A stretch of 64,000 nt of DNA from Bdellovibrionales bacterium CG10_big_fil_rev_8_21_14_0_10_45_34 (GTDB lineage Bacteria > Bdellovibrionota > Bdellovibrionia > Bdellovibrionales > 1-14-0-10-45-34). The stretch's first letter is position 1. The number at the start of each line of letters is the position of its first letter. The position numbers and the translations under genes are program-made. Below the pieces are notes generated by a model. It saw nothing but the letters and a program-made list of their open reading frames with translations, did no database searches and was not told the DNA's origin. This document shows, piece by piece, positions 1-64,000 of the stretch. Location: contig PEZS01000010.1 in assembly GCA_002778785.1 (NCBI GenBank), positions 186,001-250,000 on the forward strand, written 5' to 3'.

Positions 1-1257
1 AGCGCCGCTATCGTCATGCGGTTATGAGGCCTCACGGAAAATGTTGGTCCGTAGGCATCGACGCCGCAATATGCTTGCACGTCGTTTGTAAGAAGATTTG
101 TAACAAGGTTTTCTATACCGCGCGGGCCTGAGCGGCTCTGTGATACAATAGTTAAAAAGTCTTTGGTCCCATAGGCTTCATCAGAATATTCTTTAATGCT
201 CCAGCGGCTCAGAATTTCTCCGTCTACTTCGCCAACTCTCCCGGCGACCAAGTTGCCGTCGTCCAGGTCATGTGAAATTGCCAAAACCCAAGACTTGTTA
301 GAGAGCTCCTCTGGGATGGCACTTTGATAGGAGTAGTGGCTCACCGTGTTCTGAAACGCGTAAATGTTTTTTGGTGCGACATAAAAGTCGAAATCGCCAA
401 TGATCGAGAGCGCTTTTTCATCTCCTGTGTCGGCATTCTCTGAAAGAGAGAACAAGGAATACGCATTCATATTGTGATCGTCGATGATTGGCTCAAGGTA
501 TCTGTTGCAGGTCACCTGGTGTAGATCTGTGCCACTGGATTTAACAGGAGTTCGGCGCGAATACCCGCCTGGTAAAAACTGGAGAGACCGTGCACTTGTG
601 CCCTGATTTGTTGCTTCGTTTCTATAGAGAGTATTTTTTGTGATTACTAGAAGCCTACTTGCAGTAAATCTCGTAGTCACGAGCTCCCCATGGTATAGGC
701 GCGTGGCCTCAAGCGACGGCACCTTTTTACCCTTAAGTCGATAGCTAGCAACTGTTGTGAGCGGAACTTGCTCTGTTGGGTCATAGGTGATCGCGTGCAA
801 GTAGTGTTCCGTAAGGTAAAGGTTTGCGGGCGGAGCTTTTTTCGACGTTGAGATTGATCCAACGAGTTTCAAGGTTTTTGGATCAATCACTTTGACCGAA
901 CCGATCGTGGAGGCAAAAACCAACTTTTCGTTCATCTTTACAATATCGGCTTCGTCGACACCAGTAACTTGAATGTTCGTAATTGATGGACTTGAATGAT
1001 TCTGGTGAGGGTCTGCTAAACTAGGCGCAGATTGATCTACACCGATACGGCGAGAGAGGTCTTGTACCGCATTGCTGACGCTATCAGCTTTTTTTGATAT
1101 CCAATTGTCTAAGTGCTCGCAATCTTCAAAAGGCTTCGGAGAAAAATTGACAGAGGGCGGGACACCGAATGGATCTAGAGGGTCGTCCACGTTTGGATGA
1201 AAGTTTTCGCCTTTTGTGCAGCCTATAATTAGAGAACAGACCAGTGCCAGGTTCAAT
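1..1257 (-). CDS. Secreted beta-propeller domain lipoprotein (3' end beyond window edge)
   Basis: The minus strand is open from the window edge up to about 1257. The translation carries the sequence TNIQVTGVDEADIVK (about 85 residues in), the hallmark of the secreted beta-propeller domain family (PF09826), followed by propeller-like strand repeats such as SVKVIDPKTLKLVGSI. Near the N-terminus LIIGC is a lipobox, so the product is probably an outer-membrane or periplasmic lipoprotein. The start is uncertain: no ATG fits. A TTG at 1257 gives a very short signal sequence (MNLALVCSLIIGC), and the frame is closed by a stop near 1329. The C-terminus lies outside the window. Biochemical function is unknown for the family. 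The coding assignment is strong; the start is weak. Confidence 0.8.
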
Positions 1258-1654
1258 ACGGGGTTCAGTGTTAGGTTTAAGGCTGGGTATAGTGTAAGAT
1301 TCGAAGGTTTCAGTGTTTGGTTCAAACTAGGGCTTAGCCTTTGGATTAATGTAAAAATTCAGGATGGGGTAAAATATTCGTTTTAGTATGGGGTTTTCTG
1401 TGAGGCTTGATTGTTTCATAATTCTCCGTCGTTATTTTTGTATGTCTTGGCCAACTCATTTAAATCGCACACATAGCAGATTCGCATTTTATCGCGTTGC
1501 TCTTTCAAATTGATCATTCGCTTGAGCGACACTTATTTGACCAAAGTTTGTTTTGGGCGACGTACTACTTGTTTAGTGTAATGTTTGTTTCGGCGGATGA
1601 GGTAGAATTCTTAGTGAGTTAATCAACTAAGTGTATGCCCGGTGAATACATGAC
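1258..1654. repeat. Intergenic region with degenerate 21-24 bp tandem repeats
   Basis: No gene is seen here. From about 1258 to 1345 the sequence is built of imperfect units of 21-24 bases around the core TTCAGTGTTAGGTT / TATAGTGTAAGATT / TTCAGTGTTTGGTT, with more diverged G-rich echoes to about 1395. These lie directly upstream of the beta-propeller lipoprotein start, where its promoter and leader should be. The rest (1400-1654) is AT-rich and shows no further structure that I recognise. Confidence 0.5.
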
Positions 1655-3016
1655 TTAGCTTTGATCCGAACTTATCTGTTTCGCGAATGCCTTCATGACG
1701 AAAAGATGTAGCTTCGCTTGAGTGTACTTGTAGATGAACCACGGCAGGGCTGGTTTGAAATCGTGGATGGCTGCAATGACGAAGCGTCTATTCAAGACAA
1801 CCCTAAACTCCAAACGCCCGCGGTATCCTTGAGAAACAAGCAACCCCTTTGTGATGTATAAGATCTGTCGATCTGGGTCGCTTCTGGTGTCACTAAGCTC
1901 CATCTCAATCAACCTCAAACTTCGTTTAAAGAGCGAAAAAATGACTATGTTGGCGTTTTGCTCAACGACAATAACGGGGGTTAAGAATGTTGTTAACCAA
2001 ATCAAATACTCGTTTTTTACCCACTGGGCATTCTTGCCAAGAGGCAATTGGATTCGCTGAACAGAACGAACGGTATTTCTTCTGATTCGAAACCGAAAAA
2101 ACGACTTGCCAGACTTAGATTTAAAGGAAGAGTTTTTCAGAATTTCTCTGTATGTGCGATCTGCGAACTCGTCTGAAAACAAATGAGACTTCCTAGCTAG
2201 CATAGGATGCTCAAGTGACTCTACAAGAGGATACACTAAGTCCCTGGGAGAATTTGTAATCAGGCTCACCCAAAGCCTCGACAATGTGGGCGTAAAAAAA
2301 GGAACGCTTAAAAATAGTCGTTTAAGCTTCATCTCTTTGGCAGTTTGGCGCATCATCTCCAAATAGGTTAACGGTTTACATCCTGCCAGGTCGTAGGTCT
2401 TTCCGACATGTGAAAGATCGGACGTTGCAGAAGAAATCGCCGTAAGAACAGTTTCGAGGTCTACGGGAGTGGTTAGGGTTTGAGTCCAGCGAGGACAAAT
2501 CATAATTGGAAGGCGCTTAACAAGTTTTATGAGGATTTGAAAGGATGAACCAGATTCTCCGAGAATTAAGCCTGCTCGGAAGATAGTTGCTGGTAAAGCG
2601 TGATCATGAAAAATATCTTCCATCTCAAGACGACTTTGAAGATGCAACGAAAGCTTGGTGTCTTCAGGAATTAATCCACTTAGGTAAATAAGCTGCTTAA
2701 GGCCAGAGTCTTTAAGGCTTCTTGCAAAGTTATCGGCCAAAATGAGGTCGTAATCAGCAAATGATCCTTGATCAAGCTGAGCCGTTGGCCCCATTGAGTG
2801 AACAAGGTAAAGCGCAAAGTCGATTGTTTTTGGTAGAGCTAGCTCGAGAGACCTTAGTGAAAACAAGTCACAGGGTTTCCAAAGAACCCTTGGGTGATCT
2901 GACTTCTGTTCGGAGCGCGATAAAGCAGTTATCGTTGCTTCAGGAAACTTTTCAAGAAGTCTTAAGATAATCTCTCGCCCTATATAACCGCTCGCGCCAG
3001 CAACAACGATGTTCAT
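1655..3016 (-). CDS. SDR-family NAD(P)-binding protein with C-terminal DUF2867 domain
   Basis: The 453-residue product starts with a Rossmann nucleotide-binding motif (VAGASGYIGREI, residues 5-16) typical of atypical short-chain dehydrogenases/NmrA-like proteins. It carries YLVHSMG and YLSGLIPE in the expected positions of the fold. The last ~150 residues, ending RLEFRVVLNRRFVIAAIHDFKPALPWFIYKY in scattered blocks, resemble DUF2867, which is found C-terminal to such epimerase-like domains in many bacteria. The substrate is unknown. ATG start with stop at 1655. It is followed by the beta-propeller lipoprotein on the same strand but more than 300 bases away, so co-transcription is doubtful. Confidence 0.8.
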   Translation of the reverse strand: MNIVVAGASGYIGREIILRLLEKFPEATITALSRSEQKSDHPRVLWKPCDLFSLRSLELALPKTIDFALYLVHSMGPTAQLDQGSFADYDLILADNFARSLKDSGLKQLIYLSGLIPEDTKLSLHLQSRLEMEDIFHDHALPATIFRAGLILGESGSSFQILIKLVKRLPIMICPRWTQTLTTPVDLETVLTAISSATSDLSHVGKTYDLAGCKPLTYLEMMRQTAKEMKLKRLFLSVPFFTPTLSRLWVSLITNSPRDLVYPLVESLEHPMLARKSHLFSDEFADRTYREILKNSSFKSKSGKSFFRFRIRRNTVRSVQRIQLPLGKNAQWVKNEYLIWLTTFLTPVIVVEQNANIVIFSLFKRSLRLIEMELSDTRSDPDRQILYITKGLLVSQGYRGRLEFRVVLNRRFVIAAIHDFKPALPWFIYKYTQAKLHLFVMKAFAKQISSDQS

Positions 3017-3102
3017 TCACATGTAAAGTACCAGTTACCCCGCGAGGCACCAAGTCTTCTCTCAGCAAGGTAGCCCGCAGTTTCTGCAACGGGTGTAGCC
3101 CT

Positions 3103-3573
3103 TTATAGATACAGTTCGAAGGCTTGGTCGCATCGCTCGACCAAATGTCGATTGGTTATTGGCGTGAAACCATGCTTTAGGTAGAGGCCAACAGCTTCTT
3201 TAAGTACAGAAGCTGTCTCAAGCTCAACACGCTTAAACCTCATCTCCCGTGCTTTATTTAAAGCTCTTTCGAGCATTGCTTTGCCTAAACCCTTGCCCCT
3301 TTGTGAGCTCGCCAAATACATTTTTCTGAGTTCGCAGCTATCATGCACGTTTGGGTAAAGCCCCCAAGAGCCAACAACGCACCCTTCTACTTCGCACACC
3401 TCAAAGTATCCGCCTTTTTGAAAATAGAAAGCTTCAATGTCGCTCAGATCTAAATCTGTATCATCTGGATCAGGTTTCAATCCGTATTCTTCAAGAACAG
3501 AAAATACGAGCTCTTTGAGAGCTGGAACGTCTGCATTGGTTGCCATGCGGTACTTCACATTAAAATTCGTCAT
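3103..3573 (-). CDS. GNAT family N-acetyltransferase
   Basis: A 156-residue single-domain GNAT protein. The acetyl-CoA pyrophosphate-binding motif A is clear (QRGKGLGKAM, residues 91-100), preceded by the beta-4 strand ELRKMYL and followed by the C-terminal LYLKHGF motif B typical of the family. Such enzymes transfer acetyl from acetyl-CoA to an amine of a small molecule or protein. The acceptor cannot be told from sequence. The gene stands alone between the SDR gene and the alcohol dehydrogenase, all on the minus strand, with 86-93 base gaps on both sides. Confidence 0.85.
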   Translation of the reverse strand: MTNFNVKYRMATNADVPALKELVFSVLEEYGLKPDPDDTDLDLSDIEAFYFQKGGYFEVCEVEGCVVGSWGLYPNVHDSCELRKMYLASSQRGKGLGKAMLERALNKAREMRFKRVELETASVLKEAVGLYLKHGFTPITNRHLVERCDQAFELYL

Positions 3574-3666
3574 CGATGTTTCGTATGGTAGGACATTTTC
3601 AATTGCAAAGCCACAACCTTCAGCACGGTAAAACCTCTTCGGGCAAATTCACGCCGTATGCTAACT

Positions 3667-4839
3667 TTAGTGCATTTTTAGTACGACTTTAATACACTCG
3701 TCTTTTTGATCACTGAAAATTTCATAGGCGTGGGAGCCTTCATCGATTTCCATTCGGTGTGTAATTACAAACGATGGATCAATCTTGTCTTCAAGAATGA
3801 GTTTAAGAAGGGGTTTCATGTATTTTTGGGTATGAGTTTGTCCCATTTTGAAAGTGAGGCCTTTTCCGAACGCAGCACCAAATGGGAAGTGATCAGAAAA
3901 ACCGGCATAAACGCCCGGTACAGATACCGTTCCACCTTTTTTGCATGCCATGATCGCCAATCTTAAAGCGTCGATGCGATCAGTGACAAGTCCAACGGCT
4001 GCTTCAACACGATCACGAATTGATGTTATTGACTGCCCGTGGGCCTCCAGCCCGACAGCATCTATGCAGCTATCTGGGCCGCGCCCTCCCGTTAAAGCTT
4101 TGAGTTCATCCACAAGCTCATCGGCATCTTCGTAATTGATAGTTTCAGCGCCGCTATCCGCCGCCATTTTTAGTCGCCCCTCGAAATGATCGATGGCAAT
4201 CACGCGCTCGGCGCCAAGCAAAAAGGCGCTTCGAATACACATTTGACCTACCGGACCCGCACCCCAAACAGCAACAGTATCACCGCGTTTTATGTTGCAG
4301 TTTTCAGCTGCCATGTAGCCGGTGGGAAAGATATCACTCAAGAAGAGAACTTTTTCGTCATCAATGCCTTGTGGAACAATTAAAGAGTTCGTATCTGCAA
4401 AGGGTAAGCGAATGTATTCAGCTTGACCGCCGGCGTAGCCTCCCATCATATGCGAAAATCCAAAGGCCGCGGCTCCCGATTGACCGTAGAGTTCGTCTGG
4501 AATAATTGCGTTGGGGTTCGAGTTGTCGCAGGCGGAGTATTCTTCAACCTTGCAGTGATGGCATTTGCCGCATCCTATATCAAAAGGGATAACAATTCTG
4601 TCGCCAGCTTTCAACGTCTTCACAAGTGGGCCTACTTCAACAACTTCGCCCATGGTTTCGTGGCCTAATATATCACCCTTTTTCATGGTGGGAACATACC
4701 CATTGTACAAATGAAGATCAGAGCCGCAAATAGCAGAAGTCGTTACCTTCACGATAACATCACCGCTAGAAAGAACTCGCGGATCTGGGACGTTCATCAA
4801 ATCTACTTTTTGCTTTCCTTGCCAGGTTAAAGCTTTCAT
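3667..4839 (-). CDS. Zinc-dependent alcohol/formaldehyde dehydrogenase-like oxidoreductase
   Basis: The 390-residue product belongs to the zinc medium-chain dehydrogenases. Cys38, His60 and Glu61 (in ICGSD and GHE) are the catalytic zinc site. Cys90, Cys93, Cys96 and Cys104 form the structural zinc lobe. [10 protein letters not shown] near residue 190 is the NAD-binding turn. The long form with an insertion and the [15 protein letters not shown] region resembles the glutathione-independent formaldehyde dehydrogenase branch, but the substrate is not proven. An AGGAG lies about ten bases before the ATG. The SRPBCC gene ends 14 bases upstream, so the two are very likely co-transcribed. Confidence 0.88.
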
Positions 4840-4853
4840 ATAGTTGGTTTCTC

Positions 4854-5450
4854 CTAGTGTTTTAAGACGGCTTCTGATTCTGAATCACGTCCGCTAGACT
4901 GGCCTTCGATGGTGGCGAACTCTCCAGTTTCAAGAAAGCATTTGAGTCTTCGCAGATTTATAAAGGCCAACGATTTTGGATCTTCCCCTGCCATGCTCGT
5001 CAGTATTTCCGTAAACGTTCCGCCGGGAAGTTTGTAATCAAGTGCAAGACTAATGACTGTTCCTAAATTCTGTGGGGCGGGAGAAAACCAAATTGATCCT
5101 GACGTTTCTACTTCTGAGTCTTCAGTGCTTTGCCAGGCGATCATTTCATTTGGACGCTCGTTTGTGATCGTGGCCTCCCACTGGACAGTCTTTCCCTTTA
5201 CTTCAACTGTCCAAAGCGATTTTGCTGACGACAACACGTCAACTGATTTGAGACTCTTCATAAAAAGTGGGAGGTTTTGAAAATTTCTGAAAAATGTGTA
5301 AGCGACCTCTGGGGAAACTCCAACGGTCACCGCCAGGCGACTCTTATCGTCATCGTGAAAGCGTCCGTCTTGAAACGGTCCTTTCTCTAAAGCTTTAGAT
5401 TTTTGAGTTTTGTCGACCTGTGGTTTCTCGTGAATTGGAGGAGTAGGCAT
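4854..5450 (-). CDS. SRPBCC (polyketide cyclase/dehydrase-like) family protein
   Basis: A 198-residue soluble protein whose core (residues ~40-170) reads as a START/SRPBCC helix-grip fold: [20 protein letters not shown] at its start, then [19 protein letters not shown], and [15 protein letters not shown] near the end. This matches the COQ10/polyketide-cyclase branch that binds hydrophobic ligands. The first ~35 residues are lysine- and charge-rich and probably disordered. It is the first gene of a two-gene operon with the zinc dehydrogenase. Homologues often sit beside short- or medium-chain dehydrogenases, but the ligand is unknown. Confidence 0.8.
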
Positions 5451-5783
5451 CTAACGAGTCCTTTCAGTAATTTTTATCAATACAAACATTTTTTTGAATC
5501 GCACATCTAAACCTGATGCAACAGTGAAGCCACTCGTAGTAGATAACTGAGAGTCAAAAGTGAAGCTTAGGCCGCATGTAATTTAATTGGACGTGTATTT
5601 GTGCCACAAATCAGTAGTAAATTTGCCCCAATACTAGGAATTTTCTTGATTCAAAATCTACCAGCTCCTTTGAGGAGTGCAGCGCGGCTTTGGTATGTTG
5701 TCTAAAGCGTGTGATGTCGCAGAGGTCAGCAAACCGTAAGAGCTAATTTCGAAACGAGAGCAGATAATTCCATCGGTGGCACG
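5451..5783. other. Intergenic region at the left border of the accessory stretch
   Basis: About 330 bases without a recognisable gene. The left part is AT-rich upstream sequence of the SRPBCC operon. The reading frame of the small plus-strand ORF that follows is open back to a TGA at 5712 without any start codon of good context. This suggests that the ORF is the tail of a longer lost gene. No clear promoter or terminator is visible. Confidence 0.4.
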
Positions 5784-6053
5784 GTGAAAAGCGAAGTGAA
5801 CGGTTTGGCGGTTGAAACGATATTGACCTTTGATCGTATCGAAAGAAAGGATACGAAACTTTTTCTCTCTCGCAACGGGAAGTCTGTAGAGGTGAAAATC
5901 ACTTCAGATGGCTTCGCCAACAATCACTTTGAAAATCCCAGATACTCGGTGACCTATGAGGGCGGAACATTCGAATACAGTCTTAAGGGCCACGCCTGCT
6001 GGGCCTATTCGGTGAATCTCGCGCTTCTTATGATTGGCGCCTACACTCACTGA
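5784..6053 (+). pseudogene. Short ORF, probable C-terminal remnant of an unidentified protein
   Basis: An 89-residue ORF starting at a GTG without a ribosome binding site. The frame stays open upstream to 5715. The translation (LTFDRIERKDTKLFL then YSVTYEGGTFEYSLKGHACW) looks like beta-strand-rich coding sequence rather than random DNA, and fits the C-terminal part of a secreted barrel or lipocalin-like protein. I do not recognise the family. It sits at the left end of a stretch rich in gene fragments, which favours a truncated gene. A genuine small protein is possible. Confidence 0.35.
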
Positions 6054-6212
6054 CTTAGTGTGGGCAGGAGGATAAATTGATTATATTCCCCCCCCCTTTG
6101 TCTGCCTCTTGTCACGGGGCCAGACGATGCCAGAACACTTGATAAAGAGATAATTAACAGACGTGTCACTCGGGAGCAGTTAGTAAAAGTTGGCTATCAG
6201 CGCCGACATTCT

Positions 6213-6497
6213 TTACTCGTTATGCCAGCTGACTTCGATCTTATTCCCGTCAGGGTCAAAGATGAAGAAACTCGCGAACTGATTTTCTTTATGCATAAGA
6301 TCACGAGCGAACTGAATATTCAGTGATTTACATTTCTTATACATGGCTAAAGCCTCTTGTTCCGAAGCCAAGCAAAATCCTAGATGATACCAGCTCGGGA
6401 ACTTAGGAAGTTCATCAACAGGATCAATTGCGATTAAAAAGCCTGCTTCGTTATCCAGAAAAACTCCAGGATCATGGTCGAACTTCTTCTTAACATT
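6213..6497 (-). pseudogene. Truncated VOC (glyoxalase/bleomycin-resistance) family gene
   Basis: The frame encodes about 94 residues that match the second half of a vicinal-oxygen-chelate domain: GVFLDNEAGFLIAIDP, WYHLGFCLASEQEALAMYKK and, at the end, FFIFDPDGNKIEVSWHNE. The terminal DPDGNKIE is the classic metal-ligand glutamate strand of the family. A TGA at 6498-6500 closes the frame immediately upstream and no suitable start codon follows. The first ~35 residues of a normal ~125-residue protein are therefore missing. The gene seems to have lost its 5' end where it now abuts the TumA-like gene. Confidence 0.65.
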
Positions 6498-6527
6498 TCA
6501 GTGAGCCTGTCGGGCTCCGCACTATTG

Positions 6528-6950
6528 CTAAGCTGCTACGTTCCCGAGCTTGTGGCTATAAACCATATTGGGCAGGTGGACCTCAATGGAGTCATATTTG
6601 AACTTCAGCTTGGGGAGCTTGGTGTTTCGATTGTCCCCAACATCCTCAATAACTATGAAACCTGCCGCCGCCAAGCTGTCACAGTCCTTTTTCACGTTTG
6701 CAAAGTCCCGACCCACCAATTTAGCCAGTTGATAAACCGAAGTGGGCTTTAAGTTGTGAATTGCCGCTAGAATCATATATTTCTGCTCACTCATAAGCTT
6801 CTGATAAACGGCTACTGAGGCAAAAATTAAAACATCAGGAGACTGAATCAACCTTTTTTTGCTCTTGATAACTTCTTTAAGTTCACTTCGGGTACGGTCT
6901 TTGAAGTCTTCCCAGGCTTCAAATGTAATTTTCAAAGTTTTACTTTTCAT
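6528..6950 (-). CDS. HTH antitoxin/regulator, HVO_A0114-COG4190 type (TumA-like)
   Basis: A 140-residue protein with a winged-helix domain in the middle (MILAAIHNLKPTSVYQLAKL, then VGRDFANVKKDCDSLAAAGF). This is the pattern of the COG4190/HVO_A0114 regulators that accompany TumE-type toxins. The N-terminal ~45 residues are helical and charged (FEAWEDFKDRTRSELKEVIK). Its ATG at 6950 lies inside the end of the restored toxin frame (stop at 6940-6942), an 11-base overlap typical of toxin-antitoxin operons. A short hairpin (GAGCC-TGTCG-GGCTC, 6503-6517) follows the stop. It should bind and neutralise the toxin and repress the operon; that is inference from the family. Confidence 0.75.
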   Translation of the reverse strand: MKSKTLKITFEAWEDFKDRTRSELKEVIKSKKRLIQSPDVLIFASVAVYQKLMSEQKYMILAAIHNLKPTSVYQLAKLVGRDFANVKKDCDSLAAAGFIVIEDVGDNRNTKLPKLKFKYDSIEVHLPNMVYSHKLGNVAA

Positions 6951-7253
6951 TACTCACGATCCTTTCAGTCTCGCCAATAAAACTCTCAAAGGCTTCATAA
7001 AAATCTTTTGCATCCAAGGCGACACGGGTTGTTTTGTCCTTCGGTAGTCCCGCGTGAATATGGAACCCAAAGGGTGCATGGTTATCAACAAGAAGTCGCG
7101 CCAGGTTACTGCCCCCATATCTATCAGCACAAACCGGGCTTTAATACCCTCTGGGTATTTTTCAGTTGGTTCAACTTCATAAACTTTAAGCTCGACCCGA
7201 TAGTTCTCGGTAAGTTGAAATGACTGGTCCCAAACAAGCTTCGCATCACCCAT
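6940..7253 (-). pseudogene. TumE-family toxin gene with a frameshift in a five-G tract
   Basis: The ATG at 7253 begins a frame (MGDAKLVWDQSFQL ... EGIKARFVLIDMG) that resembles TumE (formerly DUF6516). It then runs into a nonsensical tail ending at 6954. The missing conserved C-terminus is in another frame: RLLVDNHAPFGFHIHAG, then KDFYEAFESFIGETERIV, stopping at 6940-6942. The two frames join exactly if the run of five Gs on the minus strand (7112-7116) had six, giving IDMGGSNLARLLVDNH. The toxin is thus either inactivated, switched by slippage, or misread in assembly. The restored protein would be about 104 residues and its end overlaps the antitoxin start. Confidence 0.72.
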
Positions 7254-7344
7254 ATCTTATTGATGAATATAGGTAATATTGCCATATATTGGCAAGGGGA
7301 TTTAGCCTTAATGGAAAAGAAGCAAAGTTGGAGTGCTCACTGCT

Positions 7345-7642
7345 TGGAACTCAGAATCTGTGTTTCCGAGGGCGACTTTCTTGATTTCACTTAAGAATAT
7401 AGGTGTTCGAGTGCGTGGCTGGGATACGGCAGAAGTAAGTACCAAAAGAGCGGGTTGGTCTATATACGAAAGATCAGGTTTTACATTTGTCTAAGAAGGC
7501 CAAGCGCATTGATCTCATGAACGTCAGTCGAGAGAAGTATTTTCGAATTTTAGCCGACGTATTCGTCGATGGAAATTCGCTTTCAGCGCACTTGATGAAA
7601 ATGGGCTTAGCTTATTCATACGATGGCGGAATCAATTCTTAA
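7345..7642 (+). pseudogene. Degenerate thermonuclease (SNase-like) homologue
   Basis: Pieces of a staphylococcal-nuclease-like protein lie in order but in different frames. They are a GDTL-like EGDFLDF piece near 7370, SLKNIGVRVRGWDTAEV (the GIDTPE region) near 7395-7437, and AKRIDLMNVSREKYFRILAD followed by VFVDGNSLSAHLMKMGLAY and YDGG up to the stop at 7640-7642. Stops and at least two frame changes separate them, and the middle is missing. The order and spacing leave little doubt about origin, and no intact reading frame remains. It adds to the cluster of decayed genes in this stretch. Confidence 0.7.
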
Positions 7643-7739
7643 AACAATTTGGCGTTCCCAAGCTGCTCAACTAAGGTATGATTGTTTTCTCTACGCAGCG
7701 AAGTATCTAAAGCCTTGAAGCCTCAAGAAAATATGAGAT

Positions 7740-7829
7740 TCATTCCGGGTTCCCGATGGTGGTTCCGGCGTGGTGCGATTCTAGTTCCCGGCGCAGCTCT
7801 CGTTTTTCGGCCTTGGTAAATTCAATCAT
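7740..7829 (-). CDS. Very short ORF downstream of the CopG-like gene (possible gene remnant)
   Basis: An ATG ten bases after the stop of the CopG-like gene opens 29 codons (MIEFTKAEKRELRRELESHH ...) with a GGGAAA upstream. The start reads like the N-terminus of a real helical protein, and its place after a CopG-type antitoxin is where a partner would sit. It then stops early. I regard it as a truncated partner gene or a spurious ORF. No family is recognised. Confidence 0.25.
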   Translation of the reverse strand: MIEFTKAEKRELRRELESHHAGTTIGNPE

Positions 7830-7840
7830 ATCATTTCCCG

Positions 7841-8077
7841 TTAAGCACCCTTTTTATATTTTGCAAGGCCCTCTGTAATGAACTTGCGCATGAGGGTCTG
7901 GTAAGGAACTTCCATCTGCAAAGCCAACGCCTTCAGCCCTGTGATAATTTCTTCGGGCAGGTTAACGCTCGTGGGGTGTTTGCGCTTGGTCTTAGCCTTG
8001 GAATACGCATCCTTGACAGCCTTGGCGTTAAATTTGACGCTTGCATAGCCTTTTTCATTCTTTACATAGTTCGCCAT
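7841..8077 (-). CDS. CopG/ribbon-helix-helix family protein (antitoxin-like)
   Basis: A 78-residue basic protein. Its C-terminal half (PTSVNLPEEIITGLKALALQ, then VPYQTLMRKFITEGLAKY) is a ribbon-helix-helix motif with the strand TSVNLP, typical of CopG-type antitoxins and repressors. The N-terminus is lysine-rich. An AGAGGAG sits eight bases before the ATG. No intact toxin partner is adjacent, only a 29-codon ORF behind it. An orphan antitoxin or a free-standing regulator are both possible. Confidence 0.65.
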   Translation of the reverse strand: MANYVKNEKGYASVKFNAKAVKDAYSKAKTKRKHPTSVNLPEEIITGLKALALQMEVPYQTLMRKFITEGLAKYKKGA

Positions 8078-8388
8078 AAAGACTCCTCTCTTTCTTATTC
8101 ATTTTCCGAATATGGATGATTCGGATTCCAGATCCACGGATCGTAAAGCAAACAAACACATGCAATCTACAAGCCACTGAATGAACTTAAAAGCCTCCAT
8201 AGTGATTTACACTATAATACACTGTTATTCACTACGTCAAGAAATCGTTTTCGGCCAGCGAGTTAAGAGTGGTTTGGTAATTTAAGGTAAAAGACAATGT
8301 ATGAAAGCAGGGCATTCCCTTGGGGAAACACCCACAAATGGACATCGAGCTCAAGGTAAATTTGCACCAAAGCCCGATTCCTAGAATC
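8078..8388. other. Intergenic region between two minus-strand genes
   Basis: About 310 bases with no gene I can support. It should contain the promoter of the CopG-like gene. Near 8203-8232 the AT-rich segment TACACTATAATACACTG with flanking GTGA/TCAC triplets has partial dyad symmetry and could be an operator, but the match to promoter consensus is weak and it is more than 120 bases from the start codon. Confidence 0.3.
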
Positions 8389-8814
8389 TCAGTAACAGTT
8401 TGGGTTTTTTGTGTGAGGAGGGCAATGAAAGTCCTTAACGGGATTTTTTGCCTCATGGCAATTGAGTCTTGTTGAATAGCCGCCTTCAAAAACTAACGTT
8501 TGATAGGGGTTATTTGCAATTCGAGTAAAGTGATCGATGTAAAAAACATCGGGCAACTGATCATTGGATTGAGGGGACTTTTCAAATCTTTGGACATGTC
8601 CACCAGCATCGTAAGTTGTTTGGGCAAGCATGTATTCTGCCCAATAGTTGGCTCGTCCATTCTTGCCAAACCAAAGAACCGCGTCATTGCTTCCCTTGAA
8701 GTGAACCGAGTAGCCGTAATAGTTCGCGACTTCTTCGCAGTACTCGAAATCCGCACCGTATGCTGCCTGGCCACCTATGATTAAGAGCAATGTATAAGTT
8801 AGTATCGTTTTCAT
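8389..8814 (-). CDS. Hypothetical secreted protein
   Basis: A 141-residue protein with a clean signal peptide (MKTILTYTLLLIIGGQAAYG, cleaved before ADFEYC). The mature part has five cysteines, a hydrophilic tail FHCPPHTKNPNCY, and no domain I recognise. A run of purines (AAAAAGGGGG) lies upstream of the ATG. It is transcribed divergently from the LysR-type regulator at 8921, whose target it may be; this is a guess from orientation only. Confidence 0.6.
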   Translation of the reverse strand: MKTILTYTLLLIIGGQAAYGADFEYCEEVANYYGYSVHFKGSNDAVLWFGKNGRANYWAEYMLAQTTYDAGGHVQRFEKSPQSNDQLPDVFYIDHFTRIANNPYQTLVFEGGYSTRLNCHEAKNPVKDFHCPPHTKNPNCY

Positions 8815-8920
8815 TTTATCCCCCTTTTTGTTTGTTATCTGGAGGTAAACTCGTTTATTTCATAGTGTTAATCAAATTAATTGATTTTATATGTACTTTA
8901 AAATAATTAAAACACTTATG

Positions 8921-9769
8921 GATCTTTCTAGTTTGCAACTTAAGGCATTTTTCGAGACCGCGCGTCTCGGCAGTTTTTCAAAAGCAGCTGAAGCCTTACA
9001 CATCACTCAGTCGGCTCTCTCACAGCGAGTGTCGAATTTTGAAAAGGATCTTGAGATCACTCTCATAATAAGAGACCCGTCCGGACCAGTATTGACTGAG
9101 GCTGGGGAGTTACTGTTTAGGTATTGCCAACAGAACGCGGCGCTTGAGAAAGAGGTTCTGGGGCAACTGGTTTTGGGGAAGGACCAGTTGGCGGGCGTGA
9201 TTCGCATTGCGGGATTTTCTTCGGTTTTACGATCAGTCATTATACCAAGCCTTGCCCAGTTTCTAAGGTCTCACACCCATGTTCAGTGCGAGTTTCAGAG
9301 TTGTGAGGTCAAGGATTTGGCCGAAGTGCTAAGGACTGCTCGTGCGGAATTAGTCGTTATGGATTATCGCCTATGTAAGAGCGGAGTTGTGGAAGTGGTG
9401 TTGGGGCAAGAAGAGTACGTTGTGATTGAAAGTGCTAAACTGGCAAATTGCAAAGATGTTTATTTGGACCATGGCCCTCATGACAACGCCACCGAGTCGT
9501 TTTTCAAGTTTCAATCACAAAAGCCTATGGCGTTTAGGAGAACCTTCATGGGGGATGTCTATGGCATTTTGAATGGAGTTGAAATGGGTTTGGGCAAGGC
9601 GGTTATGTCTAAACACCTGCTAAAGGGTAACAATAAAATAAAAATTAAAAAAAGCCACAGAAGGTATTTTAGGGATGTCACTCTTCATTACTACGAGCAA
9701 CCCTATTATTCTAAGTTACAGTTGGCGATAGTTCAGGAGCTTAAGTTAAATACCCCTAAGTTTCTTTGA
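8921..9769 (+). CDS. LysR-family transcriptional regulator, ArgP-like
   Basis: The N-terminal winged helix-turn-helix is complete: LQLKAFFETARLGSFSKAAE, then LHITQSALSQRVSNFEKDLE. The pattern S-Q-S-A-L-S-Q-R and the following LIIRDPSGPVLTEAG place it near ArgP/IciA-type regulators. The effector domain is of normal length (~200 residues). I chose the ATG at 8921 (MDLSSLQLKAF) over the ATG at 8891 because the family begins at that point; neither has a Shine-Dalgarno sequence. No lysE/argO exporter gene is nearby, so the target is not evident. The divergent secreted-protein gene is a candidate. Confidence 0.85.
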   Translation, partial: DLSSLQLKAFFETARLGSFSKAAEALHITQSALSQRVSNFEKDLEITLIIRDPSGPVLTEAGELLFRYCQQNAALEKEVLGQLVLGKDQLAGVIRIAGFSSVLRSVIIPSLAQFLRSHTHVQCEFQSCEVKDLAEVLRTARAELVVMDYRLCKSGVVEVVLGQEEYVVIESAKLANCKDVYLDHGPHDNATESFFKFQSQKPMAFRRTFMGDVYGILNGVEMGLGKAVMSKHLLKGNNKIKIKKSHRRYFRDVTLHYYEQPYYSKLQLAIVQELKLNTPKFL

Positions 9770-9785
9770 ATGTGCTAATTGAAGT

Positions 9786-9801
9786 TCGAATCCGGATTCG
9801 A
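9786..9801. repeat. 16-bp perfect palindrome after the LysR gene
   Basis: TCGAATCCGGATTCGA is a perfect 16-bp palindrome 17 bases after the LysR stop codon. With the two preceding bases it contains GTTCGAATCC, which is also in the T-arm of the tRNA-Glu at 11607-11682. It lacks a loop and a T run, so it is a poor terminator. A protein-binding site or an old recombination scar is possible. The length of the match to the tRNA is too short to decide. Confidence 0.35.
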
Positions 9802-9872
9802 CATGGATCCGCTTGGGCAGAAATTTGGTGTCCCCAAGTATGGGGGGTTCAAACTGCGTGTGCTGAAATAGC

Positions 9873-10295
9873 TTATTGAATCGGCTTGTAACAACACTTT
9901 TTGTGAATTTTAACCTCTATGACTTTTTCTAGTTTGTTATCAGGGATAAACACAAGATGCCAGATCTCTTTGCTTTCACCGGGGTATGGCATAATTTTGT
10001 ATGCGTAAATTGTGTCACTAAAAAAGTAACTGTCGGGGTCGCCAAGCTCAGTACGCACCAGTTTCATGGGCTTGCCCACGTATAGCTGATTGACTACAAT
10101 GTGAACAGCCATCGACTCACGTTTCGTATGGTCGCCATTTTTAAATAAACTTTTATCAAGTTTTTTTATTCCCCATTTTTTTTGTGCTTCACTTGGGGAC
10201 ATGAAGTCTCCACGATAATATCCTGAGCTAGCAAATGCTATAAAGCAATATAAAGGCAAGAGTGCTGAGAATAGGGCGAATCCTTTAAATTTCAT
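9873..10295 (-). CDS. Small secreted protein, last gene of the XRE/DUF6973 unit
   Basis: A 140-residue protein with a signal peptide (MKFKGFALFSALLPLYCFIA). The mature part contains LYVGKPMKLVRTELGDPDSY followed by beta-rich sequence ending VIEVKIHKKCC. This GxxxxxVxxxLGxPD pattern is reminiscent of BamE/SmpA-like periplasmic folds, but I would not name a family. Its ATG overlaps the stop of the DUF6973 gene (ATGA), and an AAGGAGG inside that gene serves as its ribosome binding site. The two are therefore translationally coupled and probably act together. If DUF6973 is toxic, this could be an immunity or partner protein; that is speculation. Confidence 0.6.
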   Translation of the reverse strand: MKFKGFALFSALLPLYCFIAFASSGYYRGDFMSPSEAQKKWGIKKLDKSLFKNGDHTKRESMAVHIVVNQLYVGKPMKLVRTELGDPDSYFFSDTIYAYKIMPYPGESKEIWHLVFIPDNKLEKVIEVKIHKKCCYKPIQ

Positions 10296-10951
10296 TTTGC
10301 CTCCTTTGGGATGGGCAGTCCAGGACTTATAACGTCAAGATTTTTATTTTGAAGTTCCTCAATTGCTTTGGCTTCGAGTGTTTTTTCGTTCCACTTGTTG
10401 TTTTTAAGAAGAGCTTCGGCCGCGGATTGACCGCGTTCGTTGTTAAAGATATCCATTTGCTTTTCACGGTTTGATTGGAGCGGGTTGGTTTCGTGAGCAT
10501 CGAGATATTCTTTTGCTTTTTGTCGGCCCAGTTCCTTGGTTAGCAGGCCGGCCCAAACAAAGTGCCTAAAGGCATCACTCTCGTCATTAAGGTCTTGGTT
10601 AGGGAAGTTGCGGTTGGTAGCATCTTCCGCACGACCTTTTAGCTTATACACGGAGTAGGCTTGTTTAGGATTTTTAACGACAAGTTCTTTCTCAGCCTGG
10701 GTTAATCCTGGGTAAAAAACAAGTTTTGAAAGTAATGACCCTTTTTCTTTGGGCTTACACAATTCATCGCATTGGTTTGGGCACATAAAGGTGCCCATGT
10801 CTGTCATTAGCGTCGCACAGTTAAGTTCGCAATTTTTTGAACCCGTTTCAAGCTTGCTTCCTCTAAACCAATCGACACAATCCGGGTCAGCTGCGGTAGC
10901 GTTGCTTACGATTGAGAGGAGAGCGAAAAAAGTAATCCTATTAAGCCACAT
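10292..10951 (-). CDS. Secreted DUF6973-like protein
   Basis: A 219-residue exported protein (signal peptide ending NATA-ADPDC). A cysteine-rich segment of about 60 residues (seven Cys between positions 24 and 66) comes first. Then comes a DUF6973-type domain: ESDAFRHFVWAGLLTKELG, then AHETNPLQSNREKQMDIFNN with E-R-G. The conserved D-A-F-R-H and HE...MD..NN residues look like an active site, but no activity is established that I know of. The gene overlaps the preceding XRE antitoxin-like gene by 11 bases and the next gene by four, so it belongs to a tightly packed four-gene unit. Confidence 0.68.
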   Translation of the reverse strand: MWLNRITFFALLSIVSNATAADPDCVDWFRGSKLETGSKNCELNCATLMTDMGTFMCPNQCDELCKPKEKGSLLSKLVFYPGLTQAEKELVVKNPKQAYSVYKLKGRAEDATNRNFPNQDLNDESDAFRHFVWAGLLTKELGRQKAKEYLDAHETNPLQSNREKQMDIFNNERGQSAAEALLKNNKWNEKTLEAKAIEELQNKNLDVISPGLPIPKEAK

Positions 10952-11261
10952 TAATCTTAACTTCTGCGTTTGGATAAATTGTGTTTAAAAATTTCATGAG
11001 CCGATCTATTGTGAACTCTTCTATATTATAATGGACAACCTTGCTGATCAGGGATTCGTTCTCACCAATCTTTTCGGCAAGCTCTCTTTGAGTCATACGT
11101 TTTTTGTTTTTGTAAATTACGATTTCCTGGCAGATGGCGTACTTAGTGCGATCTATGGCAGAAGCATCTTTGGGTAAAACCTTAGACGCAGGTCCTTTTG
11201 AAAGTCGTTCACGCACTTCTTTTAATTCAGCATCTGAAGGAAATTTTGTTTGTTTGCCCAT
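10941..11261 (-). CDS. XRE-family HTH protein, HigA-like antitoxin
   Basis: A 106-residue protein with a C-terminal helix-turn-helix of the HTH_37 kind: MTQRELAEKIGENESLISKV, then FTIDRLMKFLNTIYPNAEVK. The first ~45 residues are charged and hydrophilic. It follows the toxin-like gene by six bases, the order seen in HigBA-type modules where the toxin gene comes first. The family usually neutralises its partner and binds a palindrome over the promoter. A 22-bp palindrome lies at 11586-11607 and is the obvious candidate operator. Confidence 0.78.
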   Translation of the reverse strand: MGKQTKFPSDAELKEVRERLSKGPASKVLPKDASAIDRTKYAICQEIVIYKNKKRMTQRELAEKIGENESLISKVVHYNIEEFTIDRLMKFLNTIYPNAEVKINVA

Positions 11262-11267
11262 TTTATT

Positions 11268-11567
11268 TTACCTCCGATCAACGCGAAATGCGTTGATGAC
11301 TCCTAAATAATCATCAGAAATACAAATAAGAAGCACGAGGCGAAATGGTGAATTGTTTTTCAGTACAGGTTCGACGGTGAAATATTGAAATTCGCCATGC
11401 ACTTCTTCAAGAGGAAAAGTTTGACCATCTAATGCTTGAATAAGATCAAGAATTAATTGGTCATTAACCGATTCAGCATGCTTTTCCTTGTAATGCTGAT
11501 CGATAATGACTCGATTTAGATTTCTACCGTTGATATTTATTCTTAGGTTATATTTTGGTCGAGTCAT
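11268..11567 (-). CDS. Putative toxin of an XRE-associated toxin-antitoxin pair
   Basis: A 99-residue protein I cannot place in a named family. It begins MTRPKYNLRININGRNLNRV, has IIDQHYKEKHAESVNDQLIL in the middle and ends FRLVLLICISDDYLGVINAF. The final strand pattern (YRLV...IGVINAYR) recalls RelE/HigB-like folds. I chose the ATG at 11567; the longer TTG start at 11585 would place the start inside the promoter's -10 element. A toxin role is inferred from size, first place in the operon and the HigA-like partner behind it. A different role in the four-gene unit is possible. Confidence 0.6.
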   Translation of the reverse strand: MTRPKYNLRININGRNLNRVIIDQHYKEKHAESVNDQLILDLIQALDGQTFPLEEVHGEFQYFTVEPVLKNNSPFRLVLLICISDDYLGVINAFRVDRR

Positions 11568-11575
11568 CAAAACAG

Positions 11576-11604
11576 ACTCTACCAAAGTTTGACAAATTTG
11601 TCAA
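11576..11604 (-). promoter_or_regulatory. Promoter of the toxin/XRE/DUF6973 unit, probably leaderless
   Basis: On the minus strand TTGACA (11599-11604) matches the -35 consensus exactly. After 17 bases comes TAGAGT (11576-11581), 4/6 to the -10 consensus. Transcription would start at about 11567-11569, at or one to two bases before the ATG of the first gene, so the mRNA has no room for a ribosome binding site. The -35 is embedded in a perfect palindrome, which suggests autorepression. Confidence 0.65.
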
Positions 11605-11607
11605 ACT
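11586..11607. promoter_or_regulatory. 22-bp perfect palindrome (probable operator) touching the tRNA-Glu 3' end
   Basis: The core GTTTGACAAATTTGTCAAAC is a perfect inverted repeat, extended by one A/T pair on each side. It covers the -35 element of the toxin-XRE unit and its outer base overlaps the last base of the tRNA-Glu CCA. Such a site suits a dimeric XRE repressor. It lacks a T tract and so is a poor terminator for the tRNA. Its position also makes this the junction between the core genome and the accessory stretch. Confidence 0.65.
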
Positions 11608-11682
11608 GGCGTTCCCACGGGGATTCGAACCCCGGTATCCACCGTGAAAGGGTGGTGTCCTAGGCCTCTAGACGATGGGAAC
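11607..11682 (-). tRNA. tRNA-Glu (TTC), CCA encoded
   Basis: The minus strand folds as a standard tRNA: acceptor GTTCCCA/TGGGAAC, D-arm with GTCTAGAGGCCTAGGAC, anticodon loop CTTTCAC with anticodon TTC, and T-arm GGGGTTCGAATCCCC. Discriminator G and an encoded CCA follow (11607-11609). It reads glutamate codons GAA/GAG. The CCA end coincides with the edge of the toxin-antitoxin unit. tRNA 3' ends are common integration sites for mobile elements. Confidence 0.96.
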
Positions 11683-11810
11683 ATTGCTGAGGCAAAAGAG
11701 GTATGAATCTGCCAGAGATTTCTTTAATGAACAACTTTTTCTTCAAGAATTTAGCTCAACTATAAAGGGGACACACAAAAAGAGCCGCGGGATTATCAAC
11801 CCTTGCGAAA

Positions 11811-11886
11811 TGGTGAGCCGCGATGGACTCGAACCATCGACCCCATCCTTAAAAGGGATGTGCTCTACCGACTGAGCTAGCGGCCC
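11811..11886 (-). tRNA. tRNA-Lys (TTT), CCA encoded
   Basis: A complete tRNA on the minus strand: acceptor GGGCCGC/GCGGCTC (one G-U pair), D-loop AGCTCAGTCGGTAGAGC, anticodon loop CTTTTAA with anticodon TTT, T-arm with GGTTCGAGTCC, and encoded CCA at 11811-11813. It lies 128 bases upstream of the tRNA-Glu on the same strand, and they may be processed from one transcript. The spacer holds no further gene that I can see. Confidence 0.96.
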
Positions 11887-11940
11887 CTGCAATTGGAAAG
11901 ACCCTAAGTTCTAAAAGCAGGCCCCCATTGTGTCAACGCT

Positions 11941-13242
11941 CTATTCTGAAAATAACGGCTTGATCCAAAGATTTTGCTCTCTGCCAGGTCCGACAGAAAT
12001 CAAATCTATAGGAGTACCAAGCTCCACTCCAAGAAAGCTTATATATTCCTGAGCCTCTCGGGGTAGGTCTCGAACAGAGCGAGCGGTATCAATGGGTTCC
12101 TTCCATCCTTTAAACGATTTCAATACAGGCTGAGCCATCTTAAGAACCTTTGAACACATCGGATATTCTGCCGTCGGCTCTAGATCATCAATTCGGTAGT
12201 GAGTGCAAACTTTGATCTCATCCATTGCGGTCAGTACATCAAGCTTTGTAAGCACAAGATTGGTGATCCCATTAATTCGTATGGCATGTTTTAGTGCCAC
12301 CAGATCCAGCCAACCACATCGACGAGATCGTCCGGTCGTGGCGCCAAACTCGCCACCAACACTTCTGAGATGCTCACCCAATTCATTGTCGAGTTCCGTC
12401 GGGAAAGGCCCCTCTCCGACTCGCGTTGTATAAGCCTTCGTAACGCCGACCACACGTGTGATTACGGCGGGGCCGACGCCTGCAGAAGTGCAGGCAGACG
12501 CAGCTAAAGTTGAGCTGCTTGTGACGAACGGAAATGTGCCATGATAAACATCGAGCAAACTGCCTTGAGCACCTTCAAAAAGAATATGCTTTTTCTTTCG
12601 GTGGGCTTGGTGCAGTTGAAAAGATAAGTTCTGACAGCGAAACTCCTCGAGCGCAGCTGCAAACGGTTTTGCCCACTTGATGAGTTCGTCAACGCTAAAA
12701 GTCTTTGATTTGTAGACAGTCTCAAAAAGGGCATTTTTTTCTTTTAAAGCGATCTCTAGCTTGCTCCGTAACACAGACTCTTCAAAAAGATCTCGAAAAA
12801 GAATGCATCGCCTTGAAGCGCGATCTTCGTATGCAGGGCCAATTCCTCTGCCGGTGGTTCCAATTTTTGTTCCAGCGGAGTCTGATTCTCTGGCTTGGTC
12901 GAGAGCTTTATGAAAAGGAAGTATCACGGTGCAGTCATCTGAAATTAAGAACTGACCAGGTCGTTGTACCAGCCCAGCATCTTTGATTTTCGAAAGTTCC
13001 TCAGTGAGCTTCTCGATGTCGATGACTACACCTGGAGCAAGTGCACATGTAACGTGGGGGTGAAAGATTCCAGAGGGAACCAAATGCAAAACGGTTTTTA
13101 CACCATTTATCACAAGCGTGTGACCTGCATTTGATCCGCCTTGAAACCGTATAACAAAATCGACGTCTTTTCCGAAAAGGTCGACAATTTTGCCTTTTCC
13201 CTCATCTCCCCATTGTGCTCCAACTACTGCAAATGCTGGCAA
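11941..13242 (-). CDS. purA: Adenylosuccinate synthetase
   Basis: Catalyses IMP + aspartate + GTP to adenylosuccinate, the first committed step to AMP. The N-terminal P-loop WGDEGKGK (residues 11-18) carries the catalytic Asp. FQGGSNAGHT, the IGTTGRGIGPAYEDR stretch and VGVGPFPTE-like GVTKAYTTRVGEGPFPTEL are all present. Length (433) is normal. I chose a TTG start at 13242 because AGGAG sits five bases before it and the family begins there. A longer in-frame TTG at 13266 would lie inside serA. It follows serA directly, so an aminotransferase-serA-purA operon is likely. Confidence 0.95.
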   Translation of the reverse strand: MPAFAVVGAQWGDEGKGKIVDLFGKDVDFVIRFQGGSNAGHTLVINGVKTVLHLVPSGIFHPHVTCALAPGVVIDIEKLTEELSKIKDAGLVQRPGQFLISDDCTVILPFHKALDQARESDSAGTKIGTTGRGIGPAYEDRASRRCILFRDLFEESVLRSKLEIALKEKNALFETVYKSKTFSVDELIKWAKPFAAALEEFRCQNLSFQLHQAHRKKKHILFEGAQGSLLDVYHGTFPFVTSSSTLAASACTSAGVGPAVITRVVGVTKAYTTRVGEGPFPTELDNELGEHLRSVGGEFGATTGRSRRCGWLDLVALKHAIRINGITNLVLTKLDVLTAMDEIKVCTHYRIDDLEPTAEYPMCSKVLKMAQPVLKSFKGWKEPIDTARSVRDLPREAQEYISFLGVELGTPIDLISVGPGREQNLWIKPLFSE

Positions 13243-13250
13243 AATATCTC

Positions 13251-14219
13251 CTAGCTCTGGTACCAAGGTGCCAGAGGCGGAAGTTTATCAGAGAGCTCTT
13301 TGTCGTCAAAAAAATTGACCAGCTTTTGTGCGGCGAGCATTGAGGACTTGTTAAATGCTTCAACCGTCAAAGAGGCCATGTGTGGGGTCAAAGACGCACT
13401 GGGTAGGGCAAGTAAAGGGCTCGCCGGTCTTAGTGGTTCGTTTTCAAAGACATCAAGAGCAATGGTTCGAAGATTTTTATTTTTGACTGCTTCCGCCAGG
13501 TCGAATTCATTGATTACGCCTCCTCGCGAACAATTTACGATGGCTGCATCATCAGAGATCCACTCTAACGTACGTCGGTTGACCATGTGTTTCGTTTCTT
13601 TAGTCAGTGGAACATGAAAACTCACGATATCGCCAACTCTCATGGCTTCTTCGAAGCCAACTAATTCAACGCTTTGCTGAAGGGCTAACTCGGGCTCAAT
13701 GTAAGGGTCATATGCATACAACTTCATTCCAAAAGCTCGTGCGTATCTTGCCACTCGAGAGCCAACTCGCCCGAAGCCCACGATGCTAAGAGCTTTGCCT
13801 TCAAGTTCAAAACCCAAAAGTTCCGAGCGGCTCCAGTCTGGAAGTTTTCCCATCTTGAGGGCCAATGGGATATTTCTTGCAACACTGAGTATGTGGCTAA
13901 AAGTGAGTTCAGCGGTACTGGTGATATTGGCATCTGGAGTGTAGTAACAGGCAATGTTTCGATTCTCACAAAATGCAAAATCGAAATGATCAAATCCACT
14001 AGTGGCCGTGACCACCATTTGCAGACGTTCAAAACCCTTAAGGCTGGCTTCATTGATCTCTGTATCAGATCTCACGACAAGACCTTGCAAAAGCTCCGGC
14101 GACTTGAGGTCTTTAAGCTTTTTGACCCATTGAACTTGAAAGTTCGAATGGCTTTGAAGCCAGGCGAGTGCGTGGGCTTCAAATCTTCCGACAATTCCGA
14201 CGCAGATTTGTTTCGTCAC
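13251..14219 (-). CDS. serA: D-2-hydroxyacid dehydrogenase, phosphoglycerate dehydrogenase-like
   Basis: A 322-residue short-form NAD-dependent dehydrogenase. GFGRVG (148-153) binds NAD, and Arg232 (NCSRGG), Glu261 (FENEP) and His280 (TPHMAS) are the catalytic triad of the family. It lacks the C-terminal ACT domain of long SerA proteins, so it would not be serine-feedback regulated through that domain. Four bases overlap with the preceding class V aminotransferase, the natural next enzyme for serine synthesis from hydroxypyruvate or phosphohydroxypyruvate. The gene name is by context; other 2-hydroxyacids are possible substrates. Confidence 0.82.
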   Translation of the reverse strand: MTKQICVGIVGRFEAHALAWLQSHSNFQVQWVKKLKDLKSPELLQGLVVRSDTEINEASLKGFERLQMVVTATSGFDHFDFAFCENRNIACYYTPDANITSTAELTFSHILSVARNIPLALKMGKLPDWSRSELLGFELEGKALSIVGFGRVGSRVARYARAFGMKLYAYDPYIEPELALQQSVELVGFEEAMRVGDIVSFHVPLTKETKHMVNRRTLEWISDDAAIVNCSRGGVINEFDLAEAVKNKNLRTIALDVFENEPLRPASPLLALPSASLTPHMASLTVEAFNKSSMLAAQKLVNFFDDKELSDKLPPLAPWYQS

Positions 14220-15436
14220 GATTCACAACCAAACGCGTGTTTACCCTCAAGCGGCGCCAAGCAAGACCTGGCCGCTAACAGGGCCGAAGGAATATCGCAG
14301 TCATGTCCCGCTACTGACAGCTCTTCGCCAACGGCACTGACAAGTCTAAGATGATCATTAGGAGTCAAAGCCCCCATATGTCCTACGCGCAAGATTCTGC
14401 CAACAAGATGATCTTGTCCGCCTGCCAACGTCATGTGGTGGTGAGACGCGAGTTTCTTCAACAGCAACTTGCCCTCAGCAGCGGTCATAGAGTCCGGAAG
14501 ACTGAGTGCCGTAACTGTAGGACTGGGACTTTGAGAGTATATCTTTAGACCTAACGGCTCAGCTGCCAATTGTACGGCTTTTGAATAGAGGCTTACTTGT
14601 TCGAAAAGATTCGTCAGTCCGAACTTCAACATTCGCTCCAAAATCCACTCAAGGCCGCACCATAAATTAACGGGAGAGCTAAACCTAGTTTGACCTTTTT
14701 GGTTAGCTTCTTCTTCTTTGAGAAGATCAAAGTAATATCTCCTGCTTTGCGAATTTTTGCAGAGCTGCCACGCCCTTTCAGACAAAGCAACAAATCCTAA
14801 CCCAGTAGGTAGCATGAAGGCTTTCTGTGAAGCGCCAACTACGACGTCGATCTCCCATTGATCCATCGGAAGATTCATGGCTCCAACTGCGGTAATGGCA
14901 TCAACCATAAAAAGACAGTCTGTGAGCTTGTGACAAATACGGGCCAGCTCTTCGATGGGATGAAGAGTTGCCGTGCTTGTTTCGCAGACCTGAGTTAGCA
15001 CGGCGCGGCAGTCGGGATGAGACTTAAGCTCCTGCTCTAAAAGAGAGGGGGCAAGGGCTTGGCCCCACGGCACCTTTATTGTCTTCACAGTGAATCCAAG
15101 GGTGTCCGCCATCTTTGCCCAGCGCTCGCCGAACTTTCCTGAGTCAACAACGATTACTTTTTCACCGGGACTCAGTAGGTTGATGATGGCGGATTCCATC
15201 GCACCTGATCCCGTCGTGGCTTGAACAAACACGCGGCCGGCTGTTTGAAATACAGGTTTAAGATTTTGTAGAACTGATTCTACAGTTGACTCGAAGCTGG
15301 CCGTGCGATGGTGTCCAAACGAACGAGCCAGGACTTGTTTGGCTCCGAAGGGCACTTGCACCGGTCCGGGCGTAAATAGAATGGCAGAACTCTCAGGCAT
15401 GAAAGCGGTTTTATACTGTTTTCTAAGTGAAGTCAC
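14216..15436 (-). CDS. Class V aminotransferase (serine--glyoxylate/alanine--glyoxylate type)
   Basis: A pyridoxal-phosphate enzyme of fold type I, class V. LFTPGPVQVPFGAK (residues 20-33) is the family's N-terminal signature. TTGSGAME (74-81) cups the cofactor phosphate, VDAITAVGAM holds the ring-binding Asp, and Lys205 in GASQKAFMLP forms the Schiff base. It is related to the aminotransferase that replaces SerC in some bacteria, and it overlaps serA by four bases. This supports a role in serine/glycine metabolism. The start is GTG 15436 or ATG 15400 (MPESSAILFTPGP); a TATAAA just before the latter leaves this open. Confidence 0.88.
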   Translation of the reverse strand: MTSLRKQYKTAFMPESSAILFTPGPVQVPFGAKQVLARSFGHHRTASFESTVESVLQNLKPVFQTAGRVFVQATTGSGAMESAIINLLSPGEKVIVVDSGKFGERWAKMADTLGFTVKTIKVPWGQALAPSLLEQELKSHPDCRAVLTQVCETSTATLHPIEELARICHKLTDCLFMVDAITAVGAMNLPMDQWEIDVVVGASQKAFMLPTGLGFVALSERAWQLCKNSQSRRYYFDLLKEEEANQKGQTRFSSPVNLWCGLEWILERMLKFGLTNLFEQVSLYSKAVQLAAEPLGLKIYSQSPSPTVTALSLPDSMTAAEGKLLLKKLASHHHMTLAGGQDHLVGRILRVGHMGALTPNDHLRLVSAVGEELSVAGHDCDIPSALLAARSCLAPLEGKHAFGCES

Positions 15437-15515
15437 TCGAGGTTAATTTTTCTACTATTTATCAGTAGAGCCCTTTCAGTTTTTCAAGTAAAACTGAGCA
15501 TAAAGAGGAGAGTTT

Positions 15516-16130
15516 TTGAAGCTACACAAAGCGCCTTATTTAGGCAGACTTTTTTCGAGCCCTACGGACTTAGTTTTAAAAACTCTGATTCTTGTTACGT
15601 TCACGTCTTGTGGCTATCAAATCGGCAATGTTCGCCGTGAAGTGCCCGAAAACTTGAAGAAGATTGCGGTTCCTGTATTTGCCAACCACACCGACGAAAT
15701 GGGAGTTGAAAGTTATTTCACCTCTTCGCTCATAAAGGAAATCGAACGAACTCATTTAGCGGCGGTGACAAGTAAAGACGAAGCAGAAGGTTATATCGAA
15801 GGCACGGTTACAAACATACACTATGCGCTTGGTCCACAAGTAGATCGCGGGCTTAGTGAGTTTAACTCGCTTCCGGAGGGGTCGGCACTCGCACGGGAGT
15901 ATCGAGTTGTTGTGTACATGGGAATTCGTCTTATTAGAAAGGCTGACAACAAAGTTCTCTGGGAAGGGAGCTTTTCTGGTGAACAAAGCTTTCCGGCTCC
16001 GGTTGTTACTGCGCCGATCTTAAATACCGTGAATCCGCTTTACACTCATTCCGCTCGACATCAGGCCATCCAAACTCTGTCACAGGATCTGATGGCAGAA
16101 GCCTTCGATCGTATGACGGAGAACTTTTAA
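15516..16130 (+). CDS. lptE: LptE-family LPS-assembly lipoprotein
   Basis: A 204-residue protein with an N-terminal hydrophobic segment and a lipobox before Cys (LVTFTSCGYQIG). It is followed by the LptE-like opening VPENLKKIAVPVFANHTDEM, which marks the family that plugs the LptD barrel in LPS export. TTG start with GAGGAGAG six bases ahead. As in Escherichia coli, the next gene is holA, here with a one-base overlap (TAATG). It was identified from lipobox, core motif and synteny; overall sequence conservation in this family is low. Confidence 0.82.
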   Translation: MKLHKAPYLGRLFSSPTDLVLKTLILVTFTSCGYQIGNVRREVPENLKKIAVPVFANHTDEMGVESYFTSSLIKEIERTHLAAVTSKDEAEGYIEGTVTNIHYALGPQVDRGLSEFNSLPEGSALAREYRVVVYMGIRLIRKADNKVLWEGSFSGEQSFPAPVVTAPILNTVNPLYTHSARHQAIQTLSQDLMAEAFDRMTENF

Positions 16131-17161
16131 TGCGAAAACTTGGGTACCAAGATGTAATAAAAGATCTTGCTACAAATAGTCTTCGCACATTTTATCTAAT
16201 TTCTGGTGAAGAAATGTTTTTGGTCGGCAGAGTGCTTGAGGCCATTGAAAAAGCTGCGGACCTTGGCGCCATGGTAGATTTCAATCGTGATGTTATTTAC
16301 GGAAGTCAGTTTGATCTGGCGAGATTTCAAGAGTCACTCTCTATGCTCCCGATGATGTCACCTCGGCGTCTTGTGGTTTTGCGTGATGCTCACCAATTAA
16401 AGGCAAAAGTTCTTGAAGAACTCATAGAGCCCCTCTCTGACTTAGAAGACACAGTCACGGTTGTGCTGCATTTTTCAAAAGTTGATCAAAGAACACGTTT
16501 TTATAAGGCTCTTGCAGCAAAGGCTATGTTCATTCAGTTAGGCACACCTTATGAAAATGAAATGCCTCAATGGATTCAATGGATTGCCAAAGAGAACGGT
16601 GTCTCGTTTGACGATCAAAGTGTCGCCTATATTCATCAGTATGTTGGCTGCGGTCTTCTCGAAACTGAAAGCGAAATAAAAAAAATTGCCGCCTATATTT
16701 CGCCTAAGAATCAGGCTACCTACGCCGACGTTAGACATGTCATATCTTCTGTAAGGGTTCACACGATTTTTGCATTTACCCAGGCGGTTGGCGAAAAAGA
16801 TTTGGTGGCCTCACTTTATTGTTTAGCTCAATTGCTACAAAACGGCGAAAGTGCCGTTGGAATTGTGGCCATGGTAGCGCGGCATTTGCGGATCATAGAA
16901 GCTGTTGCCGATGGCCAGAGATCTGGACTTTCAACTGCACAATTGGCTTCGCGGGCCGGTATCGCGCCGATGTTTCTGAAGGAGTATTTGGCCCAATCTT
17001 CGGCTTGGAGTAAAGCGCGCCCCAAGGATGCCTTGGAGGTCGTTTTAACTACTGATCGAGCTTTAAAGAGCTCGCCGGTTTCTTCGCATATATGGCTAGA
17101 AAACATGGTACTGAAACTTTGTGGAAGAGGGCTTCAAGCGCCGGAAACTTTTGGCCGATAA
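16130..17161 (+). CDS. holA: DNA polymerase III delta subunit
   Basis: A 343-residue clamp-loader subunit. The N-terminus has FYLISGEEMFLVGRVLEAIE, matching the delta-subunit ATP-site-like opening, followed by the MLPMMSPRRLVVLRDAHQLK stretch typical of HolA. A later helical domain (ARHLRIIEAVADGQ) is the collar-binding part. Delta opens the beta sliding clamp at the replication fork. It is translationally coupled to lptE and followed by a PilZ-domain gene. Confidence 0.9.
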   Translation: MRKLGYQDVIKDLATNSLRTFYLISGEEMFLVGRVLEAIEKAADLGAMVDFNRDVIYGSQFDLARFQESLSMLPMMSPRRLVVLRDAHQLKAKVLEELIEPLSDLEDTVTVVLHFSKVDQRTRFYKALAAKAMFIQLGTPYENEMPQWIQWIAKENGVSFDDQSVAYIHQYVGCGLLETESEIKKIAAYISPKNQATYADVRHVISSVRVHTIFAFTQAVGEKDLVASLYCLAQLLQNGESAVGIVAMVARHLRIIEAVADGQRSGLSTAQLASRAGIAPMFLKEYLAQSSAWSKARPKDALEVVLTTDRALKSSPVSSHIWLENMVLKLCGRGLQAPETFGR

Positions 17162-17165
17162 GCTA

Positions 17166-17521
17166 CTGTGGTATTTCAAGACGACAAATCATCCAAAAGA
17201 CGAAAGCATCCCAGACGAAAGACGGATTCACCTATGGGAATTCTGTACCGGGGAGAGTATGAGATATGCAGACTGTCTGAAATTGGAGAAGGCGGACTGG
17301 GGTTTTTCAGCGATTGCACGTATAATAAGGGATCCCAGGCTGTCGTCACATACTCTATTGAAGGTTTTTTTGTCGTAACAACAGCCGAGATAGTCTCGCA
17401 AAATTCCCGTGACGGCAAATACCACCACGGAGTCGCTTTTACAAACGTCAGTTTTGAAGCTAAAAGACGTATTCGAGATTTTATTGCCTCTCGAACAGAT
17501 ACTTACTTAGTCAACGACTGA
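17166..17521 (+). CDS. PilZ-domain protein (c-di-GMP receptor candidate)
   Basis: A ~117-residue single-domain protein. The N-terminal basic motif RRKHPRRKTD and the downstream LSEIGEGGLGF correspond to the RxxxR and (D/N)xSxxG halves of a PilZ domain, though the second is SEIGEGG and departs from consensus. C-di-GMP binding is therefore probable but not certain. It starts a few bases after holA, likely at a GTG. Its end overlaps the convergent rpsT gene by 19 bases, so the two transcripts are antisense at their ends. Confidence 0.72.
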
Positions 17522-17769
17522 AGCTGCTGAGAAAGTCTTGAGATCTTTCTCGAGACAGACTTGTAGTGAACCACGCCTTTGTTGCCGGCTTTTTGCGCCT
17601 TAGACATGAAGTCTTTAAGGAGTTCACCCGCGAGTGATTTATCACTAGCCTTAATGGCTTCACGAACTTTCTTTTCAAGTGTTCGCACGGTTGACTCGAT
17701 TCGAGTGTTAACTGCGTTTCTTCGTACTGCCTGGCGGGCGCGTTTCTCTGCCGATTTGTGAGTTGCCAA
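17503..17769 (-). CDS. rpsT: 30S ribosomal protein S20
   Basis: The 88-residue product begins MATHKSAEKRARQAVRRNAV and is lysine/arginine-rich and helical throughout (VVHYKSVSRKISRLSQQLQS at the end), as expected for S20, which binds 16S rRNA. It lies divergent to murJ, and its 3' end overlaps that of the PilZ gene. Confidence 0.96.
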   Translation of the reverse strand: MATHKSAEKRARQAVRRNAVNTRIESTVRTLEKKVREAIKASDKSLAGELLKDFMSKAQKAGNKGVVHYKSVSRKISRLSQQLQSLTK

Positions 17770-17829
17770 GTTATTGCCTCCAAACTAAGCTTTTTTGACA
17801 GATTGCGGTGTAACATACAAAGGGCAGCT

Positions 17830-19419
17830 ATGCAAGAGGCGAGTGGGCAATCGGCCATCAAGAAGACAAGTGTGGGTAAAGCGGCTCTTTGGATGGCATC
17901 CGGCACCCTGGCCAGCCGTATACTTGGACTTATCAGAGATATGACTATGGCGGCAGCTTTTGATCGCACTGTGACAGACGCGTGGCTTGTAGCGTTTCGG
18001 CTCCCTAACCTTTTTCGACGAATCCTAGGAGAGGGCTCCCTGAGCGTCACCTTCATACCTGCGTTTATAAAAAAGATGGAGACCGAAGGGCTCTCTCAAG
18101 CACGCGATTTTGCCTCTGCCATGTGGACGCTTTTATTATGTCTGCTAATACCACTCTGCGGACTTGGGATCATCTACAGCGAGCAGATTGTCGGCTTATT
18201 CACTCCAGGGGAGGCTTACCAATCCATACCTGGAAAGGTAGAGATGACCGTAATCTTTGCCAAAATCATGTTTTCATTTCTTGTACTCGTGAGTCTTTAT
18301 GCCTTTTTTATGGCCGTTCTGCAGAGTCTTGGCCGGTTCGGTCTGGCGGCATTTGCCCCTACTCTTCTAAATATTTGCCTCATTGCGAGTGCGTGGGTTC
18401 CGCAAAACTGGTTTACGCTTGAGGGCGAAGAGCTAGCGTGGGCTGTTCTCGTGGGAGGCTTCCTGCAGGTCGCTTTGCTGGTTCCGACTATAGTCAGGTT
18501 GGGTCTGTTTCCGCGATTAGTAATTCGGTTTCTTACGCCAGAGGTAAAAGGTGTACTTTTGCGAATGCTCCCCAGCGTAGTGGGGCTAGGAATCATGCAA
18601 ATGACCATTTTAGTTAATACTCGATTTGCAAGCCGATTACCAGAAGGCACGAACTCTTGGATATTCTGGGCGGATCGTATTTTGGAGTTTCCGCTTTCAC
18701 TTTTTGCTGTGAGCCTCGGGAGTGCTCTACTGCCAACGATGAGTCGTCACTGGAGCCAAGGTGACACAGCGGCCATGTCGAGGGATGGAGTTCGTTTTTT
18801 AAAATCTATTTTAACGATCTCACTTCCCATTGCAGTGTTCACTTATTTTTTAGCGCCGCAAATTGTGACTGTGCTCTTTGAAAGAGGAAACTTCTCTGCG
18901 CATGACTCTTTAATGACTGCTCAGATTTTGCAAATCTATTCCGTAGCTATTTTAGCATACAGTGTAGTTCGAGTGCTGGCACCTATGTTTTACGCAATGG
19001 AAAACACATGGTTTCCGGCTCTTGTTTCGGCCCTTTCTCTCACCGTGCACGTTGTGATGGCTCCTTTCTGGATTGAAGCTTTTCAGATTCAAGGGTTGGT
19101 GTTTTCGACAGTGCTTAGTAGCGCGATGAATGGAATACTTTTAATGCTTGGCCTTCGTTTTTGGATCGGACCGATTTGGGGGCGCGATCTAATACTTCAT
19201 TTTATTAAGTTGATCGTTATAGGGTCTTTAGTGGCACTCAGTTGTATCGTTATCGGAAACATACAAATGTTTGAGACACATTATTTAGACATGCTGTCGC
19301 AACTAATTTTATCGGCCGTAGTATTTGTGGCAGTTGTATATGCTTTTGGTAGCTTCATTGGTGTGGGTGAAGTTGTTGAGATAAAAAACAGAATACTCAA
19401 CCGATTCAAGCGCACCTAG
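17830..19419 (+). CDS. murJ: Lipid II flippase MurJ
   Basis: A ~529-residue polytopic membrane protein of the MviN/MurJ family with about 14 hydrophobic segments. The opening KAALWMASGTLASRILGLIR and FRLPNLFRRILGEGSLSVTF, containing the RxLGxxR and NxxRxxxGEG motifs, are diagnostic. It flips lipid II for peptidoglycan synthesis. I start it at the ATG 17830 (AAGGG ahead) since the family begins there; the longer frame from 17758 would overlap the rpsT start. Confidence 0.95.
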   Translation: MQEASGQSAIKKTSVGKAALWMASGTLASRILGLIRDMTMAAAFDRTVTDAWLVAFRLPNLFRRILGEGSLSVTFIPAFIKKMETEGLSQARDFASAMWTLLLCLLIPLCGLGIIYSEQIVGLFTPGEAYQSIPGKVEMTVIFAKIMFSFLVLVSLYAFFMAVLQSLGRFGLAAFAPTLLNICLIASAWVPQNWFTLEGEELAWAVLVGGFLQVALLVPTIVRLGLFPRLVIRFLTPEVKGVLLRMLPSVVGLGIMQMTILVNTRFASRLPEGTNSWIFWADRILEFPLSLFAVSLGSALLPTMSRHWSQGDTAAMSRDGVRFLKSILTISLPIAVFTYFLAPQIVTVLFERGNFSAHDSLMTAQILQIYSVAILAYSVVRVLAPMFYAMENTWFPALVSALSLTVHVVMAPFWIEAFQIQGLVFSTVLSSAMNGILLMLGLRFWIGPIWGRDLILHFIKLIVIGSLVALSCIVIGNIQMFETHYLDMLSQLILSAVVFVAVVYAFGSFIGVGEVVEIKNRILNRFKRT

Positions 19420-19501
19420 GAAGAAATCTAATTGCAATGATGTAACAAAAAAGCAAAGGAACCGCTCCAAAATTAATTGAAAAAGAACGGTACCTAAAAT
19501 A

Positions 19502-20653
19502 TTAGTTTGAGCGCCATTTGACGTAATCGAAGCTCCATCGATAATTTTGAGAGAACTGCTTGCCGCTCCAGAATTCAGCCCCCTTAACTCCACCCGCAAA
19601 AATCTTGTCTCCGCGCTCAAGGTAAACGGCATTTCCGGTGTGCTTCCAAAGCCAGGCATACGCCGGTGCAATAAGAAGATTCAAATCGGGTTCGCCCGCA
19701 GATTTACTCTTAACGTCGTAGAAAAAAGAAAGGTCTTTTTCAATCCAAGCAGCCTTCCAAAGTTGATCTGTGGCTTTTTCTAGCGCGGCAATTGCTGACG
19801 TTGAGTTTGTGAGCTCGATGTATTCGATTAACGCGGCAAAATTAAGACCCAGCATATAGGGCGCCCACCACGAGCATGTCTGTTTATCTAGTACAGTATC
19901 TAGATGGCCTAGCGCAAATCCCACAGCCTTTTCGAGATTAGGATGTCTGCCAAATCCTGCCTTTTCGTAGGCAATGTATGCTTGAATAATATAGGCAATT
20001 TCTCGGACGTATTGGCACTTGTCGCCTACAGTTAACGGAGCAAAGGCGGAGTACAATGCCATTCTTTTAATTGCTTCCTTTGAGCTTGCATCACCTCGTA
20101 GCTGCCAGTTCGTATACATTCCGTGCGGGAATATTCGCCAACCTGAGAGGCGGCCAACCGGATAAGTGACTCCGTTTGTTGTAGACAATACCCAGTCTCT
20201 GTAGGCTTCAGCCGCCCATCTCGCGCATTCAAGCCAACTGTTATCTCCTGTGTATTCAGCAATCTGAAAATAAACTCGAGCGCCATCGTAGAACCAAACG
20301 TTGCCTTCATTTGAAACTCCTGACGACCCAATCGCCCCGCGAATTTGAGACTCAACGCAATATTTCTTTCCGTCAAGCATACGTGTTTTCCAAAGCTCAA
20401 GTTCTGGAATCGGTCCACCAATCGCCGGAAGTTGTGTCGACCCATCGTTTTCTCCAACACCTATTTCGTTAGAGTTACCCGACTGGTCAGGATTATCTGA
20501 AGAGTTTTTGCCGGGGTCGTGAGAAGAAGAGCTCAAGTTTGAGACTTCTCCGGCAACCTTGAAAGGTGACTCAGAAGAACAAGATACAACGAAAGCTGCA
20601 AATGCCAACTGCGACAATAATCTAAAAATGAAACGTATCATTGTGAACCCCAC
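19502..20653 (-). CDS. Lipoprotein with an alpha-helical toroid (six-hairpin glycosidase-like) domain
   Basis: A 383-residue lipoprotein: a signal peptide with lipobox (AAFVVSCSS), then a low-complexity Ser/Asn/Gly/Asp linker to about residue 75. A helical domain follows, with repeated aromatic-rich helices such as NVWFYDGARVYFQIAEYTGD, WAAEAYRDWVL and APAYAWLWKHTGNAVYLERG. This spacing of paired helices is that of alpha/alpha-toroid carbohydrate-active enzymes. I cannot assign a GH/PL family or catalytic residues, so the activity is open. It probably sits on the cell surface or in the periplasm. It is convergent with murJ. Confidence 0.7.
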   Translation of the reverse strand: MGFTMIRFIFRLLSQLAFAAFVVSCSSESPFKVAGEVSNLSSSSHDPGKNSSDNPDQSGNSNEIGVGENDGSTQLPAIGGPIPELELWKTRMLDGKKYCVESQIRGAIGSSGVSNEGNVWFYDGARVYFQIAEYTGDNSWLECARWAAEAYRDWVLSTTNGVTYPVGRLSGWRIFPHGMYTNWQLRGDASSKEAIKRMALYSAFAPLTVGDKCQYVREIAYIIQAYIAYEKAGFGRHPNLEKAVGFALGHLDTVLDKQTCSWWAPYMLGLNFAALIEYIELTNSTSAIAALEKATDQLWKAAWIEKDLSFFYDVKSKSAGEPDLNLLIAPAYAWLWKHTGNAVYLERGDKIFAGGVKGAEFWSGKQFSQNYRWSFDYVKWRSN

Positions 20654-20954
20654 CCTCTACTACTGTATTTAAATGCAATCCGCATACCCAGGTATTGCAT
20701 TCCAGAGCGACCTAGAAGAGAGCTCGTAATGTGTTGCTGTCGAAACTATGAGAAGCAAACTTTTTTTTTACAGTATTGGAAGGGGATTCTGCGGTGTAAT
20801 TACCAAGCGATTCTGACCCTATTTAATTACCAAGGGAATTTAACCCTATTTGTGTTTCATTTGGTAACAGCAGGTCGTACAAATTCAACTAACCTGGTTG
20901 GGATATCATTTGATTCGGAGAGGTTAAAAACAAAGTTGTCTTTGATTTGGACAC
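20654..20954. other. Intergenic region with a two-copy 27-bp tandem repeat
   Basis: No gene is supported. At 20798-20824 and 20825-20851 two adjacent 27-base units begin AATTACCAAG and end ACCCTATTT, with 23 of 27 positions identical; a more diverged third copy may precede them. The region also has a T tract near 20760. It lies between mazG and the toroid lipoprotein, both on the minus strand, so it could hold the lipoprotein's promoter. Confidence 0.5.
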
Positions 20955-21842
20955 TTATTTTTGCAAAGAATGCGTGGATTCAGATGAAGCAACCTCGCCG
21001 GTGCGCAGGAGTTTTTTTGCTTTGTCCCAAAGCTCTTCTTTTTTAGCATTGTCCAAAGTTTTAAAATCGAGTTTTTCCTCTGAACAGATCTCATCCATTT
21101 TTGCGAATCTCTTTAAAAATTTTCGATTGGCGTTTCTTAAGCTAGTTTCGGCGTCTATTTCGAGATGCCTGGCGAGCTGAGAAACGCAAAACAGCAAATC
21201 GCCTATTTCTTCCGCCTGTCGCTCGCGGGTTTCAAACAGGGCCTCTTCTACTTCCCTTAACTCTTCTTTCACTTTTTCGACGACTGCGTCTGAGCTACTC
21301 CAATCAAAATTTACAAGCCGAGATTTTTCGCCAATCTTTTGTGCGACCTGAAGTGCTGGAAGGCCTTTAGGAATTCTGCGAAGGGAATCCAAAAGCTGTT
21401 TCTGTTGAGACCGAGCGCTGTCGTCGCGCGATTCTTTAGCTTTGATTTCTTCCCATTGAGCGCGAAGCTCCACGTCATTAAGAGTTTGCTTGGTGGCAAA
21501 AACGTGAGGATGCCTACTTACTAATTTTTCGTTCAGCTGTTTAGCTACCTCGCCGAAATCAAATTGATTGTTTAGGCGGGCTATTTCGCAATGAAAAACA
21601 ACTTGCAAAAGCACATCACCGAGTTCCTTGATAAACTCTTGATTCCCGGATTCGCTAGTGCCATCAGTTTCGTGAAGATTTTCAATAGCCTCGATCAACT
21701 CGTGGGTCTCTTCTATCAGGTACGGGACTAGGCTTTTGTGGGTCTGTTTTTGATCCCAAGGGCATCCATTTGGGCCAAGTAATTGTGACATGGTAGACAA
21801 AAGTTGATTAACCGGGCCTATATCGGGGACTGTGTAAGACAA
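20955..21842 (-). CDS. mazG: Nucleoside triphosphate pyrophosphohydrolase MazG
   Basis: A 295-residue two-domain MazG. The N-terminal part opens with LLGPNGCPWDQKQTHKSLVP and YLIEETHELIEAIE, then ELGDVLLQVVFHCEIA. These provide the EExxE and ExxD metal-binding motifs that coordinate magnesium for NTP hydrolysis to NMP and pyrophosphate. The C-terminal domain repeats the pattern (EEIGDLLFCVSQLAR). A long charged tail follows. It is transcribed divergently from the HD phosphodiesterase gene. Confidence 0.92.
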   Translation of the reverse strand: MSYTVPDIGPVNQLLSTMSQLLGPNGCPWDQKQTHKSLVPYLIEETHELIEAIENLHETDGTSESGNQEFIKELGDVLLQVVFHCEIARLNNQFDFGEVAKQLNEKLVSRHPHVFATKQTLNDVELRAQWEEIKAKESRDDSARSQQKQLLDSLRRIPKGLPALQVAQKIGEKSRLVNFDWSSSDAVVEKVKEELREVEEALFETRERQAEEIGDLLFCVSQLARHLEIDAETSLRNANRKFLKRFAKMDEICSEEKLDFKTLDNAKKEELWDKAKKLLRTGEVASSESTHSLQK

Positions 21843-21944
21843 AATAGACGTCCTTTCGTGTCAATTCCTTGAAAATTCCGATAGGATAAATAGCAAGCTC
21901 GGAATATTTTTTATATAGATCTCGTGAAGGATATCTAACAAAAG

Positions 21945-24386
21945 ATGGGCGATAGTTCAAAGCTCGGAAAATATGAAAGTCCTAAGTCACCATGGCGCCG
22001 TGGTGGGGTGGTGTACAGGTTTAAAAAGTTCCTCAGTTGGATAGACAGCCTGGGGCTTGAGAAGAGCTTCGTAGGCAGAGGATTACTTAAACTAGAGGAC
22101 AGATTCAAAATTCGCCGGATAGTCTTATTATTCGTGTACGGCCTTGTGCTCGCATTTATATCTAATCTCGACCTCGATTTTTTCTATACCGGATATTCCG
22201 AAGGCGATATTGCAGCCACAGATATAAAATCTCCGATAGGGCTAGATTACATTGACTACGCACAGACCGAGAACAAGCGGCTCGAGCAGGAGCGAGCCGT
22301 ACCGCCAGTTATGGACTTTGATCGAGAGCTCTATGAAGGCCTCATCAACGGAATTTACGCTGGCTTTCGCGAAATGCGAAAGCTTATCCGCCAAGAAGGG
22401 ATTCCGGCTAAAGGAATAGGACGCGACGAAAAGATCAAAGAATTCATTCAGCATCGAAGTCGTTTCGACACTTTGTTAGGTGCGGGATCGATTCAAAACC
22501 GAGATTTTGAATGGTTGGTCGAGAAGAATTTTAGCGTCGCGATTGAAAACTTTATTTTAAGAGTCCTAGAGGCCCGAGCCGGGTTGTACCTTACAAGCGA
22601 TCTTGCCGCCTTAAATGCTATGACTGACGAGAAAATCGTCTTGCGTGTTGTTCGCCAGGGTGGAGGGGGCAATGAGTTACCAGTAAGAATAACAGAGCTT
22701 TCCGATGTTTCCGAAGCAAGAAAGCTTAACGAAAAAAATGCAGGCCGAGCTGATAGACTTGGAGCAGATGCAAAGCTTCACCTTCAAAGGATTGTCGATG
22801 CTCTTGTTATTGCAAATGTCACACTGAATCGACAAGAGACATTAGATAGGAAGCAAAAAGCAAGGGATTCGGTGAGGCCGCTTAAGACGAGTATTGCTAA
22901 AAATCAGACAATTCTCACATCTGGGTCTGTTGTACAACCATCGCACATAGAAATTCTCAACGAAATAGAGCGTAAGCAAAAAGAAAAGGTAGATGACTTT
23001 AACTCATTGGTTCTTTCTCTGATCTTTGTAGTTGTCGTGTTGGTTTTTGCATCGTATTTGCGACGGTTTACACTCAACAAAGTCAAAATTCCGAACAAAG
23101 ATTTAACAGCGATGGGGGTTGCCACATTGGCGGTTCTTATTGCCTCGAAGATTTCCTATTTTCTAGTCAATGAGTCTCTTGGAGAAAGGTTCTCAGGGCT
23201 AATACCCCAAATGGCTTACATTTATCTGCTTCCGTTTGCAGCAGCGCCAATGCTGGTTGGGCTGATCATTTCCTTTGGCGAAGTCGTATGGTTGTTCACA
23301 TTGTTTGCGTCTATTGTCTTTGGCCTCTCGTTTGATGGTGATGCCACGATTCTTCTCGTTACGGCAGTGGGTGGTATTGCCGCAGCTCGAGGCGTATATG
23401 GGTGTAAAAAGAGAAACGATATCTATTTTGCCGGATTGAGGACTGGAGTTGTAAACGCTTCGGTCATAACATTGTTAATGCTTCTTACGTCGAGTACATC
23501 CGAGTGGGGCCGAGATATCCTTTGGTGCGCACTTGCTGGTTTAATATCGGGTGTATTTAGTTCCTTTGTTGCCATGACTTTGGTGCCTTTGTTCGAGAGC
23601 TTGTTCAATTACACGACGGATGTGAAGCTACTTGAGTTAGGCAATTTAGATCATCCCCTGATGAAAGAGATGTTAGTTAAAGCGCCTGGGACCTACCACC
23701 ATTCACTTGTCGTTGGCAGCATGGTTGAAGCAGCAGCTGAGCGTATCGGAGCTAATCCTTTGCTGGCGAAAGTGGCCAGCTACTACCACGATATTGGTAA
23801 GCTTAAGCATCCTCAGTACTTTATTGAGAATCAGAGGCCGGGGCATAACCCGCACGATCATTTGTCTCCTCATATGAGTAAGACTGTCTTAATAGCTCAC
23901 GTAAAAGATGGTGTCGAAATGGCGAAACGCTACAAGCTGGGTAAGCCTATTGTCGATGTCATACTTCAACACCATGGTACGACGCTCATTTCCTATTTTT
24001 ACAATCGAGCGCTTGAAAGAGCCGAAGTGAGTCTTTCAGATCCAGATGAAGGCGATTTTAGGTATCCGGGGCCTAAGCCTCAGTTTCGAGAGGCAGCACT
24101 TTGTATGTTGGCTGATAGCATAGAGGCGGCCGCACGATCTTTAGATGAGCCAACGCCGGTTAGGCTTCGCAATATAGTGAAGAATATAATTAACAGAAAA
24201 TTTTTAGACGGTCAGCTCGATGAATGTAATCTCACATTGAGAGACCTTTCTTCAATTGAATCAGCCTTTACCAAAGTAATTTTGGGAATCTATCACCAGC
24301 GCATTGATTATCCGAAACATGCTGGAGGCGGTGCATCTGAACCGTCACCTACGAGACCAAAGATTGTTTCCGTTCGCAATCATTGA
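21945..24386 (+). CDS. 7TM-HD family phosphohydrolase (PgpH-like)
   Basis: An 813-residue membrane protein. An N-terminal helix at about residues 45-65 is followed by a ~300-residue extracytoplasmic 7TMR-HDED-type region, then about seven hydrophobic segments (residues ~345-550) and a cytosolic HD domain. The HD motif itself is YYHDIGKLKHPQYF, with His615-Asp616, preceded by PGTYHHSLVVGSM. In other bacteria this family (PgpH) hydrolyses c-di-AMP. No diadenylate cyclase lies in this window, so the substrate is inferred. ybeY follows by 12 bases, a conserved neighbourhood. Confidence 0.88.
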   Translation: MGDSSKLGKYESPKSPWRRGGVVYRFKKFLSWIDSLGLEKSFVGRGLLKLEDRFKIRRIVLLFVYGLVLAFISNLDLDFFYTGYSEGDIAATDIKSPIGLDYIDYAQTENKRLEQERAVPPVMDFDRELYEGLINGIYAGFREMRKLIRQEGIPAKGIGRDEKIKEFIQHRSRFDTLLGAGSIQNRDFEWLVEKNFSVAIENFILRVLEARAGLYLTSDLAALNAMTDEKIVLRVVRQGGGGNELPVRITELSDVSEARKLNEKNAGRADRLGADAKLHLQRIVDALVIANVTLNRQETLDRKQKARDSVRPLKTSIAKNQTILTSGSVVQPSHIEILNEIERKQKEKVDDFNSLVLSLIFVVVVLVFASYLRRFTLNKVKIPNKDLTAMGVATLAVLIASKISYFLVNESLGERFSGLIPQMAYIYLLPFAAAPMLVGLIISFGEVVWLFTLFASIVFGLSFDGDATILLVTAVGGIAAARGVYGCKKRNDIYFAGLRTGVVNASVITLLMLLTSSTSEWGRDILWCALAGLISGVFSSFVAMTLVPLFESLFNYTTDVKLLELGNLDHPLMKEMLVKAPGTYHHSLVVGSMVEAAAERIGANPLLAKVASYYHDIGKLKHPQYFIENQRPGHNPHDHLSPHMSKTVLIAHVKDGVEMAKRYKLGKPIVDVILQHHGTTLISYFYNRALERAEVSLSDPDEGDFRYPGPKPQFREAALCMLADSIEAAARSLDEPTPVRLRNIVKNIINRKFLDGQLDECNLTLRDLSSIESAFTKVILGIYHQRIDYPKHAGGGASEPSPTRPKIVSVRNH

Positions 24387-24398
24387 GAAGCTAACGGA

Positions 24399-24845
24399 AT
24401 GAAGTTAGAAATCTTTAAAAACACGCGCGCAAATATTTCTTTAAAATTTATAGAAACCAAACTGAAAGAAGTAGAGAAGAGTTTACGAAAAGTATGTGGC
24501 TACAAAAGTCACGAAGTTCTGAGAGTCGTCTTTATTGATGCCGCGCAGATGAAAAAACTTAATCATCAGTATCGATCCAAAAATAAGGTGACGGATGTTT
24601 TAAGCTTTCAAGGGGTTGAAGATGGAGTCTTCGGAGAGCTCGTTTTCTGTATGCCCGTTCTTAGGGAGCAAGCAAAGCAGAATAGCTGGCCTGTTTCTAC
24701 CGAATTCCTCTATTTAACGATTCACGGCCTTTTGCATTTGCATGGCATGGATCACGAACGCTCAGTAGTAGAAGCCGAAAAAATGTTCAGCATCCAAGAT
24801 CGAATATTTTCTCAAATCACAGGGATTCCCTTAAAAGGCACCTAA
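24399..24845 (+). CDS. ybeY: rRNA maturation endoribonuclease YbeY
   Basis: A 148-residue metalloprotein. The zinc site HGLLHLHGMDHE (His109, His113, His119) is the defining HGxLHLxGxDH motif. The preceding NKVTDVLSF matches the family. YbeY acts in 16S rRNA 3' maturation and ribosome quality control. It is co-transcribed with the HD phosphodiesterase. A 7-bp hairpin (24837-24853, GGCACCT-AAC-AGGTGCC) spans its stop codon but lacks a T tract. Confidence 0.94.
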   Translation: MKLEIFKNTRANISLKFIETKLKEVEKSLRKVCGYKSHEVLRVVFIDAAQMKKLNHQYRSKNKVTDVLSFQGVEDGVFGELVFCMPVLREQAKQNSWPVSTEFLYLTIHGLLHLHGMDHERSVVEAEKMFSIQDRIFSQITGIPLKGT

Positions 24846-24971
24846 CAGGTGCCTGTCAAATCGCTAGCTCAGCTGCGTTAATTGCAACCTGAACGGACAA
24901 TTGCTACCATCCAGTATCGGGTACCATTATAGATTTTCGCGTTAGCTAGTTCATAGATCGAGGGATAAAAA

Positions 24972-26091
24972 ATGTCATTGGCAACAGAGTTGGGTGAGCT
25001 GAATGGTCGAGTGGCGAATCTTCAGGAGGAACTGAGCAAATTGCGGAGGTATCTTTGACGTCGAACGCCGTAAGGCTCGACTCGAAGAGGTCGGTAACTC
25101 TTTAAAGAACCCCGCTGTCTGGGAAAAGCCAGCTGAGCTTCAGAAGTTCAATAAAGAAAAAGTACTCCTCGAAAAGTCTCTAGAAACTTGGAGCTCTTTT
25201 GAGTCTGGCGTTTCAGACGCTTTAGTCCTACTTGGGTTTGCTAAAGAAGATGACGATGAAAATTCCTTTGAAGAGCTTAAACAATTAGTTAAGAGGCTCG
25301 AAAAACAGTCTGAAGATCTAGAACTTGAAAAGATGCTTCGAGGCGAGACAGACGCCAACTCGGCGTATCTTTCTATCAATTCGGGCGCAGGAGGTACAGA
25401 GGCCTGTGACTGGGCCGATATGCTTTTTCGAATGTACACTCGGTATGCCCAAAATAGTGGTTTTAAAGTGGAGATACTCGACATCTCCCATGGAGAAGAA
25501 GCGGGAATAAAATCTGCAACCATACAGATTCAGGGCCCATTCGCGTACGGATTTCTCAAGGCAGAAAATGGGGTCCATAGGTTGGTGCGAATAAGTCCGT
25601 TTGATTCAAACGCAAGAAGACATACCAGTTTTGCATCGGTTTTTGCTTGGCCAGAGATCGATGATGAGATCGAGATCGAAATTCGCACCGAAGACTTAAG
25701 AATTGATACCTATCGCTCGAGTGGTGCGGGTGGTCAGCATGTCAATAAAACTGACTCCGCCGTACGAATGACACATATTCCGACGGGTATAGTTGTACAG
25801 TGTCAGAACCAGAGAAGCCAGCATGCCAATAGAGACAAGGCTATGAAAATGATGAAGGCAGCTCTCTACGAGAGAGAAGTAGAAGAGCGCAATAAGCTGA
25901 AAGATGAAGTGGAGTCGACAAAAAAAGCGAATGAGTGGGGAAGCCAAATTCGCTCTTATGTGATGCAGCCCTACCAGCTCGTTAAAGACCACAGAACAGG
26001 CTATGAAACGAGTCAGGTTCAAGATGTTATGAACGGGGATCTAGACGCATTCATCAAGTCTTACTTAAGAAGTTCCACGGCTGGGATATAA
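24972..26091 (+). CDS. prfB: Peptide chain release factor 2, with programmed +1 frameshift
   Basis: The first frame runs from ATG 24972 for 28 codons to an in-frame TGA at 25056-25058. The second runs from GAC 25057 to the stop at 26091. The junction CTTTGAC (25053-25059) preceded by GGAGGT is the classic RF2 autoregulatory frameshift site, with its internal Shine-Dalgarno. The joined protein (~372 residues) has the SPF tripeptide anticodon (VRISPFDSNARRHTS) for UGA/UAA recognition and the GGQ loop (SGAGGQHVNKTDSAVR) for peptide release. When RF2 is scarce, slow decoding of UGA favours the shift. Confidence 0.96.
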
Positions 26092-26093
26092 CT

Positions 26094-27368
26094 TTGAAAA
26101 AACCCAAAGCCTCCACTACATGGAAGTTCGACCTCTGGTTGGCACTAAGGTACCTCAAGGGCAGGCGGGTCTGGCGATCGCCTTCCTTTGTCTTCTCAGC
26201 TTTAGGAGTCATATTGGGAGTCGGCTGCATGGTCGTTGCCATGGCCGTTGTTAGTGGCGTTGAATCCCTGCTCAAGCAAGCCGTGATGGATGTAACTGGG
26301 CACATCCTTGTTATGAAGCCTGTCGGCTTTGATAGAGATGACACAGGAATGAGCACTAAACTGGAAAAATTCTCTAACACGATTACGGGGATAACGCCCT
26401 TTCTTCATATCGAGGGGCTAAGTGCTCATAAAGGTGTTGTGTCAGGAGTCGTACTTCAAGGAGTTGACCCCTCATCCGTAGGATCGGTTTTGAACTTGAG
26501 AAACCGTGTATTAGAAAGTACCCAAAATGCGGGCGCCGAGATCTCTGGTTTTGATAGGTTTTTGCAGGCGTCCCAAGGGAGCGTACTTGTAGGCAAGGAA
26601 CTAGCTAAAAAATTATCATTGTCACTCGACGATGATATTACTCTTATCATTCCCCGAGCTACGACGGTGCACAAACAGGGATTCACAAGACAAATAGGCC
26701 GATTTAAAGTTGTTGGGTTTCTGGATCTTGGCAAGTACGAGTTCAACGAACGCTACATCATGATGAACATACAAGATGCGCAAGAGTTAGCGAAGGTCGG
26801 TAAAACGATTTCAGGCTACAGGCTCAAAATTTCAGATCCCTCGAAGGCACAAGATGTCGGATTTGATATCAACAGAGAGCTAGGTCACCCCTATTGGACG
26901 CGCGACTGGATGGAGGTGAGCCGCAATTACTTTTCAGCCGTAACCTTAGAAAAGACAGTGTTGTTCATAGTGCTCCTCTTTGTTGTTATGATTGCCAGTT
27001 TTAACGTGAGCTCAGCTCTATTTGTTCACGTTTTAAGAAGGTTTTCAGATATCAGCCTACTTAGAACTTTTGGTATGAGTCAAAAAAGTGTGGCACGGGT
27101 TTTTTCACTACAAGGGCTCATCGTGGGAGTTTTTGGCGTGGCCTCGGGTCTTCTTTTTGGACTTTTTTTAACGAAGCTCGTTGAAATTAGCACTTGGCTT
27201 TACGTACCGGCTGAAATTTACAAATTCGACCATCTGCCAATTGAATTAAGGTGGTTGGATTGGCTATTGATAATATCAGCTTCTCTATTACTGTGCTGGG
27301 TATCATCGTTAGCTCCTGCGCGAAGAGCAAGTCGGATGAACCCCGTGGAGGGAATTCGCTATGAGTGA
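26094..27368 (+). CDS. Lipoprotein-releasing ABC transporter permease (LolC/LolE family)
   Basis: A 424-residue permease: one N-terminal transmembrane helix (FVFSALGVILGVGCMVVAMA), a ~230-residue periplasmic MacB-like domain, and three C-terminal helices. The opening LALRYLKGRR is the LolC/E signature. With LolD encoded next it extracts mature lipoproteins from the inner membrane for delivery to the outer membrane. A single permease gene suggests a homodimeric LolF-like arrangement. TTG start two bases after prfB, and the end overlaps lolD by eight bases. Confidence 0.9.
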   Translation: MKKPKASTTWKFDLWLALRYLKGRRVWRSPSFVFSALGVILGVGCMVVAMAVVSGVESLLKQAVMDVTGHILVMKPVGFDRDDTGMSTKLEKFSNTITGITPFLHIEGLSAHKGVVSGVVLQGVDPSSVGSVLNLRNRVLESTQNAGAEISGFDRFLQASQGSVLVGKELAKKLSLSLDDDITLIIPRATTVHKQGFTRQIGRFKVVGFLDLGKYEFNERYIMMNIQDAQELAKVGKTISGYRLKISDPSKAQDVGFDINRELGHPYWTRDWMEVSRNYFSAVTLEKTVLFIVLLFVVMIASFNVSSALFVHVLRRFSDISLLRTFGMSQKSVARVFSLQGLIVGVFGVASGLLFGLFLTKLVEISTWLYVPAEIYKFDHLPIELRWLDWLLIISASLLLCWVSSLAPARRASRMNPVEGIRYE

Positions 27369-28065
27369 AGAGACTGTTGAATCCTATCAACCCACTCTGG
27401 GTGCCTTGTTAGAGGCGAGGAACGTATCAAAAGTTTATACGAGCACGGACGTCGCAGTGCCTGTTTTGAAAGACGTCGATTTCGCGCTCCAGATCAACGA
27501 AGCCGTTTGTATAATGGGAAGATCTGGTGCAGGTAAGAGCACGCTGCTACACATACTAGGTACACTTGATGCCCCAACCGAGGGCAAAGTGTACTATAAA
27601 GAAGAAGACATTACTAAATGGGATGACACTCAGTTAAGTCGGTTTAGGAATGTCAAAATGGGTTTTGTCTTTCAATTTCATCATTTGCTCAGCGAATTCA
27701 CAGCACTCGAGAACGTGATGCTTCCTGGTCAGATCGCGGGTCTTTCTCTAGAGACTTGCGAGTCCAAAGCAAAGTCTCTTTTGTCAGAGTTAGGGCTTTC
27801 TCATCGCTTGAGTCACTGGCCGGCACATCTCAGTGGCGGAGAGCAACAAAGGGTTGCCATTGCGCGAGCACTTATTTGTGAGCCAGAAGTCCTATTTGCC
27901 GACGAGCCGACGGGGAATCTTGACTCAAAGAATGCGCTGGCCCTTCAAGAGCTCCTTTTTGAGTTATTAGAAGATAAGGGCTTTAGCCTCCTCACCGTGA
28001 CCCACGATCAGGCCTTTGCTAAGCGGTTTACGCGGGTACTCACGCTTCGGGACGGCAGGTTTTGA
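27361..28065 (+). CDS. lolD: Lipoprotein-releasing ABC transporter ATPase LolD
   Basis: The 234-residue ATPase has Walker [11 protein letters not shown]-loop [19 protein letters not shown], signature [15 protein letters not shown], Walker [12 protein letters not shown] and the switch histidine in VTHD. The [19 protein letters not shown] stretch is characteristic of LolD. It powers the permease encoded just upstream, with which it overlaps. Confidence 0.95.
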
Positions 28066-28145
28066 CATGGGATGTGAATCCGTATACTCTCCCTCGTTGT
28101 TACGTAACCCACTAAAACCATTGGATTTTTGGAGATTCTAAAATC

Positions 28146-30521
28146 GTGTTGATACCACCGATAAGCATTAGGCAACAATGGCCAAGTGGGGAGTGCGATT
28201 CCACTCAATCCTTACAAGCGTCGCTTTTCTCTTTCGTAAACCCCCTATTTTGCACCCCCTTTCTTATTTGTTTGCTGCTGTTTGCTGGAGTTACGAGCGG
28301 TGAATCCGCTTTAGGTGCCGGAAAGATTTCAAAGATTGAAATAGAAGGTCAACGAAAGATAGACGTCGAGGCAATAAGGGCCAAGATTCAAAGTGCACTC
28401 GGTGAAACCGTCGATCAAAAAAAAATCAGCGAAGATGTGAAACGGATATTTGCCTTAGGATATTTCAAGAACATTCAGGTCTCCAAAGTGAATCGAGCTG
28501 ACGGCGATCTTGAACTGAAGTTTAAAGTGTTCGAGAAACCCTCGATGTCCGAGATTAAATTTCTTGGCAATAGCGATCAAAAAGAAGAAGATCTACTCGA
28601 TGCTTCGGGCGTCAAACCCTACGAAATTCTTGACTACCAGAAGCTCAACACCGCCGTAGAAAAGCTTTCAAAGTTCTACGAAGAAAAGGGCTATTTTTTA
28701 GCTCGAATCAGCTATGAAGTTCAAGAGACTGAATCTGCCGACGCGGTAAAAGTAAACTTTATTGTGAGCGAAAATGAAAAGGTTAAAGTAAAGAGGATTA
28801 CTTTAGTAGGAAACTACAGAATCTCAGATACAGAAATTAAAACAAAACTTTTTACACGAGAAGATGGTTTCTTTTCATTTCTATCGGGTTCCGGTTCTTA
28901 CCGGCAGGACGCTTTTGAGAGAGATGTTCAGATTGTTAGTATGGTTTATTTCAACAAAGGCTTTGTGCAGGCAAAGGTTGATCGCCCTCAAGTCTATATA
29001 ACGCCAGACAAAAAATCGATTTATATTACAATTAGAGTTGAAGAAGGCGAACAGTTTGGGGTTGGTGAAGTGAACTTCTCTGGAGACCTTCTCTTTACCT
29101 CGAGTGAACTTGAAGAGTCTGTGAATCTAGACGGCAGAGACATTTTTAGCTCAGAGGTGCTCCGTTCTGACATTGAGTCGCTTCAAGCAAAGTATGGTGA
29201 TCTTGGTTACGCGTTTGCCAATATCATTCCTCAAACAAGAGTCCGAGAGCAGGAGCGCCTAGTCGATATTACCTTTGAAATTGATAAGGGTGAAAAAGTC
29301 TATCTTGGTAGAATTCAAACGAAGGGCAATACAAAAACACGAGATAAAGTGGTTCGCCGTGAGCTGAGGATCGCTGAGGGGGAGCTTTACAATGAAACCC
29401 GAAAGCGTAAATCCGAGGGCAATGTAAAACGGCTTGGATATTTTGACGATGTTGCATTTACGAGCAAAACCTTCCCGGATGATCCAAGTCGTATGGATTT
29501 GGACATCGTGGTAAAGGAGCGTAATACCGGACAGATTATTGTTGGCGCCGGTTATAGTTCATTCCAGGGGGCCGTGTTTCAGGGGCAGATTCAGCAGCAG
29601 AACTTTTTAGGCCGGGGCCAATCGATCGGTCTGAATTTTCAAGTTAGTAAGGTTAATAGCATCTTCAATGTTAGTTTTACCGAACCCTATGTCTACGACA
29701 CTCTTTGGTCCTTTGGCGCTAATGCCTATCGAACAGAAAATAGGTACAATGAATTCACGGATACCAGGCTTGGAGCCTCGGTCACCGTTGGCCACCCACT
29801 TGCAGAAGATCTCATCGCATCCTTGCGATACAGAAACGATTATGCCCAGATAGATCTCGCAAAGGCTGATCTTCAAGAGATTTATCCCGTAGAAACAACC
29901 AATGGTCGCACAAGTTCGGTGACGGCCATTATCGATTATGACAAACGAAACGACCGAATGTTCCCGTCTGATGGTTACTACCTAAGTGCATCGCATGAGT
30001 ACGCCGGTCTAGGCGGCGAAATTTACTTCAATAAATCGCTGGCAACGGCTCGTTATTATCGACCACTGATCTGGGATTTGGTACTCAGGACCAACTTCAC
30101 CTACGGAAGCATTTCTCCGGCGGGCAATAGAGCTCCCCCTTTCAATGAACTCTTTAGATTGGGTAGTGATCGCACTCTTCGCGGGTTTAATTGGTTTTCG
30201 ATTGGCCGCAAAAAAGTCATCACCAATCCAGCAAGTGACAGTCGAGGTTTAGAGTTTGTATTTGGTGGTCGGCAGCAGGCTTACTATAACCTCGAGCTTG
30301 AGTTCCCGGTAATTAGCGAGGCCGGTATTAAAGGGGTGTTGTTTTACGACTCTGGATATGCGGACGATGAGATTACTTTTGAAGACTTTAGAAGTAACTA
30401 CGGTATGGGCTTTAGATGGTTCTCTCCGCTGGGACCACTGCGGTTTGAATGGGGTATTCCCATCAATCCTCAAAGAAATGAAGGCACCAACTTTATCTTC
30501 TCGATAGGCGCACCTTTTTAG
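28146..30521 (+). CDS. bamA: Outer-membrane protein assembly factor BamA
   Basis: A 791-residue protein: a long leader with hydrophobic core (LICLLLFAGVTSGESALGAG), then five POTRA domains (from ISKIEIEGQRKIDVEAIRAK to about residue 430) and a 16-strand Omp85 barrel. GFNWFSIGRK carries the conserved (V/I)RG(F/Y)-type loop as LRGFNWF, and the terminal strand ends in Phe (FIFSIGAPF). GTG start with GGAG ten bases ahead. It inserts beta-barrel proteins into the outer membrane. It is followed by skp and the lipid A genes as in many Gram-negatives. Confidence 0.95.
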   Translation: MLIPPISIRQQWPSGECDSTQSLQASLFSFVNPLFCTPFLICLLLFAGVTSGESALGAGKISKIEIEGQRKIDVEAIRAKIQSALGETVDQKKISEDVKRIFALGYFKNIQVSKVNRADGDLELKFKVFEKPSMSEIKFLGNSDQKEEDLLDASGVKPYEILDYQKLNTAVEKLSKFYEEKGYFLARISYEVQETESADAVKVNFIVSENEKVKVKRITLVGNYRISDTEIKTKLFTREDGFFSFLSGSGSYRQDAFERDVQIVSMVYFNKGFVQAKVDRPQVYITPDKKSIYITIRVEEGEQFGVGEVNFSGDLLFTSSELEESVNLDGRDIFSSEVLRSDIESLQAKYGDLGYAFANIIPQTRVREQERLVDITFEIDKGEKVYLGRIQTKGNTKTRDKVVRRELRIAEGELYNETRKRKSEGNVKRLGYFDDVAFTSKTFPDDPSRMDLDIVVKERNTGQIIVGAGYSSFQGAVFQGQIQQQNFLGRGQSIGLNFQVSKVNSIFNVSFTEPYVYDTLWSFGANAYRTENRYNEFTDTRLGASVTVGHPLAEDLIASLRYRNDYAQIDLAKADLQEIYPVETTNGRTSSVTAIIDYDKRNDRMFPSDGYYLSASHEYAGLGGEIYFNKSLATARYYRPLIWDLVLRTNFTYGSISPAGNRAPPFNELFRLGSDRTLRGFNWFSIGRKKVITNPASDSRGLEFVFGGRQQAYYNLELEFPVISEAGIKGVLFYDSGYADDEITFEDFRSNYGMGFRWFSPLGPLRFEWGIPINPQRNEGTNFIFSIGAPF

Positions 30522-30719
30522 CTCTTACTCGATCCGCGAGAAGTCTTAGCGAAGGACAATGGTCTAATTTAGGGGGCGATGACGAAACGCCAGGTTTTGT
30601 CAGCTTCATGACGCGTATCAAATGCAAACAGCTCTAAGCTTGGGCGAGAAATTGCTGGCCACATTTGCTCGGATATCGTATCCATTGGGTTCTTATTTGA
30701 AAAAAGAGAGGTTGTGTTT

Positions 30720-31265
30720 ATGAGATTTAATAAAGGTTTGCCCGCTGTAACACTGTTAACAATTGCGATGTCACTTTTGACAGTAGGCTTTTCTTCTGCC
30801 GCAACTACAGCTGCAGCTGACGCTAAAATTGGATATGTAGACTTGCAAAAGGCGATTCAGTCAACAAAGGCCGGCAAAGTTGCACGAACTAGCCTTGAAA
30901 AGGAATACGAATCCAAAAAGAAAAAACTTCAAGAGCGAGAAAAAGAAATTACAAAATTACGTGATGATCTCGAAAAGAATGCAATGCTATTGAAGGACGA
31001 TGCAAGAATAGAAAAACAAAAGAATCTTCAGCAAAAAATGCTCGACTATCAAAAACTCGTTCAACAGAGCCAGCAGGACATGTCTGAACAAGAAAAAAAT
31101 CTCACACAACCTATTCTTGAGAAGCTAAGAAAAGTTATGGATGGCATGGCTAAAGAGGGCGATTACACTTTAATACTCGAGAAGTCAGAGCAGAGTGTAC
31201 TTTGGGCCAAGAAAGACATTGATTTAACTGACGAGCTTATCAAAAAGTTCGAGAAAGAGAAGTAA
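30720..31265 (+). CDS. skp: Periplasmic chaperone OmpH/Skp
   Basis: A ~181-residue secreted protein: signal peptide cleaved near SSAATTAAA-DAKIGYVDLQ, then a long coiled coil (residues ~60-150, RTSLEKEYESKKKKLQEREK and onward) that forms the tentacles of the Skp trimer. IGYVDLQKAIQST is the family's first strand. It escorts unfolded OMPs to BamA, encoded just upstream. The ATG at 30720 has GAGAGG at proper distance; the GTG six bases earlier is too close. Confidence 0.9.
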   Translation: MRFNKGLPAVTLLTIAMSLLTVGFSSAATTAAADAKIGYVDLQKAIQSTKAGKVARTSLEKEYESKKKKLQEREKEITKLRDDLEKNAMLLKDDARIEKQKNLQQKMLDYQKLVQQSQQDMSEQEKNLTQPILEKLRKVMDGMAKEGDYTLILEKSEQSVLWAKKDIDLTDELIKKFEKEK

Positions 31266-31279
31266 TGAAGGAGTTTGTG

Positions 31280-31729
31280 ATGGATATCTGCGGGATTCAA
31301 GAAATCTTGCCACATAGGTATCCATTTCTCTTGGTTGATCGAGTTTTGAAACGAGAGAAAAAGAATCCAAATGAAAATCACGTTGGTGACCGGATTGTTA
31401 CATTAAAGAATGTGACTTTGAATGAGCCTTTCTTTGTAGGTCACTTTCCTCATTTGCCGGTAATGCCTGGAGTTTTACAGATTGAAGCTTTGGCCCAATC
31501 TTGCGGGTTGCTTGCTCATATCCCCCACCCAGAGGGAAAGAAGTGGGATGTATTTATTCTGGGCGTCGACAATGCTAAGTTTCGTAAACAAGTAACGCCC
31601 GGAGATACTCTCATTATGAAGGCGGAGATCATTAAAGCACGCACGGCCCTTTATGTCTTTAGTTGTTCAGCAGAGGTAGAAGGCGAAACAGTCTCACAGG
31701 CGGAGTTAATGGCAAAAATGTTTGCCTGA
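31280..31729 (+). CDS. fabZ: (3R)-hydroxyacyl-ACP dehydratase FabZ
   Basis: A hot-dog-fold dehydratase of 149 residues. The opening IQEILPHRYPFLLVDRVL and the catalytic helix (His55 in FFVGHFPHLPVMPGVLQIEA with Glu69) are complete. It dehydrates beta-hydroxyacyl-ACP in fatty-acid synthesis and competes with LpxA for hydroxyacyl-ACP. I place the start at the ATG 31280, which has AAGGAG six bases before it. The ATG at 31265 would leave that Shine-Dalgarno inside the gene. Confidence 0.94.
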   Translation: MDICGIQEILPHRYPFLLVDRVLKREKKNPNENHVGDRIVTLKNVTLNEPFFVGHFPHLPVMPGVLQIEALAQSCGLLAHIPHPEGKKWDVFILGVDNAKFRKQVTPGDTLIMKAEIIKARTALYVFSCSAEVEGETVSQAELMAKMFA

Positions 31730-32532
31730 TGGAGTGTGATTTGAGCGAAGTGAGTATTCATCCATCGAGTGTTATCTCCTCAGAAGCCATCATCGAAAAA
31801 GGCGTCTCCATCGGTCCGTTTTGTACCCTGAGGGGCCGAGTGCGTATTGGCGCGAACACGCATCTACATAGCAATGTGAGTATTGGCATAGAGTCAGGAA
31901 TCGTGGAAATTGGTGAAGGTAATCAGATCTACCCAGGTTGCGTGCTGGGCGGTGCACCTCAGGACAAGAAGTACAAAGGCGAACCCACACGCCTTCATAT
32001 TGGAAACAACAATCATATTCGCGAACATGTGACAATTTCTTTAGCCACTGCGACTGCAAAAGGTACTACCAAAATTGGGAACAACAACATGGTTATGGCC
32101 TATTGCCACTTTGGTCACGATTGCGAGATTGGCGATGACAACGTTTTTGCGAATGCGAGTCAGCTTGCTGGGCACGTGCAAATTGGGAATCAGGTAAACG
32201 TCGGTGGAGTTTGTGCATTCAATCAGTTTGTTAGAGTTGGCGACTATGCTTTCTTAGGTGGGTACAGTTCTGTCAATAAGGACATACTTCCTTACGCCAT
32301 AGCTCAAGGAAACTACGCTGTTATGCGGGCGACGAACAAGATTGGTATGGAGCGCGGCGGGATGAATGCAGCCGATATCGATGGATTGCATAAAGCTATA
32401 AGAATTATTATCAAAGGTTCTTCCACGTTGAGCGAGGGCCTTCAGCGAATACACGATGAGTGCACTCCGAGTCCTGCCATTGAGTACTTGATTCGTTTTA
32501 TCAAAGAGTCAAAAAGAGGACTTGCTATTTAG
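31729..32532 (+). CDS. lpxA: UDP-N-acetylglucosamine acyltransferase LpxA
   Basis: A 267-residue left-handed beta-helix enzyme with hexapeptide repeats (e.g. IEKGVSIGPFCTLRGRVRIG) and the C-terminal helical cap. The catalytic His lies in YCHFGHDCEIGD, and GGAPQDKKYKGE and CAFNQFVRVGDYAFLGG are LpxA-specific. It transfers a hydroxyacyl chain from ACP to UDP-GlcNAc, the first step of lipid A. The ATG overlaps the fabZ stop by one base (TGATG). No lpxD lies between skp and fabZ as it does in many relatives. Confidence 0.95.
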   Translation: MECDLSEVSIHPSSVISSEAIIEKGVSIGPFCTLRGRVRIGANTHLHSNVSIGIESGIVEIGEGNQIYPGCVLGGAPQDKKYKGEPTRLHIGNNNHIREHVTISLATATAKGTTKIGNNNMVMAYCHFGHDCEIGDDNVFANASQLAGHVQIGNQVNVGGVCAFNQFVRVGDYAFLGGYSSVNKDILPYAIAQGNYAVMRATNKIGMERGGMNAADIDGLHKAIRIIIKGSSTLSEGLQRIHDECTPSPAIEYLIRFIKESKRGLAI

Positions 32533-32551
32533 ATACTAGCGAGGTGTTACG

Positions 32552-33484
32552 ATGTTAACGGGCGAACCGCGGCGACTCCCACGAGTTGGCATAGTTGGGG
32601 TCGGATACTTGGGGCGATTTCATGCCCTTAAACATATGAAGCTTGGAACGCTCGCGTGTGTTTACGATGCAAATAGAGAACAGGCTAACAAGGTTGCCGA
32701 AGAAACAGGTGTATCGGTTTCAGCGAGCCTGGAGCATTTATTGAGCAACGTTGATGCGGTCGTTTGTGCGTCGACAACAACCACTCACTTCGATGTCGCC
32801 AAACAGGCTTTAGAAAGAAAACTTCCGTTGTTCATTGAAAAACCAATGACTTCTGATGTGACAACGGCCAGGCAGCTAGAGGAATTTTCTAGGTCTGCAG
32901 GCCTTTTGGTTCAAGTGGGTCATATTGAGAGGTTTAATCCTGCCTATCAATGGATCAAAGAAAACTGCAGAGAATGTTCATTGCTTCGTTTTAAGCGCTG
33001 GGCCCCATTTCGCGAAAGAGGGGCAGATGTCAATGTCGTCCGAGATGTTATGATCCATGACATTGATTTGGCGCTGGATTTTTTTGGCGAAGAACCAACT
33101 CGAATCGTGGCCACTGGAGCGAAAGGCCCTTCAGGGGATTGGGATCTTGTAGAGGCAGAGTTCTTTTTTTCAAAAAATGCGCGGGTAATGATTTCTGCAA
33201 ACCGCATGGCTGCAAAGATAGAAAGATCGGTCGAAGCCTATCAGGGTGGCAGGTGGTGGCATGTAGATTTGGGATCGTTAAGTGTAAGTCGATTTGAAAA
33301 AATTGGGGCGGAAGTAAAGACAACTGAGATGTTGCTTGAAAAGCGAGACGCACTTGAAGCAGAAGCTGCCGACTTTGTTGAATCAGTCGTAAGTAGGAGA
33401 ACTCCATCTGTCACCGCCAGGGACGGGCTTAATGCTCTGATTTATGCTTCTAAAATTGAAAGTGCTTTAGCCGGCGCAGACTGA
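32552..33484 (+). CDS. Gfo/Idh/MocA-family oxidoreductase in the lipid A operon
   Basis: A 310-residue NAD(P)-dependent oxidoreductase: Rossmann motif VGIVGVGYLGRFHALKH (residues 12-28), then EKPMTSDVTTARQLE with the catalytic Lys of the EKP motif, and VGHIERFNPAYQW. It sits between lpxA and lpxB, as related genes do in several deltaproteobacterial-type genomes. GnnA, which oxidises UDP-GlcNAc for 2,3-diamino sugar lipid A, is one member of the family. The partner aminotransferase GnnB is not in this window, so that role is open. Confidence 0.85.
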   Translation: MLTGEPRRLPRVGIVGVGYLGRFHALKHMKLGTLACVYDANREQANKVAEETGVSVSASLEHLLSNVDAVVCASTTTTHFDVAKQALERKLPLFIEKPMTSDVTTARQLEEFSRSAGLLVQVGHIERFNPAYQWIKENCRECSLLRFKRWAPFRERGADVNVVRDVMIHDIDLALDFFGEEPTRIVATGAKGPSGDWDLVEAEFFFSKNARVMISANRMAAKIERSVEAYQGGRWWHVDLGSLSVSRFEKIGAEVKTTEMLLEKRDALEAEAADFVESVVSRRTPSVTARDGLNALIYASKIESALAGAD

Positions 33485-33491
33485 GGAGTTT

Positions 33492-34679
33492 ATGCCGGAG
33501 GCGGTTACACCAAGAATTACCGAAAAGTACTTAGTCATTGCGGCCGAGGCCTCAAGCGCCAAGTACGCTGAAATGTTGATAGAAGAATTGCGCACTACAA
33601 GTAGCGAAGCCGCAACTAAGAAGGAGTTTTTTGGTATCGGCTCTGCTGAAATGCAAAAGCTGGGATTTAGGGCCATTGCAAAGAGTGAAGATATGGCTCT
33701 TGTCGGCTTAAAAGAAGTCGTCAAGCATTTGCCCTACATCCGGCAAGTGTTTAAGTCTATTGTGAATGAGTGCAAAGTCGATAGGCCAAAGGTGGCCATT
33801 CTCTTAGACTATCCAGATTTTAACTTTAGATTGGCTAAAGAACTCACAAAGTTGAAGATACCTGTTATCTATTACATTTCTCCTCAGATATGGGCATGGC
33901 GCAAATCACGTGTTGAGCTCGTCAAAAAGTATGTTACCCAGCTGGCTGTTATCTTTCCGTTTGAGGTTGATTTCTATAAAAAGCAAGGCGTTAGCGTGCA
34001 TTTTGTAGGCCATCCAATCTTAGAAGCTTTGCCCTCAGCAAATGAGCGACAGATCCTTCATGATGAACGAAGTCGGTATGGGGTTCTACCATCAGATAAT
34101 GTGTTGGCTCTTATGCCAGGAAGTCGCGGTAGTGAAATTCAAAACCACTTAGATGTTCAACTCAAAGTGGCGTCTCGTCTGCAAGCAGAGTTTTCGAATC
34201 TTAAAGTCATGCTTTTTGTGGCTCCAACTCAAAATGTCACTACCTTGAAGGCAAAAATCCAAACATCGACGAACATCATCATCGTTCAGCGAGATCCGTT
34301 TGAGATGATACCAATGGCCGACGTTGTGTTATGTGCATCCGGTACGGCCACCCTCATGGTGGGGCTATGTCAAAAACCAATGGTTATAATGTACAAGGTT
34401 TCACGAATGACAGCCTTTGTAGTGAGACGACTTTTTGATTTCCCGAAGTTTTTTGGACTTCCAAATCTCATACTTGATAGATTAGTTAGTCCTGAGTTGT
34501 TTCAAGAACAAGCAAATGAGTCTGTTATTTACGACAAGCTTAAGGGACTACTAAATAATCCGTCAGAGCGAGAAGAGCAGCGAGTAGAACTCGCAAAACT
34601 TGAAAACCTCTTAGGATCTAAGGGTGCCACCAGACGCGTAGCTAGCCTGGTAGCGACGGCCGGTGGAGATCAAGTGTGA
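33492..34679 (+). CDS. lpxB: Lipid-A-disaccharide synthase LpxB
   Basis: A 395-residue GT19 glycosyltransferase. It carries AAEASSAKYAEMLIEELR (usually GExSGD), then FFGIGSAEMQKLGF, KVAILLDYPDFNFRLAKELT and YYISPQIWAWRKSRV, and the donor-site LALMPGSRGSEI. The glycine-rich start is AAEASSAKYA instead of GEASGDLHG, a departure worth noting. It condenses UDP-diacylglucosamine with lipid X. AGGAG lies before the ATG, and lpxK overlaps the end by four bases. Confidence 0.92.
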   Translation: MPEAVTPRITEKYLVIAAEASSAKYAEMLIEELRTTSSEAATKKEFFGIGSAEMQKLGFRAIAKSEDMALVGLKEVVKHLPYIRQVFKSIVNECKVDRPKVAILLDYPDFNFRLAKELTKLKIPVIYYISPQIWAWRKSRVELVKKYVTQLAVIFPFEVDFYKKQGVSVHFVGHPILEALPSANERQILHDERSRYGVLPSDNVLALMPGSRGSEIQNHLDVQLKVASRLQAEFSNLKVMLFVAPTQNVTTLKAKIQTSTNIIIVQRDPFEMIPMADVVLCASGTATLMVGLCQKPMVIMYKVSRMTAFVVRRLFDFPKFFGLPNLILDRLVSPELFQEQANESVIYDKLKGLLNNPSEREEQRVELAKLENLLGSKGATRRVASLVATAGGDQV

Positions 34680-35737
34680 GCAAGGCTCTCAGTGGTCGAC
34701 ACTTGGCTGAATTCTTGACTGTCGTTATTGGGTGGCCTTTGTATCTTCTTACCTACTCATTAGTTGCCGCAAGAAACCTTCTTTATAATAAAAATAAATT
34801 AAAAACTGTGAGGGCGCCGGCGCCTGTCGTAAGTGTGGGTAATATCACCTTTGGGGGAACAGGTAAAACTCCGCTGATTGTGTGGCTGCTTGAGCGTTTG
34901 ACAAAGAGAGGCCTACGCGTTGGCTATGTGAGTAGAGGCTATTCCAGAAGTGTTAAGCAAGACATATACCTGGCTCCGGGTGATCTGATCTCTCTTGAGC
35001 AAGTTGGCGATGAGGCACTTGAGATTCATAGTAGAGTACCAAGCGTGTATATGGCGATTGGTGATTCAAAATCTGATATTGTGTCTGGCTGGTCAGCGGC
35101 AAAGAGCCTAGACCTCATTCTAGTGGATGACGGATTTCAACATCGACGACTTCAGCGCGATATCGATATTGTACTCTTGGATTTGTCGGTGCCTTGGTCT
35201 GACTACTGGTTGTTTCCGCTAGGGAGATCACGAGAACCAATAAGTTCCTTAAATAGGGCGAAATATGTAATAGCAACAAAGGCGGAAACTGCTCATCCTG
35301 ACACCGCCTATCAGTTGGAGAGTCGCGGTATCATAAATGAAAAGACTCCTAGGGCCGAGTATCAAGTCCTGTTTGCTGAAGAGCAAAGTTCGATCATGAA
35401 CAAAAAAGTTTTGTTGGTTTCTGGTATAGGTAATCCTACGCAGTTCGAGCAATCGGTGAAAAACGCCCAGATCAAAGTTGTGTATCATAAGATCTTCAAG
35501 GATCATTATCGATATGGTGTAGATTCTGGCAGTGAAATCAAGCGGCTCCTGCGGCTACATGGGGCTGATATGGCTATCACGACAGAGAAAGACTGGGCGA
35601 AACTGAAGGATTTTTGCAGCGAGGATTTGCCAATTTCAGTTGCCAGAGTGCAATTAGCGTTTGTGCCCCCTAATTTTGCAGAGACTCTCATCAACGATGT
35701 TTGCAGTCTGATTGAACAAAATCCGGTATCCCGGTGA
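34676..35737 (+). CDS. lpxK: Tetraacyldisaccharide 4'-kinase LpxK
   Basis: A 353-residue membrane-associated kinase. A hydrophobic N-terminal helix precedes VVSVGNITFGGTGKTPLIVW, the P-loop of the family. LILVDDGFQHRRLQRDIDIV is the second diagnostic block, with DDGFQHR containing the catalytic Asp. It phosphorylates the 4' position of the lipid A disaccharide. GTG start inside the end of lpxB. Confidence 0.95.
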   Translation: MSKALSGRHLAEFLTVVIGWPLYLLTYSLVAARNLLYNKNKLKTVRAPAPVVSVGNITFGGTGKTPLIVWLLERLTKRGLRVGYVSRGYSRSVKQDIYLAPGDLISLEQVGDEALEIHSRVPSVYMAIGDSKSDIVSGWSAAKSLDLILVDDGFQHRRLQRDIDIVLLDLSVPWSDYWLFPLGRSREPISSLNRAKYVIATKAETAHPDTAYQLESRGIINEKTPRAEYQVLFAEEQSSIMNKKVLLVSGIGNPTQFEQSVKNAQIKVVYHKIFKDHYRYGVDSGSEIKRLLRLHGADMAITTEKDWAKLKDFCSEDLPISVARVQLAFVPPNFAETLINDVCSLIEQNPVSR

Positions 35738-35750
35738 GAAGGATTGAACA

Positions 35751-36626
35751 TTGAACAGAATTCTAACTAAGTTTTTACTTGGGAGCGTGATTACCCTCGG
35801 TGCGTTGTTGATTTTGTTACCTCGAAAAGTGACTTTGCTTATCGGAAACTTTCTAGGTGTGCTTTGGTTCGATGTTTTGAGAATACGAAGAAATTTAGCC
35901 ATCGATCATGTGCTCCTGGCGTTTCCAAAGTTAACTCGAGGAGAGGCCGTTAAGATCGCGAGGCGTTCGCTTTACAATGTTGGCAACACAATAGTTGAAA
36001 TTGTCATGATGGCCGCGTTAAAAGAGCGTCATTTCGAAGATTTTTTTGAAATGGAAGATTTGTCAGTCCTCGGCAATCAACTTGCAAAAGGTAGAGGTGC
36101 TCTGGTTCTGACACTTCACCTCGGTAACGGCGATCTTGGTTGTGCCGCCCTTTCTTTGAGTAAGTTCCCCGTTTCGCTTATCTCAAAGCGGTTCAAATCA
36201 GAGGTACTCAATAAAATTTGGTTTCAAATTCGTAACAGGCTTGGGACGGAATTTTTACGAGAAGAAAAAAGTCAGTTCGAGATACTGAGGCATTTAAAAA
36301 GAAACCGCGCCGTTATTTTTGTTCTAGACCAGTTTATGGGGCCGCCAGTGGGAGTTGCCGTCAAATTTTTTGGTGTTCCCACCGGGACTGCCGCGGGTCT
36401 TGCGGTTTTTGCAAAGAAACTAGGGCAACCGGTTATACCAATGTACACTTACAGGAATGAGCAAACAGGAAAACTGCACATTGTAGCAGATGAGCCTATC
36501 GAAACTATTGCTACGGAAAGCATAGAATCATTGACCCAAAAGTATACCGATTGGACTGAGAAGGCCATAAGGAAGCATCCTGGACAATGGATGTGGATTC
36601 ACCGAAGATGGAAGAGATTTGCGTGA
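35751..36626 (+). CDS. Lipid A lauroyl/myristoyl acyltransferase (LpxL/HtrB family)
   Basis: A 291-residue inner-membrane acyltransferase with an N-terminal hydrophobic helix. GALVLTLHLGNGDLG contains the HxxxxD/E-type catalytic pair (His-Leu-Gly-Asn-Gly-Asp), and later VIFVLDQFMGPPVGVAVKFF, MYTYRNEQTGKLHI and the terminal HPGQWMWIHRRWK are all typical. It adds a secondary acyl chain to Kdo-lipid A or its precursor. TTG start with AAGGA upstream, 13 bases after lpxK. Confidence 0.88.
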   Translation: MNRILTKFLLGSVITLGALLILLPRKVTLLIGNFLGVLWFDVLRIRRNLAIDHVLLAFPKLTRGEAVKIARRSLYNVGNTIVEIVMMAALKERHFEDFFEMEDLSVLGNQLAKGRGALVLTLHLGNGDLGCAALSLSKFPVSLISKRFKSEVLNKIWFQIRNRLGTEFLREEKSQFEILRHLKRNRAVIFVLDQFMGPPVGVAVKFFGVPTGTAAGLAVFAKKLGQPVIPMYTYRNEQTGKLHIVADEPIETIATESIESLTQKYTDWTEKAIRKHPGQWMWIHRRWKRFA

Positions 36627-36700
36627 AACAATAGTTGTCACGTAGGCATGGATATGGTGGCCTGAAGGTGACCAGCGGAGCTACTAAATTGGGAGTTTTT

Positions 36701-37870
36701 TTGAAGAATTGGAACGGGCAAACAGCTGCTAATGTCTTCTTACAAACTGCCTATCTTTTGCTTCTTTCAGCGTGCGCAAAAGAGTTTCTGGTCTATGAGA
36801 ACTCCCAAGAACTCACTCGCATCAATGAGTATGAAAAAAAGCTAGAAGTAAAAGAGATTGATCCACCATCTGTAGAGCCACCAAAGGGGCCAGAGGTTCG
36901 CCCATCGTCGGAAAACGCAAAAGAAGCTTCGGAGTCAAAGGCAGGCGCCAAGGACCAACGTACGAAGAATTCATCTGCGACGGCGAAAGCACACGTAGAT
37001 AAAAAGGCAGTAAAGGCAGAACAAGAGAAAAAGGTAACAAAAAAAGATAACTCCAAAAAAGAGCAACCTCGGCTACCCGAGATAGAGAGCTCGGAAGGTT
37101 TTGTTGGTCGTCGACCGATTGAAGATCCTTTTCGCGTCGGTGAGAAAGTGGTTCTCAAGCTTTCCTATTTTAATGTCGTCGCTGGAGATTTAGCTATAGA
37201 GGTGCTCCCTTTTGTTGAAGTGAACGGCAATAAATCGTATCGGTTTCGAATCAGTGTCAAATCTAATGATTTGTTCTCTCTGGTTTACGCAGTCGATGAC
37301 TATGCAGAAACCTACCTCGATTACGAGCAAATGCGGCCCTACAACTTTATGATCTCAGTAAAAGAAAGTAAGCAGCTTCGTGAAGTAAGAAGTCTTTTTG
37401 ACTGGAAGAAGCAAACATCTCATTTTTGGGAAAAGCGAATCACAAAAGAAGATGGCGTTAAAACTGAGGAGATGGAATGGAAAGTTCCTGACTTTTCTCA
37501 AAACGTTATTAGTGCTGTTTTTTATATGAGGGCCTTTCAAATGAAACCAGGCAATAAGGTGCAGTTTCATTTGGCTGATAAAGGTAAGAATATGTTAGCA
37601 AAGGCGGTCCTGGTGAGAAAAGAAGTGCTCAAAACCGATCTGGGAAATTTGCGCACTTTAGTTATGAAACCAGAAGTAGAGATTGAAGGCGTGTTCCAAC
37701 CCGTGGGCGACATTCTGTTTTGGCTAACTGACGATGATAGAAAGCTGCTAGTAAGAATTGAATCGGCGATTCGAATCGGTACGATTTTAGGAAAAGTTTC
37801 TGAGATCAAACTCGGCGAAGGCGGCGGCGAGCTGCCTCTCGTTCCGGACGAAAAGAAGTTTTCATTCTAA
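36701..37870 (+). CDS. DUF3108-domain lipoprotein
   Basis: A ~389-residue protein. It has a lipoprotein signal (AYLLLLSACAKEF), then about 100 residues of Lys/Glu/Ser/Ala low-complexity linker (residues ~35-135), and a DUF3108 domain starting at DPFRVGEKVVLKLSYFNVVA and running to VSEIKLG. DUF3108 proteins are periplasmic beta-rich proteins of unknown function, often near lipid A or cell-envelope genes. I prefer the TTG at 36701 with GGGAG five bases before, since it places a short basic n-region ahead of the hydrophobic core. Confidence 0.78.
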   Translation: MKNWNGQTAANVFLQTAYLLLLSACAKEFLVYENSQELTRINEYEKKLEVKEIDPPSVEPPKGPEVRPSSENAKEASESKAGAKDQRTKNSSATAKAHVDKKAVKAEQEKKVTKKDNSKKEQPRLPEIESSEGFVGRRPIEDPFRVGEKVVLKLSYFNVVAGDLAIEVLPFVEVNGNKSYRFRISVKSNDLFSLVYAVDDYAETYLDYEQMRPYNFMISVKESKQLREVRSLFDWKKQTSHFWEKRITKEDGVKTEEMEWKVPDFSQNVISAVFYMRAFQMKPGNKVQFHLADKGKNMLAKAVLVRKEVLKTDLGNLRTLVMKPEVEIEGVFQPVGDILFWLTDDDRKLLVRIESAIRIGTILGKVSEIKLGEGGGELPLVPDEKKFSF

Positions 37871-37961
37871 GGGTTTCTTTGCAACCATGAGAAAGAGTTT
37901 GTCCTATTCGTGTTGGGTCAACCACGCAAGGAGTTTGAAAGTAGTTCGGAGGCTTTGCGGT

Positions 37962-39158
37962 CTACCGCTGAGACGTCATATTAGCGTAAGAATCGTAGAC
38001 CATGGCGGCAGTGATATCTTTCATGCATTTGTGGTGACCGAGCGGGCACTCATTGTGACCGTGCTTTCCACAAGGTCGACACGAAAGTTCATTGTTTTCA
38101 ACGATGATACTTTTAGCATTCCATGGTTGATACCCCAAAGACAGTGTCGTAGGCCCAAATATGGCCACAGTAGGTGTGCCAGCTAAACTTGCTACATGCA
38201 TGGCACCTGAATCGTTCGTGATTACACACTTTGCGTCTCTCATGATTAGAATCAAGTCAGAGACAGAAGTAAGGCCGCAAAGATTTATTGCTGAGTTGCT
38301 ATCTGAAATACCTTCGCATTTCGCCAAGGCCTGATGCAAAATACTATCCGCTAGTGTTTTCTCTGTCTGGGTTCCGACGACCACAATTCGATTGTTTTGG
38401 CGGAGCAGAATTTCTATGAGTGCTGCAAATCCCCCTTGGGTCCATTGCTTTGTCGCCCACTGACTGCCTGGTGCAATGACAAGGTAGTCTTTCAAGCGGG
38501 ATCTCACGAAGAAATCCTTCACACCAACACTAGGCTGAAGTGTGTCGGCGGGATTTTTAGGATTGCGATTTTGCAAAAGATAACTCTCTTGATTAGAGAC
38601 AACTGTTTGCTCCCCATTATGAGACTCCATCGGCGGCAAAGCGGCAGGGGCAGCTTCTATAAAAGACATTTCCTTTTCTGAAAGTTGCATCGTAAACTTT
38701 TCTTGCAAGGCAGCCACATTCTTAGAAGAGACATTTTCATTTGATAGGTTTGTAACCAAAGATACTTGTCTTAAAGCGTCTGGCAAATGGCGAGGCCAGT
38801 TTTTTGTCTCTGTAAAAGCCCACCGCGTTTTAAGTTGTTGAAACCCCACGCGCCTAGGGGCGCCAATGCGAAAAGAAAGCCACGCACTTGAAAAGGATTT
38901 GTGAGGGCAGTAAATGGTTTCAAACCGTTCGGCTTTTAACTTTCGGGAAGTCTCATTTCGCCAAGAACTCTGACTTTTATCTACTTGGTGAAGGCGATCA
39001 ACGATCTTTACATTTAAATAAAAATCTCCGAGACCTTTTTTTGCAAGCAAATGAATCTCTGACAGCGGGTGAAGCTTTCTAACTTCTCTCAATAGGGGAA
39101 TCGACAGGAGTAGATCGCCTAGAAAGGCTGTTTGGATGACCAAAATTTTGCTTTTCAA
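37962..39158 (-). CDS. Glycosyltransferase family 9 (heptosyltransferase II, WaaF-like)
   Basis: A ~398-residue GT9 enzyme: KILVIQTAFLGDLLLSIPLL is the N-terminal signature, and VIAPGSQWATKQW and CVITNDSGAMHVASLAGTPT with FGPT the ADP-heptose-binding C-terminal half. It carries a ~50-residue Asn/Gln-rich insertion between the two Rossmann halves. GT9 enzymes add heptose to the LPS inner core. I start it at a TTG (39158), where the family begins. Longer in-frame starts would extend into the upstream GT9 gene, with which it overlaps by about 80 bases. Confidence 0.85.
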   Translation of the reverse strand: MKSKILVIQTAFLGDLLLSIPLLREVRKLHPLSEIHLLAKKGLGDFYLNVKIVDRLHQVDKSQSSWRNETSRKLKAERFETIYCPHKSFSSAWLSFRIGAPRRVGFQQLKTRWAFTETKNWPRHLPDALRQVSLVTNLSNENVSSKNVAALQEKFTMQLSEKEMSFIEAAPAALPPMESHNGEQTVVSNQESYLLQNRNPKNPADTLQPSVGVKDFFVRSRLKDYLVIAPGSQWATKQWTQGGFAALIEILLRQNNRIVVVGTQTEKTLADSILHQALAKCEGISDSNSAINLCGLTSVSDLILIMRDAKCVITNDSGAMHVASLAGTPTVAIFGPTTLSLGYQPWNAKSIIVENNELSCRPCGKHGHNECPLGHHKCMKDITAAMVYDSYANMTSQR

Positions 39159-40374
39159 GATAGTGCAATCCTTTTTCGATACCTTTAAGAATTTCGACTT
39201 CTGGCACGTGATCATAACACATAACCGGTCGATCACAACTGCGCTTCCAGCAGGGACCGCACGGAACATTTGCAATCACCTTGTAGCCGCAATCAAATAG
39301 ATCGATTTCATGGGAGCATGTGGGTCCAAACCAAGCAATGGTCCACTTTCGTTGAGAAATGGCAAAATGCATCCCCAATGAATCGCCAGAGAGCACGAGA
39401 TCGCATGCAGCTATCGATGAAAGCCCATCCCTTAAGCCCAAGTCATGGGGCGACATGATTGCTCCGGGTGAAAGATCCAGAATCTGCTTATTTCTTTCTA
39501 GATCTTCTTTTCCGCCCAAAAGCACAACGCGGACGCCGGTGAAAGTTTGATGAATTAAATTAATGAGCTGAGCTGACCCTTCTACGGTCATCTTTTTGTA
39601 AGGTATAACATTGCTGCAGCCCGTATTGAATCCAAGTAATAGACGAACCGGGAGCTGAGCTTCGTTCCGACTGTTATAGTGGGAAAGCGAACCCCTCTTG
39701 GTGGCCCATGGAATCTCATTCTTTGTGATTTTACATTTAAAGTCGTTGTTTTTGGAAAGCCATTCTAAGCGGCGGCGAGAGGACAGTGCCTTTTCTGTTT
39801 CAGAAAGTGGAAGGCTGTATTGCGAACGCCAGTACTCTAACTCTAAACTCTCACAGAGCAATTGCGCTTCGGACTTTTTGTTAACAAAGAATTTTTCATT
39901 ATTGTCTATTCCGAGTTGCCAGAGCCGATCAGCTGCTTTGGTAGCAGGTACAACGACTCCGTTTTGGTCAGATACAAATCCAAAAGTCTTTTTTACTGAA
40001 AGGTTGTCGACAAACCCAGCGGCGCGAATATCTTTGTCGACAATATAGGCTGCTTCAAACTGTATTGGTGTTAATTGCATGAGCGATTCAAAAGAGAGGT
40101 TGAGCTTTTGGTAGATGCCGGGGTGATCACCTAAAATTTCTGGCCTTTCAGTAACCCAGAAGATTTGACAACCAGGATGCTTCTTCGCAATAGGTTCAAG
40201 CAATGATGTTGAGCGAACAACGGCACCGAGAGCCCCGAGATGCACCAAAAGAATATTTGGCCCGCGTTTAGTGGGTGAAGACGAGGGCGAGGGCGATTCA
40301 AAATGACAACGCTGAGTACATCCGTATTGACACGGGCGATCACCTTTAAAATTTCGACATTCAGTAATCGACAC
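39079..40374 (-). CDS. Glycosyltransferase family 9 protein with N-terminal cysteine cluster
   Basis: A 431-residue GT9 protein: NILLVHLGALGAVVRSTSLL (from residue ~40) opens the fold, and VVLLGGKEDLERNKQILDLS and CDLVLSGDSLGMHFAISQRK close it. The first ~25 residues hold four cysteines (CRNFKGDRPCQYGCTQRC), absent from ordinary heptosyltransferases, and the C-terminal part has another set (CGPCWKRSCDRPVMC). These suggest a metal or Fe-S site. It precedes and overlaps the second GT9 gene, so both probably act in LPS core assembly. Confidence 0.8.
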   Translation of the reverse strand: MSITECRNFKGDRPCQYGCTQRCHFESPSPSSSPTKRGPNILLVHLGALGAVVRSTSLLEPIAKKHPGCQIFWVTERPEILGDHPGIYQKLNLSFESLMQLTPIQFEAAYIVDKDIRAAGFVDNLSVKKTFGFVSDQNGVVVPATKAADRLWQLGIDNNEKFFVNKKSEAQLLCESLELEYWRSQYSLPLSETEKALSSRRRLEWLSKNNDFKCKITKNEIPWATKRGSLSHYNSRNEAQLPVRLLLGFNTGCSNVIPYKKMTVEGSAQLINLIHQTFTGVRVVLLGGKEDLERNKQILDLSPGAIMSPHDLGLRDGLSSIAACDLVLSGDSLGMHFAISQRKWTIAWFGPTCSHEIDLFDCGYKVIANVPCGPCWKRSCDRPVMCYDHVPEVEILKGIEKGLHYLEKQNFGHPNSLSRRSTPVDSPIERS

Positions 40375-40550
40375 ATCTTTAGTTTACCCAAGTCGGGCAC
40401 GCCATTAGAGGCTAAGTCTTTGAATTACCGAGGAACGCGACGTTCGCATGGGAAAATTATTCCATCTTCTCGAAATGTTTTCCCCGCCCAGAACAATTTC
40501 TCAGCAAATTTCTAGACGCGTAAACAGCTTCAGCGAGGAGTTCTGGTCTA

Positions 40551-40584
40551 TTTAATTCGATGATCATTTTAATTCGATGATCAT
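40551..40584. repeat. Perfect 2 x 17-bp tandem duplication at the end of the NtrC-type gene
   Basis: TTTAATTCGATGATCAT occurs twice head to tail, at 40551-40567 and 40568-40584. The second copy includes the stop codon of the response-regulator gene. It looks like a recent slippage duplication. No function is apparent. Confidence 0.8.
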
Positions 40585-41987
40585 TCGTTCACGAAAAACT
40601 CTTTTGCAATAATGCCGTACTTGCGCATTTTTCTAAGAAGAGTGTTCTTAGGTATGTTGGCCTGGGCCACTGTTTGGTTAATTCTGCCGTTGTTAGCCTT
40701 TAGAGCAGCCAAAATAAATTCTCGCTCGGCCTTCTCTTTAAACTCTTCGAAGTCTAAGGCACTCTCTACATGCACACCCGGCGCAGGCGCAGTCGTTTTT
40801 GCAGCCGCCTGAATTTGCTGGGGCAAGCTGGCCAAAGAAATGGTAGAGGAGTTCTCAACAATAAAAGCGTGTTCAATAACATTTTCGAGCTCACGAATGT
40901 TGCCTGGCCACCCATAATGTTTAATCGCCTTTAACGACTCATCAGAAACACCAGTCATTTTTCGCTTGTGCTGCAAATTAAATTTTTCAATAAAGCGACT
41001 CACCAAAGACTCAATGTCATCGAGCCTTTCACGTAGAGGCGGAATAAAAATTGGCATGACGTTGAGCCGGTAGAACAAATCTTCGCGAAACGAACCATCG
41101 ACGATCATTCTCTCTAGATTTCGATTTGTTGCGGCTATCACCCGAGATCCGGTGCGCACTTCTCGGTTGCTACCCACCGGCATAAAAGTTTTGTCTTGAA
41201 GTACTCTCAGTAGTTTCACCTGCATCTCAGGAGGTAACTCACCAATCTCATCTAAAAAAAGTGTCCCTTGATTAGCCAGTTGGAATTTGCCAATTTTTCT
41301 CTCTGTCGCACCTGTAAAAGCACCTCTTTCATGTCCGAACAGTTCGCTCTCCATTAAGTTGACTGGAATGGCTCCGCAATTGATGGCTACAAAGGGGCCG
41401 GCTTTCCTGGGCGAGTTAAAATGAATGGCCCTAGCGACGAGCTCTTTTCCGGTACCGTTTTCTCCGCGTATGAGAACAGTTGTCTCTACTTTGGTAAGCC
41501 TACTTACCAAATCAAAGATTTGCCTCATTTGGGTAGACCCGCCTACCATGTCACTTTCAATGTCGTCGTCAAAAATGGGGTTCGACATGGCAATCTTTGA
41601 AACCATCTCTCTGGCATCTAAGGCTTTTCTTACAATCTCAGAAAGCTTTTCAGCCTGAATGGGTTTTTCGACGTAATCATAGGCACCTTCTTTTATAGCA
41701 TCGATGGCGTCTTGCACGTTCCCGTGAGCCGTGATCAACACAACAAAAGTGGAAGGGTCTATCTCTTTGATCTTTTTAAGGGTTGTAAGTCCGTCCATCT
41801 CGGGCATTCGGACGTCAAGAAGGATGAGATCCCATTTAGTTTGAGAGAACATCTGAAGTGCCTTTGCGCCATTGTCAGCTTCTGCCGTAACCACGGGCAA
41901 CCCAAAATCTTCCCGCTCTAGCGCCAGCTTTATTGACTCTCGAAGTTCCGGTTCATCATCGACTATTAATACTTGTATTTTGTTCAT
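40581..41987 (-). CDS. Sigma-54-dependent response regulator (NtrC family)
   Basis: A ~468-residue regulator: receiver domain with Asp58 as phosphoacceptor (LILLDVRMPEMDG), AAA+ domain with Walker A GENGTGKE and the sigma-54-contacting loop ELFGHERGAFTGATE, and a C-terminal Fis-type helix-turn-helix (INQTVAQANIPKNTLLRKMR). It should activate sigma-54 promoters after phosphorylation by the CHASE2 kinase encoded upstream. I start at MNKIQVLIVDDEP (41987), where receiver domains begin. The 200-base gap to the kinase gene holds the heptamer repeat array. Confidence 0.93.
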   Translation of the reverse strand: MNKIQVLIVDDEPELRESIKLALEREDFGLPVVTAEADNGAKALQMFSQTKWDLILLDVRMPEMDGLTTLKKIKEIDPSTFVVLITAHGNVQDAIDAIKEGAYDYVEKPIQAEKLSEIVRKALDAREMVSKIAMSNPIFDDDIESDMVGGSTQMRQIFDLVSRLTKVETTVLIRGENGTGKELVARAIHFNSPRKAGPFVAINCGAIPVNLMESELFGHERGAFTGATERKIGKFQLANQGTLFLDEIGELPPEMQVKLLRVLQDKTFMPVGSNREVRTGSRVIAATNRNLERMIVDGSFREDLFYRLNVMPIFIPPLRERLDDIESLVSRFIEKFNLQHKRKMTGVSDESLKAIKHYGWPGNIRELENVIEHAFIVENSSTISLASLPQQIQAAAKTTAPAPGVHVESALDFEEFKEKAEREFILAALKANNGRINQTVAQANIPKNTLLRKMRKYGIIAKEFFVNE

Positions 41988-42087
41988 TTGAAGCCTTTTA
42001 AAAGAGATTCTTTGATTAAAGGTATTTCGCAAGTAAAATTCATTTCACTAGCGACCTTTTGAAAAAAGATTCTAAATATTTTAGTGT

Positions 42088-42174
42088 CCGATCACCGATC
42101 ACCGATCACCGATCACCGATCACCGATCACCGATCACCGATCACCGATCACCGATCACCGATCACCGATCACCG
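42088..42174. repeat. Array of about 12 tandem CCGATCA heptamers
   Basis: Twelve perfect copies of the 7-bp unit CCGATCA stand head to tail, followed by a partial CCG. Each copy contains GATC, so there are twelve potential Dam-type methylation sites spaced seven bases apart in 87 bases. The array lies 14 bases after the kinase stop and about 100 bases before the regulator start, exactly where the regulator's leader or promoter would be. A heptamer array is unstable in length and could tune expression. Confidence 0.95.
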
Positions 42175-42187
42175 TGCCCGGATTTTA

Positions 42188-44032
42188 TCATAGGGGCAAG
42201 GTAAAGCCAATCTTCGTGCCTTGGTTTATTTCGCTGCTGACAAATACCCTACCCCCGTGAAGCTCGACAAAATATTTCACAAAGTAAAGTCCCAGGCCAC
42301 TGCCACGGGTGTGAAGTTCAGACTGGCTACCGCGGTAAAATTTCTCCCAAACTCGCTCCAGGTCACTTTGCCCTATACCAGGTCCATTATCGATGACAGT
42401 CACGTCTACCATATTTTCGTGTTCCCGAGTGATAACCTTAACAATAGAGCCATTAGGAGTGTATTTAATGGCGTTTTCGATAAGGTTCTGTAGCACCTCT
42501 TTGATGAGTACCGGATCGACTTCGACCGAGAAAAGTGGTTCCAAATCTTGCAGTATCATTGAATTTTTTTCCTGGGCAAGCGGCTTGAGCTCATCGACCA
42601 ACCTAAGAACAATATCGTTAATATCTACAGGTTGTTTATGCAGTTTGAAGTCTACGGCCTCCACCCGAATAACCTGAAGTATCGACTGAATGTATCGATG
42701 GAGTTCATAGCTGGCTTTTCTCAGTGAACCCAGCTCTTCAGAAATTTCACTCTCTAAAGCAGAAAACTTGAGTTTGTCGAGTGTTGCAGAGATTTTTGCT
42801 AAGGGTGTCTTAAGGTCGTGAGAAAAAAGGCTCACAAAGTTATTCTTCATTATTTCAAGCTCTCTAAGATTGCTGCTTTCTTGCTCGAGTAGCCAATTGA
42901 GACGATCCTTTTCTGTGAGCTGCCAGGTGACAAACAAAGCCAAAATTAAAGTGCCCATAATAATAGGGCTAGCAATAGGGAGCCAAAAGTGGACGACGTC
43001 GAACATCCAAGTCGACGCTGCAGCAATAAATCCCCAAACGACGAAAAATATCGTAAGTGTTAGCAAGGGCGGAAAGACTATGGAAATTAAGGCAAACAGA
43101 AAACAAAGGACAAGCAAGTAAATGGCGTAAAACCAAGTCGGCGCTTTCTTAACCCATTCATCAAATGCGAGGTTGTGAAGGATGTTGCCAATAACGGCAG
43201 CTTTTGGCATCGGCCCCAATGGAGTCTGAAGTTCTTGACCTGCAGATTGTCTGGCTCCAACCAAAACAACGTGACCTCGGAGTTTCGCTCGCTGAACGGA
43301 ATTCGTTAAGATCTCTGCAAAGGTGAAGGTGGGAAAGACATCGGGTGGGCCCAAATAGTTTATCGTTTCTACCACATGATTAGGCCTAACTACGTCGCCG
43401 ATTTCACGAGCTAGTGATAGGGGCAAACTTGTCGCCGTCGAAGGTGTTGGAATAACTCTTCTGAGCACACCATCAAGATCTTCAGTTAGGTCTACGAGGC
43501 CCGCGTTTGGCGAGTAAATTCGTGGTGCAAATCGAGGCAGGCGCGTGCGCCCTTCAGCATCAAGCCTAGCCGACCAATAAACGCGAGGGTTCTCAAACAC
43601 AACCATAGAAGACAGTCGTCTTGGTCGTGGAATGTTTTCACCGAAGAAAAAGGTTACGCCTATCGCCTTTACTTCTACTTCTAATAGCCGCCTAATGAGA
43701 GTAGTCCAAAGTTCTTCGTTCCAAAAGTAGCTGTCTGTAAGGGGGCCGATTTCTTTAAGTGGACGGATCATATTGATCGATGGTTCGACCCACCTGTACC
43801 ACTCTTGCTCGTTAACGAGCACGAGGGCTATAGGAGCTTTCAATGGCTGAGAAGGTCTTACCTGAAAGCGGTAATCATAATTTGTAGATTCGTCATACTG
43901 TAATGCCACGAGTGAAATGAGCCAGGCTATGAGCGCTCGAGCTGCCAAACTGCCTATGACTCTCCCCCCCCACATCTGTAGGCGGTTTGGCTTTTTCATG
44001 GTTTTGTTATTTAACGACATTTTGCTGCCCAC
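42188..44032 (-). CDS. CHASE2-domain sensor histidine kinase
   Basis: A ~614-residue kinase: one N-terminal transmembrane helix (~25-45), a periplasmic CHASE2 domain to about residue 295, three membrane helices (300-370), a HisKA domain with phospho-acceptor His405 in FSHDLKTPLAK, and an HATPase with NLIENAIKYTPNG, DNGPGIG and GSGLGLYFVK. It senses an unknown external cue and partners the NtrC-type regulator downstream. The start may be GTG 44032 or ATG 44020. A run of eight Gs at codons 21-23 (WGG) near the N-terminus is a potential slippage site. Confidence 0.9.
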   Translation of the reverse strand: MGSKMSLNNKTMKKPNRLQMWGGRVIGSLAARALIAWLISLVALQYDESTNYDYRFQVRPSQPLKAPIALVLVNEQEWYRWVEPSINMIRPLKEIGPLTDSYFWNEELWTTLIRRLLEVEVKAIGVTFFFGENIPRPRRLSSMVVFENPRVYWSARLDAEGRTRLPRFAPRIYSPNAGLVDLTEDLDGVLRRVIPTPSTATSLPLSLAREIGDVVRPNHVVETINYLGPPDVFPTFTFAEILTNSVQRAKLRGHVVLVGARQSAGQELQTPLGPMPKAAVIGNILHNLAFDEWVKKAPTWFYAIYLLVLCFLFALISIVFPPLLTLTIFFVVWGFIAAASTWMFDVVHFWLPIASPIIMGTLILALFVTWQLTEKDRLNWLLEQESSNLRELEIMKNNFVSLFSHDLKTPLAKISATLDKLKFSALESEISEELGSLRKASYELHRYIQSILQVIRVEAVDFKLHKQPVDINDIVLRLVDELKPLAQEKNSMILQDLEPLFSVEVDPVLIKEVLQNLIENAIKYTPNGSIVKVITREHENMVDVTVIDNGPGIGQSDLERVWEKFYRGSQSELHTRGSGLGLYFVKYFVELHGGRVFVSSEINQGTKIGFTLPL

Positions 44033-44145
44033 TTTAGGAGATTTTGTGCAAGAAGGCTAGGGGAGGAGCTCATTTCAACTTGCTACTGCAAAAAGCATAT
44101 CGTATCCAGTCTAAAACGGGCTCACAATAAGGACACACCTTAATT

Positions 44146-45069
44146 ATGGAAATATTTCGCGGAGTTCACACTCTCAATAGACCACTGCCGGGCTCTGTCG
44201 TCACTATAGGAAATTTTGATGGAGTTCACTTGGGGCACCAAAAAATTGTCTCAGACCTCCAAGATATGGCCCGGCGTTTGGGTTTGACGACTGTGGTGTT
44301 TTCTTTCTCCCCTCATCCACGCCGGGTGCTATTCCCGCAGCTAGATTTCAAGTGTCTTTCGACCGAAAAAGAACAGTTGGCTCGTTTTGAAGAGCTGGGA
44401 GTGGATAAAGTAGTTATAGAGCCATTTTCTCGTGCGGTATCGCAGCTATCTCCGCAGAGATTTTTTAATGAATGGATTTTAAAGCCACTGGCCGCGCAAG
44501 GTTTAGTTGTGGGGTACGACTTTTCTTTCGGAGCCAATCGAGAGGGAAATTTCGAGATACTTCAGTCACTTTGTGAATGTGCCGGAGTTGAGCTGCGGAC
44601 AACTTCCGCGTTACGTATAGCAGGCGAGATAGTTTCAAGTAGCCGAATTCGAAAACTCTTGCTGGAGTCTCAGGTCGAAAAAGCTGCACTTTTACTAGGA
44701 CGCCCTTTTAGTATTGTCGGTTTAGTCAAAAAGGGAGATGGCCGTGGCAAGTCCCTTGGATTTCCAACAGCCAATCTCGAAGTCGAAGGCGAGTTTCTCC
44801 CGCGGTCTGGCGTATATTTTGGAAAAGCGAAGTGGCAGGGTCGATCGGACTGGGCCATTGCCAATATCGGTAGCAGGCCTACTTTTTATTCTGATGGCCA
44901 AGTTCAACCCGAAGTTCATATCTTAGAACAGGACGTTAATCTTTATGGAACCAGCTTGGAGTTTGAATTTCATGCACACCTTAGGAGTGAGAAAAAGTTC
45001 GCTGGACCAAACGAACTGATTGAGCAAATCAAAATTGATGTTCAACAAGCCCGAAATCATATTCAATAG
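44146..45069 (+). CDS. ribF: Bifunctional riboflavin kinase/FAD synthetase
   Basis: A 307-residue protein: N-terminal FMN adenylyltransferase domain with VVTIGNFDGVHLGHQKIVSD and the later SSSRIRKLL, and C-terminal riboflavin kinase domain with GDGRGKSLGFPTANLEV and GVYFGKA. It converts riboflavin to FMN and FAD. It is transcribed divergently from the CHASE2 kinase gene; no FMN riboswitch is visible upstream. Confidence 0.95.
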   Translation: MEIFRGVHTLNRPLPGSVVTIGNFDGVHLGHQKIVSDLQDMARRLGLTTVVFSFSPHPRRVLFPQLDFKCLSTEKEQLARFEELGVDKVVIEPFSRAVSQLSPQRFFNEWILKPLAAQGLVVGYDFSFGANREGNFEILQSLCECAGVELRTTSALRIAGEIVSSSRIRKLLLESQVEKAALLLGRPFSIVGLVKKGDGRGKSLGFPTANLEVEGEFLPRSGVYFGKAKWQGRSDWAIANIGSRPTFYSDGQVQPEVHILEQDVNLYGTSLEFEFHAHLRSEKKFAGPNELIEQIKIDVQQARNHIQ

Positions 45070-45073
45070 AACT

Positions 45074-45871
45074 ATGACCTATCGATACTATGGCTTTGGT
45101 TGGCAAGAGAAGTGGGTGAGTGAATTATCCAAGGCCGCTTCTGTCGAATTCGAATTTAGAACTTTAGATGATGAAGTCTTTTCGAATCAACAGGCGCTTC
45201 AGGAACTAAAACAAGATTTCAAAAAACTCTTTGAAGAGGATGAGAAGTTTGTTTTGGGCCACCCTGACTTTGGAAGATTCCTTGTAAAGGAACTTCCCCA
45301 GGTCCCTTACAGAATGATCGGCATGGGGTGGGTCGATTCTCTTATTATCAAGCATCGAAAAGTCGCAGTTGTTGAGAATGCTCACTATTACTCGTGCATC
45401 TCTCAACTGGAAACAATTGGGTATATCGATCCTAAAAGACCGGCACTTGTCGTGGGCGAGGGAGCCGAAGTTTACTCAGCAGTAGCAGCTTTGTTCTATA
45501 GAGGGCTGCGCAATATTCATCTTTGCTCCAGTGACAAGTTCGTTTGCCAAAAAATCTCAGACCACCTGTCAAAATACTATCTCGGTTTGAATGTTGATTG
45601 GATTGATCCCGAAAGATTGACATCAATTGCCGGCATATTTTCCTTGGCTATAAATACGGGGGATCTCTTTAGTGATGAGTATCTGCTGAATGGTCTCAGC
45701 TTCTTTAACTATCTCACGAAGGGCGGATGGGTTATGAACTGGACCCTTCGGCCAGGAAGCGAGGATATGTTTACGGAAAGAGCGAAAGAAGTTGGAGCAA
45801 GCGTTATTACACCAGACCAGTTTCTTCAGGAAATGGCGAATCAAGTTCAAAAGATCCAGGCCTCCGTCTAG
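45074..45871 (+). CDS. Uncharacterised Rossmann-fold protein, shikimate-dehydrogenase-like
   Basis: A ~265-residue protein. The second half holds a nucleotide-binding-like segment, PALVVGEGAEVYSAVAALFY then RGLRNIHLCSSD, which aligns by eye with the cofactor loop of AroE-type dehydrogenases. FSLAINTGD follows where AroE has its INxTP motif. The N-terminal half lacks the shikimate-binding SxS residues, so shikimate is unlikely. The start is placed at ATG 45074, after ribF, though no ribosome binding site is obvious. It sits just before the pil operon, which hints at a possible link. Confidence 0.55.
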   Translation: MTYRYYGFGWQEKWVSELSKAASVEFEFRTLDDEVFSNQQALQELKQDFKKLFEEDEKFVLGHPDFGRFLVKELPQVPYRMIGMGWVDSLIIKHRKVAVVENAHYYSCISQLETIGYIDPKRPALVVGEGAEVYSAVAALFYRGLRNIHLCSSDKFVCQKISDHLSKYYLGLNVDWIDPERLTSIAGIFSLAINTGDLFSDEYLLNGLSFFNYLTKGGWVMNWTLRPGSEDMFTERAKEVGASVITPDQFLQEMANQVQKIQASV

Positions 45872-45900
45872 TTACAAAAACTGTCACTGCTCGATACAAT
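45872..45900 (+). promoter_or_regulatory. Possible sigma-70-type promoter of the pilB operon
   Basis: TTACAA (45872-45877), a 17-base spacer and TACAAT (45895-45900, 5/6 to the -10 consensus) lie about 45 bases before the pilB start codon. The -35 match is weak (3/6), so the call rests mainly on the -10 and spacing. Confidence 0.4.
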
Positions 45901-45948
45901 TAAAAGGATAAGGTTCGGGCATTTTGTGTGTTCATTGAGAGGTGCGTC

Positions 45949-47697
45949 GTGGCAGCTAAAAATTTAGGAGAACTACTTGTCACCGAAAATGTCATTGGCG
46001 TTGATCAACTGGAACAAGCAAAAAAAGAACAGCGGCTAAACGGCGGTCGACTGGGAGCAGCTCTCGTCAAACTTGGCCATATTAATGATAAGCAGCTCGC
46101 GGAATTCCTTTCAAAGCAATATCAAGTGCCGTCCATCGATTTAAACAACTTCGAAATTGATCACACAATACTTAAGACAATTCCTAAGGAAGTTTGTGAA
46201 AAGTACAGTGTGATTCCCATTCAAAAAGCGGGCTCTAGTATTGTGGTAGCGATGGCTGACCCGGGAAACTTGCACGCAAGAGACGATTTGGCTTTCTTAC
46301 TAAGAGCAAAAATTGAAGTTGTTGTCGCCTCCGAAAAGGAAATCAATCAGTCCATCGAGCGATACTATGGCGGCAATGTCAGCTACGAATCAATCATGAC
46401 GGAGATTGAGCAGACAGTTTCTGGCGGGGAAGAAACAGCCGCTCAAGTAGAAATCGTCGATGTGGATCGACACGATAAAGACTCACCTATTATAAAATTT
46501 GTTAACCTCATGTTAACTGAGGCCATAAATATGCGGGCCTCAGATATTCATATCGAACCATATGAAAAAAGAATGAGAGTTCGTTTTAGAATCGACGGAG
46601 TGCTCTACGAAAAGGTTCAGCCCCCTCAAGGTATTGCTACAGCACTATCTAGTCGGATCAAAGTTATGGCTAAGCTAGATATCTCAGAAAAGCGCAGACC
46701 GCAAGATGGTCGCATCAAGATCAATATCAAGGGCAAAAAAGAAATGGATTTTCGTGTAAGTGTGCTTCCGACGGTCAACGGAGAGAAAATCGTGCTACGC
46801 CTCCTTGACCAAAGCAATTTGCAGCTGGATATGAGTCTACTTGGTTTTGAGCCCGATGAAGTTGAAATATTCACAAGAGCAATATTTCTACCTAATGGAA
46901 TGGTACTAATAACAGGACCGACAGGCAGCGGTAAGACGACGACCATTTATTCCGCCCTCGCTACTCTCAATACAACTGACCGAAATATTTCAACAGCGGA
47001 AGATCCGGTAGAGTTTCGCATTGATGGTATCAATCAGGTTCAAATGAATGCCGATGTGGAATTAAATTTTGCGTCAGCTTTAAGAAGTTTCCTCAGACAA
47101 GATCCTGATATCATAATGGTTGGTGAGATTCGGGATTACGAAACTGCGGACATAGCCTTCAAGGCTGCCCTGACGGGCCATTTGGTTGTAAGCACTCTTC
47201 ACACCAATGATGCTCCACAAACGGTGAACCGTCTACTCAACATGGGTTTTGAGCCATTTCTTGTAAGCTCGGCCATTAATCTTATTGTAGCGCAAAGGCT
47301 CGTGCGGCGTATTTGCCCAAAATGCAAGGTGCCCGAAAAAGTTGAAGACGAGATTTTGTTAGAAATGGGCTTCAAAAAAGAGGAAATTGGTACGTTTGAG
47401 CCTATGAAGGGGGTGGGATGCGAAGCCTGCAGTGAAATAGGTTACAAAGGCCGCGTTGCCGTTTACGAAATGCTTGAGTTCAGCGAAGCGTTTAAGTCTG
47501 GAATTTTTCAAAACCTCAATCCCAGTCAGTTAAAAACGTTAGCGATGAAATCGGGAATGAGATCTATGCGCCAAAGCGGACTTCTAAAGATCAAAGCTGG
47601 GGCGACAACAGTAGAAGAAGTTCTTGAAACGACTGTTCGTGATGAAGTAGTGGACCTAGAGCCCAAAGTGGAGCTGAAAGTCGAACAGGCTGGGTAA
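45949..47697 (+). CDS. pilB: Type IV pilus extension ATPase PilB
   Basis: A ~582-residue GspE/PilB ATPase. An N-terminal T2SSE_N-type domain (LGELLVTENVIGVDQLEQAK) precedes the motor domain with Walker A GPTGSGKTTT, Asp box, Walker B and the C-terminal tetracysteine zinc motif (CPKCK...CEAC). It polymerises pilin. I chose the GTG at 45949 because GAGAGG stands six bases before it. First gene of the pilB-T-C-S-R operon, with three-base gaps to the next genes. Confidence 0.95.
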   Translation: MAAKNLGELLVTENVIGVDQLEQAKKEQRLNGGRLGAALVKLGHINDKQLAEFLSKQYQVPSIDLNNFEIDHTILKTIPKEVCEKYSVIPIQKAGSSIVVAMADPGNLHARDDLAFLLRAKIEVVVASEKEINQSIERYYGGNVSYESIMTEIEQTVSGGEETAAQVEIVDVDRHDKDSPIIKFVNLMLTEAINMRASDIHIEPYEKRMRVRFRIDGVLYEKVQPPQGIATALSSRIKVMAKLDISEKRRPQDGRIKINIKGKKEMDFRVSVLPTVNGEKIVLRLLDQSNLQLDMSLLGFEPDEVEIFTRAIFLPNGMVLITGPTGSGKTTTIYSALATLNTTDRNISTAEDPVEFRIDGINQVQMNADVELNFASALRSFLRQDPDIIMVGEIRDYETADIAFKAALTGHLVVSTLHTNDAPQTVNRLLNMGFEPFLVSSAINLIVAQRLVRRICPKCKVPEKVEDEILLEMGFKKEEIGTFEPMKGVGCEACSEIGYKGRVAVYEMLEFSEAFKSGIFQNLNPSQLKTLAMKSGMRSMRQSGLLKIKAGATTVEEVLETTVRDEVVDLEPKVELKVEQAG

Positions 47698-47700
47698 ATT

Positions 47701-48768
47701 ATGTTGAGCCTTCGCCAGTTGTTAAAAGCGGTTATTGATCAAGGTGCCACAGATTTACACATATCAGCTGGGGCTGCACCGGCGCTTCGGATCAATGGGC
47801 GATTGGTAAAAATCAAATACCGAGAGCTCGAGCCCAATGAAACTAAAGAGATCTGTTACTCAATACTGTCAGATCATCAAAAGCACAAGTTTGAGGAGCT
47901 TAAAGAATTGGACTTTGCATTTGGCCTAAAAAATAGCTCTCGTTTTCGAGCAAACTATTTTTATTCTAACAAAGCGGTGGCTGCGGCGTTTAGGCGAATC
48001 CCATTTCAAGTACCCACGACCGAAGAACTTAAACTGCCGCGAGTGATATCTGATTTAGTTAAACACTCGAATGGACTTATACTCGTAACAGGACCCACCG
48101 GAAGTGGCAAATCCACAACATTGGCATCTCTTATTGATAGGATAAATGCCACTTACCATGGTCACATTCTTACAATTGAGGATCCCGTAGAGTACAGACA
48201 CCAACACAAAAACTGCATCGTTAACCAGCGAGAGTTAGGAGTTGATACCCTCTCTTATGCTGCGGCTCTTCGAGGTGCACTCAGGGAAGATCCAGATTAT
48301 TGTCTTATCGGAGAGCTTAGAGACGCGGAAGTTTTAGAAGAAGCTCTTAAGCTTGCCGAAACCGGGCATTTGTGTTTTGCAACTCTCCACACCAACTCAG
48401 CACTTCAAACTGTCAGTCGTGTCGTTTCTATGTACCCTGTATCTCAACAAGATCGTGTTCGAGGGGTACTTAGTCTTGTCCTTCAAGGCGTAGTGAGCCA
48501 ACAACTGCTGCCTGGCAAGGACGGCGGATTGTGCTTGGCACTAGAGGTTTTGACGCTAACTCCTGCTATCAGGCATCTCATTCGCGAAAACAAACTTCAC
48601 CAAATTTATAGCCATATGCAAACGGGCCAAAGTAAAACGGGTATGATCACAATGAATCAGTCGCTTCTAGAGCTGGTCATGAGACGTAAAATCGAGATCA
48701 AAACTGCCTTCGAAGCAACGCAAGATATAGAAGAACTTAACCAAATGTTAAAGAAAGTTGGACTCTAA
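47701..48768 (+). CDS. pilT: Type IV pilus retraction ATPase PilT
   Basis: A 355-residue hexameric ATPase: Walker A GPTGSGKSTT at residues 131-140, the His box HLCFATLHTNSALQ and the PilT-specific AIRHLIRENK motif near the C-terminus, needed for retraction. It depolymerises the pilus and powers twitching motility. It lies directly after pilB and before pilC. Confidence 0.93.
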   Translation: MLSLRQLLKAVIDQGATDLHISAGAAPALRINGRLVKIKYRELEPNETKEICYSILSDHQKHKFEELKELDFAFGLKNSSRFRANYFYSNKAVAAAFRRIPFQVPTTEELKLPRVISDLVKHSNGLILVTGPTGSGKSTTLASLIDRINATYHGHILTIEDPVEYRHQHKNCIVNQRELGVDTLSYAAALRGALREDPDYCLIGELRDAEVLEEALKLAETGHLCFATLHTNSALQTVSRVVSMYPVSQQDRVRGVLSLVLQGVVSQQLLPGKDGGLCLALEVLTLTPAIRHLIRENKLHQIYSHMQTGQSKTGMITMNQSLLELVMRRKIEIKTAFEATQDIEELNQMLKKVGL

Positions 48769-48771
48769 TTC

Positions 48772-49980
48772 ATGGCGCAGTATGTGTATCAGGCAAAAGG
48801 CAGCGGAGGAAGGTTAATCAAAGGCGAGATTGATGCATCCTCTGATGTAGAGGCCAGAGTTAAGCTTCGTGCCCAGAGTTTGATACCAGTCAAGGTTGTA
48901 CAAAAAGGCGAAAATGCTGCAAAGGGTGCAGTAATCAAATCCTCCGGTAAGGTAAAGCCGAAAGATCTGCAAGTCTTTACAAGGCAGTTCGCAACTCTGA
49001 TCAATTCGGGTGTAGCTGCTGTGCAGGCACTTCAGATTCTTGCAAACAATTCCAGAAGTCCCGTATTGAAGGCGGCGACTACGAAGATTCGAATTGACGT
49101 CGAAAGCGGAAAGCCATTAGCAGATGCAATGATGAGTTTTCCGAATATCTTTGATGATCTTTACATCAATCTCGTGAGAGCAGGGCAAGAGGCAGGCTTA
49201 CTCGATACGATTTTGAATCGCTTGGCGGCATACATTGAAAAATCGGTAAAGCTTGTCGGAAAAATCAAGGGAGCAATGGTTTATCCCGTTGCCATTATCG
49301 GAGTTGCTGTTTTAGTTGTTACGGGCATTATGACTTTTGTGATTCCCAAGTTTGAAGAAATGTTTAAAGGGACGGGTCGCGACCTGCCGCTTCTCACTCA
49401 GTATGTCATCCAGTTTAGTCATTTATTAAGAGATTATTGGTACGCAATTTTTGGCGGGCTATTTGCTGTGATTGTCGGCGTCGGTCAATATCGAAAAACG
49501 AAAGAAGGAAAGATCTTCTTTGATCAGTACATGCTCAAGGTACCATTGATAGGCGACATCATATTTAAAGGCGGGATAGCGCGGTTTAGTCGAACATTGA
49601 GCACACTCATTTCTAGCGGTGTTACTTTGTTAGACGCATTAGATATCTCTAGCCGAGTCGTTGGCAACTTCATACTCGAGCAATCCGTACTAAAAGCAAA
49701 GGCTATGGTTCAAGAGGGTAAGACTTTGCAATTCGCATTTACAAAGATTGGAATATTTCCGGATATGGTTATTAACATGATGGCCGTAGGGGAGCAAACG
49801 GGTGATTTGCCAGGAATGCTAGGCAAGGTTGCAGATTTTTATGAAGAAGAAGTCGAAACAGCGGTTGGCACCTTGACCAGCATGATGGAGCCCATTCTTA
49901 TGGTCGTTCTCGGCGGAATAATTGCCTTCATCGTGATAGCGATGTATCTGCCAATATTTGATCTTGCAGGTGGAGTGTGA
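48772..49980 (+). CDS. pilC: Type IV pilus inner-membrane platform protein PilC
   Basis: A 402-residue GspF/PilC protein with two repeated T2SSF domains (FTRQFATLINSGVAAVQALQ and FSRTLSTLISSGVTLLDALD mark their starts) and three hydrophobic helices (about 170-190, 220-240, 370-395). It couples the PilB/PilT motors to the pilin subunits. Three bases after pilT. Confidence 0.95.
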   Translation: MAQYVYQAKGSGGRLIKGEIDASSDVEARVKLRAQSLIPVKVVQKGENAAKGAVIKSSGKVKPKDLQVFTRQFATLINSGVAAVQALQILANNSRSPVLKAATTKIRIDVESGKPLADAMMSFPNIFDDLYINLVRAGQEAGLLDTILNRLAAYIEKSVKLVGKIKGAMVYPVAIIGVAVLVVTGIMTFVIPKFEEMFKGTGRDLPLLTQYVIQFSHLLRDYWYAIFGGLFAVIVGVGQYRKTKEGKIFFDQYMLKVPLIGDIIFKGGIARFSRTLSTLISSGVTLLDALDISSRVVGNFILEQSVLKAKAMVQEGKTLQFAFTKIGIFPDMVINMMAVGEQTGDLPGMLGKVADFYEEEVETAVGTLTSMMEPILMVVLGGIIAFIVIAMYLPIFDLAGGV

Positions 49981-49983
49981 GAC

Positions 49984-51684
49984 TTGATTGGATTTTTTGA
50001 ATCCAGCGAACCCACTCAGACGACTAAAAACAGTCAACTAGTGTGGCTTTGGGTGATGCCTCTGGCGTACACCCTTGTTGAATTTATTTTCTTAACTTTA
50101 CAGTGGCGAGAAGTTCGGTTTATTTCGACGGATTTAATTGTTCCGGTGTTAAGTCTGCTTGCTTTGGGTCTTGCTTTTCAAGGCTTAGAGCTGCTCGAGC
50201 TTAAAACACATTTTGCCGCGAGACTCTTCGATGTGGTGGTTGCAGCGGGGCTAGTCCACTACATGGGCGTTCAGTCGACTTCGGTTATTTTTTTGTTCTT
50301 CCTCAATATCATTATGAGCGCATTTCTTTTTGGCAGAAGATCGTGGCTGATAACGATGCTGTCTTGCGCGCTTCTCAACTTGGTTTTCATTCTTTCAAGG
50401 CAAGAGCTCACGCAATCTTATTTTCTCTATTTGGTCGGCAACCAATTGGGTTTCATGAGCATCAATTGGTTAGCGCTTCAAATGAGCCAAGTTCTCTCTT
50501 CGTTGAGTGGAAGGGTGGCAATACAAGGAAGAAAAATCCGAGACCTGAAGCTCCTCAATGAAATGATCGTCAGTAAAGTTCCTGCTGGGCTAATTACTTT
50601 CGATAACGAAGTAAAAGTTAATTTTGCCAATCCTTCGGCACAATTGTACCTCAATCGCTTGCAACTTATGAAGACCCCTCCGGCTAGTGAATGGCAAGGA
50701 TCCGAGCTGAGAGTAATTTGGCCCGAGCTTTTCAACTTTTTAGTCAGCGAAGATTTTCAAAATTTGGTGGTCGGGAGCGTGTTAACTTTTAGCGTTTCCT
50801 TTTTGGATGCTGACGCAGAATTCGTAGAGGGTGCAGTCGTGAGATTGGTCAGTGAAAATGGTGAAAAACTAGGATGGATGGTATTCTTTCTCGATCAAAC
50901 AAAAATATACAAGTTGCGTGAGCGAGCGAAGCGCTCTGAGAAGTTAGCAGCCATAGGGCAACTTGCAGCAGGAATAGCCCATGAGATCAGAAACCCCCTA
51001 GCTGGAATCAGTGGTAGCGTTCAGCTTTTAAAGAGCACGTTCAAAGCATCCACTGATGACGACCAAAAGCTGATGAACATTATGATTAAAGAGATCGATA
51101 GACTAAATGGTCTTGTAGAAGAGTTTTTATCATTTGTTCGCCCCGATGAACTTATTAACGATACCATCAATGTAAATGATATCGTCCATGAGATAGAGCA
51201 AGACATGATGGTTCGGAGGAGTCCCATCAAAGCTCATTTCGAGTACAAAAGTACTCACTTGGTGCGCGGCAATCGTGATAAGCTCAGGCAGGTACTTTTA
51301 AATCTTGTCATCAACGCCGAACAAGCTATGGTGACACTTGCGGATCCAAATCTCTTTGTGATCTCTAGAGATCAGGGCGACGGGGTTGAAGTTGTTATCA
51401 GAGACAACGGTTCTGGAATGAATGCAGAGGTCAAAAGAAAGTTGTTTGAACCTTTCTATACAACCAAACCGAAAGGAACTGGACTCGGCCTGGCAATTGT
51501 ACATAAGATTATAGAAGCACACAGGGGCCAGATTTCAGTAAACTCAGAAGAAGGAATGGGAAGTGAGTTTGTCATCTCACTTCCAGGAGTCAGTTCTTTT
51601 GATAATGTAGAATTTCTTGATGACTCTGAGGCTGTCAGATCAGGCTTTGGTGATTATTCCGTGCGTAAAAAGGGGGGGCTATGA
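49984..51684 (+). CDS. pilS: Sensor histidine kinase PilS-like
   Basis: A 566-residue kinase with about six N-terminal transmembrane helices (residues ~22-165), a PAS-like region (~185-310), HisKA with phospho-acceptor in IAHEIRNPLAGISG, and HATPase with NLVINAEQAM, DNGSGM and GTGLGLAI. This architecture and the position after pilC match PilS, which senses pilin levels in the membrane. TTG start; the stop overlaps pilR by four bases. Confidence 0.88.
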   Translation: MIGFFESSEPTQTTKNSQLVWLWVMPLAYTLVEFIFLTLQWREVRFISTDLIVPVLSLLALGLAFQGLELLELKTHFAARLFDVVVAAGLVHYMGVQSTSVIFLFFLNIIMSAFLFGRRSWLITMLSCALLNLVFILSRQELTQSYFLYLVGNQLGFMSINWLALQMSQVLSSLSGRVAIQGRKIRDLKLLNEMIVSKVPAGLITFDNEVKVNFANPSAQLYLNRLQLMKTPPASEWQGSELRVIWPELFNFLVSEDFQNLVVGSVLTFSVSFLDADAEFVEGAVVRLVSENGEKLGWMVFFLDQTKIYKLRERAKRSEKLAAIGQLAAGIAHEIRNPLAGISGSVQLLKSTFKASTDDDQKLMNIMIKEIDRLNGLVEEFLSFVRPDELINDTINVNDIVHEIEQDMMVRRSPIKAHFEYKSTHLVRGNRDKLRQVLLNLVINAEQAMVTLADPNLFVISRDQGDGVEVVIRDNGSGMNAEVKRKLFEPFYTTKPKGTGLGLAIVHKIIEAHRGQISVNSEEGMGSEFVISLPGVSSFDNVEFLDDSEAVRSGFGDYSVRKKGGL

Positions 51685-53090
51685 AGGCTCGCATTCTAGT
51701 TGTTGATGATGAAGAGTCGATTCGCGAGTTTTTAGATATTATGCTCAAGAAAGAGGGCTATGAGGTCAGCTGCGTCGAAGACGGCGAGAGAGCGATCGAT
51801 GCCCTCAAGAAAAAGAATTTTCATTTAGTTATCTCGGATTTGCAAATGCCTAAGGTGACTGGTATCGAGCTGCTCGACTTTTGTCGGCAAAATTATCCAG
51901 GCGTGTTGTTTATGATGATTACAGCTTTCGGCACCACGGAATCTGCAGTAGATGCCATGAAAAAGGGTGCTTACGATTACATAACTAAGCCCTTTAAAAT
52001 AGATGAAGTTCGTATCAACATTGCAAATGCACTCAGAACGCTCACACTTGAAAGTGAAAACCGTGTACTGAGAAAAGAGCTTCAAAAAGAGTACACTTTT
52101 CAGAGTCTTGTCGGTGATTCCGAAGCCATACACAAAACATTTGATTTAATTCGCAGGGTTTCTCAATCGCCAACAAACGTTTTGATTACTGGCGAAAGCG
52201 GAACCGGTAAAGAAATGGTTGCTAAAGCGATCCACTTTAACGGACCACTAAAAGATAGACCGTTCGTCACTGTGAACTGCGGAGCCATACCTGAAAACCT
52301 GATGGAATCGGAAATGTTCGGTCATAAAAAGGGTTCGTTTACTGGGGCTATCAACGACAAAGAAGGTATGTTTGAAGTAGCTGACGGGGGCACGCTCTTT
52401 TTAGACGAAGTCGGTGAACTTCCGCTGTCGATTCAAGTGAAATTACTGCGAGCTATTCAAGAGCGGATCATTCGACGGGTGGGCGCAATTGACGATATTA
52501 AAATTGAAGTGCGGATTATCGCTGCAACCAATCGTGAACTCGAAAAGATGATCAGTACCGCTGCTTTTCGCGAAGATCTTTATTATAGACTCAATGTGAT
52601 AAACATTCGCACTCCTGCGCTGAGAGAGCGACGAGAAGACATCCCACTTTTGGCCAATCACTTTTTACAAAAATACAATCAGAAGATGAACAAAGCTATT
52701 GGCGGAATTTCCCAAGACGCGATGGAAATACTTAAAAAGTACAATTATCCTGGTAACGTTCGAGAGTTAGAGAACGTTATCGAACGAACGGTAGCTCTTG
52801 AGCCGGGTTCAACAATTCTTCCAGAATCACTGCCTCCGTTTGTCATGACTCCGACAGGGCGACGATTGGCATCTAGTCAGGAGATCGAAGTTGGCGACGA
52901 CGGATTAGATCTTGAAAGAGTCATTGGACAAATCGAAAAAGAGCTTCTTATCAAAGCCATTCACCGAGCCAATGGAGTTAAAAAGCAAGCCGCCAAACTT
53001 TTAGGAATCACCTTTCGCTCTATGCGCTACAGATGTGACAAGTATGGGCTGGGGGGGCCGGGGGATGATGAGTTGGACTCTGACGACTAA
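51681..53090 (+). CDS. pilR: Sigma-54-dependent response regulator PilR-like
   Basis: A 469-residue NtrC-family activator: receiver with Asp53 (LVISDLQMPKVTG), AAA+ domain with GESGTGKE and EMFGHKKGSFTGAINDK, and a Fis-type helix-turn-helix (KKQAAKLLGITFRSMRYRCD). The GSFTGA variant of the GAFTGA loop still fits sigma-54 contact. Paired with pilS, it should activate pilA, though I see no clear -24/-12 element upstream of pilA here. The C-terminal tail is encoded by G-rich runs. Confidence 0.9.
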   Translation: MKARILVVDDEESIREFLDIMLKKEGYEVSCVEDGERAIDALKKKNFHLVISDLQMPKVTGIELLDFCRQNYPGVLFMMITAFGTTESAVDAMKKGAYDYITKPFKIDEVRINIANALRTLTLESENRVLRKELQKEYTFQSLVGDSEAIHKTFDLIRRVSQSPTNVLITGESGTGKEMVAKAIHFNGPLKDRPFVTVNCGAIPENLMESEMFGHKKGSFTGAINDKEGMFEVADGGTLFLDEVGELPLSIQVKLLRAIQERIIRRVGAIDDIKIEVRIIAATNRELEKMISTAAFREDLYYRLNVINIRTPALRERREDIPLLANHFLQKYNQKMNKAIGGISQDAMEILKKYNYPGNVRELENVIERTVALEPGSTILPESLPPFVMTPTGRRLASSQEIEVGDDGLDLERVIGQIEKELLIKAIHRANGVKKQAAKLLGITFRSMRYRCDKYGLGGPGDDELDSDD

Positions 53091-53402
53091 CCCTGCTGCA
53101 GATACGCAGCGCTCAACGTCGTTGCCTTCGAGTCTCCTTCGCTGCGGCCTATTTGCATAGGCCTCGCTCATTCGCTCTTTGGCGCCTTGTTGAGCTTGCG
53201 TCTCTTTGCAGGGCTGGGGCCTTGCAGCTGCAGCATTTTGAATCGCGAGTCTGCTGCAGATACGCAGCGCTCTTGAAGAATTGCAAAAGCCTCTTCAAAC
53301 ACTCAGACATCCGTTCGGCAGCAGCGCTCGCTGTGCGCGAGCACTGCACCGATCCGAACTCGTATTTGATGAGGCTTTTGCAAGTCTTCAGGAATTTCGT
53401 CC
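53091..53402. repeat. GC-rich repeat/inverted-repeat element after pilR
   Basis: No gene is supported in this ~310-base segment. A 22-bp perfect direct repeat (CTGCTGCAGATACGCAGCGC plus TC) occurs at 53093-53114 and 53251-53272. Each copy can fold as a GCTGC/GCAGC hairpin. Next to the second copy, CTTGAAGAATTGCAAAAGCC (from 53272) pairs with its near-complement around 53370-53391. Between these arms lies GCTCGC-TGTGC-GCGAGC. The whole looks like a structured RNA or a small non-autonomous repeat element. Confidence 0.6.
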
Positions 53403-53602
53403 TTAGGGAAGTCCGTCTGGAAAGATTAGATGTTGGAGCTTCTCAAAGTTTTTTCTGTAGCGTGCTTTCTCTTTCGCAACTTGTTCGTGTCTTTTCACTG
53501 TCTTTGGAAACTCATTGAAAACCTTTTGAAGTTCCGCGGAGGGGACGACTTTATCCTGTTTCTTTGTAGAGCTGAGAATTTTTTTGATTTGCGTTTACTC
53601 AT
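53403..53602 (-). pseudogene. Small third gene of the MNT/HEPN module, frameshifted in an A tract
   Basis: An ATG at 53602 gives MSKRKSKK and then goes out of frame. A second frame continues ILSSTKKQDKVVPSAELQKV and KRHEQVAKEKARYRKNFEKL up to a stop at 53403. The two join exactly if the run of seven As on the minus strand (53579-53585) had eight, yielding a 66-residue basic, helical protein. It lies 26 bases after the HEPN gene on the same strand. I do not recognise the family. Inactivation, slippage or assembly error are all possible. Confidence 0.5.
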
Positions 53603-53628
53603 TGTATTCAACTTGCATTCGCAACAAA

Positions 53629-54048
53629 CTAGCGGGACTTCTGAAGTACAACTGTTGCGATAGTTTCTGCAACAAACTTCGCAAATTCGAGTGCCTCTTC
53701 GGCATCCGCTTTTTTGTAGAAATCTTGCGGGGTCAAATCTTCACTGCCATAAAACGCCAGTTCGCGGTCGCGGCGTAAGGTTCGAGAAATTTCAGTAAAT
53801 TTCGGAATATGCTTTTGCAACTCCTTGGGAAGCGAAGATTTCTCGGCAATCAGAATTTCAGAAACATCATGGACTCTGGGTACATCGATGGCTGCGTGGC
53901 GAAGTAAACCTTTGAGAGAAAGCTCCACAATTTCTTGTGCTTCTCTGACAACATCGGCCCAGGCTTCTTCTTGAAACAGGGTTTCAAGCGCCTTGAGACG
54001 TTTGAGCGATCGACTGAGATAATCTTTAGCCAAGTCTTTATTAAACAA
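53629..54048 (-). CDS. HEPN-domain protein (toxin or partner of MNT nucleotidyltransferase)
   Basis: A 139-residue all-helical protein. WADVVREAQEIVELSLKGLL followed by VPRVHDVSEIL is the core of the HEPN (PF05168) fold. RRDRELAFYG near residue 103 is the family's conserved surface motif in its AFYG variant, which lacks the His of the RxxxxH RNase motif, so RNase activity is uncertain. TTG start with GAGGG ahead. It overlaps the nucleotidyltransferase gene by eight bases, a typical HEPN/MNT toxin-antitoxin arrangement. Confidence 0.82.
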   Translation of the reverse strand: MFNKDLAKDYLSRSLKRLKALETLFQEEAWADVVREAQEIVELSLKGLLRHAAIDVPRVHDVSEILIAEKSSLPKELQKHIPKFTEISRTLRRDRELAFYGSEDLTPQDFYKKADAEEALEFAKFVAETIATVVLQKSR

Positions 54049-54607
54049 TTCTGCCCTCTTCTTTTACCCAGTACGGATGACCATGTAGATAGTTGCGCCT
54101 AAACATTCCGCTGGCAATTTGATTTCTTAACCGACTAAGGACGCTACTAACTTCACCGGCCTTGTCGACAAGAACAATGCCCTCGAGTGCCGACTCTAAC
54201 CATAGGCCAGAGGGGCGCCCGTCAACATCGAAATGAGGCAAGTGCACAAAGTGGAAAGAATAATTTTTTCTCCATGTTGGACTTTTGTGGTCCCAGGTTC
54301 TGTAGAGCTCTCGGCTGATAGGAACTGAAGGATCCACTATAACAAGCAAATCAATGTCAGAGGATGCTCTCGACTCTCCTCGAGCATGGGACCCAAAAAC
54401 GACTAACCCTAAAAATCTTTCCCCAAAGAAGTTTTCACACGCCGTAGCAACTTCAGTGTAGGTATTTTGAGTTTTAGAATCTTTGATCATCGATACGATG
54501 AGATCATTCAAAGAAAGTTTTCTTTGTTCGGCTTCTTTTTTAAGTTTTGTGTGGAGCTCGCCGCCCACCCTCAGGACGAACTTGCCAGAAGGAGTCTGTC
54601 TTTTCAA
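54041..54607 (-). CDS. MNT-type nucleotidyltransferase with N-terminal RHH-like DNA-binding domain
   Basis: A 188-residue protein. Residues 8-43 (GKFVLRVGGELHTKLKKEAE, then KLSLNDLIVSMIK) look like a HicB/Arc-type ribbon-helix-helix. Residues 60-150 are a minimal nucleotidyltransferase with GSHARGESRASSDIDLLV, where Asp84 and Asp86 bind metal. MNT proteins silence HEPN toxins by nucleotidylating them; the fused RHH would add operon repression. TTG start with AGGAGG five bases ahead. Confidence 0.85.
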   Translation of the reverse strand: MKRQTPSGKFVLRVGGELHTKLKKEAEQRKLSLNDLIVSMIKDSKTQNTYTEVATACENFFGERFLGLVVFGSHARGESRASSDIDLLVIVDPSVPISRELYRTWDHKSPTWRKNYSFHFVHLPHFDVDGRPSGLWLESALEGIVLVDKAGEVSSVLSRLRNQIASGMFRRNYLHGHPYWVKEEGRIV

Positions 54608-54618
54608 TGGGACCTCCT

Positions 54619-54640
54619 ATATAGTACTATGATACTATAT
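54619..54640. promoter_or_regulatory. Palindromic operator candidate of the MNT/HEPN module
   Basis: ATATAGTA and TACTATAT are perfect 8-bp arms separated by six bases, placed just upstream of the AGGAGG of the nucleotidyltransferase gene. The arms contain TATA-like -10 sequence. It is well placed for repression by the RHH-like domain of the first gene. Confidence 0.55.
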
Positions 54641-54958
54641 TAGGTTTTTGGTTCCATCAAGCACAAATTAGGCCCGAAGTTGCTACCGTTGTCTTCCGTA
54701 AATCGATTTCTAATTTTTTAGACCTTTTCAAGGTGGCAAATTGAACAACGAAAATGCTCGACGAAGCGCTAGTTTTTATCAGTATGAAACACTTAGAACT
54801 TCTGGTCTCGACGGCGTGGGGAATAGGTTTCACAATGAAAGTGTCTCGGTTAGGGAAAGATCTTTAGAGATTTTTGACTTCCTTTTAGATTATAGAGTGG
54901 CTACGCAAGAATCTCTCTAAAAACTTGAAGTCAACATCTTTAGTCGATCAAACCTATG

Positions 54959-54966
54959 TCCGATAA
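54959..54966 (+). promoter_or_regulatory. Sigma-28-like -10 element upstream of pilA
   Basis: TCCGATAA matches seven of eight bases of the FliA-type -10 consensus GCCGATAA, about 100 bases before the pilA ATG. Fifteen bases upstream the -35 is poor (TTAG rather than TAAA), so this is a tentative call. Confidence 0.25.
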
Positions 54967-55064
54967 AAATTTGTTCGTGAGTGTGAATGGTCCTTCAAAA
55001 AGATTCTTTGCATTCAATAAAGCGAACTTTAAAAAAATTCCCGTTTGACGGGGGAGGAGAATTT

Positions 55065-55625
55065 ATGAACGTATCTATGAAAGCACTGAGCTCCAAAAGC
55101 TCAAAGGGCTTCTCACTCATCGAGTTGATGATTGTGGTCGCCATCATCGGTATTTTGGCCGCTATTGCCGTACCGAACTTCCAAAAGTTTCAAAGAAAAG
55201 CGCGTCAGTCAGAAGCCCGAACAAATCTCTCAGCCCTGTATGCTGGGCAAAAGACTTTCTTCGTTGACTGGAACCAATATTCTTCGGATTTGATTTACAC
55301 TGGCTTTGCACCAGAAGGTAACTTGGTTTACCAATATGCTATTGGGGACACTTGTGGTGATGCTCCTACAATGCCTACTGCGATTGCTACCGCTCACAAC
55401 CCGGCCAACAATACTTCGGCGGCAGTTTGTGCTGCAGCTAATGCGAACTGCGTAAATGGTCCAACTGCGATTGCTGCTGTGGTTCCTGCCTGCGCAGTTC
55501 TTGCAGGTTCTGGTGACACTTTCTTGGCTGGTGCTGAGGGAAACATCGGAGGCGGTCAGAATGATGCCTGGTCAATTACTCAAGGAAAGGTTCTTGACAA
55601 CGTTCTCGATGGAACAATCAACTAA
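55065..55625 (+). CDS. pilA: Type IV major pilin PilA
   Basis: A ~186-residue prepilin. After a 14-residue basic leader, processing at KG before [20 protein letters not shown], with Glu5 of the mature protein, is the type IVa pilin signature. The C-terminal globular domain is Ala/Asn/Thr-rich with several Cys ([24 protein letters not shown]) that could form disulfides. A strong GGAGGAG lies before the ATG 55065. A rho-independent terminator follows. It is separated from pilB-R by the toxin-antitoxin insertion. Confidence 0.95.
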
Positions 55626-55661
55626 GAGTTGGTCTTAGTTTCGTAATACAGTTTGATTTTC

Positions 55662-55697
55662 AAAAAAAGGCCCTTAACTGGGCCTTTTTTCTTTTTT
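55662..55697 (+). terminator. Rho-independent terminator after pilA
   Basis: AAAAAAAGGCCC-TTAACT-GGGCCTTTTTT forms an A-flanked G/C stem of about 12 pairs followed by a T tract, 37 bases after the pilA stop. It is a textbook intrinsic terminator. Confidence 0.9.
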
Positions 55698-55754
55698 AAA
55701 GGTACGGAGTCACTTGTGGGACGCAAGGCGTCCCACAAGTGACTCCGTACCTTT
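55698..55754. repeat. 57-bp perfect palindrome, copy 1
   Basis: Two perfectly complementary 27-base arms (starting AAAGGTACGGAGTCACTTGT) flank a 3-base loop AAG. It directly follows the pilA terminator. A second copy at 58529-58585 has the same design with one changed and compensated base pair, and both end in CCTTTT. The element is a member of a dispersed intergenic palindrome family, possibly acting as bidirectional terminator or transcript stabiliser. Confidence 0.95.
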
Positions 55755-55815
55755 TGCGGGGAGAGCTTTCTTCGTAGAGGGATCAGGCCTATACTGGATT
55801 CAGAGGCGGATAAGA

Positions 55816-56559
55816 ATGAACAGCAATAAAAAAGTTATCATTGCAGTCGTGCTGTCGGCAGCGGTGATGCTAATTTCGCAGCAGCGAATGGAGGGCTTTA
55901 GCGAGGATTACAAAAAGAATCACGCAAGGCTGATTCCGCCGCCACAGAACCTAGATAAGTTCACCCCCGGCTATAAGCTGGTACTGGCGGATTCGCTTTG
56001 GCTGAGGGCGATACAAGACCTTGATATGTGCCAAGGTGTCAATGCGATCGGCGATCTCAAAGCAATTTCAAAGAATCGCTGCAGCCAGGGTTGGGTCTAT
56101 CAAATGATCGACGTCATCACTGACCTCGATCCGCGCTACAGAATTGTCTACTCCGTTGGAGCAATCACACTCAGTGTGATTTTGTCAGATGTTGTTGGCG
56201 CCGATAGAATCTACGCTAAAGCGATTTACCACTTTCCGAAAGATTGGGGTCTTCCTTATCGTTATGCCTACCACTTGCTAGAAGAAACTTATGATCCGGT
56301 AAAAGCAGCACGCATGTTAACAATGGCCGCTGAAAACGGTGCTCCCGATTGGACTCGGATGTTGGCGGCAAAACTCTTAAGTGAAAATCATCGTATTGCC
56401 TACTCCTTCACGGTTCTTGGAGACTTGGCGACAAACTACCCCGAGTTTGCAGCAAATGATCGCTTCAAAGAGCGATTCCTTATGATCTGCAAAAGAGCTC
56501 GCGAGGCAGGTATAACTCTCCCTAACAATCACCCCCGCGGCCTTGAGTGCCCGCGCTGA
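55816..56559 (+). CDS. TPR-like protein with N-terminal membrane anchor
   Basis: A ~247-residue protein: a transmembrane or signal-anchor helix (KKVIIAVVLSAAVMLISQ), then helical-repeat sequence: KLVLADSLWLRAIQDLDMCQ, WVYQMIDVITDLDPRYRIVY, LPYRYAYHLLEETYDPVKAA. The pairing of helices resembles tetratricopeptide repeats. I chose the ATG at 55816 (MNSNKK) because the longer frame would run through the palindrome. Function is unknown; position beside pilA suggests, but does not show, a pilus role. Confidence 0.68.
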   Translation: MNSNKKVIIAVVLSAAVMLISQQRMEGFSEDYKKNHARLIPPPQNLDKFTPGYKLVLADSLWLRAIQDLDMCQGVNAIGDLKAISKNRCSQGWVYQMIDVITDLDPRYRIVYSVGAITLSVILSDVVGADRIYAKAIYHFPKDWGLPYRYAYHLLEETYDPVKAARMLTMAAENGAPDWTRMLAAKLLSENHRIAYSFTVLGDLATNYPEFAANDRFKERFLMICKRAREAGITLPNNHPRGLECPR

Positions 56560-56752
56560 AGTAGGCGCACAAAAAATTCTCATTAAACTCAGCTGTTACT
56601 TGTAATCTCTACCACTTTCATTTGGCATCTGTTGCTTTGAATAGAAAGCAAGAATGGAGTCAGTTCGGGTTTGACTCGACGTCGTTCTGATCCGACTTGG
56701 TCTTGACCAAAATGCACTATGACGTCGATTTGGTCAGAAGGATTTACCAATA

Positions 56753-57281
56753 GTGAAGAGATACCTTAGCTTCCCAATAGAAAATCTGGCGCTACGCCGA
56801 AAAAAGATGGTTTTTGTATCGGGTCCGCGACAAAGCGGAAAAACGACACTTAAATGCTCATTAGCCTTTTACCCGAAAAAGTAGGAGCTCCCCTTAGCCT
56901 TCAAAGTTTAAGAGAAGATCTTGAGGTCTCCCACGCCACAGTCAAAAGATGGTTGTCGTATCTCAAAGAGCTCTACTATTGTTTTGAAATTAAGCCTTAT
57001 TCAACCACTATTGGACAGACGTAGGTTTTGGTACTTTTGACCTGTTCTATTTGAGGAATAAAGAAAAGCAAGAGATCGATTTTTTGGTATCTCGTAACCG
57101 TCGACCTTGGTTTACCGCTGAGGCCAAGCTGCCGCCTCAGTCCCTCTCAAAAAGTATCTTTGCCTTTCAGAAGCACGTCAAAGTACCGCATTTTCAGGTG
57201 AGCCTCGGCGACAAGTGGAAATCACCGCATCCTCATGTGTACATTTGTGGAAGTGCGGGATTTCTTAGCCTATTACCTTGA
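56753..57281 (+). pseudogene. Remnant of an AAA-type ATPase with DUF4143 domain
   Basis: Three in-order fragments remain. First comes an N-terminal P-loop piece (RRKKMVFVSGPRQSGKTTLK, stop at ~56882). Second is a DUF4143-like winged-helix piece (PLSLQSLREDLEVSHATVKR, to ~57024). Third is a C-terminal nuclease-like piece (EIDFLVSRNRRPWFTAEAKL, ending at 57281). Most of the ATPase domain between fragments one and two is gone, and stops separate all three. The order matches the complete family exactly, so this is a decayed gene. Confidence 0.75.
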
Positions 57282-57388
57282 CACGTATTGGTTCGCCATC
57301 AGATTGACAAGAAGCTTTCAATCGCTAAATTGCTGTTTTTGCTCCAATGCCCTCAGGCGGGCGAAGACGTTTAAGGGATCTAGATTCG

Positions 57389-58507
57389 ATGGCACAAGAT
57401 TATTACGAAATATTAGGCGTAGCGCGCAATGCGGATGCAGACACAATCAAGAAGGCTTATCGAAAGCTAGCTATGAAATTTCACCCCGATCAAAATCCGG
57501 GGGATAAAGCGGCCGAAGATAAATTTAAAGAGGCGGCTCAAGCCTACGAAGTACTCGGGAATGCAGATAAACGCTCCAAATACGATCAGATAGGGCACGC
57601 GGCGTACACTCAAAGTGGAATGGGCGGGCAAGGCTACGGCGGAGCTGGCTTTCAAGACATTGATGATATCTTTGCGTCATTTGGCGATATTTTTGGCGAC
57701 ATGTTTGGCGGGGGCCGCAGAACTTCGCGAGGAGGCCGGTCAAAAGCAACACGTGGGGCGGATCTTCGCTATCGGCTTCAAATAGATTTGCTCACGGTCT
57801 TAGATGGCGGCGAGCAAGAAGTAGAGTTTGAAACAGAAGATAACTGCAAACGTTGTAGCGGCAGTGGGGCAGAACCCGGTACCGCCCCCGAGGTCTGTGG
57901 TACATGCCGAGGTGCCGGCCAAGTTGTTCGTGCGCAAGGTTTTTTCTCGATGGCGACAACTTGCCCAACATGTCACGGAAACGGGCAGCTCATCAAAAAC
58001 TCCTGTAACTTGTGCCGCGGCCATGGCCGAGTCGCAGCAAAACGTCATCTCACCGTGAAGATTCCGCCTGGAGTTCGCACGGGTACACGCTTACGTGTAG
58101 CTGGAGAGGGCGAGGGAGGCTTTCGTGGCGGACCATCCGGCGATCTCTATGTAGAAATCCATGTAAAAGACCATCCACAATTTGAGCGTGATGGTGACCA
58201 CCTGATCAGTCGCTTGAAAGTTTCTTACCTGCAGGCGATTTTGGGAGCAGAAATTCAAGCCCCTGCTCTCAAGGGGTCTGAAATGGTCACAGTGCCCGAA
58301 GGCTCCCAGCCCGCAGACCTTGTCAAATTAGCCCATAAAGGTTTACCAAGTCTTAGAGGCGGGGCTCGCGGCGATCTTTACTACCGACTAGAAGTGGAGA
58401 TTCCGAAAAAAATCTCGAAAGACGAAGAGAAGCTTTTGAGAGAGATCGCTTCTTCTAAAAATGAGACAGTCTCAGAGGGTGGGAACGGGCTTTTTCGGCG
58501 CAGATAA
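57389..58507 (+). CDS. dnaJ: Chaperone DnaJ
   Basis: A 372-residue J-protein: J domain with HPD (MKFHPDQNPGDKAAEDKF), Gly/Phe-rich linker, four zinc-binding repeats (CKRCSGSG, CGTCRGAG, CPTCHGNG, CNLCRGHG) and the C-terminal substrate-binding domains. It stimulates DnaK ATP hydrolysis and delivers clients. I start it at the ATG 57389 (MAQDYYEILGV). It precedes dnaK on the same strand, the reverse of the common dnaK-dnaJ order, with a palindrome between them. Confidence 0.95.
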   Translation: MAQDYYEILGVARNADADTIKKAYRKLAMKFHPDQNPGDKAAEDKFKEAAQAYEVLGNADKRSKYDQIGHAAYTQSGMGGQGYGGAGFQDIDDIFASFGDIFGDMFGGGRRTSRGGRSKATRGADLRYRLQIDLLTVLDGGEQEVEFETEDNCKRCSGSGAEPGTAPEVCGTCRGAGQVVRAQGFFSMATTCPTCHGNGQLIKNSCNLCRGHGRVAAKRHLTVKIPPGVRTGTRLRVAGEGEGGFRGGPSGDLYVEIHVKDHPQFERDGDHLISRLKVSYLQAILGAEIQAPALKGSEMVTVPEGSQPADLVKLAHKGLPSLRGGARGDLYYRLEVEIPKKISKDEEKLLREIASSKNETVSEGGNGLFRRR

Positions 58508-58528
58508 TCAGAAAAATATCGCCAATCG

Positions 58529-58585
58529 AAAGGTACGGAGTCACTTCTGGGACGCATAGCGTCCCAGAAGTGACTCCGTACCTTT
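58529..58585. repeat. 57-bp perfect palindrome, copy 2
   Basis: Same element as at 55698-55754: 27-base arms starting AAAGGTACGGAGTCACTTCT, here with loop ATA. Compared with copy 1 one stem pair is C-G instead of G-C, changed on both arms so the stem stays perfect. It lies 21 bases after the dnaJ stop codon, where it may terminate dnaJ transcription. Confidence 0.95.
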
Positions 58586-58617
58586 TGAGAAAACTGTCTC
58601 AAATCGAGACCTTGGGG

Positions 58618-58645
58618 CTTGACCAAAGCGGCAGACGCCCCAAAT
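58618..58645 (+). promoter_or_regulatory. Sigma-32 (heat-shock) promoter of dnaK
   Basis: CTTGACC (58618-58624), a 13-base spacer and CCCCAAAT (58638-58645) match the RpoH consensus (CTTGAAA ... CCCCATnT) at 5/7 and 7/8 positions. The start would be about 58652, giving a 35-base leader before dnaK with AAGGAG. Confidence 0.7.
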
Positions 58646-58686
58646 TGAAGAAGTACATTTACAAATTGTTTTAAGGAGATAGCGAC

Positions 58687-60609
58687 ATGGCGAAGAAAAT
58701 TATTGGAATTGACTTAGGTACAACGAATTCAGTTGTGGCATTGATGGAGGGCGGGGAGCCTAAGGTTCTTACAAATGAAGAAGGTGGTCGCACCACTCCT
58801 TCAGTTGTGGGTTTTGCTAAAAACGGTGAACGACTTGTTGGTCAAGTAGCAAAACGGCAGGCTGTTACAAATCCAGAAAATACAATTTCTTCTGCAAAGC
58901 GCTTTATCGGGCGAGCTTACTCAGAGGTGACTGAAGAGGTCAGGCGCATTCCGTATAAAGTCGTGCAAAGAGGAGGCGGTTGCGGCTTTGACGTTCGAGG
59001 AGAGGTTTATACACCAGAGCAGATTTCAGCCTTTATTCTTCAAAAATTAAAAAAGACTGCGGAGGATTACCTGGGCGAAGAGGTGACTGATGCAGTTATT
59101 ACGGTACCTGCTTACTTTAATGACTCTCAAAGACAAGCCACTAAGGACGCAGGAAAAATAGCCGGCCTTAATGTTTTGCGTATTATCAACGAGCCAACGG
59201 CGGCGGCGCTTGCCTATGGGCTTGATAAAAAGAAAGATCAAAAAATTGTTATTTACGACTTCGGTGGTGGTACCTTCGATATCTCCGTTCTTGAAGTCGG
59301 CGACAATGTTGTAGAAGTGAAATCAACAAATGGTGATACACACCTTGGTGGGGATGATTTCGATAAAAAGATTCTTGATTGGCTCATCGACGAATTTAAA
59401 AGAGAAAATGGCATAGATTTGTCGAACGACAAGATGGCACTTCAGCGACTTCGCGAAGGTGCAGAAAAGGCGAAAATTGAGCTGAGCACTGCTCAGACGA
59501 CAGAAATAAATCTTCCATTCATAAGTGCTGATGCAACAGGTCCGAAGCATTTGAATGTGTCTTTAAGTCGCGCAAAATTTGATCAAATGACAGAAGACCT
59601 TGTGAAGCGCTCGATCGAACCTTGTAGAAAAGCTCTCCAGGATGCCGGGCTAAAAGCATCAGAAATAGATGAAGTAGTTCTTGTCGGTGGTTCGACAAGA
59701 ATCCCTGCAATTCAAAAGTCGGTGAAAGATTTTTTTGGTAAGGAGCCTAATCGTTCAGTGAATCCTGATGAAGTTGTTGCCGTTGGTGCCGCTGTTCAAG
59801 GAGGAGTTCTTGGTGGTGACGTGAAGGATGTCTTACTTCTTGATGTGACGCCGCTTTCTTTGGGTATTGAAACTCTTGGTGGTGTAGCGACAAAGCTGAT
59901 TCCGAGAAACACAACAATTCCTACAAAACGCTCTCAAACTTTTTCAACAGCAGCAGATAATCAGCCAAGCGTGGATATTCATGTTGTTCAAGGTGAGCGT
60001 GAGATGTCGAGTGATAATAAGACTCTTGGAAGATTTGAATTATCTGGGTTGCCGCCTGCTCCGCGTGGTGTGCCTCAAATTGAGGTTGCGTTTGATATTG
60101 ATGCAAACGGAATTTTGAGTGTGCATGCTAAAGATTTAGGTACAGGCAAGGAGCAGTCCATCAAGATCACAGCAAAGTCGAACCTTGATGATAATGAAAT
60201 TAAAAAGATGGTCGAAGACGCTGAAGCGAATGCTGAAGCTGATCGTATGAAGCGAGAAAAAGTCACTGCGAAAAATGATCTTGACGGTGTGATTTATCAA
60301 ACAGAGAAGCTGATGAGTGACAATAAAGAGAAGATCTCACCAAGTGACCGATCAGAGCTGGAAGCGGCTCTTACGAAAGCAAAGAGCGTCTTGAATTCTG
60401 ACGATGTAGCTGTTTTGAAATCTGAGTACGAATCTCTTTCTAAAACAGTTCAAAAGGTGAGTAGTCAGCTGTACTCTACACAGGGTGCAGCGCCAGGTGG
60501 TTCTGCTGATGGTGCTGCGGCCGGCGGTAACACAGGCAAGGCCGGCGGCTCCGAAGGCGACAAAGGTGGCGACGACGTTGTCGATGCTGAATTCAAGGAC
60601 GTGAACTAA
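58687..60609 (+). CDS. dnaK: Chaperone DnaK (Hsp70)
   Basis: A 640-residue Hsp70: ATPase domain with [39 protein letters not shown] and [17 protein letters not shown]; interdomain linker [16 protein letters not shown]; substrate-binding and helical lid domains; and a Gly/Ala-rich tail ending [12 protein letters not shown]. It refolds proteins with DnaJ and GrpE (grpE is not in this window). AAGGAG precedes the ATG. A heat-shock-type promoter and a strong terminator flank it. Confidence 0.97.
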
Positions 60610-60666
60610 AGTTTTCTTTTTAGAGGATACGCAAGTTCCTGGAAAAATTGTTTGGTTCTAAATCGC

Positions 60667-60699
60667 AAACAAGGGCTCTTCGAAAAGGAGCCCTTGTTT
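60667..60699 (+). terminator. Stem-loop terminator after dnaK
   Basis: AAACAAGGGCTC-TTCGAAAAG-GAGCCCTTGTTT forms a perfect 12-bp stem 57 bases after dnaK. The short T tract at its end gives moderate termination strength. Confidence 0.8.
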
Positions 60700-60785
60700 A
60701 TGAAATACAGTCTTTTGTCGAATATGTTAGAAAAGAGTCTTGAGACAGTTCCTTACGCAGCTTTGCTCGTGTAAAAGTAAGGAAC

Positions 60786-61919
60786 ATGGTTAAGAATTCA
60801 AATTGTTTTTTTCTGCAAGCAAGTATTTCTCTTATCTTACTTTTGAGTTGTTTTTCGTATGCGCAAGATCGGTACGGAGCCTATGGGTTGTTTCCGCAGG
60901 GCTCTCACCGGGTGATGGCAATGGGCGGCGCCTATGCTGCACTAAGTGACGATGCGACGGGCGTAACCTATAACCCTGCGGGTTTGGCTTTTCAACCCTA
61001 CTGGGGCGATCTTGGCGGGAACGTCAACACCGTCTACAACAGAGAAGTTGATTTAGACGGTGATGGCCAGAAGGATGGCATTCCTTATACCTACCATTAT
61101 TACGCTGCGACCTTTCGTGCCGGCGATTTTGGTTTTGGAGTTGGGTCCAACTCTCCCTACAATTTAAACATATCTTTTAATTCGGACTTAGGCGGTTTTA
61201 CAGAAACTCGCACATTGCAGCTAACAGTAGAAACGTTCAACCTCCCGGTTGCGTACAGAATAAGCAAGCAGTGGAGCTTTGGGGTCAATCTTCAAGGGCA
61301 CACAGTGACAGAGCGATACCGTTTTGTCTCTACCAACCCTTCAACAAGCGAGGTTGATGTAGCCACGAAAGCCACAGCTGCAACTATTGTGAGTGGTATT
61401 ATGTTTAGGCCCGATGAAACATGGAGCTTCGGTCTATTTTATTCGCCGCGCGCTGAGTTCAATGACATCAACTCAGAGCTGAACAATCAAACTGGCGGAG
61501 TGAATTGGTTTCGGAATGTAGTGATTCCTTCAAAGACCACGCTTGGCGGTGCCTATCGTTTGGATCGCTGGGTTTTTACGCTCGATTTAGATCACTTCGA
61601 AGGTTTGTCTAACGTTCAGTATGTTGGTTCACAGTTGATTCCTGAGTTTCGAAGAGTGGAGTTTGACGGTAAAGAAAAGTGGGTTCTTCACGGCGGAGTT
61701 GAATGGAACCCGGTTTCTACAAACATGTGGGACTGGTATCTACGTGCGGGGTCTTACAACGAACCGCCGAGGGCTTTAGGCGTCGGCTCTCGGCAGCACA
61801 CCACCTTCGGTACGGAACTTCGATACTGGGTGCTTTCATTGAGCGCTGCGGTCGATGGCGCCGAGAATTTCGCAAACTTCGCAGTCGGTCTTGGTGTGAG
61901 TTTAAAACCTTACCTTTAA
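60786..61919 (+). CDS. OmpP1/FadL-family outer-membrane protein
   Basis: A 377-residue barrel protein with a signal peptide (ending SCFSYA-QDRYG). The mature start GLFPQGSHRVMAMGGAYAAL followed by SDDATGVTYNPAGLA is the hatch motif of the FadL/PorV group. Alternating strands with aromatic girdle residues follow (e.g. WVFTLDLDHFEGL), ending in a typical terminal strand. FadL proteins import hydrophobic compounds across the outer membrane. The cargo is unknown. Confidence 0.85.
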   Translation: MVKNSNCFFLQASISLILLLSCFSYAQDRYGAYGLFPQGSHRVMAMGGAYAALSDDATGVTYNPAGLAFQPYWGDLGGNVNTVYNREVDLDGDGQKDGIPYTYHYYAATFRAGDFGFGVGSNSPYNLNISFNSDLGGFTETRTLQLTVETFNLPVAYRISKQWSFGVNLQGHTVTERYRFVSTNPSTSEVDVATKATAATIVSGIMFRPDETWSFGLFYSPRAEFNDINSELNNQTGGVNWFRNVVIPSKTTLGGAYRLDRWVFTLDLDHFEGLSNVQYVGSQLIPEFRRVEFDGKEKWVLHGGVEWNPVSTNMWDWYLRAGSYNEPPRALGVGSRQHTTFGTELRYWVLSLSAAVDGAENFANFAVGLGVSLKPYL

Positions 61920-62058
61920 GTACGGTCAGTTTTTGTGAGGCGATCTATTTAGGCCGTGAAGAGCCCCCCTTTGGCTAATTAATTTATTCGTCCCTTAAAG
62001 TTGAGTGTATTGATCACGATAGTCTTGCACATACCAATTAGAATGTACCTACTGGGGA

Positions 62059-64000
62059 TTAGTTTTTCTGTCGCAACAGAATATCTATTAAAAAATCACG
62101 ATCTTCTTGCGTGATACTGAGCGGAGGGGCAGGCATTCTGTTTGTCTCAAGATATTCAACAACTTTTGCCTTCCCTTTGCTACTGTCATATTTGTAATTA
62201 TAAAATTTTTGCGGATCAAAGATCGGCAGCGAAAGAGCCACGTTTTCTCCATGGCAGTTGAGACACTTCTGAGTTACAATGTTGTTGTAACGCTTCCACT
62301 CCGTAAGTGACACATGCATTCTGTTGAGAAATGTATCGTCCACTTTTTGGGTCGTTACGTCGTTCACTTGTTTCGTTGCCGAAGCGGGATTCTGCGTAGA
62401 AACTTTTGAAGAGCTAGTTGCTAAGATTTGTCGTTTTTTGTTAGCGCTTTCGTTGGCCGCAGAGTGTGGCTGTTGCTCGATAAAACTTTTATTCAAAAGA
62501 GCAAAATCTTTCTTTGTTTGGTTAGGATGTCCAGGGTCTATCTGAAGATCGGCGTAATAGAGCATAAGCTGCTCTAAAATTTTTCGGTCCACTTGATTTT
62601 TGAGATCTTGCGATTGGCTTAGTGTTCTAACTGCTATCTCAGCAATCGCAGCGCCATTTGGCGGCCAGCTCAGTTGCGCGGCGGCGCTTACGACCTGCTC
62701 TCGGTAATTGTTCATAAGAGCTTGAGAACTTGAGTCATCAGACCTTATCGATCTTAAAATATGAGCAATCTTCTGCGGAACAGATTGCCCCATAAAATCA
62801 AACGCGGAGGCTAGATTGAAATATAGGTAGTAGGGGCCTTGCTCCTTTGAGATTGGAAGTATCCGCTCTCGCGGAGAGTTAGGGTCGGCAGCGCTACCTT
62901 CAATTTTGTCGAAGTGAAGGTCCTCTATGTCATAGCCCCTATCACTCCAATAGCTAGCGGGATAACTTGCTGTAGGTTCAAAAAAATTGGGGTTGTGTAG
63001 GTACTCAAATTCTCCGCGGATACTTTTCGCGGCAAATCCGTCATTGGTTGTTTGGTAATTTAGTAGGGCTCCGCTTGGATAAGAAAAACCAATAGAGCTC
63101 CAACGGTTTGAGACGACGCTTTTGAGTTTATCAAGAGTCAAGTTGGCTAGACCGTTTGATTTAAAAAAGAAGTAAAACTTATCTTTAAAAAAGGAATCTT
63201 GATTTTCAAACGTGGCATTTTGCCAAAACGGACTATCTAGTGGGGATAAGTAGAGTGCTGTATCAATGAGAAATTTTCGACACTCTATGTCGGCCTCACA
63301 AAGAAAATTCAAAATCTTCTTTGCTTGTAGTCGGTAGTTGAAGTCGCGTACTCGCACGTCAAGGTGTCCAACAAAGCTCTGAGTCGATTTATCATTTTGA
63401 GTTTTAAGAAAGCCGATGAGAGACGACTTGTCAGCTTCATTGAGATTTCTTTTCGTATCGAGCTTATTAGTACTTAGATATTCCGTGATGTCGAGATCGG
63501 TTAACGAAGGCAAAAGATTCAGTTCTGAAAAAACTAACGAACCTTTTGCTTCAAGTGTCTGTAAGGCAATTCTGTTGATGGCACCCCACGCTTGAGACAT
63601 TTCTGAGTGCGGACCTGATGATAAAATGGCGGTTGAGGCCATGTGGCAAGAGGTGCAGTCGACAGCTGGTTTGAGAATAGCTCCTTGTGAGATGTTTTCT
63701 GCCACCATAAAAGAGGTGGACTGAGTGCTGAAGTCCCAGCAAAGAGCTTCGATTTCATCAAGTTTGGGTATGTAGCCGAAAAAACAGGGAGCATAGCTGT
63801 CTTCATTCCAAAGCAGGATCCTAGGCTCTCGAGTGTCTGCGAAACTCTTGTTCTTGGAGCGACCGTGGGGAATGAGAACTGGAAACTCGGCGTGCATCGG
63901 GGAGCCTAGCGACTGGTACAACCCTTTGAGACTCTTCGGTACCTGGTCGGCAATTTTGTAGTGGCCAATGCTGGCGCAAAGAGTTGAGGTTGAAAAGATG
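62059..64000 (-). CDS. Multi-CxxCH cytochrome-like secreted protein (5' end beyond window edge)
   Basis: The minus frame is open to the window edge, so the N-terminus lies outside. Over 640 residues remain, with two c-type haem-binding motifs: CTSCHMAS and, near the C-terminus, CLNCHGEN. The latter is followed by a methionine-rich stretch (TNRMPAPP) typical of the distal ligand loop in small class I-like cytochrome domains. The long middle part is not assigned to a family. It is probably periplasmic or an outer-membrane-associated redox protein. Convergent with the FadL-type gene. Confidence 0.75.
   Translation of the reverse strand, partial: IFSTSTLCASIGHYKIADQVPKSLKGLYQSLGSPMHAEFPVLIPHGRSKNKSFADTREPRILLWNEDSYAPCFFGYIPKLDEIEALCWDFSTQSTSFMVAENISQGAILKPAVDCTSCHMASTAILSSGPHSEMSQAWGAINRIALQTLEAKGSLVFSELNLLPSLTDLDITEYLSTNKLDTKRNLNEADKSSLIGFLKTQNDKSTQSFVGHLDVRVRDFNYRLQAKKILNFLCEADIECRKFLIDTALYLSPLDSPFWQNATFENQDSFFKDKFYFFFKSNGLANLTLDKLKSVVSNRWSSIGFSYPSGALLNYQTTNDGFAAKSIRGEFEYLHNPNFFEPTASYPASYWSDRGYDIEDLHFDKIEGSAADPNSPRERILPISKEQGPYYLYFNLASAFDFMGQSVPQKIAHILRSIRSDDSSSQALMNNYREQVVSAAAQLSWPPNGAAIAEIAVRTLSQSQDLKNQVDRKILEQLMLYYADLQIDPGHPNQTKKDFALLNKSFIEQQPHSAANESANKKRQILATSSSKVSTQNPASATKQVNDVTTQKVDDTFLNRMHVSLTEWKRYNNIVTQKCLNCHGENVALSLPIFDPQKFYNYKYDSSKGKAKVVEYLETNRMPAPPLSITQEDRDFLIDILLRQKN

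What the first reader, a model, noticed from the sequence alone, without database searches (positions are those of the whole stretch)
9873..11604. Four-gene unit: toxin-like and XRE genes fused operonically to two secreted proteins, with a leaderless promoter under a palindrome
A HigBA-like pair (99-aa toxin-like protein and HTH_37-type antitoxin) overlaps by 11 bases a secreted DUF6973 protein, which overlaps by four bases a small secreted protein. The promoter (exact TTGACA, 17-base spacer, TAGAGT) puts the start at the first ATG, and a 22-bp palindrome covers the -35. Toxin-antitoxin genes driving exported DUF6973/partner genes is an arrangement I do not know as a described system. The exported pair could be an effector and its immunity or partner. 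Seen: overlaps, motifs, palindrome. Inferred: function.
Basis: partly seen in the sequence, partly recalled or inferred. Interest (0 to 1): 0.72.

Follow-up and report, generated by a model that had tools for sequence, protein, structure and literature searches.

The report
Toxin-antitoxin operon with exported Wnt-fold toxin
In a relative of the predatory bacterium Bdellovibrio, one self-regulated promoter appears to run four overlapping genes: a toxin-antitoxin pair, then a predicted exported toxin that shares the fold of animal Wnt proteins, then its likely protective partner, and the same pairing of modules recurs in related genomes.

Summary
Genes 1-2 are an unnamed type-II-like toxin-antitoxin pair, conserved alone in about 30 related genomes, often with its own variable palindrome 25-30 nt before the start codon. 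Gene 3 is not an orphan DUF: its AlphaFold model (pLDDT 90) matches the Bacteroides T6SS effector BteO and animal Wnts, so it is a Min-Wnt-type Lipocone toxin domain. Gene 4 is a BamE-like predicted immunity protein. Gene 3's six-cysteine N-terminal domain also occurs on zincin-like and lysozyme-like tips with BamE-like partners, which defines a Bdellovibrionota exported polymorphic-toxin system. The four-gene order recurs in a second family, and a remnant survives in a third genome. Diverse TA or TA-like modules (HigBA, MNT-HEPN, MqsA-type, AbiE-like, Fic) precede such toxins in 9 of 47 loci, against 1 of 40 genes directly downstream. The linkage is more than accident, but most copies lack it. 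Control of the exported toxin by the antitoxin is inferred, not shown.

The parts
11607..11682 (-). tRNA-Glu (TTC); its CCA end abuts the promoter/operator of the unit
   Evidence: ARAGORN
11586..11607 (.). 22-bp perfect palindrome AGTTTGACAAATTTGTCAAACT, predicted operator of g2; covers the -35
   Evidence: unique in the genome; inverted repeats at the same place in many g1 homologues
11576..11604 (-). sigma-70-type promoter TTGACA-17-TAGAGT with TG before the -10; predicted start about the first ATG
   Evidence: conserved distance of operator centre to start codon
11268..11567 (-). g1: 99-aa toxin-like protein of an unnamed family, nearly always paired with g2-type genes
   Evidence: no Pfam/NCBIfam match
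10941..11261 (-). g2: 106-aa XRE/HTH_37 antitoxin-like regulator
   Evidence: Pfam HTH_37 E 6.7e-8
10292..10951 (-). g3: 219-aa predicted exported toxin: signal peptide (to about residue 20), six-cysteine N-terminal domain (25-65), Min-Wnt-type Lipocone domain DUF6973 (about 75-213)
   Evidence: AlphaFold model; fold matches; invariant residues; N-terminal domain
9873..10295 (-). g4: 140-aa secreted protein with a C-terminal Cys-Cys motif, BamE-like predicted immunity protein
   Evidence: adjacent to g3 in 31 of 42 loci; hhalign with BamE probability 65%, E 5.8e-5; paralogue is Pfam BamE over cut-off

Best explanation
Two conflict modules are stacked on one transcript. Module 1 (g1-g2) is a type-II-like toxin-antitoxin pair whose HTH antitoxin, probably with the toxin, binds the palindrome over the -35 and represses a leaderless promoter. 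Module 2 (g3-g4) is an exported toxin with its immunity protein. g3 leaves by the Sec signal; its six-cysteine N-terminal domain is a shared, probably disulphide-stabilised trafficking or packaging module; its Min-Wnt Lipocone domain, with a His130/Glu154/Asp167 active site, attacks phosphate-linked head groups of lipids (such as lipid II or phospholipids) of neighbouring or prey cells. g4, BamE-like and periplasmic, blocks it at home. Because all four genes overlap or abut with no terminator-like site between them, loss of the antitoxin under stress would release g1 and also raise g3-g4; the TA pair would in addition make loss of the cassette costly. Shown: gene layout, overlaps, operator/promoter geometry and its conservation, g3 fold and active-site conservation, g3-g4 coupling, swapping of toxin tips behind the same N-terminal domain, recurrence of TA modules upstream. 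Inferred: toxicity of g1 and g3, immunity by g4, lipid target, export route, co-regulation.
For: Overlaps and promoter; no minus-strand terminator-like site within the unit. Operator-like inverted repeats upstream of g1 homologues in other genomes: 13 of 29 at p<=0.01 and 17 of 29 at p<=0.05 against shuffles; centre-to-start 25-30 nt in the first 11 listed. g3 model pLDDT 89.8; VIA-align: BteO 9uu0 Z 14.3, Wnt7a Z 13.5 (rmsd 2.4, 135 residues), Wnt3a 13.1, Wnt8 11.3-11.8, serum amyloid A3 6.9, then unrelated rows at 4.5. A sequence profile also hits 9uu0 with E 4.8e-7. D126 A127 R129 H130 W133 H153 E154 D167 N170 N171 are invariant in 45 sequences of several phyla, matching the published His/Glu/Asp site and sNxxGR-like motif of the SAA-Wnt clade (PMC12419801). 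g4 directly after g3 in 31 of 42 Bdellovibrionota loci and BamE-like, the immunity type most often seen with such toxins (PMC12419801). N-terminal Cys domain in 36 of 196 genomes, also on HExxH zincin-like and SLT-like tips. TA or TA-like genes directly upstream of these toxins in 9 of 47 loci, downstream control 1 of 40, Fisher p 0.015. Same four-gene order in G052; g3 remnant after g1-g2 in G006.
Against: Most g1-g2 pairs stand alone and most g3-g4 pairs follow unrelated genes. In G052 g1 has an internal stop. g3 is truncated or frameshifted in several loci. The TA-adjacency control is modest in size and partly hand-classified (Fic and a lone HTH are counted). No expression data. Foldseek alone gave no PDB match with E <= 0.001; a helical fold can score high by arrangement alone, although the Wnt/BteO rows stand well clear of the rest. 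The GGTAGAG before the ATG of g1 could serve as a ribosome-binding site.
Confidence: 0.6

Rival explanations
1. Variable-island juxtaposition: the region left of tRNA-Glu is a gene-exchange site that collects TA pairs and toxin-immunity pairs; g3-g4 simply landed behind g1-g2 and uses its promoter by accident, with no regulatory meaning.
For: A second TA-like pair at 6528-7253 (HVO_A0114-type regulator) and a BrnA-like ORF at 7841-8077 lie nearby; lower G+C than the right side; in G070 the same TA pair sits at the same tRNA-Glu but is followed by a GNAT gene; many decayed copies.
Against: TA modules of at least five families sit upstream and on the same strand in 9 of 47 loci but directly downstream in 1 of 40; the four-gene order recurs in another family and had existed in G006. 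No flanking repeat of the tRNA-Glu end was found.
Confidence: 0.3
2. g3 and g4 are two partner proteins of predation (both secreted effectors) rather than toxin and immunity protein.
For: The lineage is related to predators; PMC12419801 describes two-gene Lipocone systems in Bdellovibrionota whose second gene is a further effector (CapCone-2 family).
Against: g4 is BamE-like, the commonest immunity type for Min-Wnt toxins; the related zincin-tipped toxins are also followed by BamE-like lipoproteins; DUF6973 genes of other phyla are followed by small membrane or secreted proteins.
Confidence: 0.15
3. g1 is not a toxin; g1-g2 is a two-gene regulator whose palindrome controls envelope-related genes including g3-g4.
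For: g1 matches no known toxin family.
Against: The layout (small protein, then HTH_37 partner, operator at the promoter, patchy distribution, degenerate copies) is that of TA modules.
Confidence: 0.15

Closest known systems
Min-Wnt / prok-SAA (SAA-Wnt clade) Lipocone polymorphic toxins with BamE-like immunity (Burroughs, Nicastro, Aravind, eLife 2025, PMC12419801)
   Same: g3 fold, His/Glu/Asp site, NNxxG motif, exported; g4 BamE-like and adjacent
   Different: Six-cysteine N-terminal domain in place of the described cystatin-like or secretion-system domains; TA pair upstream in the same overlapping unit; neither is mentioned in the passages I read
BteO, Bacteroides fragilis T6SS effector (PDB 9uu0)
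   Same: Same domain by sequence profile (E 4.8e-7) and fold (Z 14.3)
   Different: T6SS effector there by its title; here a Sec-type signal peptide and no T6SS link seen
Type II toxin-antitoxin modules of HigBA layout (toxin first, HTH antitoxin second)
   Same: Gene order, size, HTH antitoxin, operator over the promoter
   Different: g1 does not match HigB or DUF4258 profiles; two exported genes follow in the same unit
TelC / TipC (T7SS Lipocone toxin and immunity, as described in PMC12419801)
   Same: Lipocone toxin acting outside the cytoplasm on a lipid head group, with an immunity protein (precedent for mechanism)
   Different: Other Lipocone family, other secretion route

Membership tests
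SAA-Wnt clade of the Lipocone superfamily (Min-Wnt type) | Helical Lipocone core with fifth helix | tested here: met
   Model helices 95-115, 124-141, 143-153, 161-183, 189-201; Wnt chains Z 11.3-13.5, BteO 14.3, SAA3 6.9
SAA-Wnt clade of the Lipocone superfamily (Min-Wnt type) | Conserved His (H2), Glu (H3), Asp (H4) | tested here: met
   H130, E154, D167 invariant in 45 sequences, on or at the ends of those helices in the model
SAA-Wnt clade of the Lipocone superfamily (Min-Wnt type) | sNxxGR motif in H4 | tested here: met
   N170-N171-x-x-G174 with both N invariant and G in 90% or more; R after G only in some homologues, the window has Q
SAA-Wnt clade of the Lipocone superfamily (Min-Wnt type) | Lipid head-group chemistry | not testable with these tools
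   needs an enzyme assay
Polymorphic toxin with immunity protein | Shared N-terminal domain joined to different toxin tips | tested here: met
   Six-Cys domain on Lipocone, HExxH zincin-like and SLT-like tips
Polymorphic toxin with immunity protein | Adjacent small immunity gene | tested here: met
   g4 after g3 in 31 of 42 loci; neutralisation itself not testable
BamE-like superfamily (g4) | Profile similarity to BamE | tested here: met
   hhalign probability 65%, E 5.8e-5; own-genome paralogue over Pfam cut-off. The window protein alone has no Pfam hit
Type II toxin-antitoxin module | Two small genes, HTH antitoxin, operator-like palindrome at the promoter | tested here: met
Type II toxin-antitoxin module | Toxicity of g1 neutralised by g2 | not testable with these tools
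   needs expression tests
HigBA | Toxin of the HigB/RelE family | tested here: not met
   no Pfam or NCBIfam hit; hhalign with a HigB-like profile probability 0.2%. A distant fold relationship is not excluded
DUF4258/MqsR-like toxins | Profile similarity to DUF4258 | tested here: not met
   hhalign probability 0.4%

The most novel reading that the evidence does not exclude
Toxin-antitoxin modules of many families serve as interchangeable regulatory or addiction heads of operons for exported polymorphic toxins in Bdellovibrionota, so that the antitoxin couples intracellular stress to release of a Wnt-fold (or zincin-like) toxin: a two-tier weapon with an inward and an outward toxin under one repressor.
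Probability: 0.35. Interest if true: 0.8.

Novelty: new variant of a known kind. Interest (0 to 1): 0.62.

Why it matters
It places close bacterial relatives of the Wnt fold in relatives of predatory bacteria, as predicted exported toxins with protective partners. It shows a six-cysteine domain that is shared by several toxin tips and may mark a delivery route. It also suggests that toxin-antitoxin repressors can control weapons aimed outward, which is testable with one promoter fusion.

Tried and rejected
Single-sequence AlphaFold run of g3 was useless (pLDDT 40) and cost one of two jobs; g1 and g4 could therefore not be modelled. g1 as DUF4258 or HigB: no profile match. Ntox44 as a relative: no hit in these genomes, but the control genomes gave none either, so this is uninformative. 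Integration repeat of the tRNA-Glu end: none in the window region; a weak tRNA-Glu-like fragment after the GNAT gene of G070 fell below the threshold. g1 in viral contigs: none; DUF6973 in viral contigs: 3 loci. No paper in the library names DUF6973 or entry 9uu0. The Lim 2025 Bte1 paper is not held, and I do not know whether BteO and Bte1 are the same protein. Foldseek against PDB without the second aligner found nothing significant. TA pairs as general cargo carriers: rejected, most g1-g2 pairs have no overlapping downstream gene.

Full report
WHAT IS THERE. The window is G000:C10:186001-250000 of a 3.06-Mb genome. Its named relatives are mostly Bdellovibrionota MAGs. All elements of the observation are present. 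Four minus-strand genes lie directly after tRNA-Glu: g1 (11268-11567), g2 (10941-11261), g3 (10292-10951) and g4 (9873-10295). The palindrome 11586-11607 is the only perfect 22-bp one in 64 kb (0.017 expected) and its core has no second copy in the genome within 2 mismatches.

THE TA PAIR. g2 is HTH_37. g1 belongs to an unnamed family with invariant residues such as Y6, N13, D23, H25, G89, N92 and R95, found in 32 of 98 genomes of the order. Nearly every copy examined is followed by a g2 homologue and most are free-standing. The DNA upstream of g1 homologues often carries an inverted repeat in the same place but with a changing sequence (TTGACAAATTTGTCAA, CTTGCAATATATTGCAAG, AGTTTCCCAAATTTGGGAAACT). 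Of 29 loci, 13 reach p<=0.01 against shuffles. The centre of the repeat lies 25-30 nt before the start codon in most of these, with a -10-like element just before the ATG and often no room for a Shine-Dalgarno sequence. This is what autoregulation by a changing repressor over a leaderless promoter predicts. g1 did not match HigB or DUF4258 profiles, so 'HigBA-like' describes the layout only.

THE EXPORTED PAIR. g3 reads as signal peptide, six-cysteine domain, then DUF6973. With 45 sequences AlphaFold gives pLDDT 89.8. The best structural matches are BteO, a Bacteroides fragilis T6SS effector (Z 14.3), and animal Wnts (Z 11.3-13.5, rmsd 2.4-2.7 over 122-136 residues), then serum amyloid A3 (6.9); the next rows are at 4.5. 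A sequence profile finds BteO independently (E 4.8e-7). The Lipocone paper (PMC12419801) defines this superfamily, its His/Glu/Asp site and the SAA-Wnt clade, predicts attack on lipid head groups, and reports BamE-like immunity proteins as the most widespread partners of such toxins. g3 keeps the site (H130, E154, D167 invariant in 45 sequences). g4 matches a BamE profile (probability 65%, E 5.8e-5), and the g4 paralogue beside the genome's second DUF6973 gene (C11) is Pfam BamE over cut-off. g4 follows g3 in 31 of 42 loci. DUF6973 genes of other phyla show polymorphic-toxin contexts: YD-repeat-type sequence upstream (L137), WXG100-like sequence (L144), small membrane proteins downstream (L133) (read from the sequences, not HMM-tested).

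A WIDER SYSTEM. Searching the six-cysteine domain alone found it in 36 of 196 genomes. In at least nine loci the C-terminal part is not a Lipocone but carries an HExxH motif (zincin-like; weak Pfam metallopeptidase hits), and a lipoprotein of BamE-like appearance follows; the one beside the L181 toxin is Pfam BamE over cut-off. One locus has an SLT-like tip (L226, sub-threshold Pfam hit). I conclude that g3 belongs to a Bdellovibrionota exported polymorphic-toxin system with a shared N-terminal module.

IS THE FOUR-GENE UNIT ACCIDENTAL? Evidence for a real link: (i) G052, another family, has g1 (with an internal stop)-g2-g3-g4 in the same order with a g2/g3 overlap. (ii) In G006, g1-g2 (88% and 93% identical) is followed by about nine conserved codons of g3 before homology ends, so g3 was probably once there. 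(iii) Other TA or TA-like genes lie directly upstream on the same strand of such toxins: DUF4258+MqsA-type (L076, both below Pfam's cut-offs), MNT+HEPN (L070), winged-HTH+NTase-like (L068), HTH_3 (L082), Fic (L134), HigB+HigA (L232), AbiEi-like+NTP_transf_8 (L223). With the window and G052 that makes 9 of 47 loci against 1 of 40 genes directly downstream (Fisher p 0.015; 0.025 without the window). Evidence for mere co-location: most copies of each pair are alone, decayed copies are common, TA genes also occur nearby without adjacency, and in G070 the same TA pair at the same tRNA-Glu carries a GNAT gene instead. The adjacency counts are small and partly hand-classified.

MECHANISM. Most likely one autoregulated transcript carries an inward-acting TA pair and an outward-acting toxin-immunity pair (confidence 0.6). 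Co-regulation, toxicity, immunity and the lipid target are inferred. Variable-island juxtaposition is the main rival (0.3).

NOVELTY. The toxin domain and its BamE-like partner fit a kind published in 2025. The six-cysteine module with swappable tips and the TA-headed operons are not in the passages I read, and my library searches found no description; absence from an open-access library is weak evidence. I file it as a new variant of a known kind.

Noticed in passing
window 6528-7253 (-): Another TA-like pair: a 99-aa protein and a 140-aa HVO_A0114-type winged-HTH protein (Pfam E 5.4e-15), TumE/TumA-like by layout; with a BrnA-like ORF at 7841-8077 it makes the stretch left of tRNA-Glu TA-rich.
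   Followed up: partly
L222, L223, L224, L231, L232, L233, L235, L236, L181: Six-cysteine N-terminal domain fused to HExxH zincin-like domains, each followed by a lipoprotein of BamE-like appearance: sister toxins of g3.
   Followed up: partly
L079 (G070:C44): The g1-g2 pair at the same tRNA-Lys/tRNA-Glu site, followed by an overlapping GNAT acetyltransferase gene and a weak tRNA-Glu-like fragment.
   Followed up: partly
L059, L062, L108: DUF6973 genes followed by an Exo_endo_phos-like gene instead of g4, repeated in three loci.
   Followed up: no
G000:C11:428128-428909 (L077): The genome's second DUF6973 gene: a long lipoprotein-like form (461-aa frame) without the six-Cys domain, with a Pfam-BamE partner.
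   Followed up: partly
L133 (Candidatus Endomicrobium): DUF6973 gene followed by several similar small membrane proteins and a second DUF6973 fragment, like an immunity-gene array.
   Followed up: no
window 8389-8814 (-): 141-aa secreted orphan between the LysR gene and the BrnA-like ORF, no Pfam match.
   Followed up: no
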